Shown here: piece after piece, positions 1-64,000 of the stretch
Layout: each line of letters opens with the position of its first letter
Numbering within the stretch: position 1 is the stretch's first letter
Assembly: GCA_014155875.1 (NCBI GenBank)
Contig: JACEFZ010024489.1
Location: 541,501-605,500, forward strand
Length of the DNA stretch: 64,000 bases
Direction of reading: 5' to 3'
From: Cepaea nemoralis
Taxonomy: Eukaryota > Mollusca > Gastropoda > Stylommatophora > Helicidae
Made by a program: the position numbers and the translations under genes
The notes under the pieces: generated by a model
Database searches by the model: none
Told to the model about the DNA's origin: nothing
The model's input: only the letters and a program-made list of their open reading frames with translations

Positions 1-133
1 ACGAATCTGGATACGCCTTGTGTTTGTCATCCGAACTGGCGGGGGCATTGGCATTACTGTAAAACAAGTTTGTTAGCTAGAAATCACTAGTTTTTCATCA
101 AAACATCAAAGAAATGTCGCCGCTTTTCATGAT
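1..133. other. Left edge, nothing recognised
   Basis: Short AT-rich sequence with no recognisable gene. It may be the 3' untranslated tail of the minus-strand LINE that begins next to it, but no tail repeat or target duplication is visible. Confidence 0.4.
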
Positions 134-1672
134 TTAAGTTGCTTTTGGACCTATCAAAGACATATTCCTTGGGTGGGGGTAAATATAAGACGGCAGGAAA
201 AATTTCATAACGATGCAACAGACAGTTTTCCAACGTAATTGATCGTGAATGACGGCTTTCATTTCTGGACATACTATAGTCTTTCCTCTTGAGCCTAAGG
301 CGGCGCATAGAGCAGAAGTCATGGCCCTCCATGTCTGGCGGTTCGCTGCTACCTGTTGTAGATCTTGGATGTTTACTTGGCCGTTGAATGAGCCTTCTCT
401 GTTGATGGTTCTACGCAGGGTCTCTCTTGGTCTTCCCCGTTTTCTTTTCCCTACTGGTGACCATATGAGGGCTTGGTAGGGGAGTCTTGTCTTGTCCTTC
501 TGAGTACATGGCCGATGTAGTTCCAACGGCGTTTTCTTATAAAATTGGATACAATATCTTGCTTAGTCTCTTGTCTTATTTGCGCATTGGTTTTGAAATC
601 TGTCCACTGGATGTTTAGAATTCTTCTAAGACATTTGTTCTCAAAATTGTCTAATTTTTTATCTAAAGCTACCGTTGATTTCCAACTCTCACATCCATAC
701 GTTAGCACTGGAATCACACAAGAATTTAAGATTTTAAGTTTTGTATGTTGGCTGAGTGACTTTGACTTCCAGATGTTTGACAGTTTATTGAAGGCACCAG
801 ATGCCAGTGAGATTCTAGATAATATTTCTGGTGTTGAGTCCCCTGTAGATGTCATTTTGCTTCCTAGGTATGTGAAGCTGTTGACTTTTTCAAGAACATG
901 GTTGCTTAATTTTGTGTCGTCTGAACTGTTGGTAAGATCAATAGTTTTTGTTTTTGCGGTGTTAATTTGGTGACCAATTTGCCCTGAAACATTATGGAGA
1001 TGGTTTATTTTCTCTTGGGCATCTGAGTGTGTTGAATTCAAAAGCACTATGTCGTCGGCAAAGTCCAGGTCTTCTAGAATTTTGTCAACCCAATGGATAC
1101 CCATATTTGTGTTGTTTGTGCATTTGCGCATGACCCAGTCGATAGCTATTCCACAGAGCATCGGTGATAAGATACAACCATTTCACTCCTGTTTCCACTG
1201 AGAACCAGTCAGAGTTGCCTGATTCTGTTCTTACGCAGCAACGGTTCTCCTTATAGAAAGATTTTATGATGTTGGTATATTTGGTAGGAAAACCATAGAT
1301 GTTAAGTAGATTCCTAAGTGAAGGACGGTGGATACTGTCGAAGGCTTTTTGAAAGTCGACAAAGTTAGTGATTAATTTCGACTGGAATTCTACAGAGTCT
1401 TCAATGATTATACTAAGGATGAAAATGTGGTCTATACATGACCGTTTAGGTCTGAAGCCAGCTTGTTCTTCTCTGAGCCTTTCATCTATAGACTTTTTCA
1501 ATCTCTCAAGTAACATGCTACAAAAAAGTTTTCCTGGTACTGACAGTAGAGTGATACCACGCCAATTTTTACAATCAGACATATCACCATTTTTAGCAGT
1601 TTAAAAATTACACCATCCTTCCACTGTTGTGGTGGGGATTCGCTTTGCCAGATGTTTTCTTACTGGCTCATA
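134..1672 (-). mobile_element. 5'-truncated RTE-clade LINE, reverse transcriptase half
   Basis: Read on the minus strand this is the 3' half of a non-LTR retrotransposon. The part from 1582 to 1085 has reverse transcriptase motifs, including the thumb/palm approach FRPKRSCIDH and motif A FVDFQKAFDSIH. The part from 1161 to 451 has the catalytic motif C, LDFADDIVLL, followed by TYLGSKMTSTGD, LTYGCESW and RRILNIQWTDF. From 526 to about 310 comes GKRKRGRPRETLRR and the closing RQTWRAMTSALCA, a layout known from the end of RTE-clade ORFs. The three parts are in different frames, with single-base lesions near 1175 and 480, so no complete enzyme is made. The endonuclease domain is missing: the copy is truncated near 1672, as usual for LINEs. 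RTE assignment is by motif memory. Confidence 0.85.
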
Positions 1673-1710
1673 CTAAAAGAGACCAGTGAGCGGACACTGT
1701 GACTAAGTAC

Positions 1711-1997
1711 TACAGGAGACAATTGAAAATCGTAAATTGATAAGAGAAATTAGACGTAGACAGTCAAAGATTTTGGACATATTATGAGAAGAAATGGATT
1801 GGAGAACTTAGTGACAACTGGCAAGATCGAAGAGAACAGACCAAGAGGAAGACCGAGAGGAAAATGCCTGGATGGCCTGGCCACATGGCATGGACGAGAC
1901 AGGAACACTGAACTGATCCACGACGCTGGTGATCTAGTGAAATGGCGGGTCATGACCGCCCACGCTTTCCAGCTTGGCACATGATTGATTGATTGAG
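1711..1997 (+). mobile_element. LINE 'family B' 3' end, first copy
   Basis: Short 3' end of a LINE family that recurs at 15283, 31634, 33012 and 41395, and on the minus strand near 31310. The translated stretch from 1784 to 1984 has RRNGLENLVTTGKI, a RPRGRPRGK basic patch and a WRVMTAHAF end. The copy ends in a (GATT)n tail near 1980-1997, typical of target-primed insertion. It lacks all catalytic motifs and is inert. Confidence 0.75.
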
Positions 1998-2231
1998 TTT
2001 TGTGCAAACAGAAAGACATAGTAGTCAGTTTAAAATTGCTCTGGCAGACTATTGACATTACTGTGCGAACATGTGTATATTTCAGCTTGACGGATTTATC
2101 TGGTTATTTTACTTTATGTTGTGTGAATTCTGCGGTATGTACCTGATGAGATGCAGCGAAATATTCCAGGCAATAAATCTCGCAATCTATTGTTTGTATC
2201 TTCGTTATTCAAATAATTACATTGTCTAACA

Positions 2232-2692
2232 CAGTGGTTCTCAACTGGTGGGGAATTTCCCCCCCCCCACCCCCTAGGGGGGAATTTTAGGGTTTCCAGG
2301 GGGGGGGGGGGGGGGAATGAAGACCATTTCAAGATCGCGTTAATACAAGAACCGATTACATGATATTGTTTTTCCTTTCATATTTTACAGTTATGTACGT
2401 CTCGTCCTTCTAAAATTCATTTTATAAAGTAAGTAGACCCACAAATCATGTTTTATGTGGATGTCTAGACTTGTTTCAGTATATGCTATTAAATTTACCT
2501 TCCATTTTTACGTATACTGTGTAGGGTTGGGGGATTTTTAGGTAGGAAATGTGAAAAGGGGGGGGGGATGACGTTCTGAAAATACGATGAAGGGGGGCAC
2601 GGGCCAAATTTTTTATGGGGGGGGGGGGGGAGAATGACGTTCTGAAAATATGGTGAAGGGGGTCACGGGCCAAAAAAGGTTGATAACCACTG
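2232..2692. mobile_element. hAT-type MITE with 8-bp target duplication
   Basis: A 461-bp non-coding element. It starts CAGTGGTTCTCAAC and ends GTTGATAACCACTG, the inverted termini known for hAT (Charlie-like) transposons. It is flanked by a perfect 8-bp direct repeat GTCTAACA at 2224-2231 and 2693-2700, the TSD length of hAT elements. Inside are long C and G runs and a duplicated segment (2568-2612 resembles 2633-2678). It encodes nothing and would need a transposase supplied elsewhere. Confidence 0.92.
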
Positions 2693-2700
2693 GTCTAACA

Positions 2701-3460
2701 TGTCATATGATCTCCACTTCTTTACTTGATGGGGAAAAAAATGCTACAGTTGGCAAAGATTAAACCATTGTCTTGACGAGCAAGCGTACTAACCACAATG
2801 CCAAAGCGGGTTCTTGTAGTTTTTATTTGTATTCATTTTCCGTTACATTTATTCATATTCTGTAACTTTCAGCGTATACTGTTTGGGACGGGAAGATAAT
2901 GTGTAACGTGGAGAACAAATCGTTTCGTACATCGTGTGTCATGTTTCTGATGTGAAGTGCCGGCCTACGTAATATTTTCACGCTGTTTGCTTCTGTTGTT
3001 ACTCCTTCATGAAGATGTTGTAATGATAACACTGAAGTTCGTGTGAACCGTTACATTGTGATGGTATTAATTTTCTGACTTGCACAGATAATTTTTAATG
3101 TGTCTACAGCTTCATTGAATGCGTTAAGGAGAGATTTGGGGATTTTTGAAAGACAAACCTATTTAGTTCTCGTATCTTTGAATTTGTATTCGTACTTAAT
3201 CCTGTGTCTCACTCTAAAAGATGATATGCCCGATATTGTTGGTGTAGATAAACATAGAGAATAAATCAAGCAAATGATAACCCGAACTACCTTGGTGAAA
3301 CCTGACGACAAGAGACGAAATCATACACCTGTTTAGGTTGCAATGTAGACAAAGAAAGGGAACCAAAAAAACAAACAAAAAGAAATCAGATTAGAATACA
3401 GAAGTCTAGAAACGTTTTCACAGCACCACGAAATTTGTGGAAGTTAAAATAAATCAGCTG
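2701..3460. other. Intergenic, nothing recognised
   Basis: AT-rich sequence without an ORF resembling any known family and without an obvious repeat unit. Confidence 0.5.
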
Positions 3461-3685
3461 CTCTCCGTGGCTAAGGTCTTGCGTTTACCTGCGTTCTAAA
3501 CACAGCTGAGACCGATTTGGCAGCAGACCGTGTCGCTCTGGGTTTTTACGTATTGGTATGAGAGCCGGTCGTTCAGAAAGCAATGGCAAACTACTGAACG
3601 TAAACTTACCAAGACATCAACAACATCAGTAAATTGCTGGTGTTGACAGCGATATCCTGTAAATAGGATATGCAAAACAAAACCA
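3461..3685 (+). mobile_element. SINE2 copy
   Basis: tRNA-headed short interspersed element. It carries the conserved core CAGAAAGCAATGGCAAACTA (about 3576-3595) followed by CTTACCAAGA and the closing block GGTGTTGACAGCGATATCCTG. Other copies lie at 19715, 30780, 52268 and 58532. The 5' part (CTCCGTGGCTAAGG) is the tRNA-like head. Confidence 0.8.
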
Positions 3686-3830
3686 AAAACACAATAAAAA
3701 TAATACATCAAATTAAGCACCAAGCTTTGGATATTCCATTTTACCATTAAATCAGTAATACGTATGAATCAGAAACTTGGAGAATAACACACACCATTAC
3801 AAACTAATTACAAACATCCACTAATTGGTG

Positions 3831-3885
3831 CCCGCAGCTGTGTTTGGAACGGGGTATTCGGGATTACGAATTGCGTTCGTAACTG
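3831..3885 (-). mobile_element. SINE2 head fragment
   Basis: Reverse complement of the SINE2 head (GCAGTTCGTAATCCCG... AACACAGCTG type sequence), truncated immediately before the first minisatellite array. Confidence 0.55.
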
Positions 3886-3916
3886 CTAGGTCACTGAAAT
3901 TAATAATTAATAATAT

Positions 3917-6253
3917 GGGGAAGAGCATGGGCGGAGCTGTATGGGGTAGCTAAAGATAGCAGGGCATGGGCGGAGCTGTATGGGGTAGCTAAAGATAGGA
4001 GGGCATGGGCGGAACTGTATGAGGTAGGAAAAGATAGGAGGGCATGGACGGAACTGTATGGGGTAGCTAAAGATAGGAGGGTATGGGCAGAGCTGTATGG
4101 GGTAGCTAAAGATAGGAGGGCATGGACGGAGCTGTATGGGGTAGCTAAAGATAGGAGGGCATGGGCGGAACTGTATGAGGTAGCTAAAGATAGGAGGGCA
4201 TGGGCGGAACTGTATGAGGTAGCTAAAGATAGGAGGGCATGGACGGAGCTGTATGGGGTAGCTAAAGATAGGAGGGTATGGGCAGAGCTGTATGGGGTAG
4301 CTAAAGATAGGAGGGCATGGGCGGAGCTGTATGGGGTAGTTTAAGATAGGAGGGCATGGGCGGAACTGTATAGGGTAGCTAAAGATAGGAGGGCATTGGC
4401 GGAGCTGTATGGAGTAGCTACAGATAGGAGGGTATGGGCGGAGCTGTATGGGGTAGTTTAAGATAGGAGGGTATGGGCAGAGTTGTATGAGGTAGCTAAA
4501 GTTAGGAGGGTATGGGCTGAACTGTATGGGGTAGCTAAAGATAGGATGGCATGGGCGGAGCTGTATGGAGTAGCTAAAGATAGGAGGGTATGGGCGGAGC
4601 TGTATGGGGTAGTTTAAGATAGGAGGGTATGGGCGGAGCTGTATGGGGTAGCTAAAGATAGGAGGGTATGGGCGGAACTGTATGGGGTAGCTAAAGATAG
4701 GATGGCATGGGCGGAGCTGTATGGAGTAGCTAAAGATAGGAGAGCATGGGCGTAACTGTATGGGGTAGCTAAAGATAGGATGGCATGGGCGGAGCTGTAT
4801 GGAGTAGCTAAAGATAGGAGGGTATGGGCGGAGCTGTATGGGGTAGTTTAAGATAGGAGGGTATGGGCGGAGCTGTATGGGGCAGCTAAAGATAGGAGGG
4901 TATGGGCGGAACTGTATGGGGTAGCTAAAAATAGGATGGCATGAGCGGAGCTGTATGGAGTAGCTAAAGATAGGAGGGCATGGGCGGAGCTGTATGGAGT
5001 AGCTAAAGATAGGAGGGCATGGGCGGAGCTGTATGGGGTAGCTAAAGATAGGAGGGCATGGGCGGAGCTGTATAGGGTAGCTAAAGATAGAATGGCATGG
5101 GCGGAACTGTATGAGGTAGCTAAAGATAGGATGGCATGGGCGGAACTGTATGGGGTAGCTAAAGATAGGATGGCATGGGCGGAACTGTATGGGGTAGCTA
5201 AAGATAGGAGGGCATGGGCGGAGCTGTATGGGGTAGTTTAAGATAGGAGGGTATGGGCGGAGCTGTATGGGGTAGCTAAAGATAGGAGGGTATGGGCGGA
5301 AATGTATGGGGTAGTTTAAGATAGGAGGGTATGGGCAGAGTTGTATGGGGTAGCTAAAGATAGGAGGGTATGGGCGGAGCTGTATGGGGTAGCTAAAGAT
5401 AGGAGGGCATGGGCGAAGCTGTATGGAGTAGCTAAAGATAGGAGGGCATGGGCGGAACTATATGGGGTAGCTAAAGATAGGATGGCATGGGCGGAGCTGT
5501 ATGGAGTAGCTAAAGATAGGAGGGCATGGGCGGAGCTGTATGGGGTAGCTAAAGATAGGAGGGCATGGGCGGAGCTGTATAGGGTAACTAAAGATAGGAT
5601 GGCATGGGCGGAACTGTATGAGGTAGCTAAAGATAGGATGGCATGGGCGGAACTGTATGGGGTAGCTAAAGATAGGATGGCATGGGCGGAACTGTATGAG
5701 GTAGCTAAAGATAGGAGGGCATGGACGGAGCTGTATGGGGTAGCAAAAGATAGGATGGCATGGGCGGAACTGTATAGGGTGGCTAAAGATAGGATGGCTT
5801 GGACGGAACTGTATGGGGTAGCTAAAGATAGGAAGGCATGGGCGGAACTGTATGTGGTAGCTAAATATAGGATGGCATGGGCGGAGCTGTATAGGGTAGC
5901 TAAAGATAGGAGGGCATGGGCGGAGCTGTATAGGGTAGCTAAAGATAGGATGGCATGGGCGGAACTGTATGAGGTAGCTAAAGATAGGATGGCATGGGCG
6001 GAACTGTATGAGGTAGCTAAAGATAGGATGGCATGGGCGGAACTGTATGGGGTAGCTAAAGATAGGAGGGCATGGGCGGAGCTGTATGGGGTAGTTTAAG
6101 ATAGGAGGGTATGGGCGGAGCTGTATGGGGTAGCTAAAGATAGGAGGGTATGGGCGGAACTGTATGGGGTAGTTTAAGATAGGAGGGTATGGGCAGAGTT
6201 GTATGGGGTAGCTAAAGATAGGAGGGTATGGGCGGAGCTGTATGGGGTAGTGT
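3917..6253 (+). repeat. 39-bp minisatellite array 1 (about 60 units)
   Basis: Head-to-tail array of a 39-bp unit of the form GGGCATGGGCGGAGCTGTAT + GGGGTAGCTAAAGATAGGA. Because 39 is divisible by three, each frame repeats a 13-residue motif (AWAELYGVAKDRR in one frame; a proline-rich motif on the other strand), giving long open stretches by construction. Unit variants include GGAGCTG/GGAACTG, GGGGTAG/GAGGTAG/AGGGTAG, AGGAGGGC/AGGATGGC, and a TAGTTTAAG form that puts a TAA in the AELYGVAKDRR frame (near 4330, 4450, 4610, 4848, 5235, 5315, 6090 and 6170). The frequent stops and the lack of an anchoring start or splice pattern argue against a protein. Confidence 0.97.
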
Positions 6254-9200
6254 AGCATGATGGAACAGAATCCCCATTTCCAGTCCGACACATTTCATAA
6301 ATATACTTTGAGTCTTAACAGGGACCATCCCAAAATAAGGGCTATTCTTAGATCGAAGGTTCCAGAACGAGTTGGGGGAGGCGGCGGTATGCACTTGTCT
6401 TTTGATTGGTTCATAAATAATGAGCCCACGCTATTCCTGGGCCATATTTTAAAATCTAATTAGTAGGAGCGGGAATTTCACCAGGAGCGGTCGTTAGAGT
6501 GATGTGATGACCCAACAATGCCCTTGTAGATTCAATATATTGTTCTCTGGACAACAGGTACCACTTTAAAACATACTTTAATGTTGTGGCTAAACCTAAT
6601 GTACGAAAGAGAAGAATATGAGTATTTTATGAATAATGTGTGAAAGTGGAAAACCTAACTTCTGTGCGCCAGAATTCTGAATATTGCTTCTTCAACCTTG
6701 ACACGTCTTTCACGCTGTATACTCCAAGTGCATATCAATCCCTTGTTGTGACTGGTTGCGTATGCTTGAGGAATGTAGTACACTCATGCAGATTCGCAAA
6801 CCAAAACCCCTTGTGCATTCTACATGCCTAGGATGACTTATTCTTAAAATCAACTGTACCTTTGCTCTCGTGCGAGTTAACAAATGGCAGTCTGAATGGG
6901 AATGAGTGATGAAACATGTACACGTTCCTTTGTAAAACGCAGAGAATGATGGAGTGAGTGAGTTGTTGATTTAATAAATAGCCTCTCACATCTAGTGGAA
7001 GGAAAGATGCTTCAAATATCCATATGTAAACAGGACGGTGATGGCACGCCAGAATTGCTAAGTCCATGTGATGCCTGGTCGCTATAAGCTCAAGAGAATT
7101 ACTATAATTTCTCTCTGAAGTATTACACTGTTACCTCTACTGTTGGATGGTTCATATAAACTAGTTCCTCAGAGAACCATAGGTGTGTGAACCTGTGTTT
7201 TAGTTGGCTGAATATAATGTATGGCTCATGCAAACTTACAAGGACTAAACATGTTTTCCACATAAGTGCTTGGTGCATATGTGAACTATTGCTATGCAAT
7301 TGAGCTTCTGTTACCTACTGTGGACATTACTCAGTGGGGAAAGAGCACATGATGATGATGATGTATCTGTGAGACAAGTCTGGTGAAAAAGGGGTGAGGT
7401 CTGGCATTGCTGTGTGAATATGGAATAAGACATTCATGCACCAACATCACAGCCATAGGAATGGATGTCTGGTCTGCTAATTGGGTAAATGCCATTAGTT
7501 AATACATAATGCATATTGCAGTTGTAAATGCCTATTTTCCATTTTCCTTCACAATGCCTGTCCCATGTTGCTATGTCACAATGATTGCTGTACTGTGTCT
7601 GGTCCTCCTTGTGCCCAGGTCTACTGTGGTTCAAACATGGTGGAACTTAGACCACATAAATGCTTGTAATTGTGTTAAGCTACCCTGTCTCAGCATATGG
7701 TCTTGTGATTACCACAGTGCATCAGAGTGAAATTCACTACATCATCAACCCTAACCTTCCCCATCTCCATCTGTGTATGTTAATGTATGATAACATCATC
7801 TTTTAACACATGTGAAGAGATGTTGTGCCATTCTATATATCCACAGAGAACAGGAGGATGGAGGAGAGGCATCCATATATCATCTGGGAAAACTAACCAG
7901 TAGTCCCAGAATCCAGAACCAACTCTCTATAAGTGAAATCTTCTAGAACCCACAATATGGGAATTTCCTAGAGACTTTCAGCTCAGCTCTCAAACAGCTG
8001 GATATAAATAAGGGAGAAAAATAGTTCTGAAGTCTTCAATAATAAGAAGTACAATGATCATTAATCAAATATCATCTGAGAATGAAACAACAAGTCTGGT
8101 TGTTAACCCCATTCAGGACAACTTGTGAAATGACTGGTGTAATGGATGGTTTAGCTAGGACTTATCTTGGTTAATCTCCAGCCTGGTGCTCACACAGTGT
8201 TGAAGAATGTGACTTGAAGTGTAGGTGAGATTGGACTGACTGAGGGGCTGTAGTATATTGGATTTTGTTCCTATCTCTGGGTTTCTTCAGCAAGTCATGT
8301 TTTGCATGTACCGAGTATACATCTCCCAATGTCAGGAGAGTGTTATCCTCAACTTTTGAAGTATCCCAGTATCAGCATTCACAGACAGTCTGGTCAACGG
8401 TGAGAGACAGTCTCATATCATCCTACCAAATCTTGTCTTCAAGAGGAATGAATCTGCCATGAAGCTTATTTTGGGAAAGCTGCTAACTGGAGCTAGTCCA
8501 ACATCCATGCTGATGATAAAAGGATTCAACAGACCCAGAACAGTAGTTTCTTCCTTGAGTTGCCCATGGATAGGATTTCTTAAATTCCCAAGAGACAAAA
8601 GATGAGGATAGAGACTGATACTGAAACTGAATGATGTAGTGGTGATTAGAGAGGAGAGGTGGATAAGAGTTATTAGTTGGTGGAGTAATGGAGAGGTGGT
8701 GTATCATGTTATCTGCATGCATGTTAGCATATTTGTACATTTTGTATGTACCTTGTTGAGGTGTTGACATGACAAATGGGATGAACAATGGTCATCACTA
8801 ACTAGACTCACCATCAGCTCAATAAACAGTATGATTGAACCAGTGTTTCAAGTACATGTCCCCAGTGAATTTCTTGTACAGTTGCTGTCAAGTGTTGTCT
8901 CTGGTGACTGTCTTAAGTGCTGTGGTTGGTTATACATATTGTGAAAAGTCCTGTATAGATGTTGTCAGGTATCTCATGATGTCTATCTTGTACACTTGTG
9001 GTGTAAACCAATTCCTTGTGAATGTATGTTCCACTTTTGTCAAGAAACTGTCATGTAGATGTCCTGTCCAACAGATGTAATGTACAGTTATTGTTGAAGT
9101 TTGTTTGTCTGCAAAAATTGAAGGACTACTTGAACTGATATAGGTCATACTGACAAAATAAAGAAAGAAGAGATCTAGGTGACGGACGAACAGCACACTG

Positions 9201-9510
9201 TCAACAGTATAATGAGTGAGATGGATCCTCAGTTGTACAGGCGCTAATAGTTCAGATCTTTTCTGGCCTTAAGGGAACCTTTTACTTCTTTTATAAATTT
9301 CTGGGTAGATACATAGTAGTCTCACAGTGGGGGTTGAGCCAAAGAAAAATGGTTCTCCAAAAAGGCTATTGCGGGAATGTTTAGCTCATTTGAGTGACCT
9401 CTAGACAAAACGTGCTAAATCATATCCTTTATCTTGTTATTTATTATTCAAGATATATCTCCAGAGAACACTATAAACTAGGTCCTCTGGCAACTCCATC
9501 CAAACATGTC
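6254..9510. other. Spacer between the two 39-bp arrays
   Basis: About 3.2 kb without 39-bp units. ORFs are all under about 100 codons, match no family I recognise and have no start or splice context. A (GATGAT) run lies near 7350. I see no gene. It may be an insertion between two parts of one ancestral array, or the unique sequence between two arrays. Confidence 0.6.
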
Positions 9511-12347
9511 ACAGGTAGCTAAAGATAGGAGGGCATGGGCGGAGCTGTATGGAGTAGCTAAAGATAGGAGGGCATGGGCGGAACTATATGGGGTAGCTAA
9601 AGATAGGATGGCATGGGCGGAGCTGTATGGAGTAGCTAAAGATAGGAGGGCATGGGCGGAGCTGTATGGGGTAGCTAAAGATAGGAGGGCATGGGCGGAG
9701 CTGTATAGGGTAACTAAAGATAGGATGGCATGGGTGGAACTGTATGAGGTAGCTAAAGATAGGATGGCATGGGCGGAACTGTATGGGGTAGCTAAAGATA
9801 GGATGGCATGGGCGGAACTGTATGAGGTAGCTAAAGATAGGAGGGCATGGGCGGAGCTGTATGGGGTAGCAAAAGATAGGATGGCATGGGCGGAACTGTA
9901 TAGGGTGGCTAAAGATAGGATGGCTTGGACGGAACTGTATGGGGTAGCTAAAGATAGGATGGCATGGGCGGAACTGTATGGGGTAGCTAAAGATAGGATG
10001 GCATGGGCGGAGCTGTATAGGGTAGCTAAAGATAGGATGGCATGGGCGGAACTGTATGGGGTAGCTAAAGATAGGATGGCATGGGCGGAGCTGTATAGGG
10101 TGGCTAAAGATAGGAGGGCATGGGCGGAGCTGTATAGGGTAGCTAAAGATAGGATAGCATTGGCGGAACTGTATAGGGTAGCTAAAGATAGGATGGCATG
10201 GGCGGAGCTGTATAGGGTAGCTAAAGATAGGATGGCATGGGTGGAACTGTATGGGGTAGCTAAAGATAGGATGGCATGGGCGGAGCTGTATAGGGTAGCT
10301 AAAGATAGGATGGCATAGGCGAAACTGTATGGGGTAGCTAAAGATAGGATGGCATGGGCGGAACTGTATGGAGTAGCTAAAGGTAGGAGGGCATGGGCGG
10401 AACTGTATGTAGTAGCTAAAGATAGGAGGGCATGGGCGGAACTGTATGAGGTAGCTAAAGATATGAGGGCATTGGCGGAGCTGTATGGAGTAGCTAAAGA
10501 TAGGAGGGCATGGGTGGAGCTGTATGAGGTAGCTAAAGATAGGAGGGCATGGGCAGAACTGTATGGAGTAGCTAAGGATAGGATGGCATGGGCGGAACTG
10601 TATGGAGTAGCTAAAGATGGGATGGCATGGGCGGAACTGTATGGAGTAGCTAAAGATAGGAGGGCGTTTGCGGGGCTGTATGGAGTAGCTAAAGATAGGA
10701 GGGCATGGGCGGAACTGTATGGAGTAGCTAAAGATAGGAGGACATGGGTGGAACTGTATGAGGTAGCTAAAGATAGGAGGGCATGGGCAGAGCTGTATGG
10801 AGTAGCTAAAGATAGGATGGCATGGGCGGAGCTGTATGGAGTAGCTAAAGATAGGATGGCATGGGCGGAGCTGTATGGAGTAGCTAAAGATAGGTGGGCA
10901 TGGGTGGAGCTGTATGAAGTAGCTAAAGGTAGGAGGACATTGGCGGAACTGTATGGAGTAGCTAAAGATAGGAGGGCATGGGCAGAGTTGTATGAGGTAG
11001 CTTAAGATAGGAGGGCATGGGCGGAACTGTATGGAGTAGCTAAAGATAGGAGGGCATGGGTGGAACTGTATGAGGTAGCTAAAAATAGGAGGGCATGGGC
11101 AGAGCTGTGTGGAGTAGCTAAAGATAGGAGGGCATGGGTGGAGCTGTATGGAGTAGCTAAAGGTAGGAGGACATGGGCGGAACTGTGTGAGGTAGCTAAA
11201 GATAGGAGGGCATGGGCGGAGCTGTATGGAGTAGCTAAAGATAGGAGGGCATGGGCGGAACTGTATGAGGTAGCTAAAGATAGGAAGGCATTGGCGGAGC
11301 TGTATGGAGTAGCTAAAGATAGGAGGGCATGGGCGGAACTGTATGAGGTAGCTAAAAGATAGGAGGGCATGGGCGGAGCTGTATGGAGTAGCTAAAGATA
11401 GGAGGGCATGGTCGGAACTGTATGAGGTAGCTAAAGATAGGAGGGCATGGGTGGAGCTGTATGGAGTAGCTAAAGATAGGAGGGCATGGGCGGAACTGTA
11501 TGAGGTAGCTAAAGGTAGGAGGGCATGGGTTGAGCTGTATGGAGTAGCTAAAGATAGGAGGGCATGGGCGGAACTGTATGAGGTAGCTAAAGATAGGAAG
11601 GCATTGGCGGAGCTGTGTGGAGTAGCTAAAGATAGGAGGGCATGGGTGGAGCTGTATGAGGTAGCTAAAGATAGGAGGGCATGGGCGGAGCTGTATGGAG
11701 TAGCTAAAGATAGGAGGGCATGGGCGGAACTGTATGAGGTAGCTAAAGATAGGAGGGCATTGGCGGAGCTGTATGGAGTAGCTAAAGATAGGAGGGCATG
11801 GGCGGAACTGTATGAGGTAGCTAAAGATCGGAGGGCATGGGTGGAGCTGTATGGAGTAGCTAAAGATTGGAGGGCATGGGCGGAACTGTATGAGGTAGCT
11901 AAAGATAGGAGGGCATTGGCGGAGCTGTATGGAGTAGCTAAAGATAGGAGGGCATGGGTGGGGCTGTATGAGGTAGCTAAAGATAGGAGGGCATGGGCGG
12001 AGCTGTATGGAGTAGCTAAAGATAGGAGGGCATGGGCGGAACTGTATGAGGTAGCTAAAGATAGGAGGGCATTAGCGGAGCTGTATGGAGTAGCTAAAGA
12101 TAGGAGGGCATGGGCGGAACTGTATGAGGTAGCTAAAGATAGGAGGGCATGGGCTGAGCTGTATGGGGTAGCTAAAGATAGGATGGCATGGGCGGAGCTG
12201 TATAGGGTAGCTAAAGATAGGATGGCATGGGCAGAGCTGTATGGGGTAGCTAAAGATAGGAGGGTATGGGCGGAGCTGTATGGGGTCGCGAAAGATAGTA
12301 GGGCATGGGCGTAGCTGTATGAGGTAGCTAAGGATAGGAGGGTATGG
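9511..12347 (+). repeat. 39-bp minisatellite array 2 (about 73 units)
   Basis: Second array of the same 39-bp unit in the same orientation. It begins inside a unit (GGTAGCTAAAGAT after ACA). Its first 444 bp (9516-9959) match 5390-5833 of array 1 with only about three differences, including private variants such as AACTATATGGGG, GTAACTAAAG and GTAGCAAAAG. From about 11260 to 12150 the units form a higher-order pattern (see findings). Open reading here is an effect of the 39-bp period: the frame breaks at 10316, 11003 and 11361 and at the array end. Confidence 0.97.
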
Positions 12348-12470
12348 AGTGAGTTGGTTGAGGGTCTGGGTGTGGGTGTGTCTGAGTGTGTGGGCTGGTG
12401 GGTTGATGTGTGAGTGAGTCAGTGTGTGTGTGTGTGGAGGTGTTTGTGTGAGTATGTATGTGTGTAAAGA
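12348..12470 (+). repeat. GT-rich tract after array 2
   Basis: Irregular GT/GGGT/GTGA-rich sequence that follows directly on the last 39-bp unit, with a short pure (GT)n part near 12422-12436. Confidence 0.8.
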
Positions 12471-12711
12471 CACAGAAAAATAAATAAATGACCCTTTCAC
12501 GTGCCTTACGTAGCATTGAGAACAGGGTGCTCGGCTTATATTTCTATACAATGCGTATAAGGTAATTCACCTACATAATACGTTGTGAATTACGCACACA
12601 TCTGAATACATTGTAGATCACATAACTGCATACGATGCTTACGTATATGTTTTGACGGCGGCGTAGTGAGTTACTTCCACACGCCGGCCAGGTGATCTTC
12701 AGTGTTGACTT

Positions 12712-12760
12712 CTCGCTCAGAAAGCAATGGCAAACTACTGAACGTAAACTTGCCTTGTAA
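12712..12760 (+). mobile_element. SINE2 core fragment
   Basis: Only the conserved core (CTCAGAAAGCAATGGCAAAC, then TACTGAACGTAAACTTGCC) remains. Confidence 0.6.
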
Positions 12761-12827
12761 ATGACAAAACAGCCAATAGGGGCTGGGTGTGGATTGCAAG
12801 TCCCGCAAAGAACAAGGAACCATTTTA

Positions 12828-12909
12828 TTTTTATTTTATTTTTTTTTTTTGGGGGGGGGGGGGGGGAGCGGATGTGCGTGCATGTGTGCGTGCGTGCGTG
12901 CGTGCGTGC

Positions 12910-12944
<35 letters not shown>

Positions 12945-12955
12945 TGTCTGTGTGT
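12828..12955 (+). repeat. T-run, G-run and (GCGT)n/(GT)n microsatellite
   Basis: A TTTTA/T-rich stretch runs into about 16 Gs and then (GCGT)n and (GT)n. It is compound low-complexity sequence, and short ORFs over it are artefacts. Confidence 0.95.
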
Positions 12956-13061
12956 GATTATGCAGCAGAAAACATTCGTAATCATACACGCGGTATTAAT
13001 CGCACGTGTCAGGTCTATAACAAGTAAACAGTTGAGATGCAGGTAGTTTTTATTGTTCTTA

Positions 13062-13131
13062 ATTTCTTGTAGCTTTACCGATGTGTGTTAATTGTGTGTG
13101 CGCTGACGAAGGCTTTGGCCATTTTGTCCTA
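13062..13131 (+). other. Repeat with decayed hammerhead-like core, copy 1
   Basis: Shares the block ACCGATGTGTGTTAATTG and CTGACGAAGGCTTTGGCC with 62710-62765. CTGACGA followed by a short hairpin (GGC TTTG GCC) resembles the first half of a hammerhead ribozyme core, but the GAAA box expected after the hairpin reads ATTT here. If it ever was a ribozyme, this copy is dead. Confidence 0.35.
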
Positions 13132-13149
13132 CTGGGGGGAGGGGGGGGG

Positions 13150-13530
13150 GGGAGAGGCCGCTGAGTGGTTTCGAGGTATGGTGTCCGCCTTCGAGTGCTG
13201 GAAGTCCCTGGGTCAGGTCCCGGTGAGGACCGGGATTTTTTTCAGGTGGACTTCGAGTAGCAGTTTCCCCTGGTCTCTGGGTATTGAGATCGGACGCCCG
13301 TGTGTATTTTTGCACACGTTAAACATCCCTTGGCAGTGGAAGTTGAAAAATTGTAGCCTAACGGCGCTGCCCAGGCAAAATTTCGAGTAAAAAATATACC
13401 CAAAGTATTTCAGGATCTTCGCCGGTGCTACGGAGTTCGTGCACTGAGCTGAGTTTCTCCGAACTCAGTCTTGAGTTAGGAGTAGAACGGAGCACTTATG
13501 GGTTACACCCGTGTGCTGTGATGTTGATCC
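13150..13530 (+). mobile_element. tRNA-headed SINE-like repeat
   Basis: Begins GGCCGCTGAGTGGTTTCGAGG (A-box-like). A dyad around GGTCCCGGTGAGGACCGGGA and a GGTCAGGTCCC stretch take the place of a tRNA T-arm. The body has CGCTGCCCAGGCAAAATTTC and GGTGCTACGGAGTTCGTGC, the latter shared with SINE1. The 3' end (ACGGAGCACTTATGGG... GTGCTGTGATGTTGATCC) resembles the 3' end of the I-type LINE at 55.3 kb. Confidence 0.45.
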
Positions 13531-13589
13531 ATCGACTAAACTAAACTATCCCTTGTGATCGTGTTCTAGTAAAGCTTACAGTCTGCATC

Positions 13590-13590
13590 T

Positions 13591-13625
<35 letters not shown>

Positions 13626-13732
13626 CGTGTGTGTGTGTGTAACGTGTGTGTGTGTGTGCGCGCGAGCGAGCGAGGGTGCGTGCGTGCGTGCATGTGTGTA
13701 TGTGTATGTATGTGTGTGTGTGTTTGTGTGTG
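13590..13732 (+). repeat. (GT)n compound microsatellite
   Basis: (GT)n interrupted by ACGTGT and GCGCGAGCGAGC parts. It runs straight into a SINE1 copy. Confidence 0.95.
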
Positions 13733-13969
13733 TGTGGTGAAGTGGTCAAGCCGTTTGACTCGGGCTCCGAAGGTTGTGGGTTCGATTCCGGGCCGCGTCC
13801 TTCGGTTCACGAGTGAAATTTTTCGGAGACTCCTGTGGGTCGTCGCTAGAGCTACGGAGTTTGTGCTTTGGGCGACGCTTTCCGCGCTGCGGAAAGAGAC
13901 CGAGTCATATGGGATAAATACCTAGTGCAGTGAAGTCGATCCTGTCGACTTTTAAGCGACTTTTTTTTT
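13733..13969 (+). mobile_element. SINE1 copy
   Basis: tRNA-derived SINE. The A-box-like part (GAAGTGGTCAAGCCG) is followed by the B-box GGTTCGATTCC, a body with GGAGACTCCTGTGGGTCGTC and GACGCTTTCCGCGCTGCGGA, and an end CTGTCGACTTTTAAGCGAC followed by nine Ts. The first bases of the head are merged with the (GT)n tract. Confidence 0.9.
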
Positions 13970-14309
13970 AAAGAGTGGCTGTGTGTGTGTTTCTGTGTTG
14001 ATATTCATTCATAACTTTCGTAATACATTGTCAATAAAATACATTAATACATTATCGATAATATACTTAATTACGCTACAGGTAACATACCTGTCTATAC
14101 ACTGTACCTCAATGCATGGTGGATAAAATAACACCACACACTCACTGCTCACGGAGATCTGTCAGGTTGGCGATCCCGCTGTTCAAGTACAGACAGTCAC
14201 AAGACCCGTTGCAGGGAAACAACTCGGCACAGTATGGCATCACTCTCGTCTGCTAATTCATATTTCAGCAAAATTAGCCACGCACACATTTCAATACTGG
14301 AGTCGGTGC

Positions 14310-14450
14310 TATTGTATTGGCTAAACGACTCACCTTCCGGCCGGATGTCATGGGTTTGACTAGCTTCAAACTTTTAAAACTGACCTCGGCTCCAGGGTCG
14401 ACCCAGCCTAAAATGGATATCAGGAAAGGTCTTGGGATGTAAAGACGGGG
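14310..14450 (+). mobile_element. SINE4 copy (partial)
   Basis: Shares GGATGTCATGGGTTTGACTA and TTTTAAAACTGACC... GACCCAGCCTAA with the SINE4 copies at 15000-15200 (minus) and 30240-30480 (minus). Confidence 0.55.
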
Positions 14451-14660
14451 AGAGTGATAGTGAATGTTATCTGTTTTATTCCGTTGTTAATGTGAACCTT
14501 CTCAGTTTTAATTGTTAGTTTAACTTCGAACATTCAATAATTATTATGGAAACCCGTTTATACTAATTTTCACAATTTTCTGAGAATTGGTTGGGAAGGA
14601 AAGGCAACAGGGAAGGGAATTGTTTTTTCTGTCTTCAGTCTCACAGACTCTTGCTGGCTG
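14451..14660. other. Nothing recognised
   Basis: Unassigned AT-rich sequence between SINE and LINE remnants. Confidence 0.4.
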
Positions 14661-14740
14661 TTGAAGGTAAAGACGAAGCACGGATGGGAATGTACCGAGT
14701 GTTGTGACGTCGGTTCTTCACTCACCTTAACTCAGCCCCA
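14661..14740 (+). mobile_element. 3' tail of I-type LINE (family of the 55.3-kb element)
   Basis: Contains GGGAATGTACCGAGTGTTGT followed by GACGTCGGTTCTT, closely like the last codons and stop of the LINE that ends at 55311. Only the terminal part of about 80 bp is present, so it is an extremely 5'-truncated copy or a SINE that borrowed this tail. Confidence 0.5.
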
Positions 14741-14886
14741 CAGGCTTGATGAAACAATGCAATGCTATACACTTAATGATGATGATGATGATATTGTATG
14801 GCCTCGCAGTAACACTACTACATGTGTAGTGCTGTCATAGCCATTAAGGCCTTGACTTACTGCCATGTATTGTCAGTGTATGTTCT

Positions 14887-14985
14887 TCTTCTTTCGTTCG
14901 CTTGAAATATGTCTATAACTGCAATGTTCTCTCTTGTATGAATCTAACAGTCTTTTTTAGTTAGTGTATGTATTAGAGCTAATTT
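14887..14985 (-). mobile_element. 3' end of second I-type LINE family (short)
   Basis: The block CTGCAATGTTCTCTCTTGTA with neighbouring TTCGTTCGCTTGAAAT recurs at 33656-33755, where it joins recognisable LINE protein on the minus strand. This is therefore a short 3' fragment of that family. Confidence 0.5.
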
Positions 14986-14999
14986 ATTGTAAATTATCG

Positions 15000-15200
15000 G
15001 CCGCTGATTTGGTCAGTATTACACCAGCCGCTTTTACTTCCCATGACAATTTCTGGTACACATTTTAGGTTGGACCGACACGAGATGCCCAAGTTAATTT
15101 TAAACATTCGAATCCGTCCTGTTGAGAATCGAATCTGTGATGACTGGGCCGTCAGGTGAGTGTCTAACCACAACGCTACCGCGGCTTCCCTCACAGATTG
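15000..15200 (-). mobile_element. SINE4 copy
   Basis: On the minus strand: a tRNA-like head with an A-box-like GTAGCGTTGTGGTTAGAC and a B-box-like AGATTCGATTCTC, then TTTAAAATTAACTTGGGC and a tail CTGGTGTAATACTGACCAAA. The same order is found at 30240-30480. Confidence 0.6.
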
Positions 15201-15282
15201 TACTATATACATACGTCATTGAATAGTTACCCAAATACCTTAATCAACAAGGCTTGCTTGTTGTAAAAGTTGTAGTTTTAAT

Positions 15283-15385
15283 TCATGGTCGAGACAGGAA
15301 CACGGAGCTGATCCACGACTCTGGTGATCGAATGAGATGGCAGAACATGGCCGCCACGCTTATCGACATGGCACATGATGGGTAG
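15283..15385 (+). mobile_element. LINE family B 3' end, about 100 bp
   Basis: ATGGTCGAGACAGGAACACG and GAGCTGATCCACGACTCTGG match the end of the family B copies at 1711 and 32500. The copy ends GGCACATGATGGGTAGATGG, a decayed (GATT)/(GATG) tail. Confidence 0.65.
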
Positions 15386-16059
15386 ATGGAGTTTTAATTA
15401 ATCTATCACATAATCAGTCTACAACAGCCGAACAAATTTTTACCTGAACACGGAAAATGTTACCTACCTGTAATTGTTTTCGCGGCGAACATTTTGTGAG
15501 CACAGAAAATAATGACGTCTAGACAAAAACAATTATTTAGCAATCAAGATTATTTGATACTCTCTAACTGTGCTGTCAGACATCTACTGTTCTTACACCG
15601 GATGTAAGCCGCGCACACACTGGCAAAACCCCGACTTATGTCTGTATTAAAACTATATTGTACACATCTTTCGCAATGATTGTGCTACTTTACACACAGA
15701 CGTCATAAGCAATAGGTTGCAAGATTTATTGCCTGTCATGTTTCGCACCATCTATGCAGCGGAAACAATCATTCGTGCAACATATTGTTTACAGTTTCAG
15801 TATTTAAATTCACTAAGGAAATATATTTTTTTTTATAATTGTGTTACTGTAAAAACTAAATTTATTAGAAAGGCGGGAAAAAGGTTTCCAGACTTTCTTA
15901 ACTAAAACGGAGATATATCAATAGTTGGGGAAGCAGGTAAATAGTTTACTGCAGTGTCTTTATAAGGTTTAGTATTCAACCCTAGCATTTATTGGCTGAT
16001 TATTATTTTCTAGACAATGTTAGTAACATGCCAGCGTCTGGAGCGAAGGGGTAGCGACC
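15386..16059. other. Nothing recognised
   Basis: AT-rich. A 62-codon ORF near 15717 has no recognisable content. Confidence 0.45.
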
Positions 16060-16205
16060 GCTATTTGCAATGCCACAAACTGTATTTGAAATCAGCTGCA
16101 GGCGAGTTTGGAAGGAGACAGCATTGTGTTGACTTTTAACAATAGTCAATAGTATGAGCGTCGGTCATTCAGAAAGCAATAGCAAACTACTGAAAATAAA
16201 CTTAG
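16060..16205 (+). mobile_element. Degenerate SINE2
   Basis: Head remnants (TTTGAAATCAGCTGCAGGCG) and the core TCAGAAAGCAATAGCAAACT are recognisable; the 3' block is absent. Confidence 0.5.
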
Positions 16206-16237
16206 AAAGTTTTCTGTATATCTTTTAGAGGGAGGGT

Positions 16238-16345
16238 GTCGCAGTCAACTACAGGATGTATTTTTTAATGACAGTGGGGTTTTTGAAAAATTGTGCCGTT
16301 CCAAGATTTGTATTTACCCTCTGTGGAGTTCATGCAACATAAAAG
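16238..16345 (+). mobile_element. Partial small MITE (related to 51332-51499)
   Basis: CTACAGGATGTATTTTTTAA, then GACAGTGG... and GATTTGTATTTACC... GTTCATGCAACAT align with the first two thirds of the 168-bp MITE at 51332. The right terminus is missing. Confidence 0.5.
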
Positions 16346-16509
16346 GTAAAAATTAAAAATTAAAAAGTACATACTGCACAGCATTTTTGGTTGACTGTGA
16401 TTTATAGACTAGTTTGGGTTCAGTAGCTTGCAATGAATGAGCTACACCCATACCATTGTAAGAAAACCAGCGCTAAGTAGTCTGCTTCTAAATTTCCTGT
16501 AGTTGTATT

Positions 16510-16660
16510 TCAAGATTGGTGTCCGGAATTACGAATTGCGTGCGTTACCCCTTCGCAACAACACCGCATGAACGTAAACTAATCTAGTAAATTACACACA
16601 GCCAAAAATGATGAGGTTGACTGCTACGGCCTGTAAAGGACATGCAACTAACCTTTAATA
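16510..16660 (+). mobile_element. Rearranged SINE2 pieces
   Basis: Contains GGAATTACGAATTGCGTGCG (a head part in reverse sense) next to GATGAGGTTGACTGCTACGG and CCTGTAAAGGACATGCAACT (3' block in forward sense). The core between them is reduced to TGAACGTAAACTAATC. Confidence 0.45.
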
Positions 16661-18073
16661 CTGTTGTAAAATTTAAACACGAAATCGAGCTTGTTAAAAC
16701 GGAGCTCTAGAACGCGTAAATTTTAGGTACACTTGTTAATATCAACACCGGACAACACTGATGTTTACACAAACCTGTTTACTGTATATCTCCGGCAATC
16801 TACGACTATGTACGGATATTAGTGGCTAGAAACCTTCTATATTCAGTGTGCGTTTCCAGTCTGAGTGCTCAAACAACAAAGTCTTCAAGAAAAAGAAAGA
16901 TCCGTCCCTTTCCTTTATCCACCAAAGCTACACGAACACAAAAGCACCACCATTACAACCACTTCACACATCAACACCACTACCACACACCCACCACCAC
17001 TTTCTTTTGTTTCATTTTCTGGCAAAGTTCAATGTTTCTTTAGCAACATTCCTTCCCCATGAATGCAGTTAGTTTCCGTTTCGGTAAGTTACTAATAAAC
17101 TGTTTTGTCTAACCTTGGCCCTCCCATTTTCAGAGTTAATATAATTAGAGCATAAAGCTTTCGTAAAGGATCTACTTTTTCCCAAAGGTTATGATGAATA
17201 ACTGTCCAGGAATGGTGTTTGGTCGACAGGGAAATGTATACAGTAAAAAGGAAACTGTATAGGCTATAGAGAAAGTACGCCGCGTGCCAGACTGCAAGGA
17301 AGAAACATAGCCTGTTCCAGGTCGTAGAGTGAAACGTATGAAAAACGTATTAAACACACACGCACAGACCATACGTCTGCAGTCCAGTGGTAGACGTGAT
17401 AAGATGCCAGTCTGATAACCTGATAGTCCAGGTGTCAGAGAGGTGTAAAAAATTGCAAGCTTTCTTTACTTTCCCAGTTTTCTTAATTGGCAAGTCTGCC
17501 TACGTGAGATGCTGAACACAATCCCTGTATAATAATGTATGTGTCTGGATGGGGATTATCTTTGTCTGCCAAAATTAGCACTGGTGTGGTTTGATTTCAC
17601 ATAGACGTTTTGTGCGCTTTCAAAACCCATTGTGCGTAGTTAAAGGGTAATAGTGATTTCATACCAGTAACGGTGATATAGGTATACAGTTTATATCTGC
17701 ACATAGACTAGAACATAGTTAGGTGTTCAGTTCATTTCCTCGACAACTTTCCCTCCCATACAATTTATTAACAGAGAAATCATACAATAATTCGATATCC
17801 TATTATAGTAGTTATAGTAGCTAGTTAGTTAGTTAGTTAGTTAGTTAGTAGTCGAGGTTCCAACTTCACGGCAACGGGTCGTACCCATATTGCTCCGTTC
17901 CTGTGCCAGTGACTATCACACAAAATGATCCTCACAATGGAATAGGCAGGAGTATCGGCAAGCCAACAGCCCGCACAGGTACACTGTGCATAATGCCGCC
18001 GCCAGAATGCCAACACAAAAGTCCTTCACGAAAAATTACAGTGCATCGTAGATGGAAACAGCAGTCACCAGAA
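16661..18073. other. Long stretch without a gene; (TAGT)n at 17819
   Basis: About 1.4 kb. Small ORFs near 16822-17072 overlap in all three frames over CAC/ACC-rich sequence and are not credible genes. A (TAGT)n run of about seven units lies at 17819-17846. I see nothing else. Confidence 0.5.
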
Positions 18074-18220
18074 AGTCTTCATTGACCGGGGTTTTATCCC
18101 ATATGGCTCGGTCTCTTTCCGCAGAACGACCCGCCAAAAGCGCCGCACAAATCACGAACTCCGTAGATCCAGCGGCGACTCCCAGGAGTCTCCTGAAAAA
18201 TGCACTCGTGAGCCGAAAAG
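18074..18220 (-). mobile_element. SINE1 fragment
   Basis: Reverse complement of the SINE1 body: GGGTTTTATCCCATATGGCT-like start, then GGTCTCTTTCCGCAG and CACGAACTCCGTAG. The tRNA head is lost after about 18220. Confidence 0.75.
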
Positions 18221-18640
18221 GCAAAGCAGTCAATCCGGCAACAGCCGGCCGCCATCGTCCCGAAACTTGCAGTTCACGCTACAAAAAACCGCGGACAGAT
18301 GTAAAAGCATTTCACGCGAAACTCACAGCTCACAGTGTCGCGCCACGCACTCACTCAGTAGCAGGGCGACGGAACAATATCCTCCTTAGTCGCCTCTTAC
18401 GACGTGCATGGTAGGCAACAGTGTTACTATTCTTTGCTCCCCCGTATGGGCCCCGGCAACACACGGCTGGGTGTGCACAGCTCGGTGGGGTATTGGTGCA
18501 TGGTCAAGCAGGCTTGATCGGGGGCCTGTGGGATCTTGTGTATAGTGCTGAATAACAAATAGAATAACATCACAGCTTGGAGAGAATGGCGTCGCAGGGA
18601 GTGACCAGGGCATATAGTCTACACTCAGACTGCTACTGGT
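18221..18640. other. Nothing clear; motif TAGTCGCCTCTTACGACGTG at 18387
   Basis: The motif near 18387-18412 resembles, from memory, a tail motif of short retroelements in molluscs. No other copy lies in this window, so this is a weak hint only. Confidence 0.3.
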
Positions 18641-18800
18641 ACCGCTAGTATTGGGACTCTCATCTCATCTCATCATTATGTTCCTCTTGTACCTTGTATT
18701 GGGACTATTCGCTGGCTAATGAAGATGAGAACTGAATGCGTGAGGGAATGTCCCGAGTGTCATGAAGTCGGTTCTTGACTCAACTCAACTCACAAGGCTG
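18641..18800 (+). mobile_element. 3' tail of I-type LINE with (AACTC)n end
   Basis: GGGACTATTCGCTGGCTAAT, GGGAATGTCCCGAGTGTCAT and GAAGTCGGTTCTTGA correspond to the last 90 bp of the LINE ending at 55311. The tail is (AACTC)n instead of (AATC)n. A CTCATCTCATC block just upstream recurs inverted at about 41645-41680. Confidence 0.6.
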
Positions 18801-19055
18801 CATCCCAGGAGACATTCCCAGTAGTGGCATGGCTGATATTTTCCCCCGAGCAGTGTTGCTATGGAAGCCGATACAGCCTCGCCAAATGATTACCAGAAGT
18901 ATTCCTGACAACGTCTAGCGGGAACCGAAAAAAGATACTGACCGTCAAATCCTAAATTTATTTGAATGTTATAAACCTGAAATTCCTCTCATTTCATTTA
19001 TTTTTCTTTAGTTTGTTATACTTTATTGTATTTTACCTCTTTTTTCTTAATTTTG

Positions 19056-19130
19056 CAATGGAAAATTACTGAACGTAAACTTGCCAAGAGATCACAACAG
19101 CAAAAAATGCTGGTGTAAAGGATATGCAAC
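19056..19130 (+). mobile_element. SINE2 3' fragment
   Basis: CAATGGAAAATTACTGAACG, then CTTGCCAAGAGATCACAACA and TGTAAAGGATATGCAACC: core and closing block only. Confidence 0.6.
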
Positions 19131-19135
19131 CGTTC

Positions 19136-19380
19136 TTTTTAATTACTATTCTTTAATTCAAACAGTTTTCTTTATTGCATTATACTTACATTTTACTTTA
19201 CTTTACTAGGTATCCTTTACTTTACTCTACTTTCATTTATTGCACTATATTTCCCTTAACTTTGCTATACTTTACTTTCCCTTACTTTGCTATAATTTCC
19301 TTTACTTTACCATTCTTTCCCTTACATTACTATGCTTACTTATACTTTACTTAAACAAATTACAATAATAAAGTAAATAC
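19136..19380 (+). repeat. TTTAC-rich low-complexity tract
   Basis: Repeated TTTACTTTAC/CTTTACTTTGC words without a fixed period: simple-sequence decay. Confidence 0.8.
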
Positions 19381-19549
19381 ACGCATCAGGGAGTACTGGT
19401 TTTATGTTTCTGGTCCCATATTCTTATACTCCAATATGTCGCTCGATGAGTGATGTTATCAATCATACGACTGTCGTCTTTACTTCCTTGAGCATTTCCT
19501 GGTACCCAGTTAAGGCTCAGGTCATTTTTAAGCTTCGGCTTTAATAATC

Positions 19550-20160
19550 CTGGTTTCAAGTGCATTAAACCAAATTTGAGGTTATAACAGTCTTGAAACA
19601 GAGCTAAATATCGGCAAAGAAGTTCCAATAACTCAGTGCTCTCTGGTTCCGCATAATAATCTTGAAACCTGGGCTAAATATCAGCAAGGAAATTCCCATT
19701 ACTCAGTGCTGTCTATCCGCTCCGTGGCGAAGGAAATACTGACGCAGTTCGTAATCCCGCATAACCGCGTTTGAAATACAGCTGCTGGCGATTTAGAAGC
19801 AGACCGCGTTGCATTGGTTTACACGAAATGGTATGGGTACCAGTAGTTCAGAAAGCAACGGCAAACTACAGAACGTAAAATTGCCAAAAGATTACAACAG
19901 CAAAGAATGATGGTGTTGATTGCAACGCCGTGCAAAAGGATATACCACTAACTTTAACAGTGATTTCTGGTTCCTTATAATAGTATTGAAACAGGGCTAA
20001 ATATCAGCAAGGAAATTCCCATTACTCAGTGCTGTCTGGATCCATAAAACAGTTGAAACAGAGTTAAATTTCAACTGGGAAATTCCCTTTACCCAGTGCT
20101 GTCGGAATACGTATAATAGTCTGGAAACAGGCTACATATTCAGTGCTGTCTGGGTCCGTT
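19550..20160 (+). repeat. About 70-bp minisatellite, five decayed units, split by a SINE2
   Basis: Units share TCTTGAAACAGGGCTAAATA, AAATTCCCATTACTCAGTGC and TGTCTGGTTCC, at about 19565, 19655, 19975, 20050 and 20110. The second and third units are separated by the SINE2 insertion at 19715-19957, so the array predates the SINE. Confidence 0.75.
19715..19957 (+). mobile_element. SINE2 copy inside the 70-bp minisatellite
   Basis: Nearly full-length: head CGCTCCGTGGCGAAGG, core TTCAGAAAGCAACGGCAAAC and end CAAAAGGATATACCACTAAC. It is flanked by an imperfect 11-bp duplication: CAGTGCTGTCT at 19704-19714 and CAGTGATTTCT at 19958-19968. Confidence 0.85.
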
Positions 20161-20360
20161 GAAGAATCGTCTGTCCTGATATCTCAACATCGGCAATTTG
20201 CGAACGTCGAAGCGCAGCTTCCTGGAGATAAAAAGACTTATGGATGTCTGTTCAAGCCATAGACTGTGTGAGGAAAGGTCAAGAGGGAGTGAAAGCGTCT
20301 GAGTTTTCTTCTGGGGCGGTGTTAGAATAATAACTGGTATGCTTAGATTTTTCTGTTGTT

Positions 20361-20640
20361 TTGTTCGCTCGCTTTGAACCTAAGCACAGTGCATACACGC
20401 ACTGATACTTCTAATGCACAGGACTGGTGTGTGCGTGTGGATTAGCTTTCCCTATTACCCAGTATCCCTGGCCATCAGGCGAACCTACTCTGACTTTAGA
20501 GGTATTTGTAATTTACGTCCCCAGGTCTAGGACGAGAAGTCAATATTTTAGTCCAACTGACCAGTGTAGGGATTTAACCCGCTACCTCGGCATCAGCACA
20601 CCGGATGTTTAAGAACAAGCGCCAAGTTGACCTTCGGTGT
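20361..20640 (-). mobile_element. SINE3 copy (uninterrupted)
   Basis: On the minus strand: a tRNA-like head with B-box-like GGTTTAAATCC/GGTTAAAT sequence (AGCGGGTTAAATCCCTACAC), then TAAAATATTGACTTCTC, GGACGTAAATTACAAATACC, GGAAAGCTAATCCACACG and a tail ending CAAAGCGAGCGAAC. Further copies lie at 44165-44470 and 51290-51745. Confidence 0.75.
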
Positions 20641-22775
20641 GGGGATATGTTTTGGGTTCTATCATCATCATCATCATCATCATCATCTTCCACTTCTGCC
20701 GTCAAGCGTCGTGGGGAGGAATAATTTGCGTTCCAGCGCCAGGTGGACGGCACTGGATAGTGTCATGTAACAAGCTATGGGGAGGGTCCCATAATGTCCC
20801 GTCACAATATTTCAAACTTATTCTTTTGCCCTGGCTGGGAATAGGTCTTTGCTGCCAACCCTCATCCGTTCCCCGGACTTACTGTCACACTCTCTTTCGA
20901 CCTCAGGGTTATTTCCTGCAGTGTATTTCTGGCTGACACACACGTAACATGACGATCGTCTCAGTCACTATAATTTGAATTTAATACCGTAATAAAGACA
21001 ACACAGAAGAACACCAAGACAGATAAACCTATACAAGTCCAGAAACAAAACTGATGAGATAACTCTAGTCCAGAAATGAATCCAGAAAACTCTGAACATC
21101 ATATAGCACAGATCTTGAAATTGTCCAGTCATTTCACAACTGCCTCACCGGGCAAAGGTTCCAGTCTCTCTATCCAGCGTCGGTTGTTCGAACAACAGCT
21201 TCCAAGTTTCCTAGGTCACCACGATATAGTCAGTAATCTGGTCTGGGAAAGTGCCCTGGGATCACTGGGCTCAATTGAGGTTGGGAACCAAAGTCATGAT
21301 ACCAGATTGGGTATAGGGAATGAATCAGAGTCTTTCGCTGTCCCGGACAAGGATGGGAATTGGGGTAGGTCCAAACCGCCTCATCAGCAAACGCTCGACC
21401 TTAAGTCAATGAGAAGACTTGAGTTGGCTGTTGTGTCACTCATTACATTTTTGTAACGCCTCTCCATTTATATTAGAAAAAAACATTATACCTGGTATGT
21501 CCACTGACTTGCCCTGGCTTCATCAGGTGCTTATAAGTTTGGGCATAGAAGCCCTGTCGAGTCTTTCAACACACTTTATGGTAAACACTCGACCTTAAGT
21601 CGATGAGAAGACTTCAAAAGAAGGACCCTGTAGATGAGAAAGACTAGTGAGGGACCAAGCTGACTCATGCACCACAATCCTGAGGTCCAATTGGCCTCAG
21701 TTAATACATTAGTTATACCTTTTGGCTTACCAAGACCAGTATATAAGTGGCTTGCTTGAATGAGTCTGACATGTCAGGTAGCCCCTGGATTGGCTACATC
21801 CTGGCTTGAGCAGACCTCCAACTTGTAGACGTCCTGTCGGCTACCATATGCACCCTGTTGCATACACGACTCACTCTCCACACTCATACCCTGCCTTTAT
21901 TATTATTGGGCACATTCGTTTCCCAATCTCTCTCTCCCTTGCAAACCATGCCTTTCTCACTCCAAAGATCTTGTGGTGTGGTGTGCCTAGCAATCTGTGT
22001 GTTTCTCCCCCTTAACTAATATTATAGTAGTGGGGTTGTATGGCACGCAGTGTAGTTCCCCATTCCCAGCAAGAATAGGAAAGAAGATACTACCCCTTCC
22101 GGCCGCTGCTCTTGTCTGAGCTGTCACCGCAATGTACCGGCAGTGCCTCACCTAACACGTAGATTCAGAGGAATGCAGGTTCTCTCAATGAGATAAAGAA
22201 GTTTATTTATATTCCCGACATCATCCTCTCGACTAAAAGACGAAAGAGATAGCACCGTGGGTAGCCTCTTCCGGCTCAAGAAGATAGATCATAGATTGGT
22301 GGACCCCATCCCCAAGGAGCGCTTCCCTCCTTCCGGCACACCGTAGCTATCAAATGTGTTTATATTTAAATGAGAGAAGCTACTAAGTAGAGGTAAGCCG
22401 TAGGAAGAAAGATAGCACTCGTCTATCGGCTGCCAAGAACAAGCGATATCATTTGGGAAATATTTATTGTTCAGATTTGTTCCCTTGCCATTCCAAGATT
22501 AAGAAGCTTAGCCAGATTGGCTAACGGTCACCCCCTCCCAATATGGCAAGACTGCTGTTTCGCCATATCATCTCAGTCGTTAAGACAATAGAGATTTATA
22601 AGTACAAAACTAATTACAACCTAAGATTACCTTTCATAGCCCATCAGTATTCTGCCTTTTAAAATGTCTCAATCTTTAACTTGAACTTTTGACATAGGCA
22701 GTGGGTAGCGATCAGAAGAAACGGACATGAATTCTCCAGAAGCCGCACCAGTGCGCATTTGGCGCAAGGCGCTCC
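20641..22775. other. Long stretch without a gene; (ATC)n at 20659
   Basis: An (ATC)n run at about 20659-20687. The segment CGACCTTAAGTCAATGAGAA at about 21400 is repeated almost exactly at about 21592. The 126-codon ORF at 21076-21456 overlaps that repeat and shows no family. I see no supported gene. Confidence 0.5.
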
Positions 22776-22780
22776 ATCGG

Positions 22781-23326
22781 TGTCACAGTCTCGGATCTCT
22801 AGGGGATCTGAACTCGGGCTCAAACAGGCAACAACAACTCCGTTAGATACAATATAGCAACATTTATTAATATGATATAAACAGTGCGCTGGCGAAGTGG
22901 GTTTTAACAGCCCTCACTTGACAAGTTGCATATCACAGAGGTTTAACATCACACATGATTATAACAAACAATTCTAAGCAACTATCTAGCATATGTCTAC
23001 GACCCTAAATACACATGGGTCTGAACTATCAAGTCCCTCTAAGGTAAGCCCTGTTGCTTCCCCGATGTCCAGTCTGTCTCTGCCGTTTCACACGTGTCGC
23101 AATCCGACACGGGTGGTAACTCTGTCCGAGTTCCTCGTGGACCCCGCAATCGGCGGGCCACATCAGTGTCCACGGGACAGTGGACACACTGACCAGTCCT
23201 TCGAGAAGGCTCTGGATTCTTCAGGCCTTCGAGTGACTCACTTCTTTCCCTTGAGCGGGAGTTTTAGCCCTTTGCCACTATATCTTACTTTATGTTAGTT
23301 ACCGGCCCCCATGTGAGGCTGTGACA
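22781..23326 (-). repeat. LTR (3' LTR in element sense)
   Basis: 546 bp, TG...CA ended. By eye about ten differences from the other LTR, including TGTCCACGGG versus TGTCCAAAGG, so about 98% identical. A small ORF over it appears in both LTRs and is only a by-product of their duplication. Confidence 0.95.
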
Positions 23327-23347
23327 GGAGTCCCCCCTCTCCCCCCT
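23327..23347 (-). other. Polypurine tract
   Basis: The minus strand reads AGGGGGGAGAGGGGGGACTC and then C, directly before the LTR start TGTCACAG. This is the expected primer site for plus-strand DNA synthesis and fixes the element's direction. Confidence 0.85.
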
Positions 23348-23496
23348 GATCTGATGGGTTATATAAGGTAATTAGTTCTGTACTAATTCTGTCACAGAAT
23401 CACATACAGTCCGTGTTTGTAGTTTGGTGGATAGTACCTTGGCAACCTACATATCGGCATCAACACTCATGTATTCTCCCATACACCACTTCACGA

Positions 23497-24213
23497 TGTT
23501 TGAGCCCGAGTTCAGATCCCCTAGAGATCCGAGACTGTGACAGGCTATTTGGGGGCTAAGCTCCGGTTTTGGCACAAGCTTTACGTTTAGTCAGCTCTTA
23601 GTTGCCAAGTAAAAAAATTAATGAATTAATATCAAGTTTAATACAGAACAAGTTTAATAACTTTGCAGCCATCTAGTAATAAACTAGTATTAGTCCCTCT
23701 TCAGGTACATTTCAAATGATGTTAGTATTATGAAATTTGACATGACTGTGACATTTACGTGACTGTTACTAATTTTTTTTTTGATTCTACTAGCAGATTG
23801 TTCCGCGAATTGTGGTGTATGTAACCTTTCCTCCAACAGTGCCGAGAGAACAAGACTACATTCGCAAGTTCAGGGAAAATAAGATGAGTTTCATATCATG
23901 CCCATTGCAACCCTAAGCGGTAACTTACCATCATCCATCCATGTAACATTGTTGCTTTGCATTGATTTGTATGTATATTCATAACCTCATAAACCAACAA
24001 AACTTTTCATGTGTATTTGCTCATGTAAACATTAAGGGAGATAACTAAATTTTTCTACTCCCCAACTTTTTCTAAGGGATTTAATTTTCAGCAAAATTAA
24101 CAACAAGTAAAAGACAAGATGTCAACGTTAGAAAATGTATTGAGTTAGGTATTAGATTAGGTTATAAGAGGAGAAACTGTCAGAATGGGACAGAAGACGC
24201 ACTCAGAAAACAT
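23497..24213 (+). repeat. Left inverted arm: LTR end, leader and gag start
   Basis: 717 bp. It comprises the last 46 bp of the LTR in plus sense (23497-23542), a leader with a possible primer binding site TGGGGGCTAAGC at 23550, and the first codons of gag at 24185. Its reverse complement forms 27179-27893 at roughly 96-97% identity by eye, with small indels such as T-run length and one extra base in the gag start of the right arm. Confidence 0.92.
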
Positions 24214-25452
24214 CGCCCGAGAAGAAAGAGCGACAGAACGGGAAGAGATAAAGATGCGATCAGAAAGAGAAGAGAAAAAGATGCAAATGCAAATTGAGGC
24301 AGAAGAGAAAAAGATGCAATCAGAGAGAGAAGAAAAGAAAATGCAAATTGAGGCAGAAGAGAAAAAGATGCAATCAGAGAGAGAAGAAAAGAAGATGCAA
24401 ATGGAGGCAGAAGAGAAAAAGATACAAATGCAATTGCAGGCTCAAGAGAAACAAATGGAGCTTGAGGCCGCTGCCACACACGCCCAATTAATGCAGATAC
24501 ACAGATAAGACTAAAACAAATGGAAATTGATTCCAACGTAGAAATGTCAGTAAATAAAATGAGAAGTAAGGAAGAGGAACAAAAATACAACAAATATAAA
24601 GGCCTCGTTAAAGCATTCTGTGCAGGAGATTCTATCAGCGCATACCTGGAAAACTTTGAGTGTTTAATGTCCTACCATAAGGTCGCAAAAGTCGATTGGT
24701 CATTTATTTTGATGAGAAATTTAGCTCTTGAACCCTTAAAAGTAATAGAGACAGTTCCACAAGATATGAGAAAAGATTATGATTATTTAAAGCAAAGAAT
24801 ACTCCAACATTTCTCACTAGATACAGCAGGCTATCAACAACAGTTCGCAAAATTATCCCCACAACCTAACCAAACTTTCATAGACTACGTGTCTACAGTT
24901 CAGGACGTTTGTACAAAGTGGATAAACTCAGCTAAAACTAATAACAACCACGACAAACTGAAAGAACTCATTATAATTGACAAAATTGTTAGTACAATCC
25001 CAACACCTTTTTCTAAATTTTTGAAACAAATGGATTGTAAAACTATTCAAGAAGTAGAGACCAAGGGGAGCGCATTTTTTACAGCGAACCGCGATATTTT
25101 CCAGTTAAACATGAGTCAAAACGAAACAGCAGCAGTTACAAACACTAGATACTCAAAACCAACTGAAAATAAGTTTAAACAACGTTCGAAGTTCACGAAA
25201 CGAGTTAAGTGCCAGTATTGTCATCTGACACACGAAGAGTACGCGATGTGTGACAAATCACCAAATTATCCACATCATCTCCAAATGATAGTGGAGAAAC
25301 AAAAGAACAAGAGAAATGCGTATCAGAGAGCGGTCAAATGCTATTTTTGTTCCAGCTTTGGACACTATTCACGATTTTGTGAAGGGCGAAAGATAATGAA
25401 GCAGGCCAATGCCGCACTAATTGACACTTCCTCAGATGAAGACATTGAATAA
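24185..25452 (+). pseudogene. gag: gag polyprotein (coiled coil, capsid-like domain, zinc knuckle)
   Basis: Structural protein of the retrotransposon. It packages element RNA. Residues 1-100 (24185-24508) are a charged coiled coil of E/K/M/Q-rich repeats (EREEKKMQ). A one-base frameshift near 24505 shifts the reading to 24520-25452, which has a capsid-like segment (FECLMSYHKVAKVDWSFILM, then FSLDTAGYQQQFAKLSPQPN) and two cysteine clusters. The second, CYFCSSFGHYSRFC, is a canonical CX2CX4HX4C zinc knuckle; the first is atypical. The ORF ends in TAA at 25450-25452, in frame with the downstream pol ORF. The frameshift makes this copy defective; whether the TAA is a lesion or a natural gag/pol boundary is open. 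Confidence 0.85.
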
Positions 25453-25482
25453 CTGAACGAATGTGACAATCAGAATGAAAGT

Positions 25483-26922
25483 TTGAGTGAGCTAGGGAAT
25501 GCAGTGCAAATCATTGACACCATTACAGAAAACAAATGTAACACCTGTAGAAAATTCCAACTTGATACAACATTGCTATGCGGCCACACAATCCCTATTT
25601 CTAACGAAATGGCCAACGCAGCCTTATCATCATCAGGCAAATTAAATTTCTCAACAGGTTTTGTAAATAACAAAAAGTGCACATTAATACGCGATTCCGG
25701 CGCACCTCTGTGTGGAATTAAGAAAACATTGGTTAACGACAAAGACTACACACACAAATACGTAACTTGTCGCACATTCGCAGGCACCATCGAAAGATAC
25801 CCCCTAGCACTTGTCGAAATTCGCACACCGTTTATATCAGGACTAGTATTGTGCGCAGTACTAGAAAATCCTGTCGCTGAGATTATCCTTGGGAATCTCC
25901 CCAACATAAGATCTTGCTCTGAGGAGGAAATCAGAGATTGGGAGCAGAAAAACTGTATCCAGAACCCAAACAGCGATTCTAAAGACCATACGTGCTTGTC
26001 TCAAACTGCCAAAAGTACAAGGGAGACAACCAATGACGGAATTCAAAATGAATTCACCGAGGTGCATAATGCAGGGGCGGTTGAATCTGTCAGTGATACC
26101 ACCAATTTAAATCCTCGAACTGAGGATGCCATCGATCCACAAATTACCAAGCCTGTAAATGTGCAACAACACACACAACACACTAATGCAATAACACGAC
26201 AGACAACACACAAAACCCACACCGACCAACTTCAGGAATCACTAGAAATCATATCACCAAACACTACCATCACTAATTTTGGAGAAGAACAGAAAGCAGA
26301 TCCTACACTTTCACAATATTTTAGGTTAGTAGGACTTAAGCCAAAATTGACTAAAAATGTGTCGTGGACATTTAGATTAAAGAACAATGTTCTGACTAGA
26401 TTATATACCAGAGATCAGACCACGATACAGCAAGTAGTTCTACCTCAATCACATCGTGAGAAAGTACTAAATATAGCCCATGACTCACCTTTCGGAGGTC
26501 ATATGGATTACGAAAAGACTAGAGCCAGAGTCCTGACCCAATTTTATTGGCCTAAATTTTGCCAAGACATAAAAACCTATTGCAGATCATGTGATACATG
26601 TCAGAAACTGGTTAAAAAGGGAAAAAACCCTATGGCAGAAATTCAATCAACCACAACTGCCTCGAGGCCATTTCAAATCGTGGCAGTTGATTTAGTAGGT
26701 CCGTTAAACCACATCTCAAACAAAGGGAATAGATATATTTTTACGCTTATTGATCTATGTTCGAGATGGCCAGAAATGATTCCATTAAAATCTATCTCCT
26801 CTAAGGATGTGACGGACGTATTGTTACAGATATTCTCCCGTTTTGGCTTTCCGGAGAAGATAATTTCAGATAGGGGAACACAGTTCATATCTAATGCCAC
26901 CCAATCGGTAACTAGTTACTAG
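25483..26922 (+). pseudogene. pol: pol: protease and integrase, directly adjacent, no reverse transcriptase between them
   Basis: In the same frame as gag after one stop. An aspartic protease signature DSGA lies near residue 70 (IRDSGAPLCG), with a second hydrophobic strand ending in IILGNLP. After a linker of about 130 residues comes the integrase: an HHCC-type zinc domain (HDSPFGGHMDYEKTRARVL ... CRSCDTCQK) and catalytic aspartates in VAVDLVGPL and IISDRGTQF. The frame ends at 26922 because of a single missing base; the integrase continues in another frame (27003-27188). In this lineage (compare Gmr1-like elements) integrase precedes reverse transcriptase, so the absence of RT upstream is natural; the RT that should follow is lost at the inversion junction. 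Confidence 0.85.
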
Positions 26923-27002
26923 GCATAAAACAATGTTTCACCAGTCCCTATCGACCGGCCGCGAATGGAATCTGCGAAAAACTAAATGGGGACCTGAAAC
27001 AT

Positions 27003-27188
27003 ATGTTATCCAAAGTGACAGCTGAAAATCCAGCCGATTGGGATATACTTCTCCCAACGGTGCTGTTCGCATATAGAGAAGTCCCACAATCAAGCACAGG
27101 GTTCTCTCCGTTCGAATTGATATATGGAGCGAACCCAAGAGGACCTCTCACTATTTACAAAGATATAATATCACAACCTGTTTTCTGA
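27003..27188 (+). pseudogene. Integrase C-terminal continuation, cut at the inversion junction
   Basis: Out of frame with the preceding ORF, this has the integrase end of the core: DILLPTVLFAYREVPQSSTG and FSPFELIYGANPRGPL, typical of gypsy integrases. It runs into the right inverted arm at about 27179 and stops four residues later. The region containing the catalytic glutamate lies between 26922 and 27003. Confidence 0.85.
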
Positions 27189-27893
27189 GTGCGTCTTCTG
27201 TGCCCATTCTGACAGTTTCTCCTCTTTATAACCTAATCTAATACCTAACTCAATACATTTTTCTAACGTTGACATCTTGTCTTTTACTTGTTGTTAATTT
27301 TACTGAAAATTAAATCCCTTAGAAAAAAGTTGGGGAGTAGAAAATTTAGTTATCTCCCTTAATGTTTACATGAGCAAATACACATGAAAAGTTTTGTTGG
27401 TTATGAGGTTATGAATATACATACAAATCAATGCAAAACAAAAATGTTACATGGATGGATGATGGTAAGTATCGCTTAGGGTTGCAATGGGCATGATATG
27501 AAACTCATCTTATTTTCCCTGAACTTGCGAATGTAGTCTTGTTCTCTCGCCACTGTTGGAGGATAGGTTACATACACCACAATTCGCGGAACAATCTGCT
27601 AGTAGAATCAAAAACAAATTAGTAACAGTCACGTAAATGTCACAGTCATGTCAAATTTCATAATACTAACATCATTTGAAATGTAACTGAAGAGGGACTA
27701 ATACTAGTTTATTACTAGATAGCTGCAAAGTTATTAAACTTGTTCTGTATTAAACTTGATATCGTTTAATTAATTTTTTACTTGGCAACCAAGAGCTGTC
27801 TGAACGTAAAGCTTGTGCCAAAACCGGAGCCTAGCCCCCAAATAGCCTGTCACAGTCTCGGATCTCTAGGGGATCTGAACTCGGGCTCAAACA
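27179..27893 (-). repeat. Right inverted arm: gag start, leader and LTR end
   Basis: 715 bp, the reverse complement of 23497-24213. In minus sense the LTR ends at 27848, the leader follows, gag starts at 27207 and is cut after about ten codons at the junction. One extra base in the gag start puts even that stub out of frame. Confidence 0.92.
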
Positions 27894-28392
27894 GGCAACA
27901 ACAACTCCGTTAGATACAATATAGCAACATTTATTAATATGATATATACAGTGCGCTGGCGAAGTGGGTTTTGACAGCCCGCACTTGACAAGTTGCATAT
28001 CACAGAGGTTTAACAGCACACATGATTATAACAAACAATTCTAAGCAACTATCTAGCATATGTCTACGACCCTAAATACACATGGGTCTGAACTATCAAG
28101 TCCCTCTAAGGTAAGCCCTGTTGCTTCCCCGATGTCCAGTCTGTCTCTGCCGTTTCACACGTGTCGCAATCCGACACGGGTGGTAACTCTGTCCGAGTTC
28201 CTCGTGGACCCCGCAATCGGCGGGCCACATCAGTGTCCAAAGGACAGTGGACACACTGACCAGTCCTTCGAGAAGGCTCTGGATTCTTCAATCCTTCGAG
28301 TGACTCACTTCTTTCCCTTGAGCGGGAATTTTAGCCCTTTGCCGCTATATCTTACTTTATGTTAGTTACCGGCCCCATGTGAGGCTGTGACA
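27848..28392 (-). repeat. LTR (5' LTR in element sense)
   Basis: 545 bp, TG...CA ended and followed by the TSD ATCGG. Read on the minus strand it is followed by a leader with TTTGGGGGCT, the expected location of a primer binding site. Confidence 0.95.
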
Positions 28393-28439
28393 ATCGGGTC
28401 TACCCGAAAGAAAAGACCTATATCTACTCGCTCTATATA

Positions 28440-29385
28440 AAGATTGTGTTATGAAGGTAACCCAAAGAACTATCTTTCCTGAAGATTGAGCGAACAAGAG
28501 AACTGAGAGCTTCCGAAAGCCGTTTCCCCCTGTTTACCCAAAATAAAAGAAGGCATGAGGACATGAGCCATTGGCGTTTCACCACATGTCATTCCGTGTG
28601 GTTGTACAATGTCTCTGATGTCGTCAATCCATTTTCTTCTTGGACGTCCTCGTGGTCTTGTCGCAGATGATCTTTGATGTAAGGCCAGTGATGGTAGTTG
28701 CTGATGATGCATTCTAACGACATGGCCAAACCACTTGATCTTCTGTCTTTCAATAAATGTGGCACAAGGTGTTGATCCCACAGTCTGTCTGATAGTAGCA
28801 TTTCTTACTCGGTCTCGGATTGTTAAGTTGGTAGCTCTCTTCAGGCATCTCATTTCGCAGGTATTGATTTTGCGAAGGTGTAATTTGGATAAAGTCCAGG
28901 TTTGAGATTGGTAGCATAGGGTTGGTGTGAATATGCTGTTTATTATCTGTCGTTTTGCGGACATGGGTATGATTGGATGTTTCAGTAAGGGTGATAGTTG
29001 ATATGTAAGTGCACTAGCTTTTTGACATCTGATTTCAATTTCTCTGTCCAATCTGCCATCTTCTGTGATCATACTTCCAAGGTATTTGAATTCTTTAACT
29101 TGTTTTCAGAGGCGTGTTATTTATCTGTATACTTAGTGGGCCTGGCGATCTGCTAACTTGCATTACTTCGGTTTTGGCTGTGTTTATACTCATATTGTAT
29201 CTGCTGCAGGTTGAACTCAGATTAGTAATATGATTTTGTAGTCTGCCCTCATCGCTGTAAAACAGGCACTGATCGTCTGCAAATAGAAGTTCATTTATTC
29301 CCTGTGGGTCAGTTGTTTCATCTGGAGTAAAGAGTTCTAAATTTTCTGACTTGCTTCTTTTTGGGTTCTATGGTCAAAGTAATTT
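28440..29385 (-). mobile_element. 5'-truncated LINE, RT palm to C-terminus
   Basis: On the minus strand: ELLFADDQCLFYSDEG (motif C, near 29270), then NMSINTAKTEVMQV and a frame change near 29090. The ORF from 29072 to 28470 has EIEIRCQKASALTYQL, CYQSQTWTLSK, RRKWIDDIRD preceded by RPRGRPR, and KIKWFGHVVRMHHQQ. These are the closing elements of RTE-like LINE ORFs. No endonuclease; inactive. Confidence 0.8.
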
Positions 29386-30235
29386 GGTATTTCCCGGTCA
29401 AGGAGTTATAGCAACAGAATGTATACTAAATGATAGTACTAAGTATACGTTCTTTTACATGACTTAAGACGCATTGGGTATATGGTGCTAAACCAAGTAT
29501 ATTACTATACACATCAGAGAATGGTATAGAAAAACTAATAATCTCAACCCAAAAGAATAATGAACATTACAACTTATATCTTAACATAGCGAAAACAAAG
29601 ATAATGCATACGGATAAAACTAATATGGAGAAAGAAATATATGTTAATGAGGAAAACTTGGAAGTGGTGGACAATTTTGAATATCTTGGGTCATTAATTA
29701 TCAACAATTGTGACGTAATGAGGGAAATTAAAAGAGGAATATATATTGTTCTTCAGAAACTAAAACAACTTAATATATTGTGGAGTGGAACAGATAGAAC
29801 TACAAAAAATAGATTTTTAAGAGCATGCATCTTTCCCATTGTAACATACGCCTGTGAGCCCTGAGCACTTACTTAACAAGCTGAACAGCGCATAAATACA
29901 TTTGAATATAATTGTTATAGACAGGTTCTACTTGGATACAGAAAAGAACAAATGTATCCATACTACAAGAATTGAATATTGAAGAAGGTTGGCTACTAAA
30001 GACGATAAAACACAGAAAATTGAAATATATTGGTCACGTGAGGCGTCATGAAAGTTTGGAGAGAACTATTTTGGAAGGGTATATGCCAGGGAAGAGAAGA
30101 AGAGGAAGGCCAAAGAGAGGATGGTCTAGGATGTTGCTGATGATCTCCAGGTAGGTGTATCGAACGCGGAATATCTTGCTTATGACTGAGAAGTTTTCCG
30201 GAACGTTGTTATGGGAGCGAGGTCCTGCATAAGAC
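29386..30235 (+). mobile_element. LINE fragment, RT C-terminal part
   Basis: ORF pieces 29604-29864 (VVDNFEYLGSLIINNCDVMR ... RFLRACIFPIVTYACEP) and 29972-30154 (LKTIKHRKLKYIGHVRRHES, then KRRRGRPKRGWS). Frameshifts and stops lie between them. This is a family distinct from the minus-strand LINE just before it. The catalytic palm is absent. Confidence 0.75.
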
Positions 30236-30239
30236 ATGC

Positions 30240-30480
30240 TACTAAATGAACTAGACCTATATTTTTAACGCCCAGTCGGCACTTGTGGGCGATGTGATCG
30301 GTATTACAATGGCCGCCTTGACGTCTCAATACCTTTGCGGAGCCCAATGTTAGGCTGGGTCAAACGAGGAATCCTGGTCAATTTTAAAAATTAGAATACG
30401 GCCTCGATGCGGATTAAACCCTTGACAACCAGACAGGTTGGTGAGCGTCTAGCTACTAGGCTGCCGCTGCTCCAAGTGCC
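30240..30480 (-). mobile_element. SINE4 copy
   Basis: Minus strand: tRNA-like head (GGCAGCCTAGTAGCTAGACG, then AGGGTTTAATCC), a body TTTTTAAAATTGACCAGG, GACCCAGCCTAACATTGG, and GTAATACCGATCACATCGCC. It matches 15000-15200 and 14310-14450. Confidence 0.65.
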
Positions 30481-30754
30481 AGATAAAAGACCACAAATTT
30501 AGTGGAGTTAGCTTTCCACAAAAGTAAAGAACAAGTATCTTCCCAGTAGACATAAGAAAGAACAAAACAATAAAAAGTATTTCAAATAACACACATAAAG
30601 CACTACAAGTGCAATCACGGTTATTGATTGGCACTCACAGAAGTAGAGGAAAGAAGTAGTGATCAGTGAACATAATAAAAAGTTGTTGCATGTTCTTTTA
30701 CAGGACAACGCAATCAACCCAAGTATTTTGTGACAGTTTGTTATTTTCTAGGTA

Positions 30755-31060
30755 ATTTTACGTTCAGTAGTTTGCCATTAGCCGGCTTCGTGGCTTAGAG
30801 GTTATGACTTTTCTCCGTAATCTCGTATACTCTCGTCCGCAACGTGATGACGGTTCAAATCAGTAGTGGTTCGAATCGCATCGGTAACTTACGGGATATG
30901 TGAGCCGGCCGCTCAGAAAGCAATGGCAAACTACTGAGCGTAATCTTGCCAAGAGATCAACATACAGCTGAAAGATGCTGGTGTTGACAGCTAAGTCCTG
31001 TAAAGGATATGCTAAAAAAGTTTGCCATTGTTTGTGAACGTCCGACACTCATACTGTTGA
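30755..31060 (-). mobile_element. Old SINE2 (minus) split by a younger SINE2
   Basis: 30755-30779 and 31030-31060 are the two halves of a minus-strand SINE2 core (TTTTACGTTCAGTAGTTTGC on one side, GTGAACGTCCGACACTCATA on the other). The plus-strand SINE2 at 30780-31018 landed in it. Confidence 0.75.
30780..31018 (+). mobile_element. SINE2 (Ser/Leu-like head) with 11-bp target duplication
   Basis: Head GCCGGCTTCGTGGCTTAGAG, B-box-like GGTTCGAATC, core CTCAGAAAGCAATGGCAAAC, end CCTGTAAAGGATATGC and an A-rich tail. The flanks AGTTTGCCATT at 30769-30779 and 31019-31029 are an exact 11-bp TSD. Confidence 0.92.
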
Positions 31061-31309
31061 CTCTATCCCAATGTGTTTTCATAAGACAGTCATATCAACC
31101 ACCTAAATCCACACCTTTGTAATATGGACATAATTCGTACCCTGCTTTTGAAGAGAGACAGACAGTGTTGGAAATCCATAACAGCCAACCTTCACTGTGG
31201 AGACTGCACTTGACTGATTGATTTATTGATTGATTGATTCAGAAATTTAAATGAACCCGCCTTAGGTCAAATAACGGACAAATACATTGAATCGTTATGC
31301 TTTTTCTTC
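31061..31309. other. Nothing recognised; (GATT)n at 31204
   Basis: A TGATTGATTTATTGATTGAT tail-like run at 31195-31224 suggests a lost LINE end. Confidence 0.4.
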
Positions 31310-31570
31310 TTCTTCTTCTTACAGCCAAAACGTTGGTGATCATGTATGTCCCCAGCCTTCTGTTTCGTGTTTTGTCAGTCATGTTTTTATACTGATATTC
31401 CTCTATATCATGATGTCAAACTGTCCAGCATCTTCTCTCTTGGTGTTCGCCTGTCTCTCTTTCCCTCCAATTTTCCTGTTATGACGACATTCTTCAGCTT
31501 TGTCCTTCACAAGACATGCCCAAATAATGTGGATTGTCTACGTCTGAAGCCAGTAACCAGTCTTTTCACC
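31310..31570 (-). mobile_element. LINE family B 3' end, minus strand
   Basis: The reverse complement translates to LFGHVL, RTKLKNVVITGKLEGKRDRR and a PREKMLD stretch, corresponding to the GHVMRRNKLENLVTTGKIEG block of the family B copies. Diverged. Confidence 0.6.
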
Positions 31571-31633
31571 GCCATATTGGCTATAGTATATTTGTATATA
31601 GTATACATCTAGTATATAGAAGTAAACAAAGAT

Positions 31634-32720
31634 ATACATCTTTGCTTTATTGACTACACAAAGGCTTTCGATAGAGTAAGACATGTCAACATGGTAGATA
31701 TGCTTGCAGATCTACACATCGATGGGAAAGACATTAGACTTATAAAAAACATATACAGTATTGGAAACAACAAGCTGCCATAAGGATTGATAATGAAGTG
31801 GGACAAATCAGCCTATTAAGAGAGGTGTGAGACAGGGAGTTGTAATGTTCCCAGTTCTTATTTTCCCTATACAGTGAAAATATTTTCAGGAATGTAAAGA
31901 TATAAATGGAATCATCATTGGAGGACGAAACATCAATAACATTAGATATGCAGGATGATACAGTATTGATTGCAGACAATGAGCAGGATCTGCAACAATT
32001 AGGATGCGGTTGTTGCACACAGTGAACAACTGGGGTTAGAATTAAATTGTAAAAAGGCACAGATTATGGTCGTCACTAGGAAGAAAGAAATACCACAATG
32101 TAATATACAAGTAAATGGGAATATTCTTCAACAAGTGAATCGGTACAATTATCTCGGAACAGTCATAACATCTGATGGGAGATGCCTTGAAGAGATTAGA
32201 ACAAGAATCGCCATGGCGAAAGTAGCCTTTAGCAAGATGAAAAACATACTGACCAATAAAAAGATGTCAACTGAAACGAGAAAAAGAGTGTTGAGGGGCT
32301 ACATAGAGCCTGTACTTTTGTATGGATATGAAACTTGGGCAATGAGCAGTCAAGCTGAAAAAACATCTGATGGCTGTAGAAATGTGGTTTCTGAAGATAA
32401 TGCAAAGAATACCACGGACAGACAGAAAAAACAATGACCACGTTCTACAGGAAACAAATTAAAATCGTAAATTAATTAGAGAAATTAGACGTAGACAGTA
32501 AAATTTTGTGGACATGTTATGAGAAGAAATAAATTGGAGAACTTGGTGACAACTGGCAAGATCGAAGGGAACAGACCAAGGGGAGGACCGAGAAGTAAAT
32601 ACCTGGATGGCTTGGCCACATGGCACGGTCGAGACAGGAACACTGAGCTGATCTACGACTGTTTTGATCGAGTGAAATGGCGAGTAATGACCGCCCACGC
32701 TTTCCGGCATGGATATTTGT
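31634..32720 (+). mobile_element. LINE family B, RT part, longest copy
   Basis: Starts inside reverse transcriptase: CFIDYTKAFDRVRHVNMVDM is motif A with its aspartate, encoded from about 31645. The motif C area near 31945-31965 is frameshifted, so no intact catalytic site remains. The ORF 32066-32437 has VNRYNYLGTVITSDGRCLEE, STETRKRVLRGYIEPVLLYG and YETWAM. The ORF 32519-32722 has RRNKLENLVTTGKIEGNRPR, and the LINE ends at RVMTAHAFRHG. 5'-truncated and dead. It is an RTE-like ORF of the type with a terminal GHVMRR block; exact clade not determined. Confidence 0.82.
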
Positions 32721-33011
32721 AACATTCAAAGAAGAGACACGATTGGTTAGTTTCCTTTGTGTTTTACGTAAAACACAGAAACAGGTATTGTTGGGGAAGT
32801 CCTGAAGCCATTGAAGTAGCATGAGACTCAATTCATAGGTACGATGGACACTCTTAAAAGTAAATGAAAGAAGTAACGATTTTAGAACACACTATACAAG
32901 CGTTATATTATAAAAAACACTTGTATTATTTTTATTTTAAAAAACTGAAAGAAGTGTCACGCCTCATACAAATATAAAATAAATAACTCGTGTATATTTA
33001 ATTATTAACAA
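32721..33011. other. Nothing recognised
   Basis: Short AT-rich interval between two family B copies. Confidence 0.4.
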
Positions 33012-33553
33012 TATAAGAAACAATATGGCAAAAGCAGCTTTTTGCAAGATTGAAAAAATATTTACCAATAAAAAGATGCCAATTACAAGGAGAAAAGGAG
33101 TGTTAAAGTGTTACATAGAATCTGTACTTATGTATGAATGTGAAACGTAAACAAAGAGCAGACAAGCTGAAAAAAACATCTGAATGCAAGCTGAATGGCA
33201 GTGCACATGCGGTTTCTGAGAAAAATGTAAAGAATACCATGAACTGACAGCAAAACCAATGAGAATGTCCTACAAGAAACACATGAAAACGTAAACTGAT
33301 TAGAGACATTAGACGTACACAATCGAGATTTTTTCGTCGCAATTTGAGGAGAAATAAACTAGAGAACTTGGTAACAACTGGAAAGATTGGTTGGACAAGA
33401 GCAAGGGGATGGTAGGGAGATAAGTACCTGGATATCTTGGCCACGCGGCATATTCGAGACAAGACACAGAGCTGATCCAAGACTTTGATGTTCGTGTGAG
33501 ATGGCGAAACATGACCGCCCACACTTTTCGGCATGGTGCAAGATGATGATGAT
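33012..33553 (+). mobile_element. LINE family B, second copy, more decayed
   Basis: Nucleotide match to 32200-32710, for example TTTACCAATAAAAAGATGCC, AACTAGAGAACTTGGTAACA and ATGACCGCCCACACTTTTCG. Many stops. It ends in a (GAT)n tail at 33541-33556. Minus-strand ORFs over this segment are shadows. Confidence 0.8.
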
Positions 33554-33655
33554 GACGGCAATTAATGTTAATATGTCCCAAAGCAGTTTCTTGCTATGGG
33601 TTTGTGATGTGAAAGGGCCATCACATTTTATAGGCCTAACTCTTTTTCTTTTCCT

Positions 33656-34110
33656 CATTTCGTTCGCTTAAAATTTATTGTCTATATCTGCAATGTTGTC
33701 TCTTGTATAAACATCACTGTCTTTTTAGTTCACTCAGGGGCTCTTAGAGTCTTCCATTGTATTTTCCCCAGGTCAGAAGGTTTTCCTAGATATGTCGTAT
33801 TCGGGGCAGTCTTGGAGTATATAATCTGTTGTTTCGGCGCTAATCCACATGTGCACATAACTGATTCGCTATTCTTGAATAGTGTACATATGTGATTGCG
33901 TAATGTAGTGAAGTGTTCTGGGGCGCACAATAGTGATTTATTATGTACTGTCCATAAACTGGTAATCGTCTTGAACTGGTGTTGATGGGTTTCTGATTGA
34001 TGTGATGGTTCTTTCTTTAGGTGTCATGTGGCATGTACATCAGGTTGCTCATCTGTTACTTCTTCCTCAGCTAGTTGATCAGTTCTCTCGTTTCCGGGCT
34101 CTACACAGCG
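33656..34110 (-). mobile_element. 3' end of an I/Jockey-type LINE
   Basis: On the minus strand, NKSLLCAPEHFTTLRNHICT is followed by a cysteine pair CTCG, TAPNTTYLGKPSDLGK, and a final VMFIQETTLQI. In I- and Jockey-type LINEs this follows the RNase H or RT domain: a CxC...H/C cluster, then a 'xxTxxFIxxTGLxI' end. Its tail block recurs at 14887-14985. Confidence 0.6.
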
Positions 34111-34971
34111 AGATGATATTCACTGTATGGTAACATTAAGCTGGTGCCTATTTCACTCCATATTCTAGTGTCCCCTAGCTCCACAGGACAGCTGAAAAGG
34201 ACCTACAGCTGCTGTGATAAGACTCTTTCAATGCATAGCCTAGGGGTCCATAACAAGGCGAGCGCCATTACGTTTTGCAGTTATAGACATATTGACATCG
34301 CGTGGCATCCTCATATTTGTGGTGCACCTCCTGGCTGGTTGACTTCAGCACCATTTTTTCATTTGCTGTGGTAGACTGTAGTCTTACTCGAGTGTAGATA
34401 CATATGTATGCACGTACATGCATATCTAGAGCAGTCTGGATTTGTGGCGCCACAGCCTCGCCGTCGCCACTTCTCCTGTTAGTTCAAACAGTTTCGCTGC
34501 GTGAAAGCCGGAAGTTGGACTTTTGCTGTCAGAGGTGATGAACGACATGCCTTACGAGTATTTTGAATGGCTGAGTGTTCCCTCTCAACTCTGCGGCCCC
34601 TGGCTATGACAGAAAATTTGGAACCGATATCATTGATCAATCAACAATAAGATGTTTTAAGTGAGCCAAAATGTCCCACGATGCCCTATAGTTGCAAAAT
34701 ATATGTTTGTTTGACTTGATGGTTTTATCTTCAGCTGTCTTCAAGTGGCTACTATCTTAGTTTCAAGATTATGAATAACTCTTCTGTCAGAAGAGTGCTT
34801 TTTGAAATTCAGGGGCATAAAAAGAGATTGGAAGTAGTCATTGCAAGGACACTTCAAAATTTGTTTGATAATTTTCATTCATTTTGTTTATAGTAAACCT
34901 TGACGAGAAACATAACAAAAGTGGATGAGTCTAGATTAATAATAACACGAATATAACTGAAGAATACAATG
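34111..34971. other. Nothing recognised
   Basis: Possibly more of the decayed LINE at its left edge. No coding or repeat signal that I can support. Confidence 0.4.
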
Positions 34972-35135
34972 AGTTTTTGTTTGTTTTTGTTTTTGTTTCG
35001 TGAGGTTGATCACGAATGAAATACCAGACCTCAGCCACTGTTCCCTTGACTTCTATGCCAGGCCAGTAAGCTGTATGGGCCTTAGAGCAAGCAGGTATAG
35101 TCGATGAGCCAAGTAGTCGAACCCACACCCTGCCG
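34972..35135 (-). mobile_element. tRNA-headed SINE with (CAAAAA)n tail
   Basis: Minus strand: GGCAGGGTGTGGGTTCGACT is a B-box-like start and the 3' end is CACGAAACAAAAACAAAAAC. Only this copy is seen in the window. Confidence 0.5.
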
Positions 35136-35510
35136 TGCTCACAACATTATCATCACAGCTCCTTATCATCTTCGTTGCATTTTCAACCTGCGATCTTGTA
35201 GAAAGGCGGGATAGTCAAAAAGCTAGAGTAAGTAAACCCGACGAAATGCTTCAGTCTTATGTACTGAGTTTCAGGCTTGAAGAAACAGTGCAGAGCAATT
35301 CATGTTACGATGTTACAAAGACAACTTACAACAAACACGAGAAAAAGGCAGTGAACATTTTTGACTAGACTATAAGACGATAACAGCCAGGAACATATTG
35401 TGACAATTGTAAAGATTCAATGATGAAGATATAGAGAAAGACAAGAGTCGATTCCTGACATCATGACAACATGACAGACAGAGCTGTGGCAAAGGAGTTT
35501 CGAACACAGT
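35136..35510. other. Nothing recognised; possible SINE2 head at its right end
   Basis: A 77-codon ORF at 35135-35368 is unsupported. Just before the long-TIR element, GAGCTGTGGCAAAGGAGTTT resembles a SINE2 head; the sequence after the element (AGAGTTCGTAATCCCGCATA) is clearly SINE2. Confidence 0.4.
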
Positions 35511-36748
35511 AGTAGTATAGTAAGAGGGGTATCCACCTCAAATTCCGGATCGAGATCCGGAATATTTCCCTCTATAGCGCTATGTGACGTCACACGATCC
35601 GGAGAAAAATGAATCCGGATTCTCAATCCGGATCCAAAGGGGTATAACTCATGAATCGTTCATGGTTTTTTTTCTGGGACTATTACATCCCTTTAAAATC
35701 CGACGATAGATGCGTGTGGCGGACGGCGGCGCGCGCGGGCGACCGGAAGGTGCGCAAGCGGGCGGTGTTCGAACCCAATACAATATGTGACGTGGGTGAA
35801 GACAGAGGCCTATAACTCATTTCTGGTACTATTACATCTCTTTTTTGTAATTTAAATATTGTGATGGCTGCTATTATAAGTTGTAGTGGGGTAGTGGCGG
35901 CTGGGAAGATTAAAGAAGTGTGTTCAGTTGTAGAGGGAGGTTGGGAAAAACTTTGTTAAGAAGGTAGGGGCGGTGGGGGTGGAGTCATGGTGGCCGAGCT
36001 TTCTATCGGTATTGAGGTGGGAGGTGTGGGACTATTGTTGATGTGTAATGGCGAGGAGTACGATGCTCTTCTTCGGGGTGGCGTCGTGGCTAAGCCGGGA
36101 GGTTTGGGAAAATTTAAATATTAATATTGCTGATATTATTAGTTGTAGTGGGGTGGGGGAGGTTGGGAAGTTTAAAGATGTTTGTTAAGTGGTGGGGTGG
36201 GGGAGGTTGGAAAATGTTTTAAAAAGCGATTCCTTGTTAAGAGGCAGGGCAGTGGGTTGGAGTCGTGGTGGTCGAGATGCCTATTGAGATTCAGGTGGGA
36301 CTATTATTGGTGTGTACTGGTTAAGAGTACGATGCTCTTCCACGGGGTGGCGTCGTGGCTAAGCCGGGAGATTGGGAACATTTAAATATTAATATGGCGG
36401 ATATTATTGGATGCAGTAGCGGGCGATCAGGTGCGTGTGCGCGGGCGAGGCGCCCGGGAGAGCCGCGGGCGGGCATTGCTTGTGTGCGTGCGTGCGTTGC
36501 AAGTGTGGTGGGCAGGGAAACCGGAAGAGGCGCCGGTGGGCAGTGTTCGAACCCAATATGCGTGCCGGATGTATGTTATTTAAGTCTGATTAGGGGACAA
36601 TACAACTTGTCGTTAATACTCAAAGTGTCCTCTGGGCTGTTTCCTGTAACAACCTTGTCAAGAAAAGGACATCCTTCTTCCAAAAAGCCAAAGAAACGTC
36701 AAACAGAAAAAACGAAAACATGGATTACAACCCTGACCAACGAAAGAA
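35511..36748 (+). repeat. Left terminal inverted arm, with internal duplication
   Basis: 1238 bp. It is longer than the right arm because GGGTGGCGTCGTGGCTAAGC and its surroundings (about 265 bp) are present twice, at about 36078 and 36344. Confidence 0.88.
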
Positions 36749-36998
36749 ATTCCTGCCGCCTCTTTCTCCTACATCCATTTTGTTCTGCCAGAAATCTACT
36801 TCTAGCAGTCAGGCAGCAATAGATCTGCAAGAGACAACCTTTGATTTGTTTAATGAAGTTTCTTCAGATGAAAATATTGACCTTCTACCTAGTAGTCATG
36901 GCCAAGCCTCTGAGTCTTTCAAGAAAATTAATGTTTTGTGGAATGAAAACTATCCCACTTCCGGTTTCCGAAGCTGCTCCTCTGGTTCAACAGAGTAA
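36720..36998 (+). CDS. Hypothetical ORF starting inside the left arm
   Basis: 92 codons from an ATG in the last 29 bp of the left arm, running out into the interior. The protein begins MDYNPDQRKKFLPPLSPTSI and is acidic in the middle (FNEVSSDENIDLL). I recognise no domain. The right arm has the same start (ATGGATTACAACCCTGACCA in minus sense) but diverges at once. It could be a first exon of a lost or unrecognised transposase, or chance. Low confidence. Confidence 0.25.
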   Translation: MDYNPDQRKKFLPPLSPTSILFCQKSTSSSQAAIDLQETTFDLFNEVSSDENIDLLPSSHGQASESFKKINVLWNENYPTSGFRSCSSGSTE

Positions 36999-38565
36999 AT
37001 ACAACACCCAACGATTAAGGTTTGTGTAAATAGTAACTTTCATGCTCATAGTTCTGATGTCTAGTGGTACAAGTAGTAGTATGGACCAGCCAACACTGAC
37101 ACAGACTCGTGTGTCCTGAAGACATTTGTTGAGATACTCCTCTTTAGAGTAATTCGTGGTCCATCACTATCACCACCTTCCCTGCCCTTCTCCGCCTTAC
37201 TTTTTATTATACAAACAATTCTGCTCCCAATAACTTGGTACCTGACGTGTTCACTGGTTTATTTTCACTGCCTAGCCCCACACAACTACACATCCTAACA
37301 CTCCTGGCTATATAATATAAGCTGATCCCTGTCATCATTCACGGCTGTTCTGATGGTTCACATTCTGAGATCATTCGTACACATTTTTCCCATCTCGTTC
37401 TATTTATTGTGCATTAGTATAGTCATTCTGACAGTAGTATAGTCACTGTAGTATCATATCTGTAATGATTGTGTTTGTTTATGAAGGCTTATAAAAACAA
37501 CATCCTCTGTTTTCCATATTTTTTTACTTTGTAAAGCGGTCCTATACTGCCTGTTTTCATATAATTTCCACAGCTGTATCACAGTTCAACTCATTTCATT
37601 CATAGCGTAATCATTGTCACGATATACTATAGTTTTACCCTTTCTCAAGTCGTGGCCAAAGAATGACGACAGTCGGCTTTTGATGCAAATTACCAGTTCT
37701 CTTTGTGAGTTAACTTCTTTCAACATATCTTTATTACACTATTTAGCCGTTCAATGTGCTTTCGTCATTCTTCTATAAAATCACTGAACTGTAACTTCCA
37801 CATAATTTCTTATATAAACCACACAATCAGTATATTAAAGGAGAACCTTGGAAAAACCCCTTTTAACATAATTCCGTGTGCACCTCAGCTTATATAGCAC
37901 AATATTTAATGATAAATATAATTTATTGTGTTTTTCACTGTAAATGATGACATTTTATTAAGATATTGCAGTTTTCATAGTGATGTTTTATTTGTTGAAG
38001 TTCTTTAACTTTCATTATAAATAGTTATGATCTTTTAGAGTTTTGCAACTTTCACTATTAATGAATTATTATCTATTGGAGTTTTGTGACTTTCACAATA
38101 GGTGTTGAAGTATTGTACGTTTCAATGTGGTTTTCTCCACCACAGGTTAAGTTTGCACCAGAACCGTACCTCTCGACCGTTCATATCATTGGCACCGAAG
38201 AACGCCGTGGTAACTGGCATCATGTAACCAGAGAACGTGATAATTTTGAAAGGTGTATACTAGCGCTGGAACCAATTTTGATCCTTGTCCTGGGGGATAG
38301 TCACAGATTCAAAGTCCTGGAGCAGAGAAAAAGTCAAGAACAACAGTGAAGGAGACAGAGATAGTCTAATTACCTTGTATATGGTTCTCTCTGGCATAGT
38401 AAAATAGTTATAACAAAAAATTAATTTGTAAGCTTCTTTGTTCTTGCGCGTGTATGTATGAATCAAGTGTTCCACCGGTAACATGGTGTCAACAACCTCT
38501 CACCATCAGAACGATATGAATACTATTAATATTATTACCACTACAACAACAACAAACTATACTAC
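36999..38565. other. Interior of long-TIR element, AT-rich
   Basis: Around 37990-38110 the words TTTTAGAGTTTTGCAACTTT, TATTGGAGTTTTGTGACTTT and GTTGAAGTTCTTTAACTTTC form about three loose tandem copies of 55-60 bp. The 87-codon ORF 38086-38349 is preceded by a splice-acceptor-like TTTTCTCCACCACAG near 38130-38144, but its product is unfamiliar. Confidence 0.45.
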
Positions 38566-38791
<226 letters not shown>

Positions 38792-40046
38792 CATGTTCAT
38801 ACGATGCGTTGTGTCCTAAAGTCGACGACTTCTCACCTCCAAAAGTTCAATGGTATATACCCAGATATGTGTCCAGTCAGCAGACATAATTAAATGATCC
38901 GTAATAGTATTCCGGTAAAGGCATCAGAGAAAGTGGATTGAATGTCGCAAATATCCGGGCGTAGCGGTCACCACACCAAGCACTAACCGGTTGTAATGGT
39001 CAACAGGACAAAAGATCGATGCGTATTTTTGTGTTAAAGCTAGTAACGGACCAATGTAAGTTGTATACAGAGCAATTTCTTCTTCTAGGTCAGGTGGTAT
39101 GTAGAGTATTACATGTTTTTGTATATTGTCAGTTGGTTGATTAGTTATGTGACCGATCTATTTCAGCTGTCGTTGCGTGTGTTTGCGTGTCTGTTTATAG
39201 CCAACAGTATTCACGAAATTTAGTTTCAATCAATGTATACAAAACAGACACTGGTGACTAGGCGTCACTATACCTGGTATATAATACATATCACATCAGA
39301 GTTATCTATCTGTCCTATAACAAATTTTAGCTACTGGTAAGATCATATTGTATTATAGGAAACAGCAAAGGTTGATAGAGATAATACATGATATATACTA
39401 TTGCGTAAAGGATGTTCTTATGGTCCCTTCTTCCTGTGTTTGACAGTGTTAGCGCTATTTTCTATTAGCATAAGTGGTATTTCTCAAAGTGTAGGTAGTT
39501 ACCAACACGGCGGATTTCCAGTTCTTCTACTTTGATCACACCATAGATATGTCTAACTTTGTTTCTCCTGTACCTTGTGGTGTCGAGGGGCAACATAAAC
39601 AGTGGGATACTGGTTGTTTATGAATGTCAATATATAGAGAGGTACATTACTCTGTGATTCCCTCTGTGCAGTGTATACACATCAAACTCTTCTTCTTTTC
39701 CAATTGTTCTTTACAGTGTTACTTGACGTCGTATACTGTTAGTTGTTAGCCTAGTTATGTGACTATTTCATCTGTGTTGTTTTTCTAATGAAATCTATCT
39801 TGCACATGATGCGTTATAAGAGCAAATGCTCCATTTTCCTCTTTAACATGTATAGCTGTCTCCATACTAGTTTATCTGTCTGTATTATGTTAAAACCAAC
39901 ACATTTACTAAATGTTAAAGATTCCGCTCATTGTCTGCAATTATAATTTGCATGCCAAGATTCACTGCCACACAACAAAACAGGTCTAATTTTCTCAAAT
40001 TTTGAAACGACTATCTCTCTCACTCATTCTATATCTCTGTCTCTCT
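38792..40046. other. Interior of long-TIR element with a LINE trace
   Basis: No gene. Near 39940-40010 the minus strand reads FEKIRPVLLCGSESWHA, a motif seen after the palm of RTE-like reverse transcriptases, so a strongly decayed LINE piece probably lies here. Confidence 0.45.
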
Positions 40047-40053
40047 GTCTGTC

Positions 40054-40149
<96 letters not shown>
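40047..40149 (+). repeat. (CT)n microsatellite
   Basis: About 100 bp of nearly pure CT after CTGT-rich sequence. A second, mixed (CTGT)/(CT) tract lies at 40577-40660. Confidence 0.97.
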
Positions 40150-40151
<2 letters not shown>

Positions 40152-41394
40152 TGTGGACATATTACATTTCAAGAAAACAGTATATACGGTCATCTTTAAC
40201 CTTACTGCATCACCTTGTCCATTCAATCAGAAATCCATTGACGTCAACTAAACAGGTTGTGTCAAAAAGTGTAACACAGCAATTACTGACCGTGACAACA
40301 TATCCACTCGACCGATATGTTCCAGTTATTCAGTCTTGGTATAAATAAATCGTTGTGGTTCGTCTATAAACAACGGTCATCAGTCTGCAGCCTCGCCAAA
40401 TCCTTCAAGTAGCAGCCTTATTGTCAACAATTTTCCACGACCACACTGAAGAAACAGCACTTCACTTGCATATCACAACCAGTGACGTGGATCAACTCAG
40501 AGCTCTTCTTACTACATTTTCTACGTTGTTCTCTGTACGTAATAACATTTCATTGTTCTACCTGTCATCAATTTTCTGTCTGTCTGTCTCACTCTCTCTC
40601 TGTTTGTCTGTCTCTCTCTGTCTCTCTGTCTCTCTGTCTGTCTGTCTGTCTCTCTCTCTAATTTGACTACCTAAACAATACGAACAACAAATAAAGTTGA
40701 CGTGAACATCAAATGAGGATGATCTGAACACCAACAAATAAATATAACCTGCTTCCATACTCACTTGCTCTCACAGTATACTCACTTCAGCTCGCAACGT
40801 ACCGCTTTCCAAAACTAGCATCTGCTTGGTCATTATACCACTTTATTTTACCCATATCTTCAAGTCTCCAATGCTGCTTATTGCTAATAAAGACTTTCTT
40901 AAATCCGCGTCTGCATTATTGATCTCTTGAATACCGTATCTACCACATATTCTAGAAGATGTTCATCGTATCATACCACATAACACTAACAGTCATTACA
41001 TCACAAACGGTTTTCTGCTGACTGGGCAAATTTTCCAAGCTATTTGAGATAAATCAGCTGTCCTATAACCCACTAAACGTTAGAAAATGATTATGGTCAT
41101 TGACCTGTATAATCACTGCTAAGAAGGAAATCAATGACAAGCGGTGTTCTTTACAGATTCCTATAACATTATGATTCTACTCAGAATTATAATGAGAAGA
41201 ATAAGAAAGACAATAAATATTGAAAATTGGCGAATAGCAGTATGGATGTGTGGAAGGAAAAGAGGACACAAAAGGCAAGGTATATATTACGGACACTGTT
41301 GTTGTTGTTGTTGTTGTTTGTCCATCAAGAATGATGATGACCATTCATTTCATCCAACACTAATATAAAGATCAAGATAGAAGTCTTAACCAAG
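40150..41394. other. Interior of long-TIR element, no gene; (GTT)n at 41299
   Basis: Apart from the CTGT tract at 40577-40660 and a (GTT)n run at about 41299-41320 I see nothing supportable. Confidence 0.45.
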
Positions 41395-41520
41395 TGGATA
41401 ATTTTATATACTTGGGGACATTTATAACGGCAGATGGAAGATACATAAAAGAGATTAAGGACATAATAGGGCAAACAAAAGCTATATTCCAGAAAATGAA
41501 AAGTATCTTATGCAATAAGT
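41395..41520 (+). mobile_element. LINE family B fragment
   Basis: Translates to VDNFIYLGTFITADGRYIKE and KAIFQKMKSILCNK, matching YNYLGTVITSDGRCLEE ... AFSKMKNILTNK of the copy at 32.1 kb. Confidence 0.65.
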
Positions 41521-41708
41521 TACATCGCTTAATTTTCTTATTTTTTATTGATGAAATTTACTTTTTTCAAATATTATTCTTGAAGTTTAATTTTTAAAAT
41601 TTATTGTTAACTTTCTCATGAAGTTTATACTTCACCTCGACACCGCAAGGTACAAGAGGAACATGATGAGATGAGATTGTTAACTTTCATGATAGTAACT
41701 TATTGTAT

Positions 41709-42639
41709 TTCGTTGGTCAGGGTTGTAATCCATGTTTTAGTTTTTATCTCTTTGACTTTTCTTTGGTTTTTTGGAAGAAGGATGTCCTTTTCTTGACAAG
41801 GTTGATACAGGAAACTGCCCACAGGACACTTTGAGTATTAACGACAAGTTGTATTGTCTCCTAATCCGACTTAAATAACATACTTCCGGTCACCCTGCCC
41901 ACCACTCGCACGCACACGCACGCACGCGCACACGCCATGCCCGTCAGCGCCTCTCCCCGTCGCCTCGCCCACGCACGCGCACCTGATCGCCCGCTACTGC
42001 ATTCACTAATATCCGCCATATTAATATTTAAATGTTCCCAACCTCCCGAGTTAGCCACGACGCCACCCCGTAGAAGAGCATCGTACTCCTAACCATTGCA
42101 CATCAACAATAGTCCCACACCTCCCACCTCAATCCCGATAGACAGCTCGGCCACCATGACTCCACCGCCCCTAACTCTTAACAATGAATCGCCATTTTAA
42201 AAAAAAAAATTTCCCCAACCTCCCTCCACCACTTAACACACATCTTTAATTTTCCCAACCTCCACTACAAATTATAATAGTCGCCATCTTAATATTTAAA
42301 TTACAAAAAAAGGATGTAAAAGTACCAGAAATGAGTTATAAGCCTCTGTCTTATACCCACGTCACATATTGTATTGGGTTCGAACACCGCCCACCCGCGG
42401 CACTTCCGGTCGTCCACGCGCGCCGCCGTCCGCCACACGCATCGATCGTCGGATTTTAAAGGGATGTAATAGTGCCAGAACAAAACCCAAACGATTCTTG
42501 AGTTATACCCCTTTGAAACCGGATTAATAATCCGGATCCATTTTTCACTGGATCGTGTGACGTCACATAGCGCAATAGAGGGAAATATTCCGGATCTGGA
42601 ACCTGAATTTGAGATGGATAAACCTCTTACTATACTACT
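41709..42639 (-). repeat. Right terminal inverted arm
   Basis: 931 bp, the reverse complement of the left arm without its 265-bp duplication. Its last bases are CCTCTTACTATACTACT. Confidence 0.88.
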
Positions 42640-42800
42640 TAGAGTTCGTAATCCCGCATACCGCACTAGAAGCTCAGCTACGGGCGATTTTTCAGACTAC
42701 TGAACATAACCTCGTCAAGAAATCACAAGCAGTAAAAGAAATGTTGAGGTTGACTGCGACTTCCTGTACAAGACTATGCAATTAACTTTTCAAGATGGCA
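42640..42800 (+). mobile_element. SINE2, head and 3' part
   Basis: AGAGTTCGTAATCCCGCATA and CGCACTAGAAGCTCAGCTAC are head/body. The core is cut to CAGACTACTGAACATAACCT, then GAGGTTGACTGCGACTTCCT. It abuts the long-TIR element directly. Confidence 0.65.
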
Positions 42801-42891
42801 TGATAAACTAGCATCACTAATTGGTACACTACGTTGGAGATCAGGTGATATGGAGAAGTGTAATCTCCCATGTTAGTTGGCTAGGCACTGG

Positions 42892-43809
<918 letters not shown>

Positions 43810-43888
43810 TGTGCGTGCGCGCGTGTGTGTGCGTGCGTGCGTGCGTGTGTGTGTGTGTGTGCGTGTGCGTCGTGTGCGTGTGTGTGGG
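43810..43888 (+). repeat. (GT)n/(GC)n microsatellite
   Basis: Alternating GTGC/GTGT, with one CGTCGTGTGC interruption. Confidence 0.95.
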
Positions 43889-44164
43889 GCGAGCGCACTC
43901 GTATGTGCAATGTCTGATGCAATATGATCCGCTACCCGTGACATCATTACCGTAACAATTTGGTCCACTCAGTTCTGGCTGGCCAGTAAGTCTACGCGGG
44001 AAACAATAGCACTATCAGAAATCGTGACAGAAGCGGCGTGTGTTGCACTTTGGATGTCACACATTCATGACGTTTGCGTTTTCGTCACCATGGCAATATC
44101 TATTGCAGCTGAATCAGTGGTGCTGTAAAACAGTCCAGGAAAGGACCCTTTCAAACGCCTTAAA
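43889..44164. other. Nothing recognised
   Basis: Unassigned sequence without ORF or repeat signal. Confidence 0.4.
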
Positions 44165-44470
44165 TGTGCTTTTTTGCGCTCTTTCGCTTTGTACTCAAGT
44201 GTAGTCCATACACACTATTTCTAGTAGCACTTGACTGAATTTTGCGTGTGGATTAGATTTCCCTTTTACCAGTGTCCCTCGGCATCCGGCGAACCTGCTG
44301 CGACTTCAGAGGCACTTGTAATTAACGTCCCCAAGTCAAGGACGAAAAATCAACATTTTAGTCCTACTGTCTCGTGTAGGGGTTGAACCTTATACCTCGG
44401 CATCAGAACACCGGATGTTTATGAACGCTCGTTCTTATCCATTCGGTCATGCTGACGTCCGTGCTGGGCA
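44165..44470 (-). mobile_element. SINE3 copy
   Basis: Matches 20361-20640, for example GCGTGTGGATTAGATTTCCC, AATTAACGTCCCCAAGTCAA and CTCGGCATCAGAACACCGGA. Confidence 0.75.
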
Positions 44471-44589
44471 TATGGTGCTAGACCCATATTTGTATAGACC
44501 ACCTGGCATCCGAGGAATGATATGGTCTATACCACACCGTCAGCCTTTACTACCCAAGGCATGTTCTAGTACCCTATTTAGCAGCAGTT

Positions 44590-44676
44590 TTCACAGATTC
44601 TGTGCCAAACAAACAGTAGGTTTGCACCAAACAAAAAGTAGGTTTGCACTAAACAAAAAGTAGGTGTGCGCCAAAC
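44590..44676 (+). repeat. 22-23-bp minisatellite, about four units
   Basis: Unit of the type CCAAACAAAAAGTAGGTTTG + CA, at 44603, 44626, 44649 and a partial 44672. Confidence 0.85.
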
Positions 44677-44869
44677 AAGGAAAATGGGAAGTAGAAGTGT
44701 CACAGTTATGACCTAAAAGTTGTTAATATAGTAGCAGACATGTTGTGTTATATATCAAATTAAAGGACGTTGCTTAGGGAAAACTACTGTATTGATATTT
44801 TGACTGAGATAACTTTTCACAATGAGATATATAATCCCATGGCAGATACGGGAAGTCGCTTAACACGAT

Positions 44870-44991
44870 TAATCATCCCATGGCACTGTAGCAGATAAAC
44901 TCCGCGCTGGTGTGTAATAGAACCCACGACCACCGTGCCGACAGACAAGCGTCAGGCCACTACTCTACCGCATTTCCCCAGGGCTACTATG
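44870..44991 (-). mobile_element. tRNA-headed SINE-like repeat
   Basis: Minus strand: GGGAAATGCGGTAGAGTAGT, then GTGGTCGTGGGTTCTATTAC (B-box-like) and CTGCTACAGTGCCATGGGAT. Only copy in the window. Confidence 0.5.
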
Positions 44992-45043
44992 TTTAAAAAG
45001 TCGCTTTAAAGGCGAGAAGATCGACTTTATTGCACCGGGTTTC
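44992..45043 (-). mobile_element. SINE1, 3' end, separated by an LTR element
   Basis: Reverse complement of the SINE1 end (AAAAAGTCGCTTTAAAGGCG, then TTGCACCGGGTTTC). The rest of the same copy is 50729-50929 on the other side of the LTR element. Confidence 0.9.
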
Positions 45044-45183
45044 TGTCACATAATACTGGAGAATTCAGATCCATAATTGATGAAAGGCCTGAAGCCGCCA
45101 TCGCTAGGCGCCACAACTATTTGATGTGGAGAAATATGGTCCCAATTTCAGACACCACCGGGATTCCTGGAGAAGTCCCTAGT

Positions 45184-45260
<77 letters not shown>

Positions 45261-45505
45261 ACACTTTTCTGTATTAAATGTTTAGTTTATCATTTGTTAA
45301 AATACAGTCTTGTGTTGGTATGTTCTGAAACAATATGAAGGGTATTGTTTAGTGGTAAGAAGAAGAAGAGGAAAGAGAGAGATAGGGTACCTAAGACTGA
45401 CAGGTGGTTTGTAGACAAAGGTCCGGCAGAAGCCCACGATAAGGAAAAGGATTTTAAATAGTGAGCCTGTTGACGCCACTTCCCCCCTAGGGACGACTGA
45501 CGACA
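45044..45505 (+). repeat. 5' LTR (shortened by about 1.45 kb)
   Basis: TGTCACATAATACTGG...CGACA. Its first 135 bp match the start of the 3' LTR and its last part (45259-45505) matches 50482-50728; between them lies only a (CA)n run (45183-45258). Confidence 0.93.
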
Positions 45506-45509
45506 TTTA

Positions 45510-45527
45510 TGGGGGCTCGTCCAGGAT
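45510..45527 (+). other. Primer binding site, tRNA-Pro type
   Basis: TGGGGGCTCGTCCAGGAT, four bases after the LTR. It differs in one base from the 18-base site complementary to the 3' end of tRNA-Pro that I know from murine leukaemia virus-type elements. Confidence 0.8.
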
Positions 45528-45878
45528 GGTGATATCACATTAAGGATACCGACATTTACATGGGCACGTCACACGGGAAGGTGACATTACCTTAATGTTG
45601 GTGATATTACATTATTGTGGGTGACATTACCGTGATAGAGGTAGGGCCGGACAGTTAAAGATCCAGTTATAGTGAATGTGGATAGGTGTTAAGACACATA
45701 ACTTGCCTGTTCACACTTTACAAGTCTACATAGGTCTTGGTCCTAGTCTACTCTTGTCGTTGAGAGATTGTGTTGTGGTGTACTGTGTGGTGTCTTATAT
45801 ATAGATTAATTTTTGGTATTAATTGTCTATATTGCTTGGGGGTTTTAGACTCAACCTGCTGACTTACCTCTTTGAAAT

Positions 45879-46626
45879 ATGGCCACTCCTAGATTAACTA
45901 CGGTAGAACTAAGGGCAAAGGGGGAAGAAATGGGTTTGACGGGTTCTGGCCTAACAGATTATGTACAGGAAGTGGAGAGGGAGTTTCGTCAAGCAGAAAG
46001 GGAAGATCGCAAGGCCGAGCTTTAATTGAGAAGGATGGAGTTAGAACAAGCTGCTAAGGAATTGGAAGCAGAGCAAGCCATGAAAAGGCTGGAAATTGAA
46101 GCTGAGCAGGCAGCTAAGAAATTTGAAGCTGAGCAGGCAGCTAGGAAACTTGAAGTTGAGGAAGCTGCTAGGAAACGGGAAGCGGAGCAAGAAGCTCAGA
46201 AAAGGGAGCACGAGTACCGGATGAGGGAACTAGAGTTGAAGAGGCAATCTAATAGGGAAACTGAGGGAGCAGTTGGAGGTTCCTCCATCCCAGGCTCAAC
46301 ACCAGTAGGTGGACATAGTTACCATGCTATGAAGTTTCCTCTAGTGGTCTATGATCAGGGCAAAGAGAAGATTGACCAGTACCTTCAACGCTTCGAGGCC
46401 ATGTCCGTTGCTATGGGTCTGGACCGTGACAAATGGTGTCTTAAGCTATCCCAGAGATTGCTTGGAACCGGTTACGAGGTCTATTCCTCGCCTGCCGCCA
46501 GGACATGAGAACAATTACGACGAATTGAAAGCTGCTTTGCTGAAACATTACGAGATCACATCAAGTACATATAGGAAGAAGTTTCGAGCAGCGAAACGAG
46601 AGCCAGGAGAGCTATTCGCCGCCTAA
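45879..46626 (+). pseudogene. gag: gag, N-terminal coiled coil and capsid start
   Basis: The likely start is ATG 45879 (MATPRLTTVELRAKGEEMGL), followed by an in-frame TAA at 46023. The same frame then continues to 46508 as a long E/A/K coiled coil (repeats such as EAEQAARKLEVEEAARKREA) and the capsid start (MKFPLVVYDQGKEKIDQYLQ, then RFEAMSVAMGLDRDKW). A one-base slip near 46490 moves the capsid (HENNYDELKAALLKHYEITS) to another frame, which hits TAA at 46624-46626. gag is therefore broken three times. Confidence 0.85.
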
Positions 46627-46629
46627 AGT

Positions 46630-48609
46630 TTGCGCCTGAAATCCTACCTCCAAAAATGGATGGATTTGGCAGGGTTCAAGCATGACTATGAGAGTCTGGA
46701 AGAGCTCATGATTGTCGACCAGATGCGACAGCAAATGTCAGAACCTCTGAAGACATTCTTGGGAGAACAAGGGGCGGAACGGCTTGATATGGTGAATAAG
46801 CTGGCGGAAAGATTCGTTGAAGTCCATGGGGAGGCGGAAGAAACCTGTACACCAACCACCAAAGGTCAGGAGAAACATGACCGAAAGAAATTCAAAGGCT
46901 CAGAAACAAAGAAAGTGGAACCTTATGCAAACACTTCAGAGAAGAGTCCAGAGAAGACAAAGGATGGGAGACAGAGCCCACCCAACTCTCAACCGAAACG
47001 ACAGTGGTCTGAGAAGTGGTGTTCGATCTGCAAGTCGCCCTCTCACAACACAAAAGACTGCAAATCGAAAACGAAAAGCTCTCACTTCGCAGCCTGCCGC
47101 GTGGCTCCAAAGGTGGTTGCCACCGAAAAGGTCGAGGTTGTTGAAGGAACTCTGGACCAAGAGAGGCCACCTGTGGTCGAACTGATTGAAGTCAACGGCC
47201 AGCAGGTTACCTGTCTCTATGATTCTGGTTTGGACGGGGAAGCTGTGATTGATGCCAGCTTGGTACGCCCAGACCAACTCACAGGGGAGACTATTGAGAT
47301 ACAGCCTGCAATGAGGAGTGCTGTTGCCATGACACTGCCAATCGCCAAGGTGGAGATTAAATCCAGGTACGTCACAGGCATCATTCCAGCGGCTGTGTTA
47401 TCTGATTCCCTATTTGCCGTGATCCTTGGTACGAAATACGTGTTCTTGGGGATGCCCAAACAACCCGCTCACATGGGAACATCAGCCACTGGATCCCAAA
47501 TGAAGGAAAAAGGGGCAGAGACAAGATGCAACAACCCAATGCAACGGGAACTGCATACTGCCCAGAGGAAGGACACTACGTTGAGTCCTTGTTACAAGAA
47601 GCTGCAAAAAAGTGCTGACCCATCAGAACGGGGGCAGTACTTTCTGAGGAATCGACTGCTCTATCGGAGAGCCGGAAGGGGAGACAAACTGCATGAGCAG
47701 TTGGTGGTTCCAGAAGCCCACCGTCCGCACATTCTTCAGAGCGGGCACACCATATCCGGAAGTCAGACATCCGAGAATCGACATATGGGTGTCAGGAGAA
47801 CGTTGCAGCAGATTTCCTGCCATTATTGCTGGCCAGGAATGACCGGAGATGTACGCCGGTTGGTGAAGTCTTGTCCAGAGTGCCAGAAGGCACCACCCAA
47901 AAATCGGACAAAGAGTAAAGGAGCTCTTAAGGTGGGAGAGAAAGTAGTAGTGTGGGGACCAGCAGAGACCAACATGCTGCAAGTAGGATGGCATGGACCT
48001 TATCCTGTGGTAAAGGTTGTGTCCAGGAACACCTACGAAATCCGGATTGGGGGAGAACTGAAAAGTCTTCCTAGGCATCTCCTGCAGAAATATGAGGAGA
48101 GATCCGAGGTAAAATCCTCTCACCTTATGGTAATGGCAGCCATTGGGGAAAAGGTTACAGGTCCAGACGGAGACCAGAGATCCCAAGTACTACATAGGAA
48201 GGCCTATGGGAACGTACGAGGTAGGTCAGATTTTCCAGCCGAAGAGAGGAAGGAAATCACACGTCAGGAAGAGGCCCATAGTGAACCATTCGCTAGTAAC
48301 CCAGTTCAGAAGGGGTGGGTAACGTCGGGAACGGCGCGAAATATCCGAGACTCCAACCAAGGATTAGCTGACCACATCCAACATCGACCGAGATGGTCCT
48401 GGAAGCAAAAATCCATGAGCTTTGGGGAAGACGATTCTGTCCAACGAGGACGATACCGCAAATCCCAGGATGCAAACCTTGAGGAAACTAAGCGGATATG
48501 GAGACACTGCTACAGTCAGGATGGAACGATCCGTCTGTATTGTGAGCCGTCGCTTACGCAAGTCGGAAGTTGGCCGACTGAACGTACAGGCGCGATACGC
48601 CAACACTAG
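46630..48609 (+). CDS. pol: Deleted gag-pol: capsid end, zinc knuckle, protease, integrase zinc domain and C-terminal domain
   Basis: 659 codons, open. The listed start is simply the first ATG-like codon after the gag stop. Residues 1-70 are the capsid end (LEELMIVDQMRQQMSEPLKT). A zinc knuckle CSICKSPSHNTKDC (CX2CX4HX4C) is near residue 132. A protease-like segment carries DSGLDGEAVI near 198, with a short LG strand (VILGTKYVFL). The integrase zinc domain follows, ending CPECQKAPP near 420, and joins in frame to the integrase C-terminal domain (GWHGPYPVVKVV ... PRHLLQKYEE). The DDE core between these is deleted, and RT, expected after it, is absent. The last 170 residues are unfamiliar and may be read through shifted RT/3' sequence. 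The copy cannot catalyse integration. Confidence 0.82.
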   Translation: MRLKSYLQKWMDLAGFKHDYESLEELMIVDQMRQQMSEPLKTFLGEQGAERLDMVNKLAERFVEVHGEAEETCTPTTKGQEKHDRKKFKGSETKKVEPYANTSEKSPEKTKDGRQSPPNSQPKRQWSEKWCSICKSPSHNTKDCKSKTKSSHFAACRVAPKVVATEKVEVVEGTLDQERPPVVELIEVNGQQVTCLYDSGLDGEAVIDASLVRPDQLTGETIEIQPAMRSAVAMTLPIAKVEIKSRYVTGIIPAAVLSDSLFAVILGTKYVFLGMPKQPAHMGTSATGSQMKEKGAETRCNNPMQRELHTAQRKDTTLSPCYKKLQKSADPSERGQYFLRNRLLYRRAGRGDKLHEQLVVPEAHRPHILQSGHTISGSQTSENRHMGVRRTLQQISCHYCWPGMTGDVRRLVKSCPECQKAPPKNRTKSKGALKVGEKVVVWGPAETNMLQVGWHGPYPVVKVVSRNTYEIRIGGELKSLPRHLLQKYEERSEVKSSHLMVMAAIGEKVTGPDGDQRSQVLHRKAYGNVRGRSDFPAEERKEITRQEEAHSEPFASNPVQKGWVTSGTARNIRDSNQGLADHIQHRPRWSWKQKSMSFGEDDSVQRGRYRKSQDANLEETKRIWRHCYSQDGTIRLYCEPSLTQVGSWPTERTGAIRQH

Positions 48610-48817
48610 TGTCTGGCATTATGAGGATATAGGCTATCAGTGAGATCGCCTAATTGCTGGGGAGGCAATACCTTTGAGGATACAGGCAGAATATCAACAT
48701 TTGATGTGTTGAGCCATCTCCCAGAAACTGAACATGCGCTTGATGAGTGGATTGTGGTGGATCATCTGGATCGAACCTCCAGTGAGTAAGAGTTGATGCG
48801 GTCAACTCTCTTAAGAG

Positions 48818-50427
48818 GTCACATAATACTGGAGAATTCAGATCCATAATTGATGAAAGGCCTGAAGCCGCCATCGCTAGGCGCCACAACTATTTGATGT
48901 GGAGAAATATGTTCCCAATTTCAGACACCACCGGGATTCCAGGAGAAGTCCCGAGATCAAAGGGAAACGTCGGCATTCTGTTTGCCCGGATCTCAGGAGA
49001 ATGGAGAAAAGGGGGGGGGGGGGGGCGGTGCCGTCTTGATTGAAGTCCGGTCACGTGAGTGACGTCACTCGAACAACATATTTCGGCTGTTTGAAGTTAA
49101 CGAAACTTGCGTTCAGTCTGTGGATGAACTACAGATAACGGGAGTGTTTTTGTGTTCCTAGTTCTAATGGAGAAGAGGATTTACGGGGTCTCCTGTGTTT
49201 TGGAAACTGTGATGAATTGTGAATTCCGACTCCGAACAGGAACACTAGCATAAGGTAGTCTAGTATTAAATCAAGCTTAGGACTAGAACATTGAGATAGT
49301 GTGTTGTGTGAATGTAGTCTAGGAGCGTCGGCCGCAGCTGGCTGATGCCTAGCTTAAAAGAGGTAGAGTGATATATCATTTCACTCGGCAGGGTAAGACC
49401 AGTGTAATGGGATGATATTCGGTGAGATTTGGGATGGCTGGGGGGGGGGAATAGGGGAAATGTAAATGGTGGGATATTCCGGTAGGGAGGCCTACTGGGG
49501 CTCCTGTGTTTGTCCGTTTGGTCTTTCCTTTCCTTACCACCCAAATGTGAAGAACTATTGTGCCTTTATGCCAGAGTGTAGTTCTAGGTTAATCAGGATA
49601 CATGTCTGAGTGGCCTTTGGCCTACAATCACATACAGTGGATTCGAATAGGGTTTTTCTCTCACAGAATGTTTTATTTTCACCAGGTTCCACGGTTTAAC
49701 AGAAAGAAAGTATTACTACTAGGTGTGGACAATGCCAGTCACACTGAGTGATATTTTACTGTACCGGAGAAATTAGGGACAGCTGGGAGAGGAGAAAAAT
49801 AGCAGTCACACTGAGTGCAGTTATATTAAATGGCCTCGGAAATGGGACATCGTTCCAAAAATTATAAACTCATAGAAATCAGGAGTGTTATCCTGAAAGG
49901 GCCAGTGTAGCAGTGATTGAGTGCCCAAGGCAGTTGTTTCTATGAAACTATTAACACCTCCATAGACAATGACAATATTAAGTAGAGAGGTGGAACAACA
50001 GTGATTTTACAGTAACCATGACTATGTCGAGTGACGATAACTATTAGGTTGTAGAGAGGTTACAGAGTAAAGACATTCATTCAGTAACATTCGGCAACCG
50101 GACTGAAAGTTGTCTTTAAACTTGGGTGAGATATAAGGAGATCTTCGTGGGTATCGGGATCTTAATGAACAGATTAAGTATATAGTGTGTTCCTGATTCA
50201 TGGACAGTAATAGGCCATATTCCGTAGTGGAGAACAGTCACCCAGACTATATATATGATTAACTCCAAGAAGTCAACCATTGTCCGGAGAGATGCTTCAT
50301 TCGGTGAGACCTGTTCCGAACTTACTGTGGTGTGATGTGGCATGGCCTAACATGATGAACGATCCTGAGCTCACTAATCTATTCTCACATACACCATAGA
50401 AAATACTACATATTTCCACACGCAAAC

Positions 50428-50483
<56 letters not shown>

Positions 50484-50728
50484 ACACTTTTCTGTATTAA
50501 ATGTTTAGTTTATCATTTGTTAAAATACAGTCTTGTGTGGGTATGTTCTGAAACAATATGAAGGGTATTGTTTAGTGGTAAGAAGAAGAAGAGGAAAGAG
50601 AGAGATAGGGTACATAAGACTGACAGGGGGTTTGTAGACAAAGGTCCGGCAGAAGCCCAAGCTAAGGAAAAGGATTTTAAACAGTGTGCCTGTTGACTCC
50701 ACTTCCCCCCTAGGGACGACTGGCGACA
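48818..50728 (+). repeat. 3' LTR, full length 1.9 kb
   Basis: Starts GGTCACATAATACTGG (the 5' copy has TG) and ends GGCGACA. It contains a G run at about 49013-49025, a TCACGTGAGTGACGTCAC palindrome near 49051-49068 and a (CA)n tract at 50431-50480. No credible ORF. Confidence 0.9.
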
Positions 50729-50929
50729 GTTTCATCCCATATGGCTCTGTCTCTTTCCGCACGGCGGGCTGCCGAAAGCGTTGCACAAAGCACGAACTCC
50801 GTAGCTCCAGCAGCAACGACAAAGTCCGATAAGAATGCACTCGTGAACAGAAAGACGTAGCCCGGAATCGAGCACACAATCTTCGGAGCGTGAGGCAGAC
50901 GGCATGACCACTTCGCCACGGAGACTCCC
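50729..50929 (-). mobile_element. SINE1, head and body, other half of 44992-45043
   Basis: Reverse complement of SINE1: TTTCATCCCATATGGCTCTG up to CACTTCGCCACGGAGACTCC. The tRNA-like head is at the right end. Confidence 0.9.
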
Positions 50930-51289
50930 GGTACTGTATTGTAAGCGACAGGTCAGGGGGCAGTGGAGGCAGTGATTGATACAATAGTTGCAGGCAGTGG
51001 GAAAGAGTTGGCCTAACCATGCATAGCAAGATAGCAGAAGTAATGGTGATATCATAGAAGCTGATTCAGGCTGAGTGGCTATGTTGTACGGCGTCCGCTT
51101 CTGACCCAAGCAGACCGGGCATCAATCATACTGTGAACTTTTCCTCATTTCGTGTCAGGTGCTAGGTCTTCGCGCGTCTTATGTCACGGCGTAATGAAGT
51201 TGAATGACCAATGTCCTTCCTCATGTCTTGCCTTCTCAGACATGATGGATCAGTGGTTCACATTTTTTTTTTGCTTTATTTCTTTTTTG
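50930..51289. other. Nothing recognised
   Basis: Unassigned. A 125-codon minus-strand ORF starts here but runs into the SINE and is not credible. Confidence 0.4.
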
Positions 51290-51745
51290 TACGCTCGCTT
51301 TGAACTCACGCGTAGTCCTTACACGTGATACTACAGGGCGTATTTTTAATGGCTGTAGTGTTTGAAAATATTTCCAGTCCGAGTTTTGTATTTACCATGT
51401 TACATATTTACTATGTTGCATGAACTTTACAGGGGGTGAATACAAAACTTAGACCGGCAATATTTTCGAACACTGCACAGTCATTAAAAAATACACCATA
51501 TACTTCTAGTGCACTGGACCGATTTTTGCCTGTGGATTAGCTTTCTCTATTACCAGTGTCCCTCGCCATCAAGCGAGCTCACTCCGACTTCAAAGGTACT
51601 TGTAATTTGCGTCCCGAAGTCAATGAAGAGGCGTCAATATTTTAATCCACCTGACCGGTGTATGGGTTGAACCCGCTACCTCTACATCAGCACACTGGAA
51701 GTTTAAGAGCGAGCGCTCTTATCAGTTCGGTCATGCCTACACCCC
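51290..51745 (-). mobile_element. SINE3 copy interrupted by a MITE
   Basis: Matches 20361-20640 on both sides of 51332-51499: ACGCTCGCTTTGAACTCACG on the left; TGCCTGTGGATTAGCTTTCT and GGTTGAACCCGCTACCTCTA on the right. Confidence 0.75.
51332..51499. mobile_element. 168-bp MITE, 4-bp duplication ATAC
   Basis: Imperfect inverted ends: TACAGGGCGTATTTTTAATG on the left and, in reverse complement, ATGGTGTATTTTTTAATGAC on the right; GTGTTTGAAAATATT pairs with AATATTTTCGAACAC. ATAC at 51328-51331 and 51500-51503. The uninterrupted SINE3 at 20404 (TGATACTTCTAATG) is the empty site. Superfamily unknown. Confidence 0.75.
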
Positions 51746-52256
51746 CCACCTTCTCCCCAAGAGAAATTATGCTGGGTGGACTAAGATGGTGACATATGAG
51801 GAATACCGCCAACAGAATTTATCCAGAACATCAAGAGCTGGGATGTGTGCAGACGTAGGAATCCTGTGCTAGCTGGCAGGGTACTCGATGAGATAATAAT
51901 TATATTATATTATAAACAGTTTATAGCTCGCAATATAAATAATGTACTGGTGTTTACGGCATAGAATATGTACCATTTAGATTGCTCGTGGTGTATTAAA
52001 CGTTACTGCAAACAAAACAGCAGCATTCTAAATCTAAAAAGCCTCGCCTTCGGTCAGATTTACCTAGATGGCTCACCCCCCCCCCCCCCCCCCCCCCACC
52101 TGTTTTCCCCACATGAAATCTGTACTAACAAGATCCCTTTTGGCAACGAGAACAGCAGTAACATAATAGCAGAGTAACAGTAAAAATAGGACTATTTTAC
52201 ACGTCTAAAGGCGCATGGATATATAGTATAGTGCAAGACCAATATTTGCATTGACC
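51746..52256. other. Nothing recognised; C run at 52077
   Basis: A run of about 21 Cs at 52077-52097. No gene. Confidence 0.45.
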
Positions 52257-52267
52257 AATCGGCACTC

Positions 52268-52514
52268 GCCGGTCTCTCTGGCCGAGAGGTTACAACACTT
52301 TCTCCATAATCCCGTTTATCACGCAGAGTCTCGTAGCAGGCGAGAACTGGGAGCGGTTCGATCCCCGCTGGTGACTTGCGGGATAACTGAGCCGGCCGCT
52401 CAGAAAGCAATGGCAAACTACTGAGCGTAATCTTGCCAAGAAATCAACAGACAACTGAAAGATGCTGCTGTTGACAGCGATGTCCTGTAAAGGATATGCG
52501 AATTAAACAAAAAA
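52268..52514 (+). mobile_element. SINE2, best copy, exact 11-bp target duplication
   Basis: 247 bp. The head GGTCTCTCTGGCCGAGAGGT with a long-variable-arm-like insert and B-box GGTTCGATCCC looks like a class II (Ser/Leu) tRNA. Core CTCAGAAAGCAATGGCAAAC, then CTTGCCAAGAAATCAACA, end CCTGTAAAGGATATGC and an A-rich tail. TSD AATCGGCACTC at 52257-52267 and 52515-52525. Confidence 0.95.
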
Positions 52515-52627
52515 AATCGGCACTCATTGGGTGATAAGTTCAGTATCACATAGACCAGTAGGATAATACGTGTGACTTATTATTGCGTTGTAGGTGGGGT
52601 TGTGATATTATAGTGTGATAATTTGGT

Positions 52628-52850
52628 CGCGTCTAGTGTGTGCTGTGTGGTTTAGTGGTTACACACCCGCGTCACACGCCAGTGATCCACAGTTCGATCC
52701 CGGGTCCAGTCAGAGAAATGCATAACTGTCTAGTGCTTCCAATAAGGCCTTAGGTTCGTACCGGAATACAGTTAGCGTTGCCAGTAGTGGGTTGTGCTCA
52801 ATATTTAAACCTCAAATCCCGAAACAACAAAATAACTCAACTTATTATTA
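52628..52850 (+). mobile_element. tRNA-headed SINE-like repeat
   Basis: GCTGTGTGGTTTAGTGGTTA (A-box-like), CACAGTTCGATCCCGGGTCC (B box) and a body to about 52850 without the SINE1 or SINE2 core. Confidence 0.55.
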
Positions 52851-52854
52851 GTTT

Positions 52855-53060
52855 TGCTCAAGGGCACAGATGCCAAGAATATCATGTACTGCAATCTCAT
52901 CGATAATCAGAGAAACGGCGCAAATGGGTTCTCCATAGGAGCAGCCTCGCCCGGTAGGGCTAGTCATGTGCACCAGATGACTCCAAACAGTCTGCAGGCG
53001 ACTGAGTGCAAAAGAGTATCAACATTGAAAGTAGGAACTTGGAATGTAAGAAATATGAAT
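52855..53060 (+). mobile_element. Oldest LINE of the nest, 5' end (first part)
   Basis: 5' leader and start of an endonuclease-bearing LINE: STLKVGTWNVRNMN is the typical first strand of the AP endonuclease domain (near 53025). It breaks off at the insertion of the next LINE and continues at 58015. Confidence 0.75.
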
Positions 53061-53090
53061 CTTCTTCTTCTTCTTCTTCTTCTTCTTCAG
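53061..53090 (-). repeat. (GAA)n tail of the LINE
   Basis: Plus strand (CTT)n. The same tail type ends the truncated copy at 63768-63789. Confidence 0.9.
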
Positions 53091-53722
53091 CGTTCCGAGC
53101 CATTGAGGTTCTTTGCTGCAGATACAATCCGTCTCCATTCGTCTCTCTGGTTGACCTTCTCTTGCCAGTCGTTGATTCCAAGTGCTTGTAGGTCTGTACA
53201 TGTATTATCTCTCCACCGCCTTCTTGGTCTACCTCGGGGTCTACGGTCATTTATTTCCTGAGTGTAAGCGAGTTTTGTTTCCCTATTATCTTCCATTCTT
53301 TCTATATGCCCCAGCCATTGTAGTCTATTAGCCTTCATGATACCAGTGATTAGCGGGGACTTAAACAGATCATAAATGTCTTTGTTACTTCTTCTTTTCC
53401 ACTCTCCACTTTGTGTATCCCTAATGGGTCCAAAGATGCGTCTTAAAATTTTGTTCTCAAAGGTTTGTTACAAGGCTTCGTCTCCTTTCGTTGTACTCCA
53501 GGTTTCAGAGCCACACAGCACAACTGGTCTGATCAGTGTTTTGTATATTGGATTTTGGTGTTACGAGATAGCGCCTTTGATTTTAGTAGATGCTGTAGTG
53601 TATAGTATATCTGGATAACGGCCGTCCTGCATTCTCGTCAGGTTGCTCTCCGTCTGGGCGCATGGACCTCAGAGCGACATATTTTAACCCCGGGACTGCC
53701 ACAGGGATCTGCAATCTCACCG

Positions 53723-54181
53723 GTGCTCTTTAATGTGTATACGAGCAAGATTGCATACCTAGAAGCACCAGGGGTTGGAAGGATTCTAACATTTGCAGAT
53801 GATATTCTTGCATACAGGCAGGGGAGAAATAGGGATCAAACAGCCCAGGAGCTACAGGTGACAGTAGACAAAGTGATTGACTGGTGCACTGAAATGAGTG
53901 CTGTCATCAACCCGGAAAAGGCGGCTGTGTTGTGGTGCTCTCTGGACAACAGGATTGTGAGAGATGATGCCCCAAGCCTTACGATAGATGGTCGAAGCGT
54001 CAACAGAGAGAACAAACTGAAGTATCTGGGAATCACATTTGACAGGAGTCTGTCCTTCAAGGACCATGTGGATACGGTTGTGACAAGATCTCAAAAGGGA
54101 CTCAATGCACTTAAAATTATGGCTGCAATGGACACAGAGCAGAGAATGCTCTTCACACTATACCAGCACTTGATCCTCTAG
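53723..54181 (+). pseudogene. Reverse transcriptase palm/thumb of the I-type LINE
   Basis: Contains catalytic motif C as ILTFADDILAYRQG and the thumb start LKYLGITFDRSLSFKDHVDT. The upstream half of RT (motif A) was lost by 5' truncation; a one-base slip at the stop (54179-54181) separates it from the RNase H ORF. It cannot be active. Confidence 0.85.
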
Positions 54182-55311
54182 TGATTGATTATGGACTAGG
54201 ACTTCTCACTGTCTCAAAGAGTCAGCTGGTGAGATTGGAGCGCATACAGAATGAAGCTATGCGGGTCATTCTGGGATGCACCAGAGACACTCCAGTAGTG
54301 TGTATGCGTTACATCCTTGGTCTGCCTACTGTTGCTGGTAGGCACAAGGTGATGCAAGCGAAGGCATACCTCAGAGTAGCTGCAGACACAGATCACCCGT
54401 TGCATGAGGCGCTGGACGTAGTTAAGGGTCAGAGACTGATAAGAGGGAAATCATGGATGGCTCAGGCGGAGGATACGATCAGACAGGTGTGCCCCTTGGA
54501 GAACATTAGGCGAGGAGAGGAGTGGGTCAGAGTGCCAGCCGTGCAGTCAGACTTGTGCAGAGTTATAATCACATTGAGCCGGGAGTGCAGGGAGTGGCCA
54601 GCAGGGGCCACGGAAGTGGAAATTCAGCAACTAATTCAGGAAAATTCTCGCCCGGGTGATGTGATTATCTACACGGATGGGTCGGTGTTGAGAGGTAGGA
54701 GAAGTGCTTGGGGGTTCTTGGCAAAAACTAATGGTCGGCGTTTGGTGCAGGAGAGCCTGGCGTATGATGACACTACATCTAGCTTAAGAATGGAGGTGGA
54801 GGCGGTCAGTGCAGCTTTCCGCTGGATAGAAAACACGATACATACACATATTGTGATTGTAACTGACTCAGAAAGCATGCTGAGAAGGGTGAGAACAGGC
54901 AAGCTTCGTGCAGAGTGGCTTGCTTCGCTTCGGAGGTCACGGGTAGCAAGCATCACCTGGATCTTTTCTCCTGGGCATGCCGGTGTGCTGGGGAATGAAC
55001 AGGCGGACAGATTGGCTGGCTCGGCAGAACTTGGTGGAGTATTGATGCATGACAAGGCAGACGTGGTTGCGGCCTTGTGGGAGCACGTGTACACCTCGGA
55101 GGAGCAAATGGATCACCATAGTCTGGTTAGAATGAGGCAGCGAGGAGTGACGAGGGGATCTGGCCGACGCTCGACGCTCAGAGGAAAGGCGAGACGGACA
55201 TATAATCAGATTGCTACTGGAACTATTAGTGTTGGAACTCTTCGCTGGTTGCTGAGGATGGGGACGGAGCACTTATGGGAATGTCCCGAATGCTGTGATG
55301 TCGGTTCCTAG
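54181..55311 (+). CDS. RT connection and RNase H domain, C-terminal zinc-like end
   Basis: 376 codons, open to a natural stop. Residues 1-150 are the RT-RNase H connection (QNEAMRVILGCTRDTPVVCM). Residues 155-285 are an RNase H1 fold with all four acidic residues in place: IIYTDGSVLRG, MEVEAVSAA, VTDSESMLR and NEQADRLAG. It would degrade RNA in RNA/DNA hybrids during element copying. The ORF ends in HLWECPECCDVGS and the tail repeat follows after one codon. The start codon shown is only the first after the frameshift; this is a piece of a larger ORF2. Confidence 0.85.
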   Translation: MIDYGLGLLTVSKSQLVRLERIQNEAMRVILGCTRDTPVVCMRYILGLPTVAGRHKVMQAKAYLRVAADTDHPLHEALDVVKGQRLIRGKSWMAQAEDTIRQVCPLENIRRGEEWVRVPAVQSDLCRVIITLSRECREWPAGATEVEIQQLIQENSRPGDVIIYTDGSVLRGRRSAWGFLAKTNGRRLVQESLAYDDTTSSLRMEVEAVSAAFRWIENTIHTHIVIVTDSESMLRRVRTGKLRAEWLASLRRSRVASITWIFSPGHAGVLGNEQADRLAGSAELGGVLMHDKADVVAALWEHVYTSEEQMDHHSLVRMRQRGVTRGSGRRSTLRGKARRTYNQIATGTISVGTLRWLLRMGTEHLWECPECCDVGS

Positions 55312-55427
55312 ATCAATCAATCAATCAATCAATCTTATTTCCAGAGTTGATTCTAGTTTGTATTTCTTCCCTTATGATGTTGGAGCAGTTGAAGATTGTA
55401 CCCAGGTATTTGTATGTTTCCGTTCTT

Positions 55428-57725
55428 TTAATGGTCATATTCTCTATTTGTATGTGGCCAGAGCTTTTTAGCCATTCCGTCTCTTGAAATTACCATATAT
55501 TCTGTCTTATCTTGGTTGATAACCAGCCCCATCTGTTGGGCTTTTTCCTTTAAGTGAGTCAATATTTCCAATGTCTTTTGTTCACTTTGCCCTATAATAT
55601 CTATATCATCTGCATAACCAAGCAGCTTGGATGTTCCACCAATATCACATTCCTCCTTTACCTTCCTTACAACTTTCTCTAGAGCCAGATTGAAGAGTAG
55701 CGGCGATAGTGCATCACCCTGTTTCAAGCCAGATGTTATTTGGAAGGGGTCTGATTTCCTGCCTTTATATGTTACTATATTATAAGTATCTTCCATGCAT
55801 AGTCTGGTCATGTTGATTAACTTCCTTGGTATTCCAAATTCCTGCATAGCATTCCATAGACTATTCCTATGGACACTATCATAAGCCTTTTTAAAATCCA
55901 CAAAAATGTTATGGAGATCTCTTTTATATTCCCAATGTTTCTCGGCTATTTGTCGTAAGATAAATATCTGATCTATTGTTGATCTGTTTTGTCTAACACC
56001 CGCCTGGTAGTCACCTAATATGTCTTCTGAATATGGTTTTAGTCTATTTAGTAATACTGCGGATAGTATCTTATAGCTTGTGGGCAGTAGTGATATTCCT
56101 CTATAATTTCCACATTGGAACGTGTCTCCTTTCTTAAAGATAGGTATCAATAATGACTCTTTCCAGTCATGGGGTAATTCTTCTGTCCTCCAGATTTTTA
56201 TTATTAGTTCGTATAGCTTTAGATGTAATGCATGGCCACCTGCCTTTATAAATTCAGCAGCAATTCCATCAGTCCCAGTTGCCTTATTGTTTTTAAGTCG
56301 TGTGATTACATATAGGATTTCTTGAAATGTAGGTTCTTCAATTTGTGGTTCGCATGTTAGAACCTCTTCCTGTGGGAAAATGTTACTTGGAGCTTCACAA
56401 TTTAGTAATTCAATAAAATATTCTTTCCATGTGTTGCACATTTCCTCATTGGTATTTATCATATTCCCATTTTTGTCTTTTAAACCATATGTGTTTTGTT
56501 GGTGCCCTCGTTTCATTGACTTCACATCTTTAACAAATTTTCTGGATTCATTTTTATGGTGATTAGTTTCCATATCTTTGATTATATTACTCATATATTC
56601 TCGCTTCTGCTGTCTGACTATTTTTGTAGCCTCTTTACATTCATTTCTATAATGCTCTTCCTTTTGGATGTTATTGATGTCATTTAACCATACATGTCTG
56701 GCATTCTTCTTCCTAATGACTGCTTCTTCACATTTTTGATTGAACCATCTGTTCTTTCTATGCGTGGTTAACACACCGAGACATTCTTCTGCGGTAGATT
56801 GAATTGTATTCTTGATGTTCAACCAAGTTTGGTCAACGCTTTCCTCCAAAGGGTTTTGCAGAGTTTCAAGTTTACATCTTATTTCATCTGTAAATTTCTC
56901 TTCGACTGTAATGACTTGTAGTTTTTCTCTGTTATATGTTGGGTGTAATCTTTGTAATTTAGTATAGAAACCTCTCTTAAGTTTTATTTTAAATTTTGCT
57001 CCAAAGAGGAAGTGGTCACTGTGGCACTCAGCTCCTCTATAACTTCTGACTTGCTGTATGTTTGATGCATTTCTGTTGTTAATTAAAATGTGATCTATTT
57101 GATTATAGGTTCTCTTGTCACATGATTTCCAAGTTTGTTTGTGTATATCCTTTCTTTGTAGTCTGGTACTGCTAATCTGCAGTCCTTTGGCTTCTGCCAG
57201 GTTGATGACTCTCCATCCATTATCATTTGAAGTTGTATGTAGGCTTTCCATACCGGCCACTTTTTTATTAGTTTGCTCTCTACCTATTTTTGCATTGAAG
57301 TCTCCCAGCACAATCAGGATGTCCTGTTTGGGGGTTTCTTCTATGACATCTTCCAGATCATTATAAAAGTCTTCTTTAATATCATCTTCTTTCTCTTCAG
57401 TAGGTGCTTGTACATTAATCATCGTTATATTTTTCCATTTACCTTTTATTCGTAATTTACTAATCCTGTCATTAAAAGCTTTAAAGTTTAAAACGTTCCC
57501 CCATAACTCTTTTTTGATGACAAATCCTGTTCCTAATTCATGTTTATTTTGGGTGTTTCCTCCATATATTATAATCATTCCATTTTGCTCTAAAGTACCC
57601 TCTCCTGGCCACCTTATTTCTTGAATTGCTGTTATATCCATTTGATATTCAACCAGCTCCCGGGTTAGTTCTTCGGCCGCTCCAGCTCGATATAGTGTCC
57701 ATACATTCCATGTTCCAAATCTCAA
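55428..57725 (-). CDS. LINE ORF: AP endonuclease and reverse transcriptase (765 codons)
   Basis: Endonuclease (residues 1-240): begins MRFGTWNVWTLYRAGAAEEL; metal-binding glutamate in TAIQEIRWPGEG, LIVLGDFNAKIG, and SDHFLFGAK as the catalytic His motif. Linker with FNQKCEEAVIRKKNARHVW. RT (about 440-740): YRGISLLPTSYKILSAVLL, motif A FVDFKKAYDSVHR, GLKQGDALSPLLFN and motif C LGYADDIDIIG. It would nick the target and prime cDNA from it in the nucleus. The ORF leaves its proper frame near 55465 (last residues PHTNREYDH are out of frame), so the thumb and C-terminal part are lost. Similar proteins are often named 'craniofacial development protein 2-like' in databases. The start ATG is the first of the ORF and gives a complete first strand of the endonuclease. 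Confidence 0.9.
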   Translation of the reverse strand: MRFGTWNVWTLYRAGAAEELTRELVEYQMDITAIQEIRWPGEGTLEQNGMIIIYGGNTQNKHELGTGFVIKKELWGNVLNFKAFNDRISKLRIKGKWKNITMINVQAPTEEKEDDIKEDFYNDLEDVIEETPKQDILIVLGDFNAKIGREQTNKKVAGMESLHTTSNDNGWRVINLAEAKGLQISSTRLQRKDIHKQTWKSCDKRTYNQIDHILINNRNASNIQQVRSYRGAECHSDHFLFGAKFKIKLKRGFYTKLQRLHPTYNREKLQVITVEEKFTDEIRCKLETLQNPLEESVDQTWLNIKNTIQSTAEECLGVLTTHRKNRWFNQKCEEAVIRKKNARHVWLNDINNIQKEEHYRNECKEATKIVRQQKREYMSNIIKDMETNHHKNESRKFVKDVKSMKRGHQQNTYGLKDKNGNMINTNEEMCNTWKEYFIELLNCEAPSNIFPQEEVLTCEPQIEEPTFQEILYVITRLKNNKATGTDGIAAEFIKAGGHALHLKLYELIIKIWRTEELPHDWKESLLIPIFKKGDTFQCGNYRGISLLPTSYKILSAVLLNRLKPYSEDILGDYQAGVRQNRSTIDQIFILRQIAEKHWEYKRDLHNIFVDFKKAYDSVHRNSLWNAMQEFGIPRKLINMTRLCMEDTYNIVTYKGRKSDPFQITSGLKQGDALSPLLFNLALEKVVRKVKEECDIGGTSKLLGYADDIDIIGQSEQKTLEILTHLKEKAQQMGLVINQDKTEYMVISRDGMAKKLWPHTNREYDH

Positions 57726-58014
57726 AAGTCCTTTAACGTTCCAAGGTCGTTGTCCAGATAAGTCAGTCGGATATCGAGGCTCATGTATCTGTTTCGTAAC
57801 AAAGAAAGGTTTTTACAAAGGTGGGGATGTTAACCCCACGCTTCAACCCCCAACCTGGAGGACCAGGGTGTTTCTCTTTGTCTGTTCTCTACCCTTTGAC
57901 CTGTCCGGCTTGGGAGGCCCTGCTGGTAGCTACGCTACCGCCGGCATAGCTCTCAGGGTCATTGAGAAACTCAAGCTCCCCCACCACGACAAGGTGGAAA
58001 CACCATCGGGGGAG

Positions 58015-58443
58015 AAGAAATATGAATGGTGATGGAAAATATGATAACATTAAGAATGAAATGAGAAGACTAATGTTAACCTGTTAAGTATATGTGAGAC
58101 CAGATGGACAGGAATGGGCATTATAACATCTGAGGAATATAGAATAATCTATTCTGGTGGAGAGAAACAACAGCGATTATAATGGATACAGAGACAGCAA
58201 AATCGATCAAAGGATGTTGGACTGTATCAGACAGAGTGTTACTGGTGAAGTTGAGTGGAAGACCTTTTGGTGTCAACAAGTTTATGCATCAATAGCTGAC
58301 AGTAGCGATGACAGCATTGGGGAATTTATAATGATTTAGTGAATGCCTTCAAGAATTCTAAAGTAGATATCATAATGGTTGACTTGAATGCCACAGTTTG
58401 AAACCAACAGAACGGATGTATAGTAGACAAGTATGGACTAGGG
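58015..58443 (+). mobile_element. Oldest LINE of the nest, second part (endonuclease)
   Basis: Continues the endonuclease of 52855-53060: EEYRIIYSGG, YNDLVNAFKNSKVDIIMV then a DLNATV stretch (the GDFN-like motif) up to CIVDKYGLG, in several frames. It is cut at 58443 by the hAT end; the rest is not found in the window. Confidence 0.72.
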
Positions 58444-58531
58444 CAGGGGTCACCAAACTTTTTTCACGGCGGGCCGGATAACTGACAAAATGACTAGCGC
58501 CGGCCGCATATTCATTCTGTACAATACTTGC

Positions 58532-58778
58532 GCCGGACTCCGTGGCGAAGGTCTTATGGACGCGGTTCGTAATCCCGTATACCCTCGTTCAAAACACAGC
58601 CGCGCGCGATTTGGCAGCAGACCGCATTGTGCTGGTTTTTTACGCTATGGAATGGGTGCCAGTCGTTCAGAAAGCAATGGCAAACTTCTGAACGTCAACT
58701 TGCCAAGACATTAAAAAACAGCAAAAAATGCTGGCGTTGACTGCAAACGTCCTGTAAAGGATATGCAACTAACTTTAA
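58532..58778 (+). mobile_element. SINE2 inside the hAT element
   Basis: GCCGGACTCCGTGGCGAAGG head, TTCAGAAAGCAATGGCAAAC core, CCTGTAAAGGATATGCAACT end. TSD CAATACTTGC (58522-58531) / CAATGCTTGC (58779-58788), one mismatch. Confidence 0.88.
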
Positions 58779-58858
58779 CAATGCTTGCAAGCCACAACGA
58801 AAGCTCTGTGAAAAACGACGAAATACTAAGTTAATCATGGCTGAGTGGCGTGCAATGC

Positions 58859-58859
58859 A

Positions 58860-58924
<65 letters not shown>
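58859..58924. repeat. (CA)n microsatellite
   Basis: About 65 bp of CA. The polycysteine/valine ORF over it is an artefact. Confidence 0.97.
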
Positions 58925-58930
<6 letters not shown>

Positions 58931-59061
58931 AAATAAAAAAATAAAAAATAATAAAAAGACAACCAACATACTTTATTTAGTAAAAACAGTTACAAAGAAG
59001 GCGACGTTAGCAAAAAGATAGTTACATCAGACCCAGTGTGCACATATCCGAATCTCACAAA

Positions 59062-60880
59062 CTAAGCAGGAAAAAAGGTTAGTGAGATTTGTGAAATTTG
59101 ATATTTGGCTTTCAAGATACCATCAATGTTTTGTTTGGAATCGCTGCATCGAATCAATCGCATTACTTTCAAATGTTCATCAGTCAATCTCGTTCGATAT
59201 GTTGATTTCACATACTTCGTTTTTGTCAATAGTTGCTCATAAACATACGTTGTTCCAAATGCCATACCAGCGGCAAATTTCTTCATTTTCGGAAACTCAA
59301 CATCAGGTAAGCAGCGGTAAAATTCAACAAATTTTCCTTCTCTGTGCTTTTCTTTCAACAAATCATTTGCTTGCAAATCAATGGGCTCCAACTGTAGTTC
59401 AAATGGCACATCATCAAGGTTACAATCAAACGGAATCTGGAATAGAAGAATGTCACTCTCAGTTCTGTAAAGATTTGAAAATCTCTCCAAAAATTGCTTC
59501 TTTAAGTCACGAATAATTTTTTTTTTTTTCCTGAAAATCGAAGTTGACATCTTCGGCGGTTGTAGCGCAAAACTCATTGAAACAGTGAAAATGAGAAATG
59601 TTTTCTCCTTCCACTTGTGCTTCAAACAATGATATCTTTCCCCGAAATCATTTCATGATTCTGTAGGGATCACAGACGAGATTATCCTTTCCCTGAAGTT
59701 TCAAATTCAGTTCATTCATTTGGGATGTGATGTCGACCAAAAATGACAACTTCAACAGCCAGGTAGGATCTGACAGTTGTGGGTCAGCTCTATCTTTTTC
59801 AGTGAGGAAAGCATCTATTTCGTTTCGAGGCTTGTAAAAACGAAACAGGCCTTTACCGCAGCTGAGCCACCTCACTGATGTGGGATAAGGCAAGTCACAG
59901 AATTCAGAATCAATTTCTTCAAGAAATGCCTGGAACTGACGGTGATTAAGTGCATGTCCCCGAATGAAGTTCACAGCAGAAACGACTGGTTTCAGTACGC
60001 AAGAAATATCTAAGTCTTTCCCATAGAGTACTTGCTGATTATGATGAAGTGTATGAACAAATCGCCCGGAATTTGCAAATCTTCTGATCCCTGATATGCC
60101 CTATCAGACTCTTCCTCACTCCAGTCATGATTTTTCATCTATTAACTGTAAAACCTCGAAGCTGATTCGATTGAAGGTTATAGTCTTGCAAAACATGTTG
60201 CACTTCCATGAAAATGTCTTTTACAGTTGTTGTTCCATGCATGCTGCAAACGGATGCTAACTCGTCCGTTATCTGAAAGTCCAAATTGACACCACGAATG
60301 AACACAAGAAGTTGTGACGTATTCGAGAGATCAGCAGACTCATCCAGCGCCAGAGAATACCACAACACGTTCCTAGTTTTCTCGCGCATCTGTAGCACTA
60401 TGTTCTCTCCAAGTTCTGTTCTTCACAAACTGAACTTACCGAAAGGCTGATAGTTCCAAACAAATCGGCTTTCTCGGGATACAAGTCATTTGCTGCTTCC
60501 AATAATACACTCTTTGATGAAGTTGCCATCAGTAAACGGTTTTCCTCGTTCTGCCACTTTATACACTATTTTGTAACTTGTATGAGTGACAGATTCGTTT
60601 TTGGCAAAGTTTCTCGTGAAGAGATTTCTTTGTGCTCCTAAACCACGTTTCGTGGACTCATATTTCTCAGAGCGTAACTTTCCAGTAAACTTTGAATATG
60701 TTCATAGATGTTTTGTTTCCGTGGTGACGCCGAAGATTGTACTCTTACAACGTCCTGCATATTACGCAACTGTTTTCCCTGCATATTACGCAACTGGATT
60801 TCTAGTCCTTTGTTTCCACAAAGAAGTACTTTACTCCCTATTCTTCATTAAAATGCGACACTCTGCGTCCACTTTTCTTT
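59062..60880 (-). pseudogene. hAT transposase, GTF2IRD2-like
   Basis: Three minus-strand pieces in order: 60880-60400 with a BED-like zinc-finger trace (CVICRTL, stop, EYNLRRHHGNKT near 60735) and frameshifts; 60398-60135 with LALDESADLSNTSQLLVFIR and LDFQITDELASVCSMHGTTT, the start of the RNase H-like transposase fold; 59974-59648 with VRWLSCGKGLFRFYKPRNEI and WLLKLSFLVDITSQMNELNL; 59625-59062 with FAAGMAFGTTYVYEQLLTKT and RTRLTDEHLKVMRL, the C-terminal dimerisation region. These are the landmarks of hAT-derived GTF2IRD2/EPM2AIP1-type proteins. At least four frameshifts or stops; a 15-bp duplication near 60760-60795. Confidence 0.85.
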
Positions 60881-61121
60881 CTTAGTAGCCTTAATGAAGG
60901 GTGAAGTAATATGGATTTGAAAATGAAAAAGACATTGAATTAGAAACATAATTAAAATTCTATTGAAACACAAGAAAAGCAGAGGATTAGGTGTCACTGG
61001 TGAAGCTACGGCTCACCAAAGGTACATATAAAGTTTATAGGTACCATTGGTAATAGAATATATCTCATAATAAGTTTTGCAAAATGTATAAATAGGGCCG
61101 GCCTAAATGACGTGCCTAGAG

Positions 61122-61592
61122 CAGAGTTTTTCAATTGGGGTTACGCTAGTGGCAGCCAGGGGTTAAGCCGAAACAGACCGAAATCGCCTAAATGCAACAT
61201 TTCTGGCCATCTGGTTTATTACATAAAGTAGGACAGAGACACTTGGATCATCGCACAGAGTTCCTTGAACAACGTAAACATTTGCGTAAGGATCTGCTCC
61301 AGCAGAAAGGTTGAGTCCAGCAGAAAGGCGGGAGTCTCTGTGGCCAAGTGGTCAAGCCGTTTGACTTGGGCTCCGAAGGTTGTGGGTTCGATTCCGGGCC
61401 GCGTCCTTTGGTTCACTTCGGAGTTAAATTTTTCGGAGACTCCTGTGGGTCGTCGCTAGAGCTACGGAGTTCGAGCTTGGTGCGACGCTTTCCGCGCTGC
61501 AGAAAGAGACGGAGCCATACCGGATAAAACCCGGTGCGATTAAGTCGACTCTGTCGCCTTTTTTTTTTTTATAGAAAGGTTGAAAAACACTG
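61122..61592. mobile_element. hAT MITE with exact 8-bp duplication, carrying a SINE1
   Basis: Ends CAGAGTTTTTCAATTGG and GGTTGAAAAACACTG. TSD GCCTAGAG at 61114-61121 and 61593-61600. About 230 bp without the SINE1 at 61330-61571. Non-coding. Confidence 0.92.
61330..61571 (+). mobile_element. SINE1 inside the hAT MITE
   Basis: Complete from GGGAGTCTCTGTGGCCAAGT, B box GGTTCGATTCC, to CTGTCGCC and a T run. Short flanking repeat AGAAAGG. Confidence 0.92.
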
Positions 61593-61600
61593 GCCTAGAG

Positions 61601-61864
61601 ACCAGATTGGTGAAACCTTGACCAGGTAATTCTTCTGAGCTAGGGATAATATTTTCGTAATAACACGAGACTCTTGTATAATTTTATGCTATGTTTGCTA
61701 CTTTATTGCCTCTATTCACTCTTGTAGTTCACTAATCTATGACTGTCAAACAAAGAAATCCTTGTTACATACCTATAAAATGGATGACTGTCAAAAAGAA
61801 TTAACTATTTCTGGAGCATCGGACCTGTGTTGACAGCCTGGTTGCATCTGGGGGAGGGAAAGGT
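61601..61864. other. Nothing recognised
   Basis: Unassigned AT-rich sequence. Confidence 0.4.
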
Positions 61865-61900
61865 GAGTGTGTGTGTGTGTGTGTTTTTTGTGTGTGTGGT
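61865..61900 (+). repeat. (GT)n microsatellite
   Basis: Short GT run broken by six Ts. Confidence 0.9.
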
Positions 61901-61964
61901 GCCATGGAAACCATGGTAACGTCAGAGCGTAGGCGGCGCTACCACGAGCCGGGGAAGGACTTGG

Positions 61965-62042
61965 ATTGGGGACGGAGCGCTTATGGGAATGCCCCGAATG
62001 CTGTGATGTCGGTTCCTAAATCAATCAATCAATCAATCATGA
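61965..62042 (+). mobile_element. 3' tail of I-type LINE, (AATC)n
   Basis: GGGGACGGAGCGCTTATGGG, AATGCCCCGAATGCTGTGAT, GTCGGTTCCTAAATCAATC: the last 75 bp of the LINE that ends at 55335, including the same tail unit. Confidence 0.85.
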
Positions 62043-62124
62043 TTCAAATGTTGTCTCCGTGTGACGATGAAGTCTAGATGATACCAATGGCCGGATCTTG
62101 AGTGTTTCCGTGTGACCTTATGCC

Positions 62125-62360
62125 TGGGAGTCTCTGTAGCGAAGTGGTCAAGCCGTTTGACTCGTGCTCCGAAGGTCGTGTGTTCGATTCCGGGCCGCGT
62201 CCTTCGGTTTACGAGTTAAATGTTTCGGAGACTCCTGTGGGTCGTCGCTAAAAGCTACGGAGTTCGTGCTTTGTGCGACGCTTTCCGTGCTGCGGAAAGA
62301 GACCGAACCATATGGGATAAAACCCGGTGCAATGAAGTCACCCTGTCGACTATTTAAGCG
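62125..62360 (+). mobile_element. SINE1, complete, exact 10-bp target duplication
   Basis: GGGAGTCTCTGTAGCGAAGT to TATTTAAGCG. TSD ACCTTATGCC at 62115-62124 and 62361-62370. No T-run tail, unlike other copies. Confidence 0.95.
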
Positions 62361-62690
62361 ACCTTATGCCGATCTTTTGTTTTAAAAAAGAGTTTATAAT
62401 ACATAGGTCATTTCTGGTGCAATAGACGTGTAAAATGGACTTTTGCCTTTAATTAATTAATCTTTTTCTTACGTCTTAAAGCTAGCGTAGTGTTCGGATA
62501 GACAACAGGAAGAATAACATCTGGGAGTCAGTCACGACCCGGGTGGGCTCGTCCCCATACAGTGTACAGACGATATAAATATTTGTGAAAGGGGGGTACA
62601 TTTCGTGATCGGAAACCTCATGTTGTGAAAACTGTGGAAACAGATACATTTAATTAGTAACTACTAACTTTTATATATTCAGTTTCATAT
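62361..62690. other. Nothing recognised
   Basis: AT-rich, no ORF of note. Confidence 0.4.
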
Positions 62691-62765
62691 CTTGTTTTTC
62701 ATGAAGTTGTATCGGTGTATGTTTGTTGTTTATGCACTGACGAAGGCTTTGGCCGCAACGTCCAT
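62691..62765 (+). other. Repeat with hammerhead-like core, copy 2
   Basis: ATCGGTGTATGTTTGTTGTT, then CTGACGAAGGCTTTGGCCGC and AACGTCC. CTGACGA, a GGC-TTTG-GCC hairpin and GCAAC (GAAAC expected) followed by GTC resemble a hammerhead core with one substitution. Related to 13062-13131. Confidence 0.4.
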
Positions 62766-63492
62766 TCTGTTCCTTGCGATCGCGTTTTAAACAAGCTTAT
62801 CGATTCTCTTTAGTTTTCGTGTGTTGTGTCCGAGTGGGAGAGCGTGAGTGTGTGTGTGTGGTGATTCATTCATTGCGCCACCGTGGAGTTTCTACCCCTG
62901 ACGAGGCTCTTCTGTGGTTAACATAAGAAAACACACAAGCGGAAGGGGGTGTTCACTGATCTATATTTAGACTCTTGTCTGCCATGTACACAATTTCATG
63001 TCCAGCAACGAAGTTGTCGGTGGCAGAACAAGATTGAATCGTATTATTATTACATACTTCTGTATATTTATCTAAGGGTATGTTGTAAAGCACGACTTTA
63101 GCTGTGGTTATTGAGTTGTGGATATGTTTAAATGGAGTTGCTACGTTTTGTTTTCAAATATTATTTTAAGTTTTCTTTCATTAGATTTAGTTTTAGAGAC
63201 TTTTTTTTCCCGTCAGTTGTCAGTCGTTGGTTTCATTTCCTACACTTGACTATGTCGTGACTTGTCTTCTCGCTTTTCGAGTCTCACAAAGGATAGATAT
63301 TTAGAATCATTCATTACACTAATATTATTTTATCAAGTGTTACTTTTACAATGTAGATTTTGTTCTGTTATTCTCTTTAATCCACCTCTAAGTAACAAAA
63401 TATGAATTTATCATTTATGAATCTGCTGACCTGGTCAGGTGGCCCACCCCCAACCAAAACCAAATCATCAAATGTAACTATTTTTATTTGGT
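62766..63492. other. Nothing recognised
   Basis: About 730 bp, T-rich, no ORF or repeat I can support. Confidence 0.45.
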
Positions 63493-63499
63493 AGCATAT

Positions 63500-63789
63500 C
63501 CCGCTAATCACTGGTATCATGAAGGCTAATAGACTACAATGGCTGGGGCATATAGAAAGAATGGAAGATAATAGGGAAACAAAACTCGCTTACACTCAGG
63601 AAATAAATGACCGGTAGACCCCGAGGTAGACCAAGAAGGCGGTGGAGAGATAATATACATACAGACCTACAAGCACTTGGAATCAACGACTGGCAAGAGA
63701 AGGTCCACCAGAGAGACGAATGGAGACAGATTGTATTTGCAGCAAAGAACCTCAATGGCTCGGAATGCTGAAGAAGAAGAAGAAGAAGA
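63500..63789 (+). mobile_element. 5'-truncated copy of the RTE-type LINE, (GAA)n tail
   Basis: Nucleotide match to the minus strand of 53061-53365 (ATGAAGGCTAATAGACTACA ... ACCTCAATGGCTCGGAATGC) with a few differences; one extra base breaks the reading. Flanked by AGCATATCCC at 63493-63502 and 63790-63799, partly overlapping the LINE start. Confidence 0.92.
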
Positions 63790-63839
63790 AGCATATCCCT
63801 TAACTTACAGCATTCTTCAGCTACTGTTGATGTACTAGG

Positions 63840-63905
63840 CAAGATTACGCTCAGTAGTTTGCCATTGCTTTCTGAGCAAACCAGCTCACATACCCCTTAA
63901 GCCTT
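63840..63905 (-). mobile_element. SINE2 core fragment
   Basis: Minus strand TCAGAAAGCAATGGCAAACT, then ACTGAGCGTAATCTTGCC, preceded by GGGTATGTGAGCTGGTTTGC (the GAGCCGGCCGCTCAG region of the Ser/Leu-headed subfamily). Confidence 0.7.
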
Positions 63906-64000
63906 AAGTAAGTTGTTGACGCAGCGAGAACCGCTACCGTTTCTTGCGCACATCACTATGTAACTATTAATATTAATTTATTTAATAATTATTGTTTTAA
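63906..64000. other. Right edge, nothing recognised
   Basis: Continuation of a decayed SINE2 head is possible (CGCAGCGAGAACCGCTACCG). Confidence 0.3.

What the first reader, a model, noticed from the sequence alone, without database searches (positions are those of the whole stretch)
22781..28392. LTR retrotransposon insertion whose interior is a giant inverted repeat
Seen directly: direct LTRs and an exact TSD (ATCGG) mark one integration event, and the purine tract fixes the LTR direction as minus. The gag-protease-integrase segment runs the other way, flanked by inverted arms of about 716 bp that each contain LTR end, leader and gag start. Since the arms contain LTR sequence, the inner segment derives from a second copy in opposite sense. 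Inference: the rearrangement occurred before integration (during reverse transcription in the particle, or by auto-integration), because it is enclosed by intact LTRs and TSD. The transcript would fold into a 0.7-kb double-stranded stem, a possible small-RNA source.
Basis: partly seen in the sequence, partly recalled or inferred. Interest (0 to 1): 0.75.

Follow-up and report, generated by a model that had tools for sequence, protein, structure and literature searches.

The report
Retrotransposon copy with inverted interior
One copy of a jumping element in an animal genome carries, between its two normal ends, the front half of a second, slightly different copy inserted backwards, most likely through a copying accident just before it landed in the chromosome.

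Summary
Window 22781-28392 is one LTR retrotransposon insertion on the minus strand (546/545-bp LTRs, exact 5-bp TSD ATCGG). Its interior is replaced by a 3.7-kb plus-sense segment (last 46 nt of U5, PBS, leader, gag, protease-like region, part of INT), so two ~716-bp arms face each other; RT and RNase H are missing. It belongs to an abundant Gmr1-like Ty3/gypsy family, with INT upstream of RT in the one relative read through that point. Junction 1 has a single match in the 3.47-Gb assembly, against 172 for the ordinary sequence there; the junction 2 search did not complete. The junctions carry 2 and 3 bp of microhomology. Neither lies at an LTR terminus, so autointegration is rejected. Five of 17 arm substitutions are family polymorphisms (0.12 expected), so the arms come from two source copies. 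Private substitutions are equally dense in the inverted part and its frame (13/1873, 12/1746). Best reading: intermolecular strand switching during reverse transcription, then integration. It is a defective copy of a known kind; small-RNA output is untested.

The parts
22776..22780 (.). target-site duplication ATCGG, left
   Evidence: sequence; 8 of 8 other family pairs examined have 5-bp TSDs
22781..23326 (-). 3' LTR
   Evidence: 546 bp, TG...CA; 10 substitutions and 1 gap against the right LTR
23327..23496 (-). polypurine tract (next to the LTR) and last ~170 nt of the ordinary 3' noncoding region
   Evidence: matches the same place in relatives at 94.7-97.1%; stops in all three frames of the minus strand
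23497..23498 (.). junction 1: 3' noncoding region joined to inverted U5, TG shared by both sides
   Evidence: comparison with 13 ordinary tails; 1 match in the assembly against 172 ordinary matches
23497..24212 (+). left inverted arm: last 46 nt of U5, PBS, leader, gag start
24185..25452 (+). gag (two frames) with a SCAN-like stretch
   Evidence: ORFs; Pfam SCAN E 1.3e-5, 25.3 bits, cut-off 27; zinc knuckle only at E 1.3
25453..26922 (+). protease-like region and integrase (H2C2 and core)
   Evidence: ORF; Pfam Integrase_H2C2 1.4e-19, rve 2.6e-14; no Pfam protease hit, protease by recalled motif only
26925..27178 (+). further integrase core in another frame, cut before the C-terminal part
   Evidence: Pfam rve_3 E 0.0051, 17 bits, cut-off 26.5; continuation in relative L019
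27179..27181 (.). junction 2: INT joined to inverted gag start, TGT shared by both sides
   Evidence: comparison with L019 INT and with the left arm
27179..27893 (-). right inverted arm: gag start, leader, PBS and last 46 nt of the 5' LTR
27848..28392 (-). 5' LTR
   Evidence: 545 bp
28393..28397 (.). target-site duplication ATCGG, right
   Evidence: sequence

Best explanation
A pre-integration accident of reverse transcription between two co-packaged genomes of one Gmr1-like LTR retrotransposon family. Shown: one LTR/TSD frame on the minus strand encloses a plus-sense U5-to-INT segment from a different source copy, joined at 2-3 bp microhomologies. Inferred sequence of events: plus-strand DNA of genome 1 was extended through LTR, PBS, leader and gag start. 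At TGT it switched to the sense strand of genome 2 inside INT and copied that back through PR, gag, leader and PBS to within U5. At TG it switched again to the 3' noncoding region of a minus strand and finished through the polypurine tract and LTR. The resulting DNA had two complete ends and was integrated normally with a 5-bp TSD. Joining two partial cDNAs by microhomology in the particle or nucleus before integration gives the same product and cannot be told apart here. The copy is defective, lacking RT and RNase H; its transcript could fold into a ~0.7-kb stem, which is untested.
For: Intact LTRs and exact TSD. Neither junction is at an LTR terminus; microhomology TG and TGT. Of 17 arm substitutions, 5 are at sites where both states occur in at least 3 of 29 other copies, expected 0.12, 0 of 20,000 simulations reach it. 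At the six differing sites of the first 90 nt, the right arm's states are found together in 2 of 29 copies (L066, L078); of the left arm's rare states, T45 and A57 occur together in 2 of 29 (L057, L068). So the inner segment was not simply copied from its own frame. Private substitution density is equal inside and outside (13/1873 and 12/1746, Fisher p 1.0), so both have decayed for about the same time. Arm and LTR divergence do not differ (p 0.56). Junction 1 has 1 match in the assembly, the ordinary sequence at that place 172. At least one relative bears a plain reverse-transcription accident: about 65 nt of antisense tRNA-Pro at the primer site of L041; C23717 shows 16-18 nt of the same, then a jump.
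Against: Haplotype differences lie only in the first ~90 nt of the arms, apart from one weak site (column 297, left state seen in one other copy). None of 29 copies has the left arm's full set of states. At column 193 both arms share a state seen in none of the 29, which points to partly shared ancestry or later conversion between the arms. Private substitutions are uneven between the LTRs (1 left, 6 right). The plus-strand route is a reconstruction. Microhomology of 2-3 bp is also typical of end joining. Private one-base indels crowd on the left side (left arm 5, left LTR 1, right arm 0, right LTR 0), so that side may be poorly polished. Junction 2 was not searched in the genome.
Confidence: 0.65

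Rival explanations
1. Post-integration repair: an ordinary copy was inserted here, later broke inside, and the gap was filled with a partial cDNA, or by template switching to another copy, in inverted orientation by microhomology-mediated joining.
For: LTRs and TSD would stay intact. Microhomologies of 2-3 bp. The two arms come from different source haplotypes, as a captured foreign cDNA would show.
Against: The inner segment has as many private substitutions per base as its frame, so it is unlikely to be much younger than the insertion. Copying purely from its own locus is not compatible with the arm haplotypes.
Confidence: 0.22
2. Assembly artefact: a chimeric read or misjoin between family members.
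For: High-copy family (3104 first-look LTR candidates, 40 scored). No reads were examined. Left-side indels suggest weak polishing.
Against: The outer flanks share an exact TSD. The arms differ by 17 substitutions, so they are not one molecule read twice. The joins are at 2-3 bp, not at long overlaps, and there are two of them.
Confidence: 0.1
3. Autointegration: an LTR end attacked the element's own DNA and inverted part of it.
For: Autointegration is a known dead end of retroelements (PMC2644782, start of abstract in the listing).
Against: The reverse-transcript ends would have to be at the junctions; both junctions lie elsewhere: 46 nt inside U5 / 3' noncoding region, and INT / gag start. 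The arms come from two source copies.
Confidence: 0.01
4. The inverted form is itself a transposing non-autonomous subfamily.
For: LTRs, PBS and PPT are present, so it could in principle be copied in trans.
Against: Junction 1 occurs once in the assembly at up to 3 mismatches. The junction 2 search did not complete.
Confidence: 0.02

Closest known systems
Gmr1 clade of Ty3/gypsy LTR retrotransposons (integrase usually upstream of RT; PMC8220671, passages read)
   Same: In relative L019 integrase is followed by RT. Gag has a SCAN-like stretch; the SCAN domain is derived from a Gmr1-like Gag (PMC3424704, passages read).
   Different: This copy lacks RT and RNase H and has an inverted interior; no RT tree was made.
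Defective retroviral proviruses with internal inversions (HTLV-1c: 1.9% of sequenced proviral genomes contained an inversion, 73.9% large deletions; 58 of 185 deletion breakpoints with 4-10 bp microhomology; PMC13427564, passages read)
   Same: Internal inversion between viral ends; microhomology at breaks is reported there for deletions.
   Different: Here an LTR retrotransposon in a genome assembly, with part of the sequence present twice so that 716-bp arms arise, and two source copies detectable. Microhomology here is 2-3 bp.
Mu killer of maize (inverted duplication of a transposon, proposed hairpin RNA that silences the family; PMC3440606, start of abstract in the listing)
   Same: An inverted copy of a transposon whose transcript would fold back.
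   Different: Mu killer derives from a DNA transposon and is reported to silence MuDR/Mu lines; here no expression or small-RNA data were seen.
Autointegration products (PMC2644782, start of abstract in the listing)
   Same: A pre-integration accident of the reverse transcript.
   Different: [quoted passage not shown] neither junction here is at an end.

Membership tests
LTR retrotransposon insertion | direct LTRs with TG...CA ends, flanking TSD of family length | tested here: met
LTR retrotransposon insertion | polypurine tract and primer binding site next to the LTRs | tested here: met
   purine tract on the minus strand at 23327 on; primer site only an 8-nt match TGGGGGCT to the tRNA-Pro 3' end, inferred from the read-through copies; the name tRNA-Pro is recalled
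Gmr1 clade of Ty3/gypsy | integrase upstream of reverse transcriptase | tested here: met
   in one relative, L019: INT C-terminal domains, then RVT_1 1.6e-13; the window copy itself ends inside INT
Gmr1 clade of Ty3/gypsy | SCAN-like Gag | tested here: inconclusive
   E 1.3e-5 but 25.3 bits against a cut-off of 27
Gmr1 clade of Ty3/gypsy | RT/INT phylogeny | not tested
   no tree built; the best of 26 protein hits is named Candidula unifasciata
Autointegration product | junction at an LTR terminus | tested here: not met
Transposing inverted subfamily | several copies with the same junctions | tested here: not met
   junction 1: 1 match, window only; junction 2 not answered
Hairpin silencing locus (as Mu killer) | double-stranded transcript and small RNAs | not testable with these tools
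   no RNA data held

The most novel reading that the evidence does not exclude
The inverted copy is transcribed from its own minus-strand LTR, folds into a ~0.7-kb near-perfect stem of U5, primer site, leader and gag start, and supplies small RNAs against the still-young family, as Mu killer does for MuDR: a retrotransposon that made its own hairpin silencer through a reverse-transcription accident.
Probability: 0.06. Interest if true: 0.75.

Novelty: new variant of a known kind. Interest (0 to 1): 0.36.

Why it matters
It looks like a single-event example of a defective LTR-retrotransposon copy formed from two parental copies in opposite sense, in which parental haplotypes can still be partly read. 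It shows how an inverted-repeat transposon can arise with intact ends. Together with relatives that captured tRNA-Pro sequence at the primer site, it makes the error spectrum of strand transfer in a Gmr1-like element testable from genome sequence alone.

Tried and rejected
Simple inversion within one element: rejected because the U5-leader-gag start is present twice. Foldback or template switching on the same locus alone: rejected by arm haplotypes. Autointegration: rejected by junction positions. Idea that arms are older than LTRs: the separate repeat blocks (mostly 90-97%) suggested it, but the global alignment gives no difference (p 0.56). Idea that the 46-nt U5 breakpoint is the RNA 5' end: not adopted, since an AATAAA ends 36 nt upstream of it and no transcript data exist. 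LTR differences as evidence for two LTR sources: inconclusive (7 of 10 private, 1 left and 6 right; 3 at sites where the left state is also seen in 1-3 other copies). A first reading that L077 shares the left arm's A57 (notebook) was wrong: one search shows T there. Nothing found: Rfam on the window at gathering scores, ARAGORN on the window and on L041, PDB relatives of the second gag frame up to E 0.1, phage collection with the left LTR. Literature searches (16 of 16 listed; 20 of 55; 20 of 140; 2 of 2; 10 of 782; 12 of 74): in the titles and abstract starts shown I saw no report of this kind of LTR-retrotransposon copy; the lists were mostly capped, so that is not proof of absence.

Full report
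What is there. The element spans 22781-28392 on the minus strand. Its LTRs are 546 and 545 bp and differ by 10 substitutions and one gap. The flanks carry ATCGG on both sides. Eight of eight other family pairs examined have exact 5-bp duplications, and the seven pairs whose LTRs were compared differ by 0-3 substitutions in 545; they come from the best matches of the left LTR, so they are biased. A polypurine tract on the minus strand adjoins the left LTR, so the left LTR is the 3' one.

Interior. Reading the plus strand from the left: 170 nt of the ordinary 3' noncoding region, then a plus-sense segment made of the last 46 nt of the LTR, primer site, leader, gag, a protease-like region and integrase, cut inside integrase. 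After that come the inverted gag start, leader, primer site and 5' LTR. The arms 23497-24212 and 27179-27893 align over 720 columns with 17 substitutions and 9 gap columns. Gag has a SCAN-like stretch below the Pfam cut-off, and integrase is clear; the protease is named from a recalled motif only, with no Pfam hit. In relative L019, the one read through this point, the sequence continues through the integrase C-terminus into reverse transcriptase, the Gmr1 order (PMC8220671, passages).

Junctions. Comparison with 13 ordinary tails and with L019 gives junction 1 as CACGA/TG/TTTGAG and junction 2 as ACAACC/TGT/TTTCTG, with TG and TGT shared by both sides. Neither is at an LTR terminus, so integrase-made autointegration is out. 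Junction 1 as a 30-nt pattern with up to 3 mismatches has one match in 3.47 Gb, the window. The ordinary sequence at the same place has 172 (75 forward, 97 reverse). Junction 2 was asked in 21 calls and never answered.

Family context. The LTR search scored 40 of 3104 first-look candidates and the arm search 40 of 2567, so all comparisons use the copies nearest to the window's sequence. In 28 of 28 other arm loci held with flanks, the arm adjoins an LTR (about 540 nt or more matched) in ordinary orientation. Of 11 copies fetched for the leader-to-INT part, 7 cover all of the window's inner segment and 4 do not.

Two sources. With 29 other arm copies (28 plus L031), the 17 arm substitutions comprise 6 private to the left, 4 private to the right, and 7 at which both states are seen in other copies. 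Five of those seven have both states in at least 3 copies. Random mutation would give 0.12 such sites; 0 of 20,000 simulations reached five. Alignment columns 524-537, where a pair of one-base indels shifts the alignment, were left out. The right arm's states at the six differing sites of the first 90 nt are found together in L066 and L078; T45 and A57 of the left arm occur together in L057 and L068, and no copy has the left arm's full set. Against this, column 193 carries a state found in both arms and in no other copy, and the informative sites lie almost only in the first 90 nt.

Timing. Substitutions private to this copy are 13 of 1873 inside (left arm plus gag-PR 280-1500, 25 copies) and 12 of 1746 outside (right arm 5, left LTR 1, right LTR 6), Fisher p 1.0. 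The column-193 state is counted once in each arm. Three rows (L073, L075, L081), columns 524-537, the gag repeat and the tail were left out; the tail adds 3 private substitutions and a gap, mismatches at its cut edge not counted. With only 7 copies the part 1500-2966 gives 9 of 1466. The inverted part has therefore been decaying about as long as the frame. This, rather than intact LTRs and TSD, supports an event close to integration.

Mechanism. Other copies show that this family suffers reverse-transcription accidents. In L041 (contig C10348) the primer site runs on into about 65 nt of antisense tRNA before jumping to leader position 401; Rfam tRNA scores 24.2 bits, E 0.072, below the gathering score of 29; that it is tRNA-Pro is recalled. 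C23717 has 16-18 nt of the same sequence and then jumps to the 3' region. C9632 has only 3-4 nt of it beyond the ordinary primer site, which is weak. The window copy has the ordinary primer site in both arms. I therefore favour two microhomology switches between two genomes during DNA synthesis, followed by normal integration, at 0.65. Capture of a foreign cDNA at a break soon after integration remains possible (0.22), and no reads were seen (artefact 0.10).

Doubts. One-base indels private to this copy crowd on the left: left arm 5 plus the pair in the skipped columns, left LTR 1, tail gap 1, against none in the right arm and right LTR. That looks like weak polishing on the side that holds junction 1.

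Known or new. Inversions are known among defective proviruses: 1.9% in HTLV-1c, with 4-10 bp microhomology at 58 of 185 deletion breakpoints (PMC13427564, passages). A hairpin role has a functional parallel in Mu killer (PMC3440606, start of abstract in a listing) but is untested here.

Noticed in passing
L041 (G000:C10348:343300-347026), first ~75 nt after the 5' LTR on its minus strand: About 65 nt of antisense tRNA (tRNA-Pro by recall) sit at the primer site, followed by a jump to leader position 401: read-through of the tRNA primer during plus-strand synthesis. C23717 (16-18 nt) shows a shorter version, C9632 at most 3-4 nt beyond the ordinary site.
   Followed up: partly
window 22781-24212: Private one-base indels crowd in the left LTR, tail and left arm and are absent from the right arm and right LTR, perhaps a poorly polished stretch.
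   Followed up: partly
window 23543-24212 and 27179-27847, alignment column 193: Both arms carry a G found in none of 29 other copies, although they differ in haplotype nearer the primer site; later conversion between the arms is possible.
   Followed up: no
window 46026-48609 (+): Remains of another element with gag, protease-like region and integrase zinc-binding region in the same order (by eye from the translation); not compared further.
   Followed up: no
window 3925-6250 and 9514-12347: Two long arrays of the same 39-bp tandem repeat, open in several frames on both strands.
   Followed up: no
G000:C10856:252097, 262088, 272059: Three same-strand matches to the ordinary 3' region about 10 kb apart, perhaps a tandem array of the element.
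   Followed up: no
window 55428-57812 (-): Long open frame that looks like an endonuclease and reverse transcriptase of a non-LTR retrotransposon (by eye from the translation).
   Followed up: no
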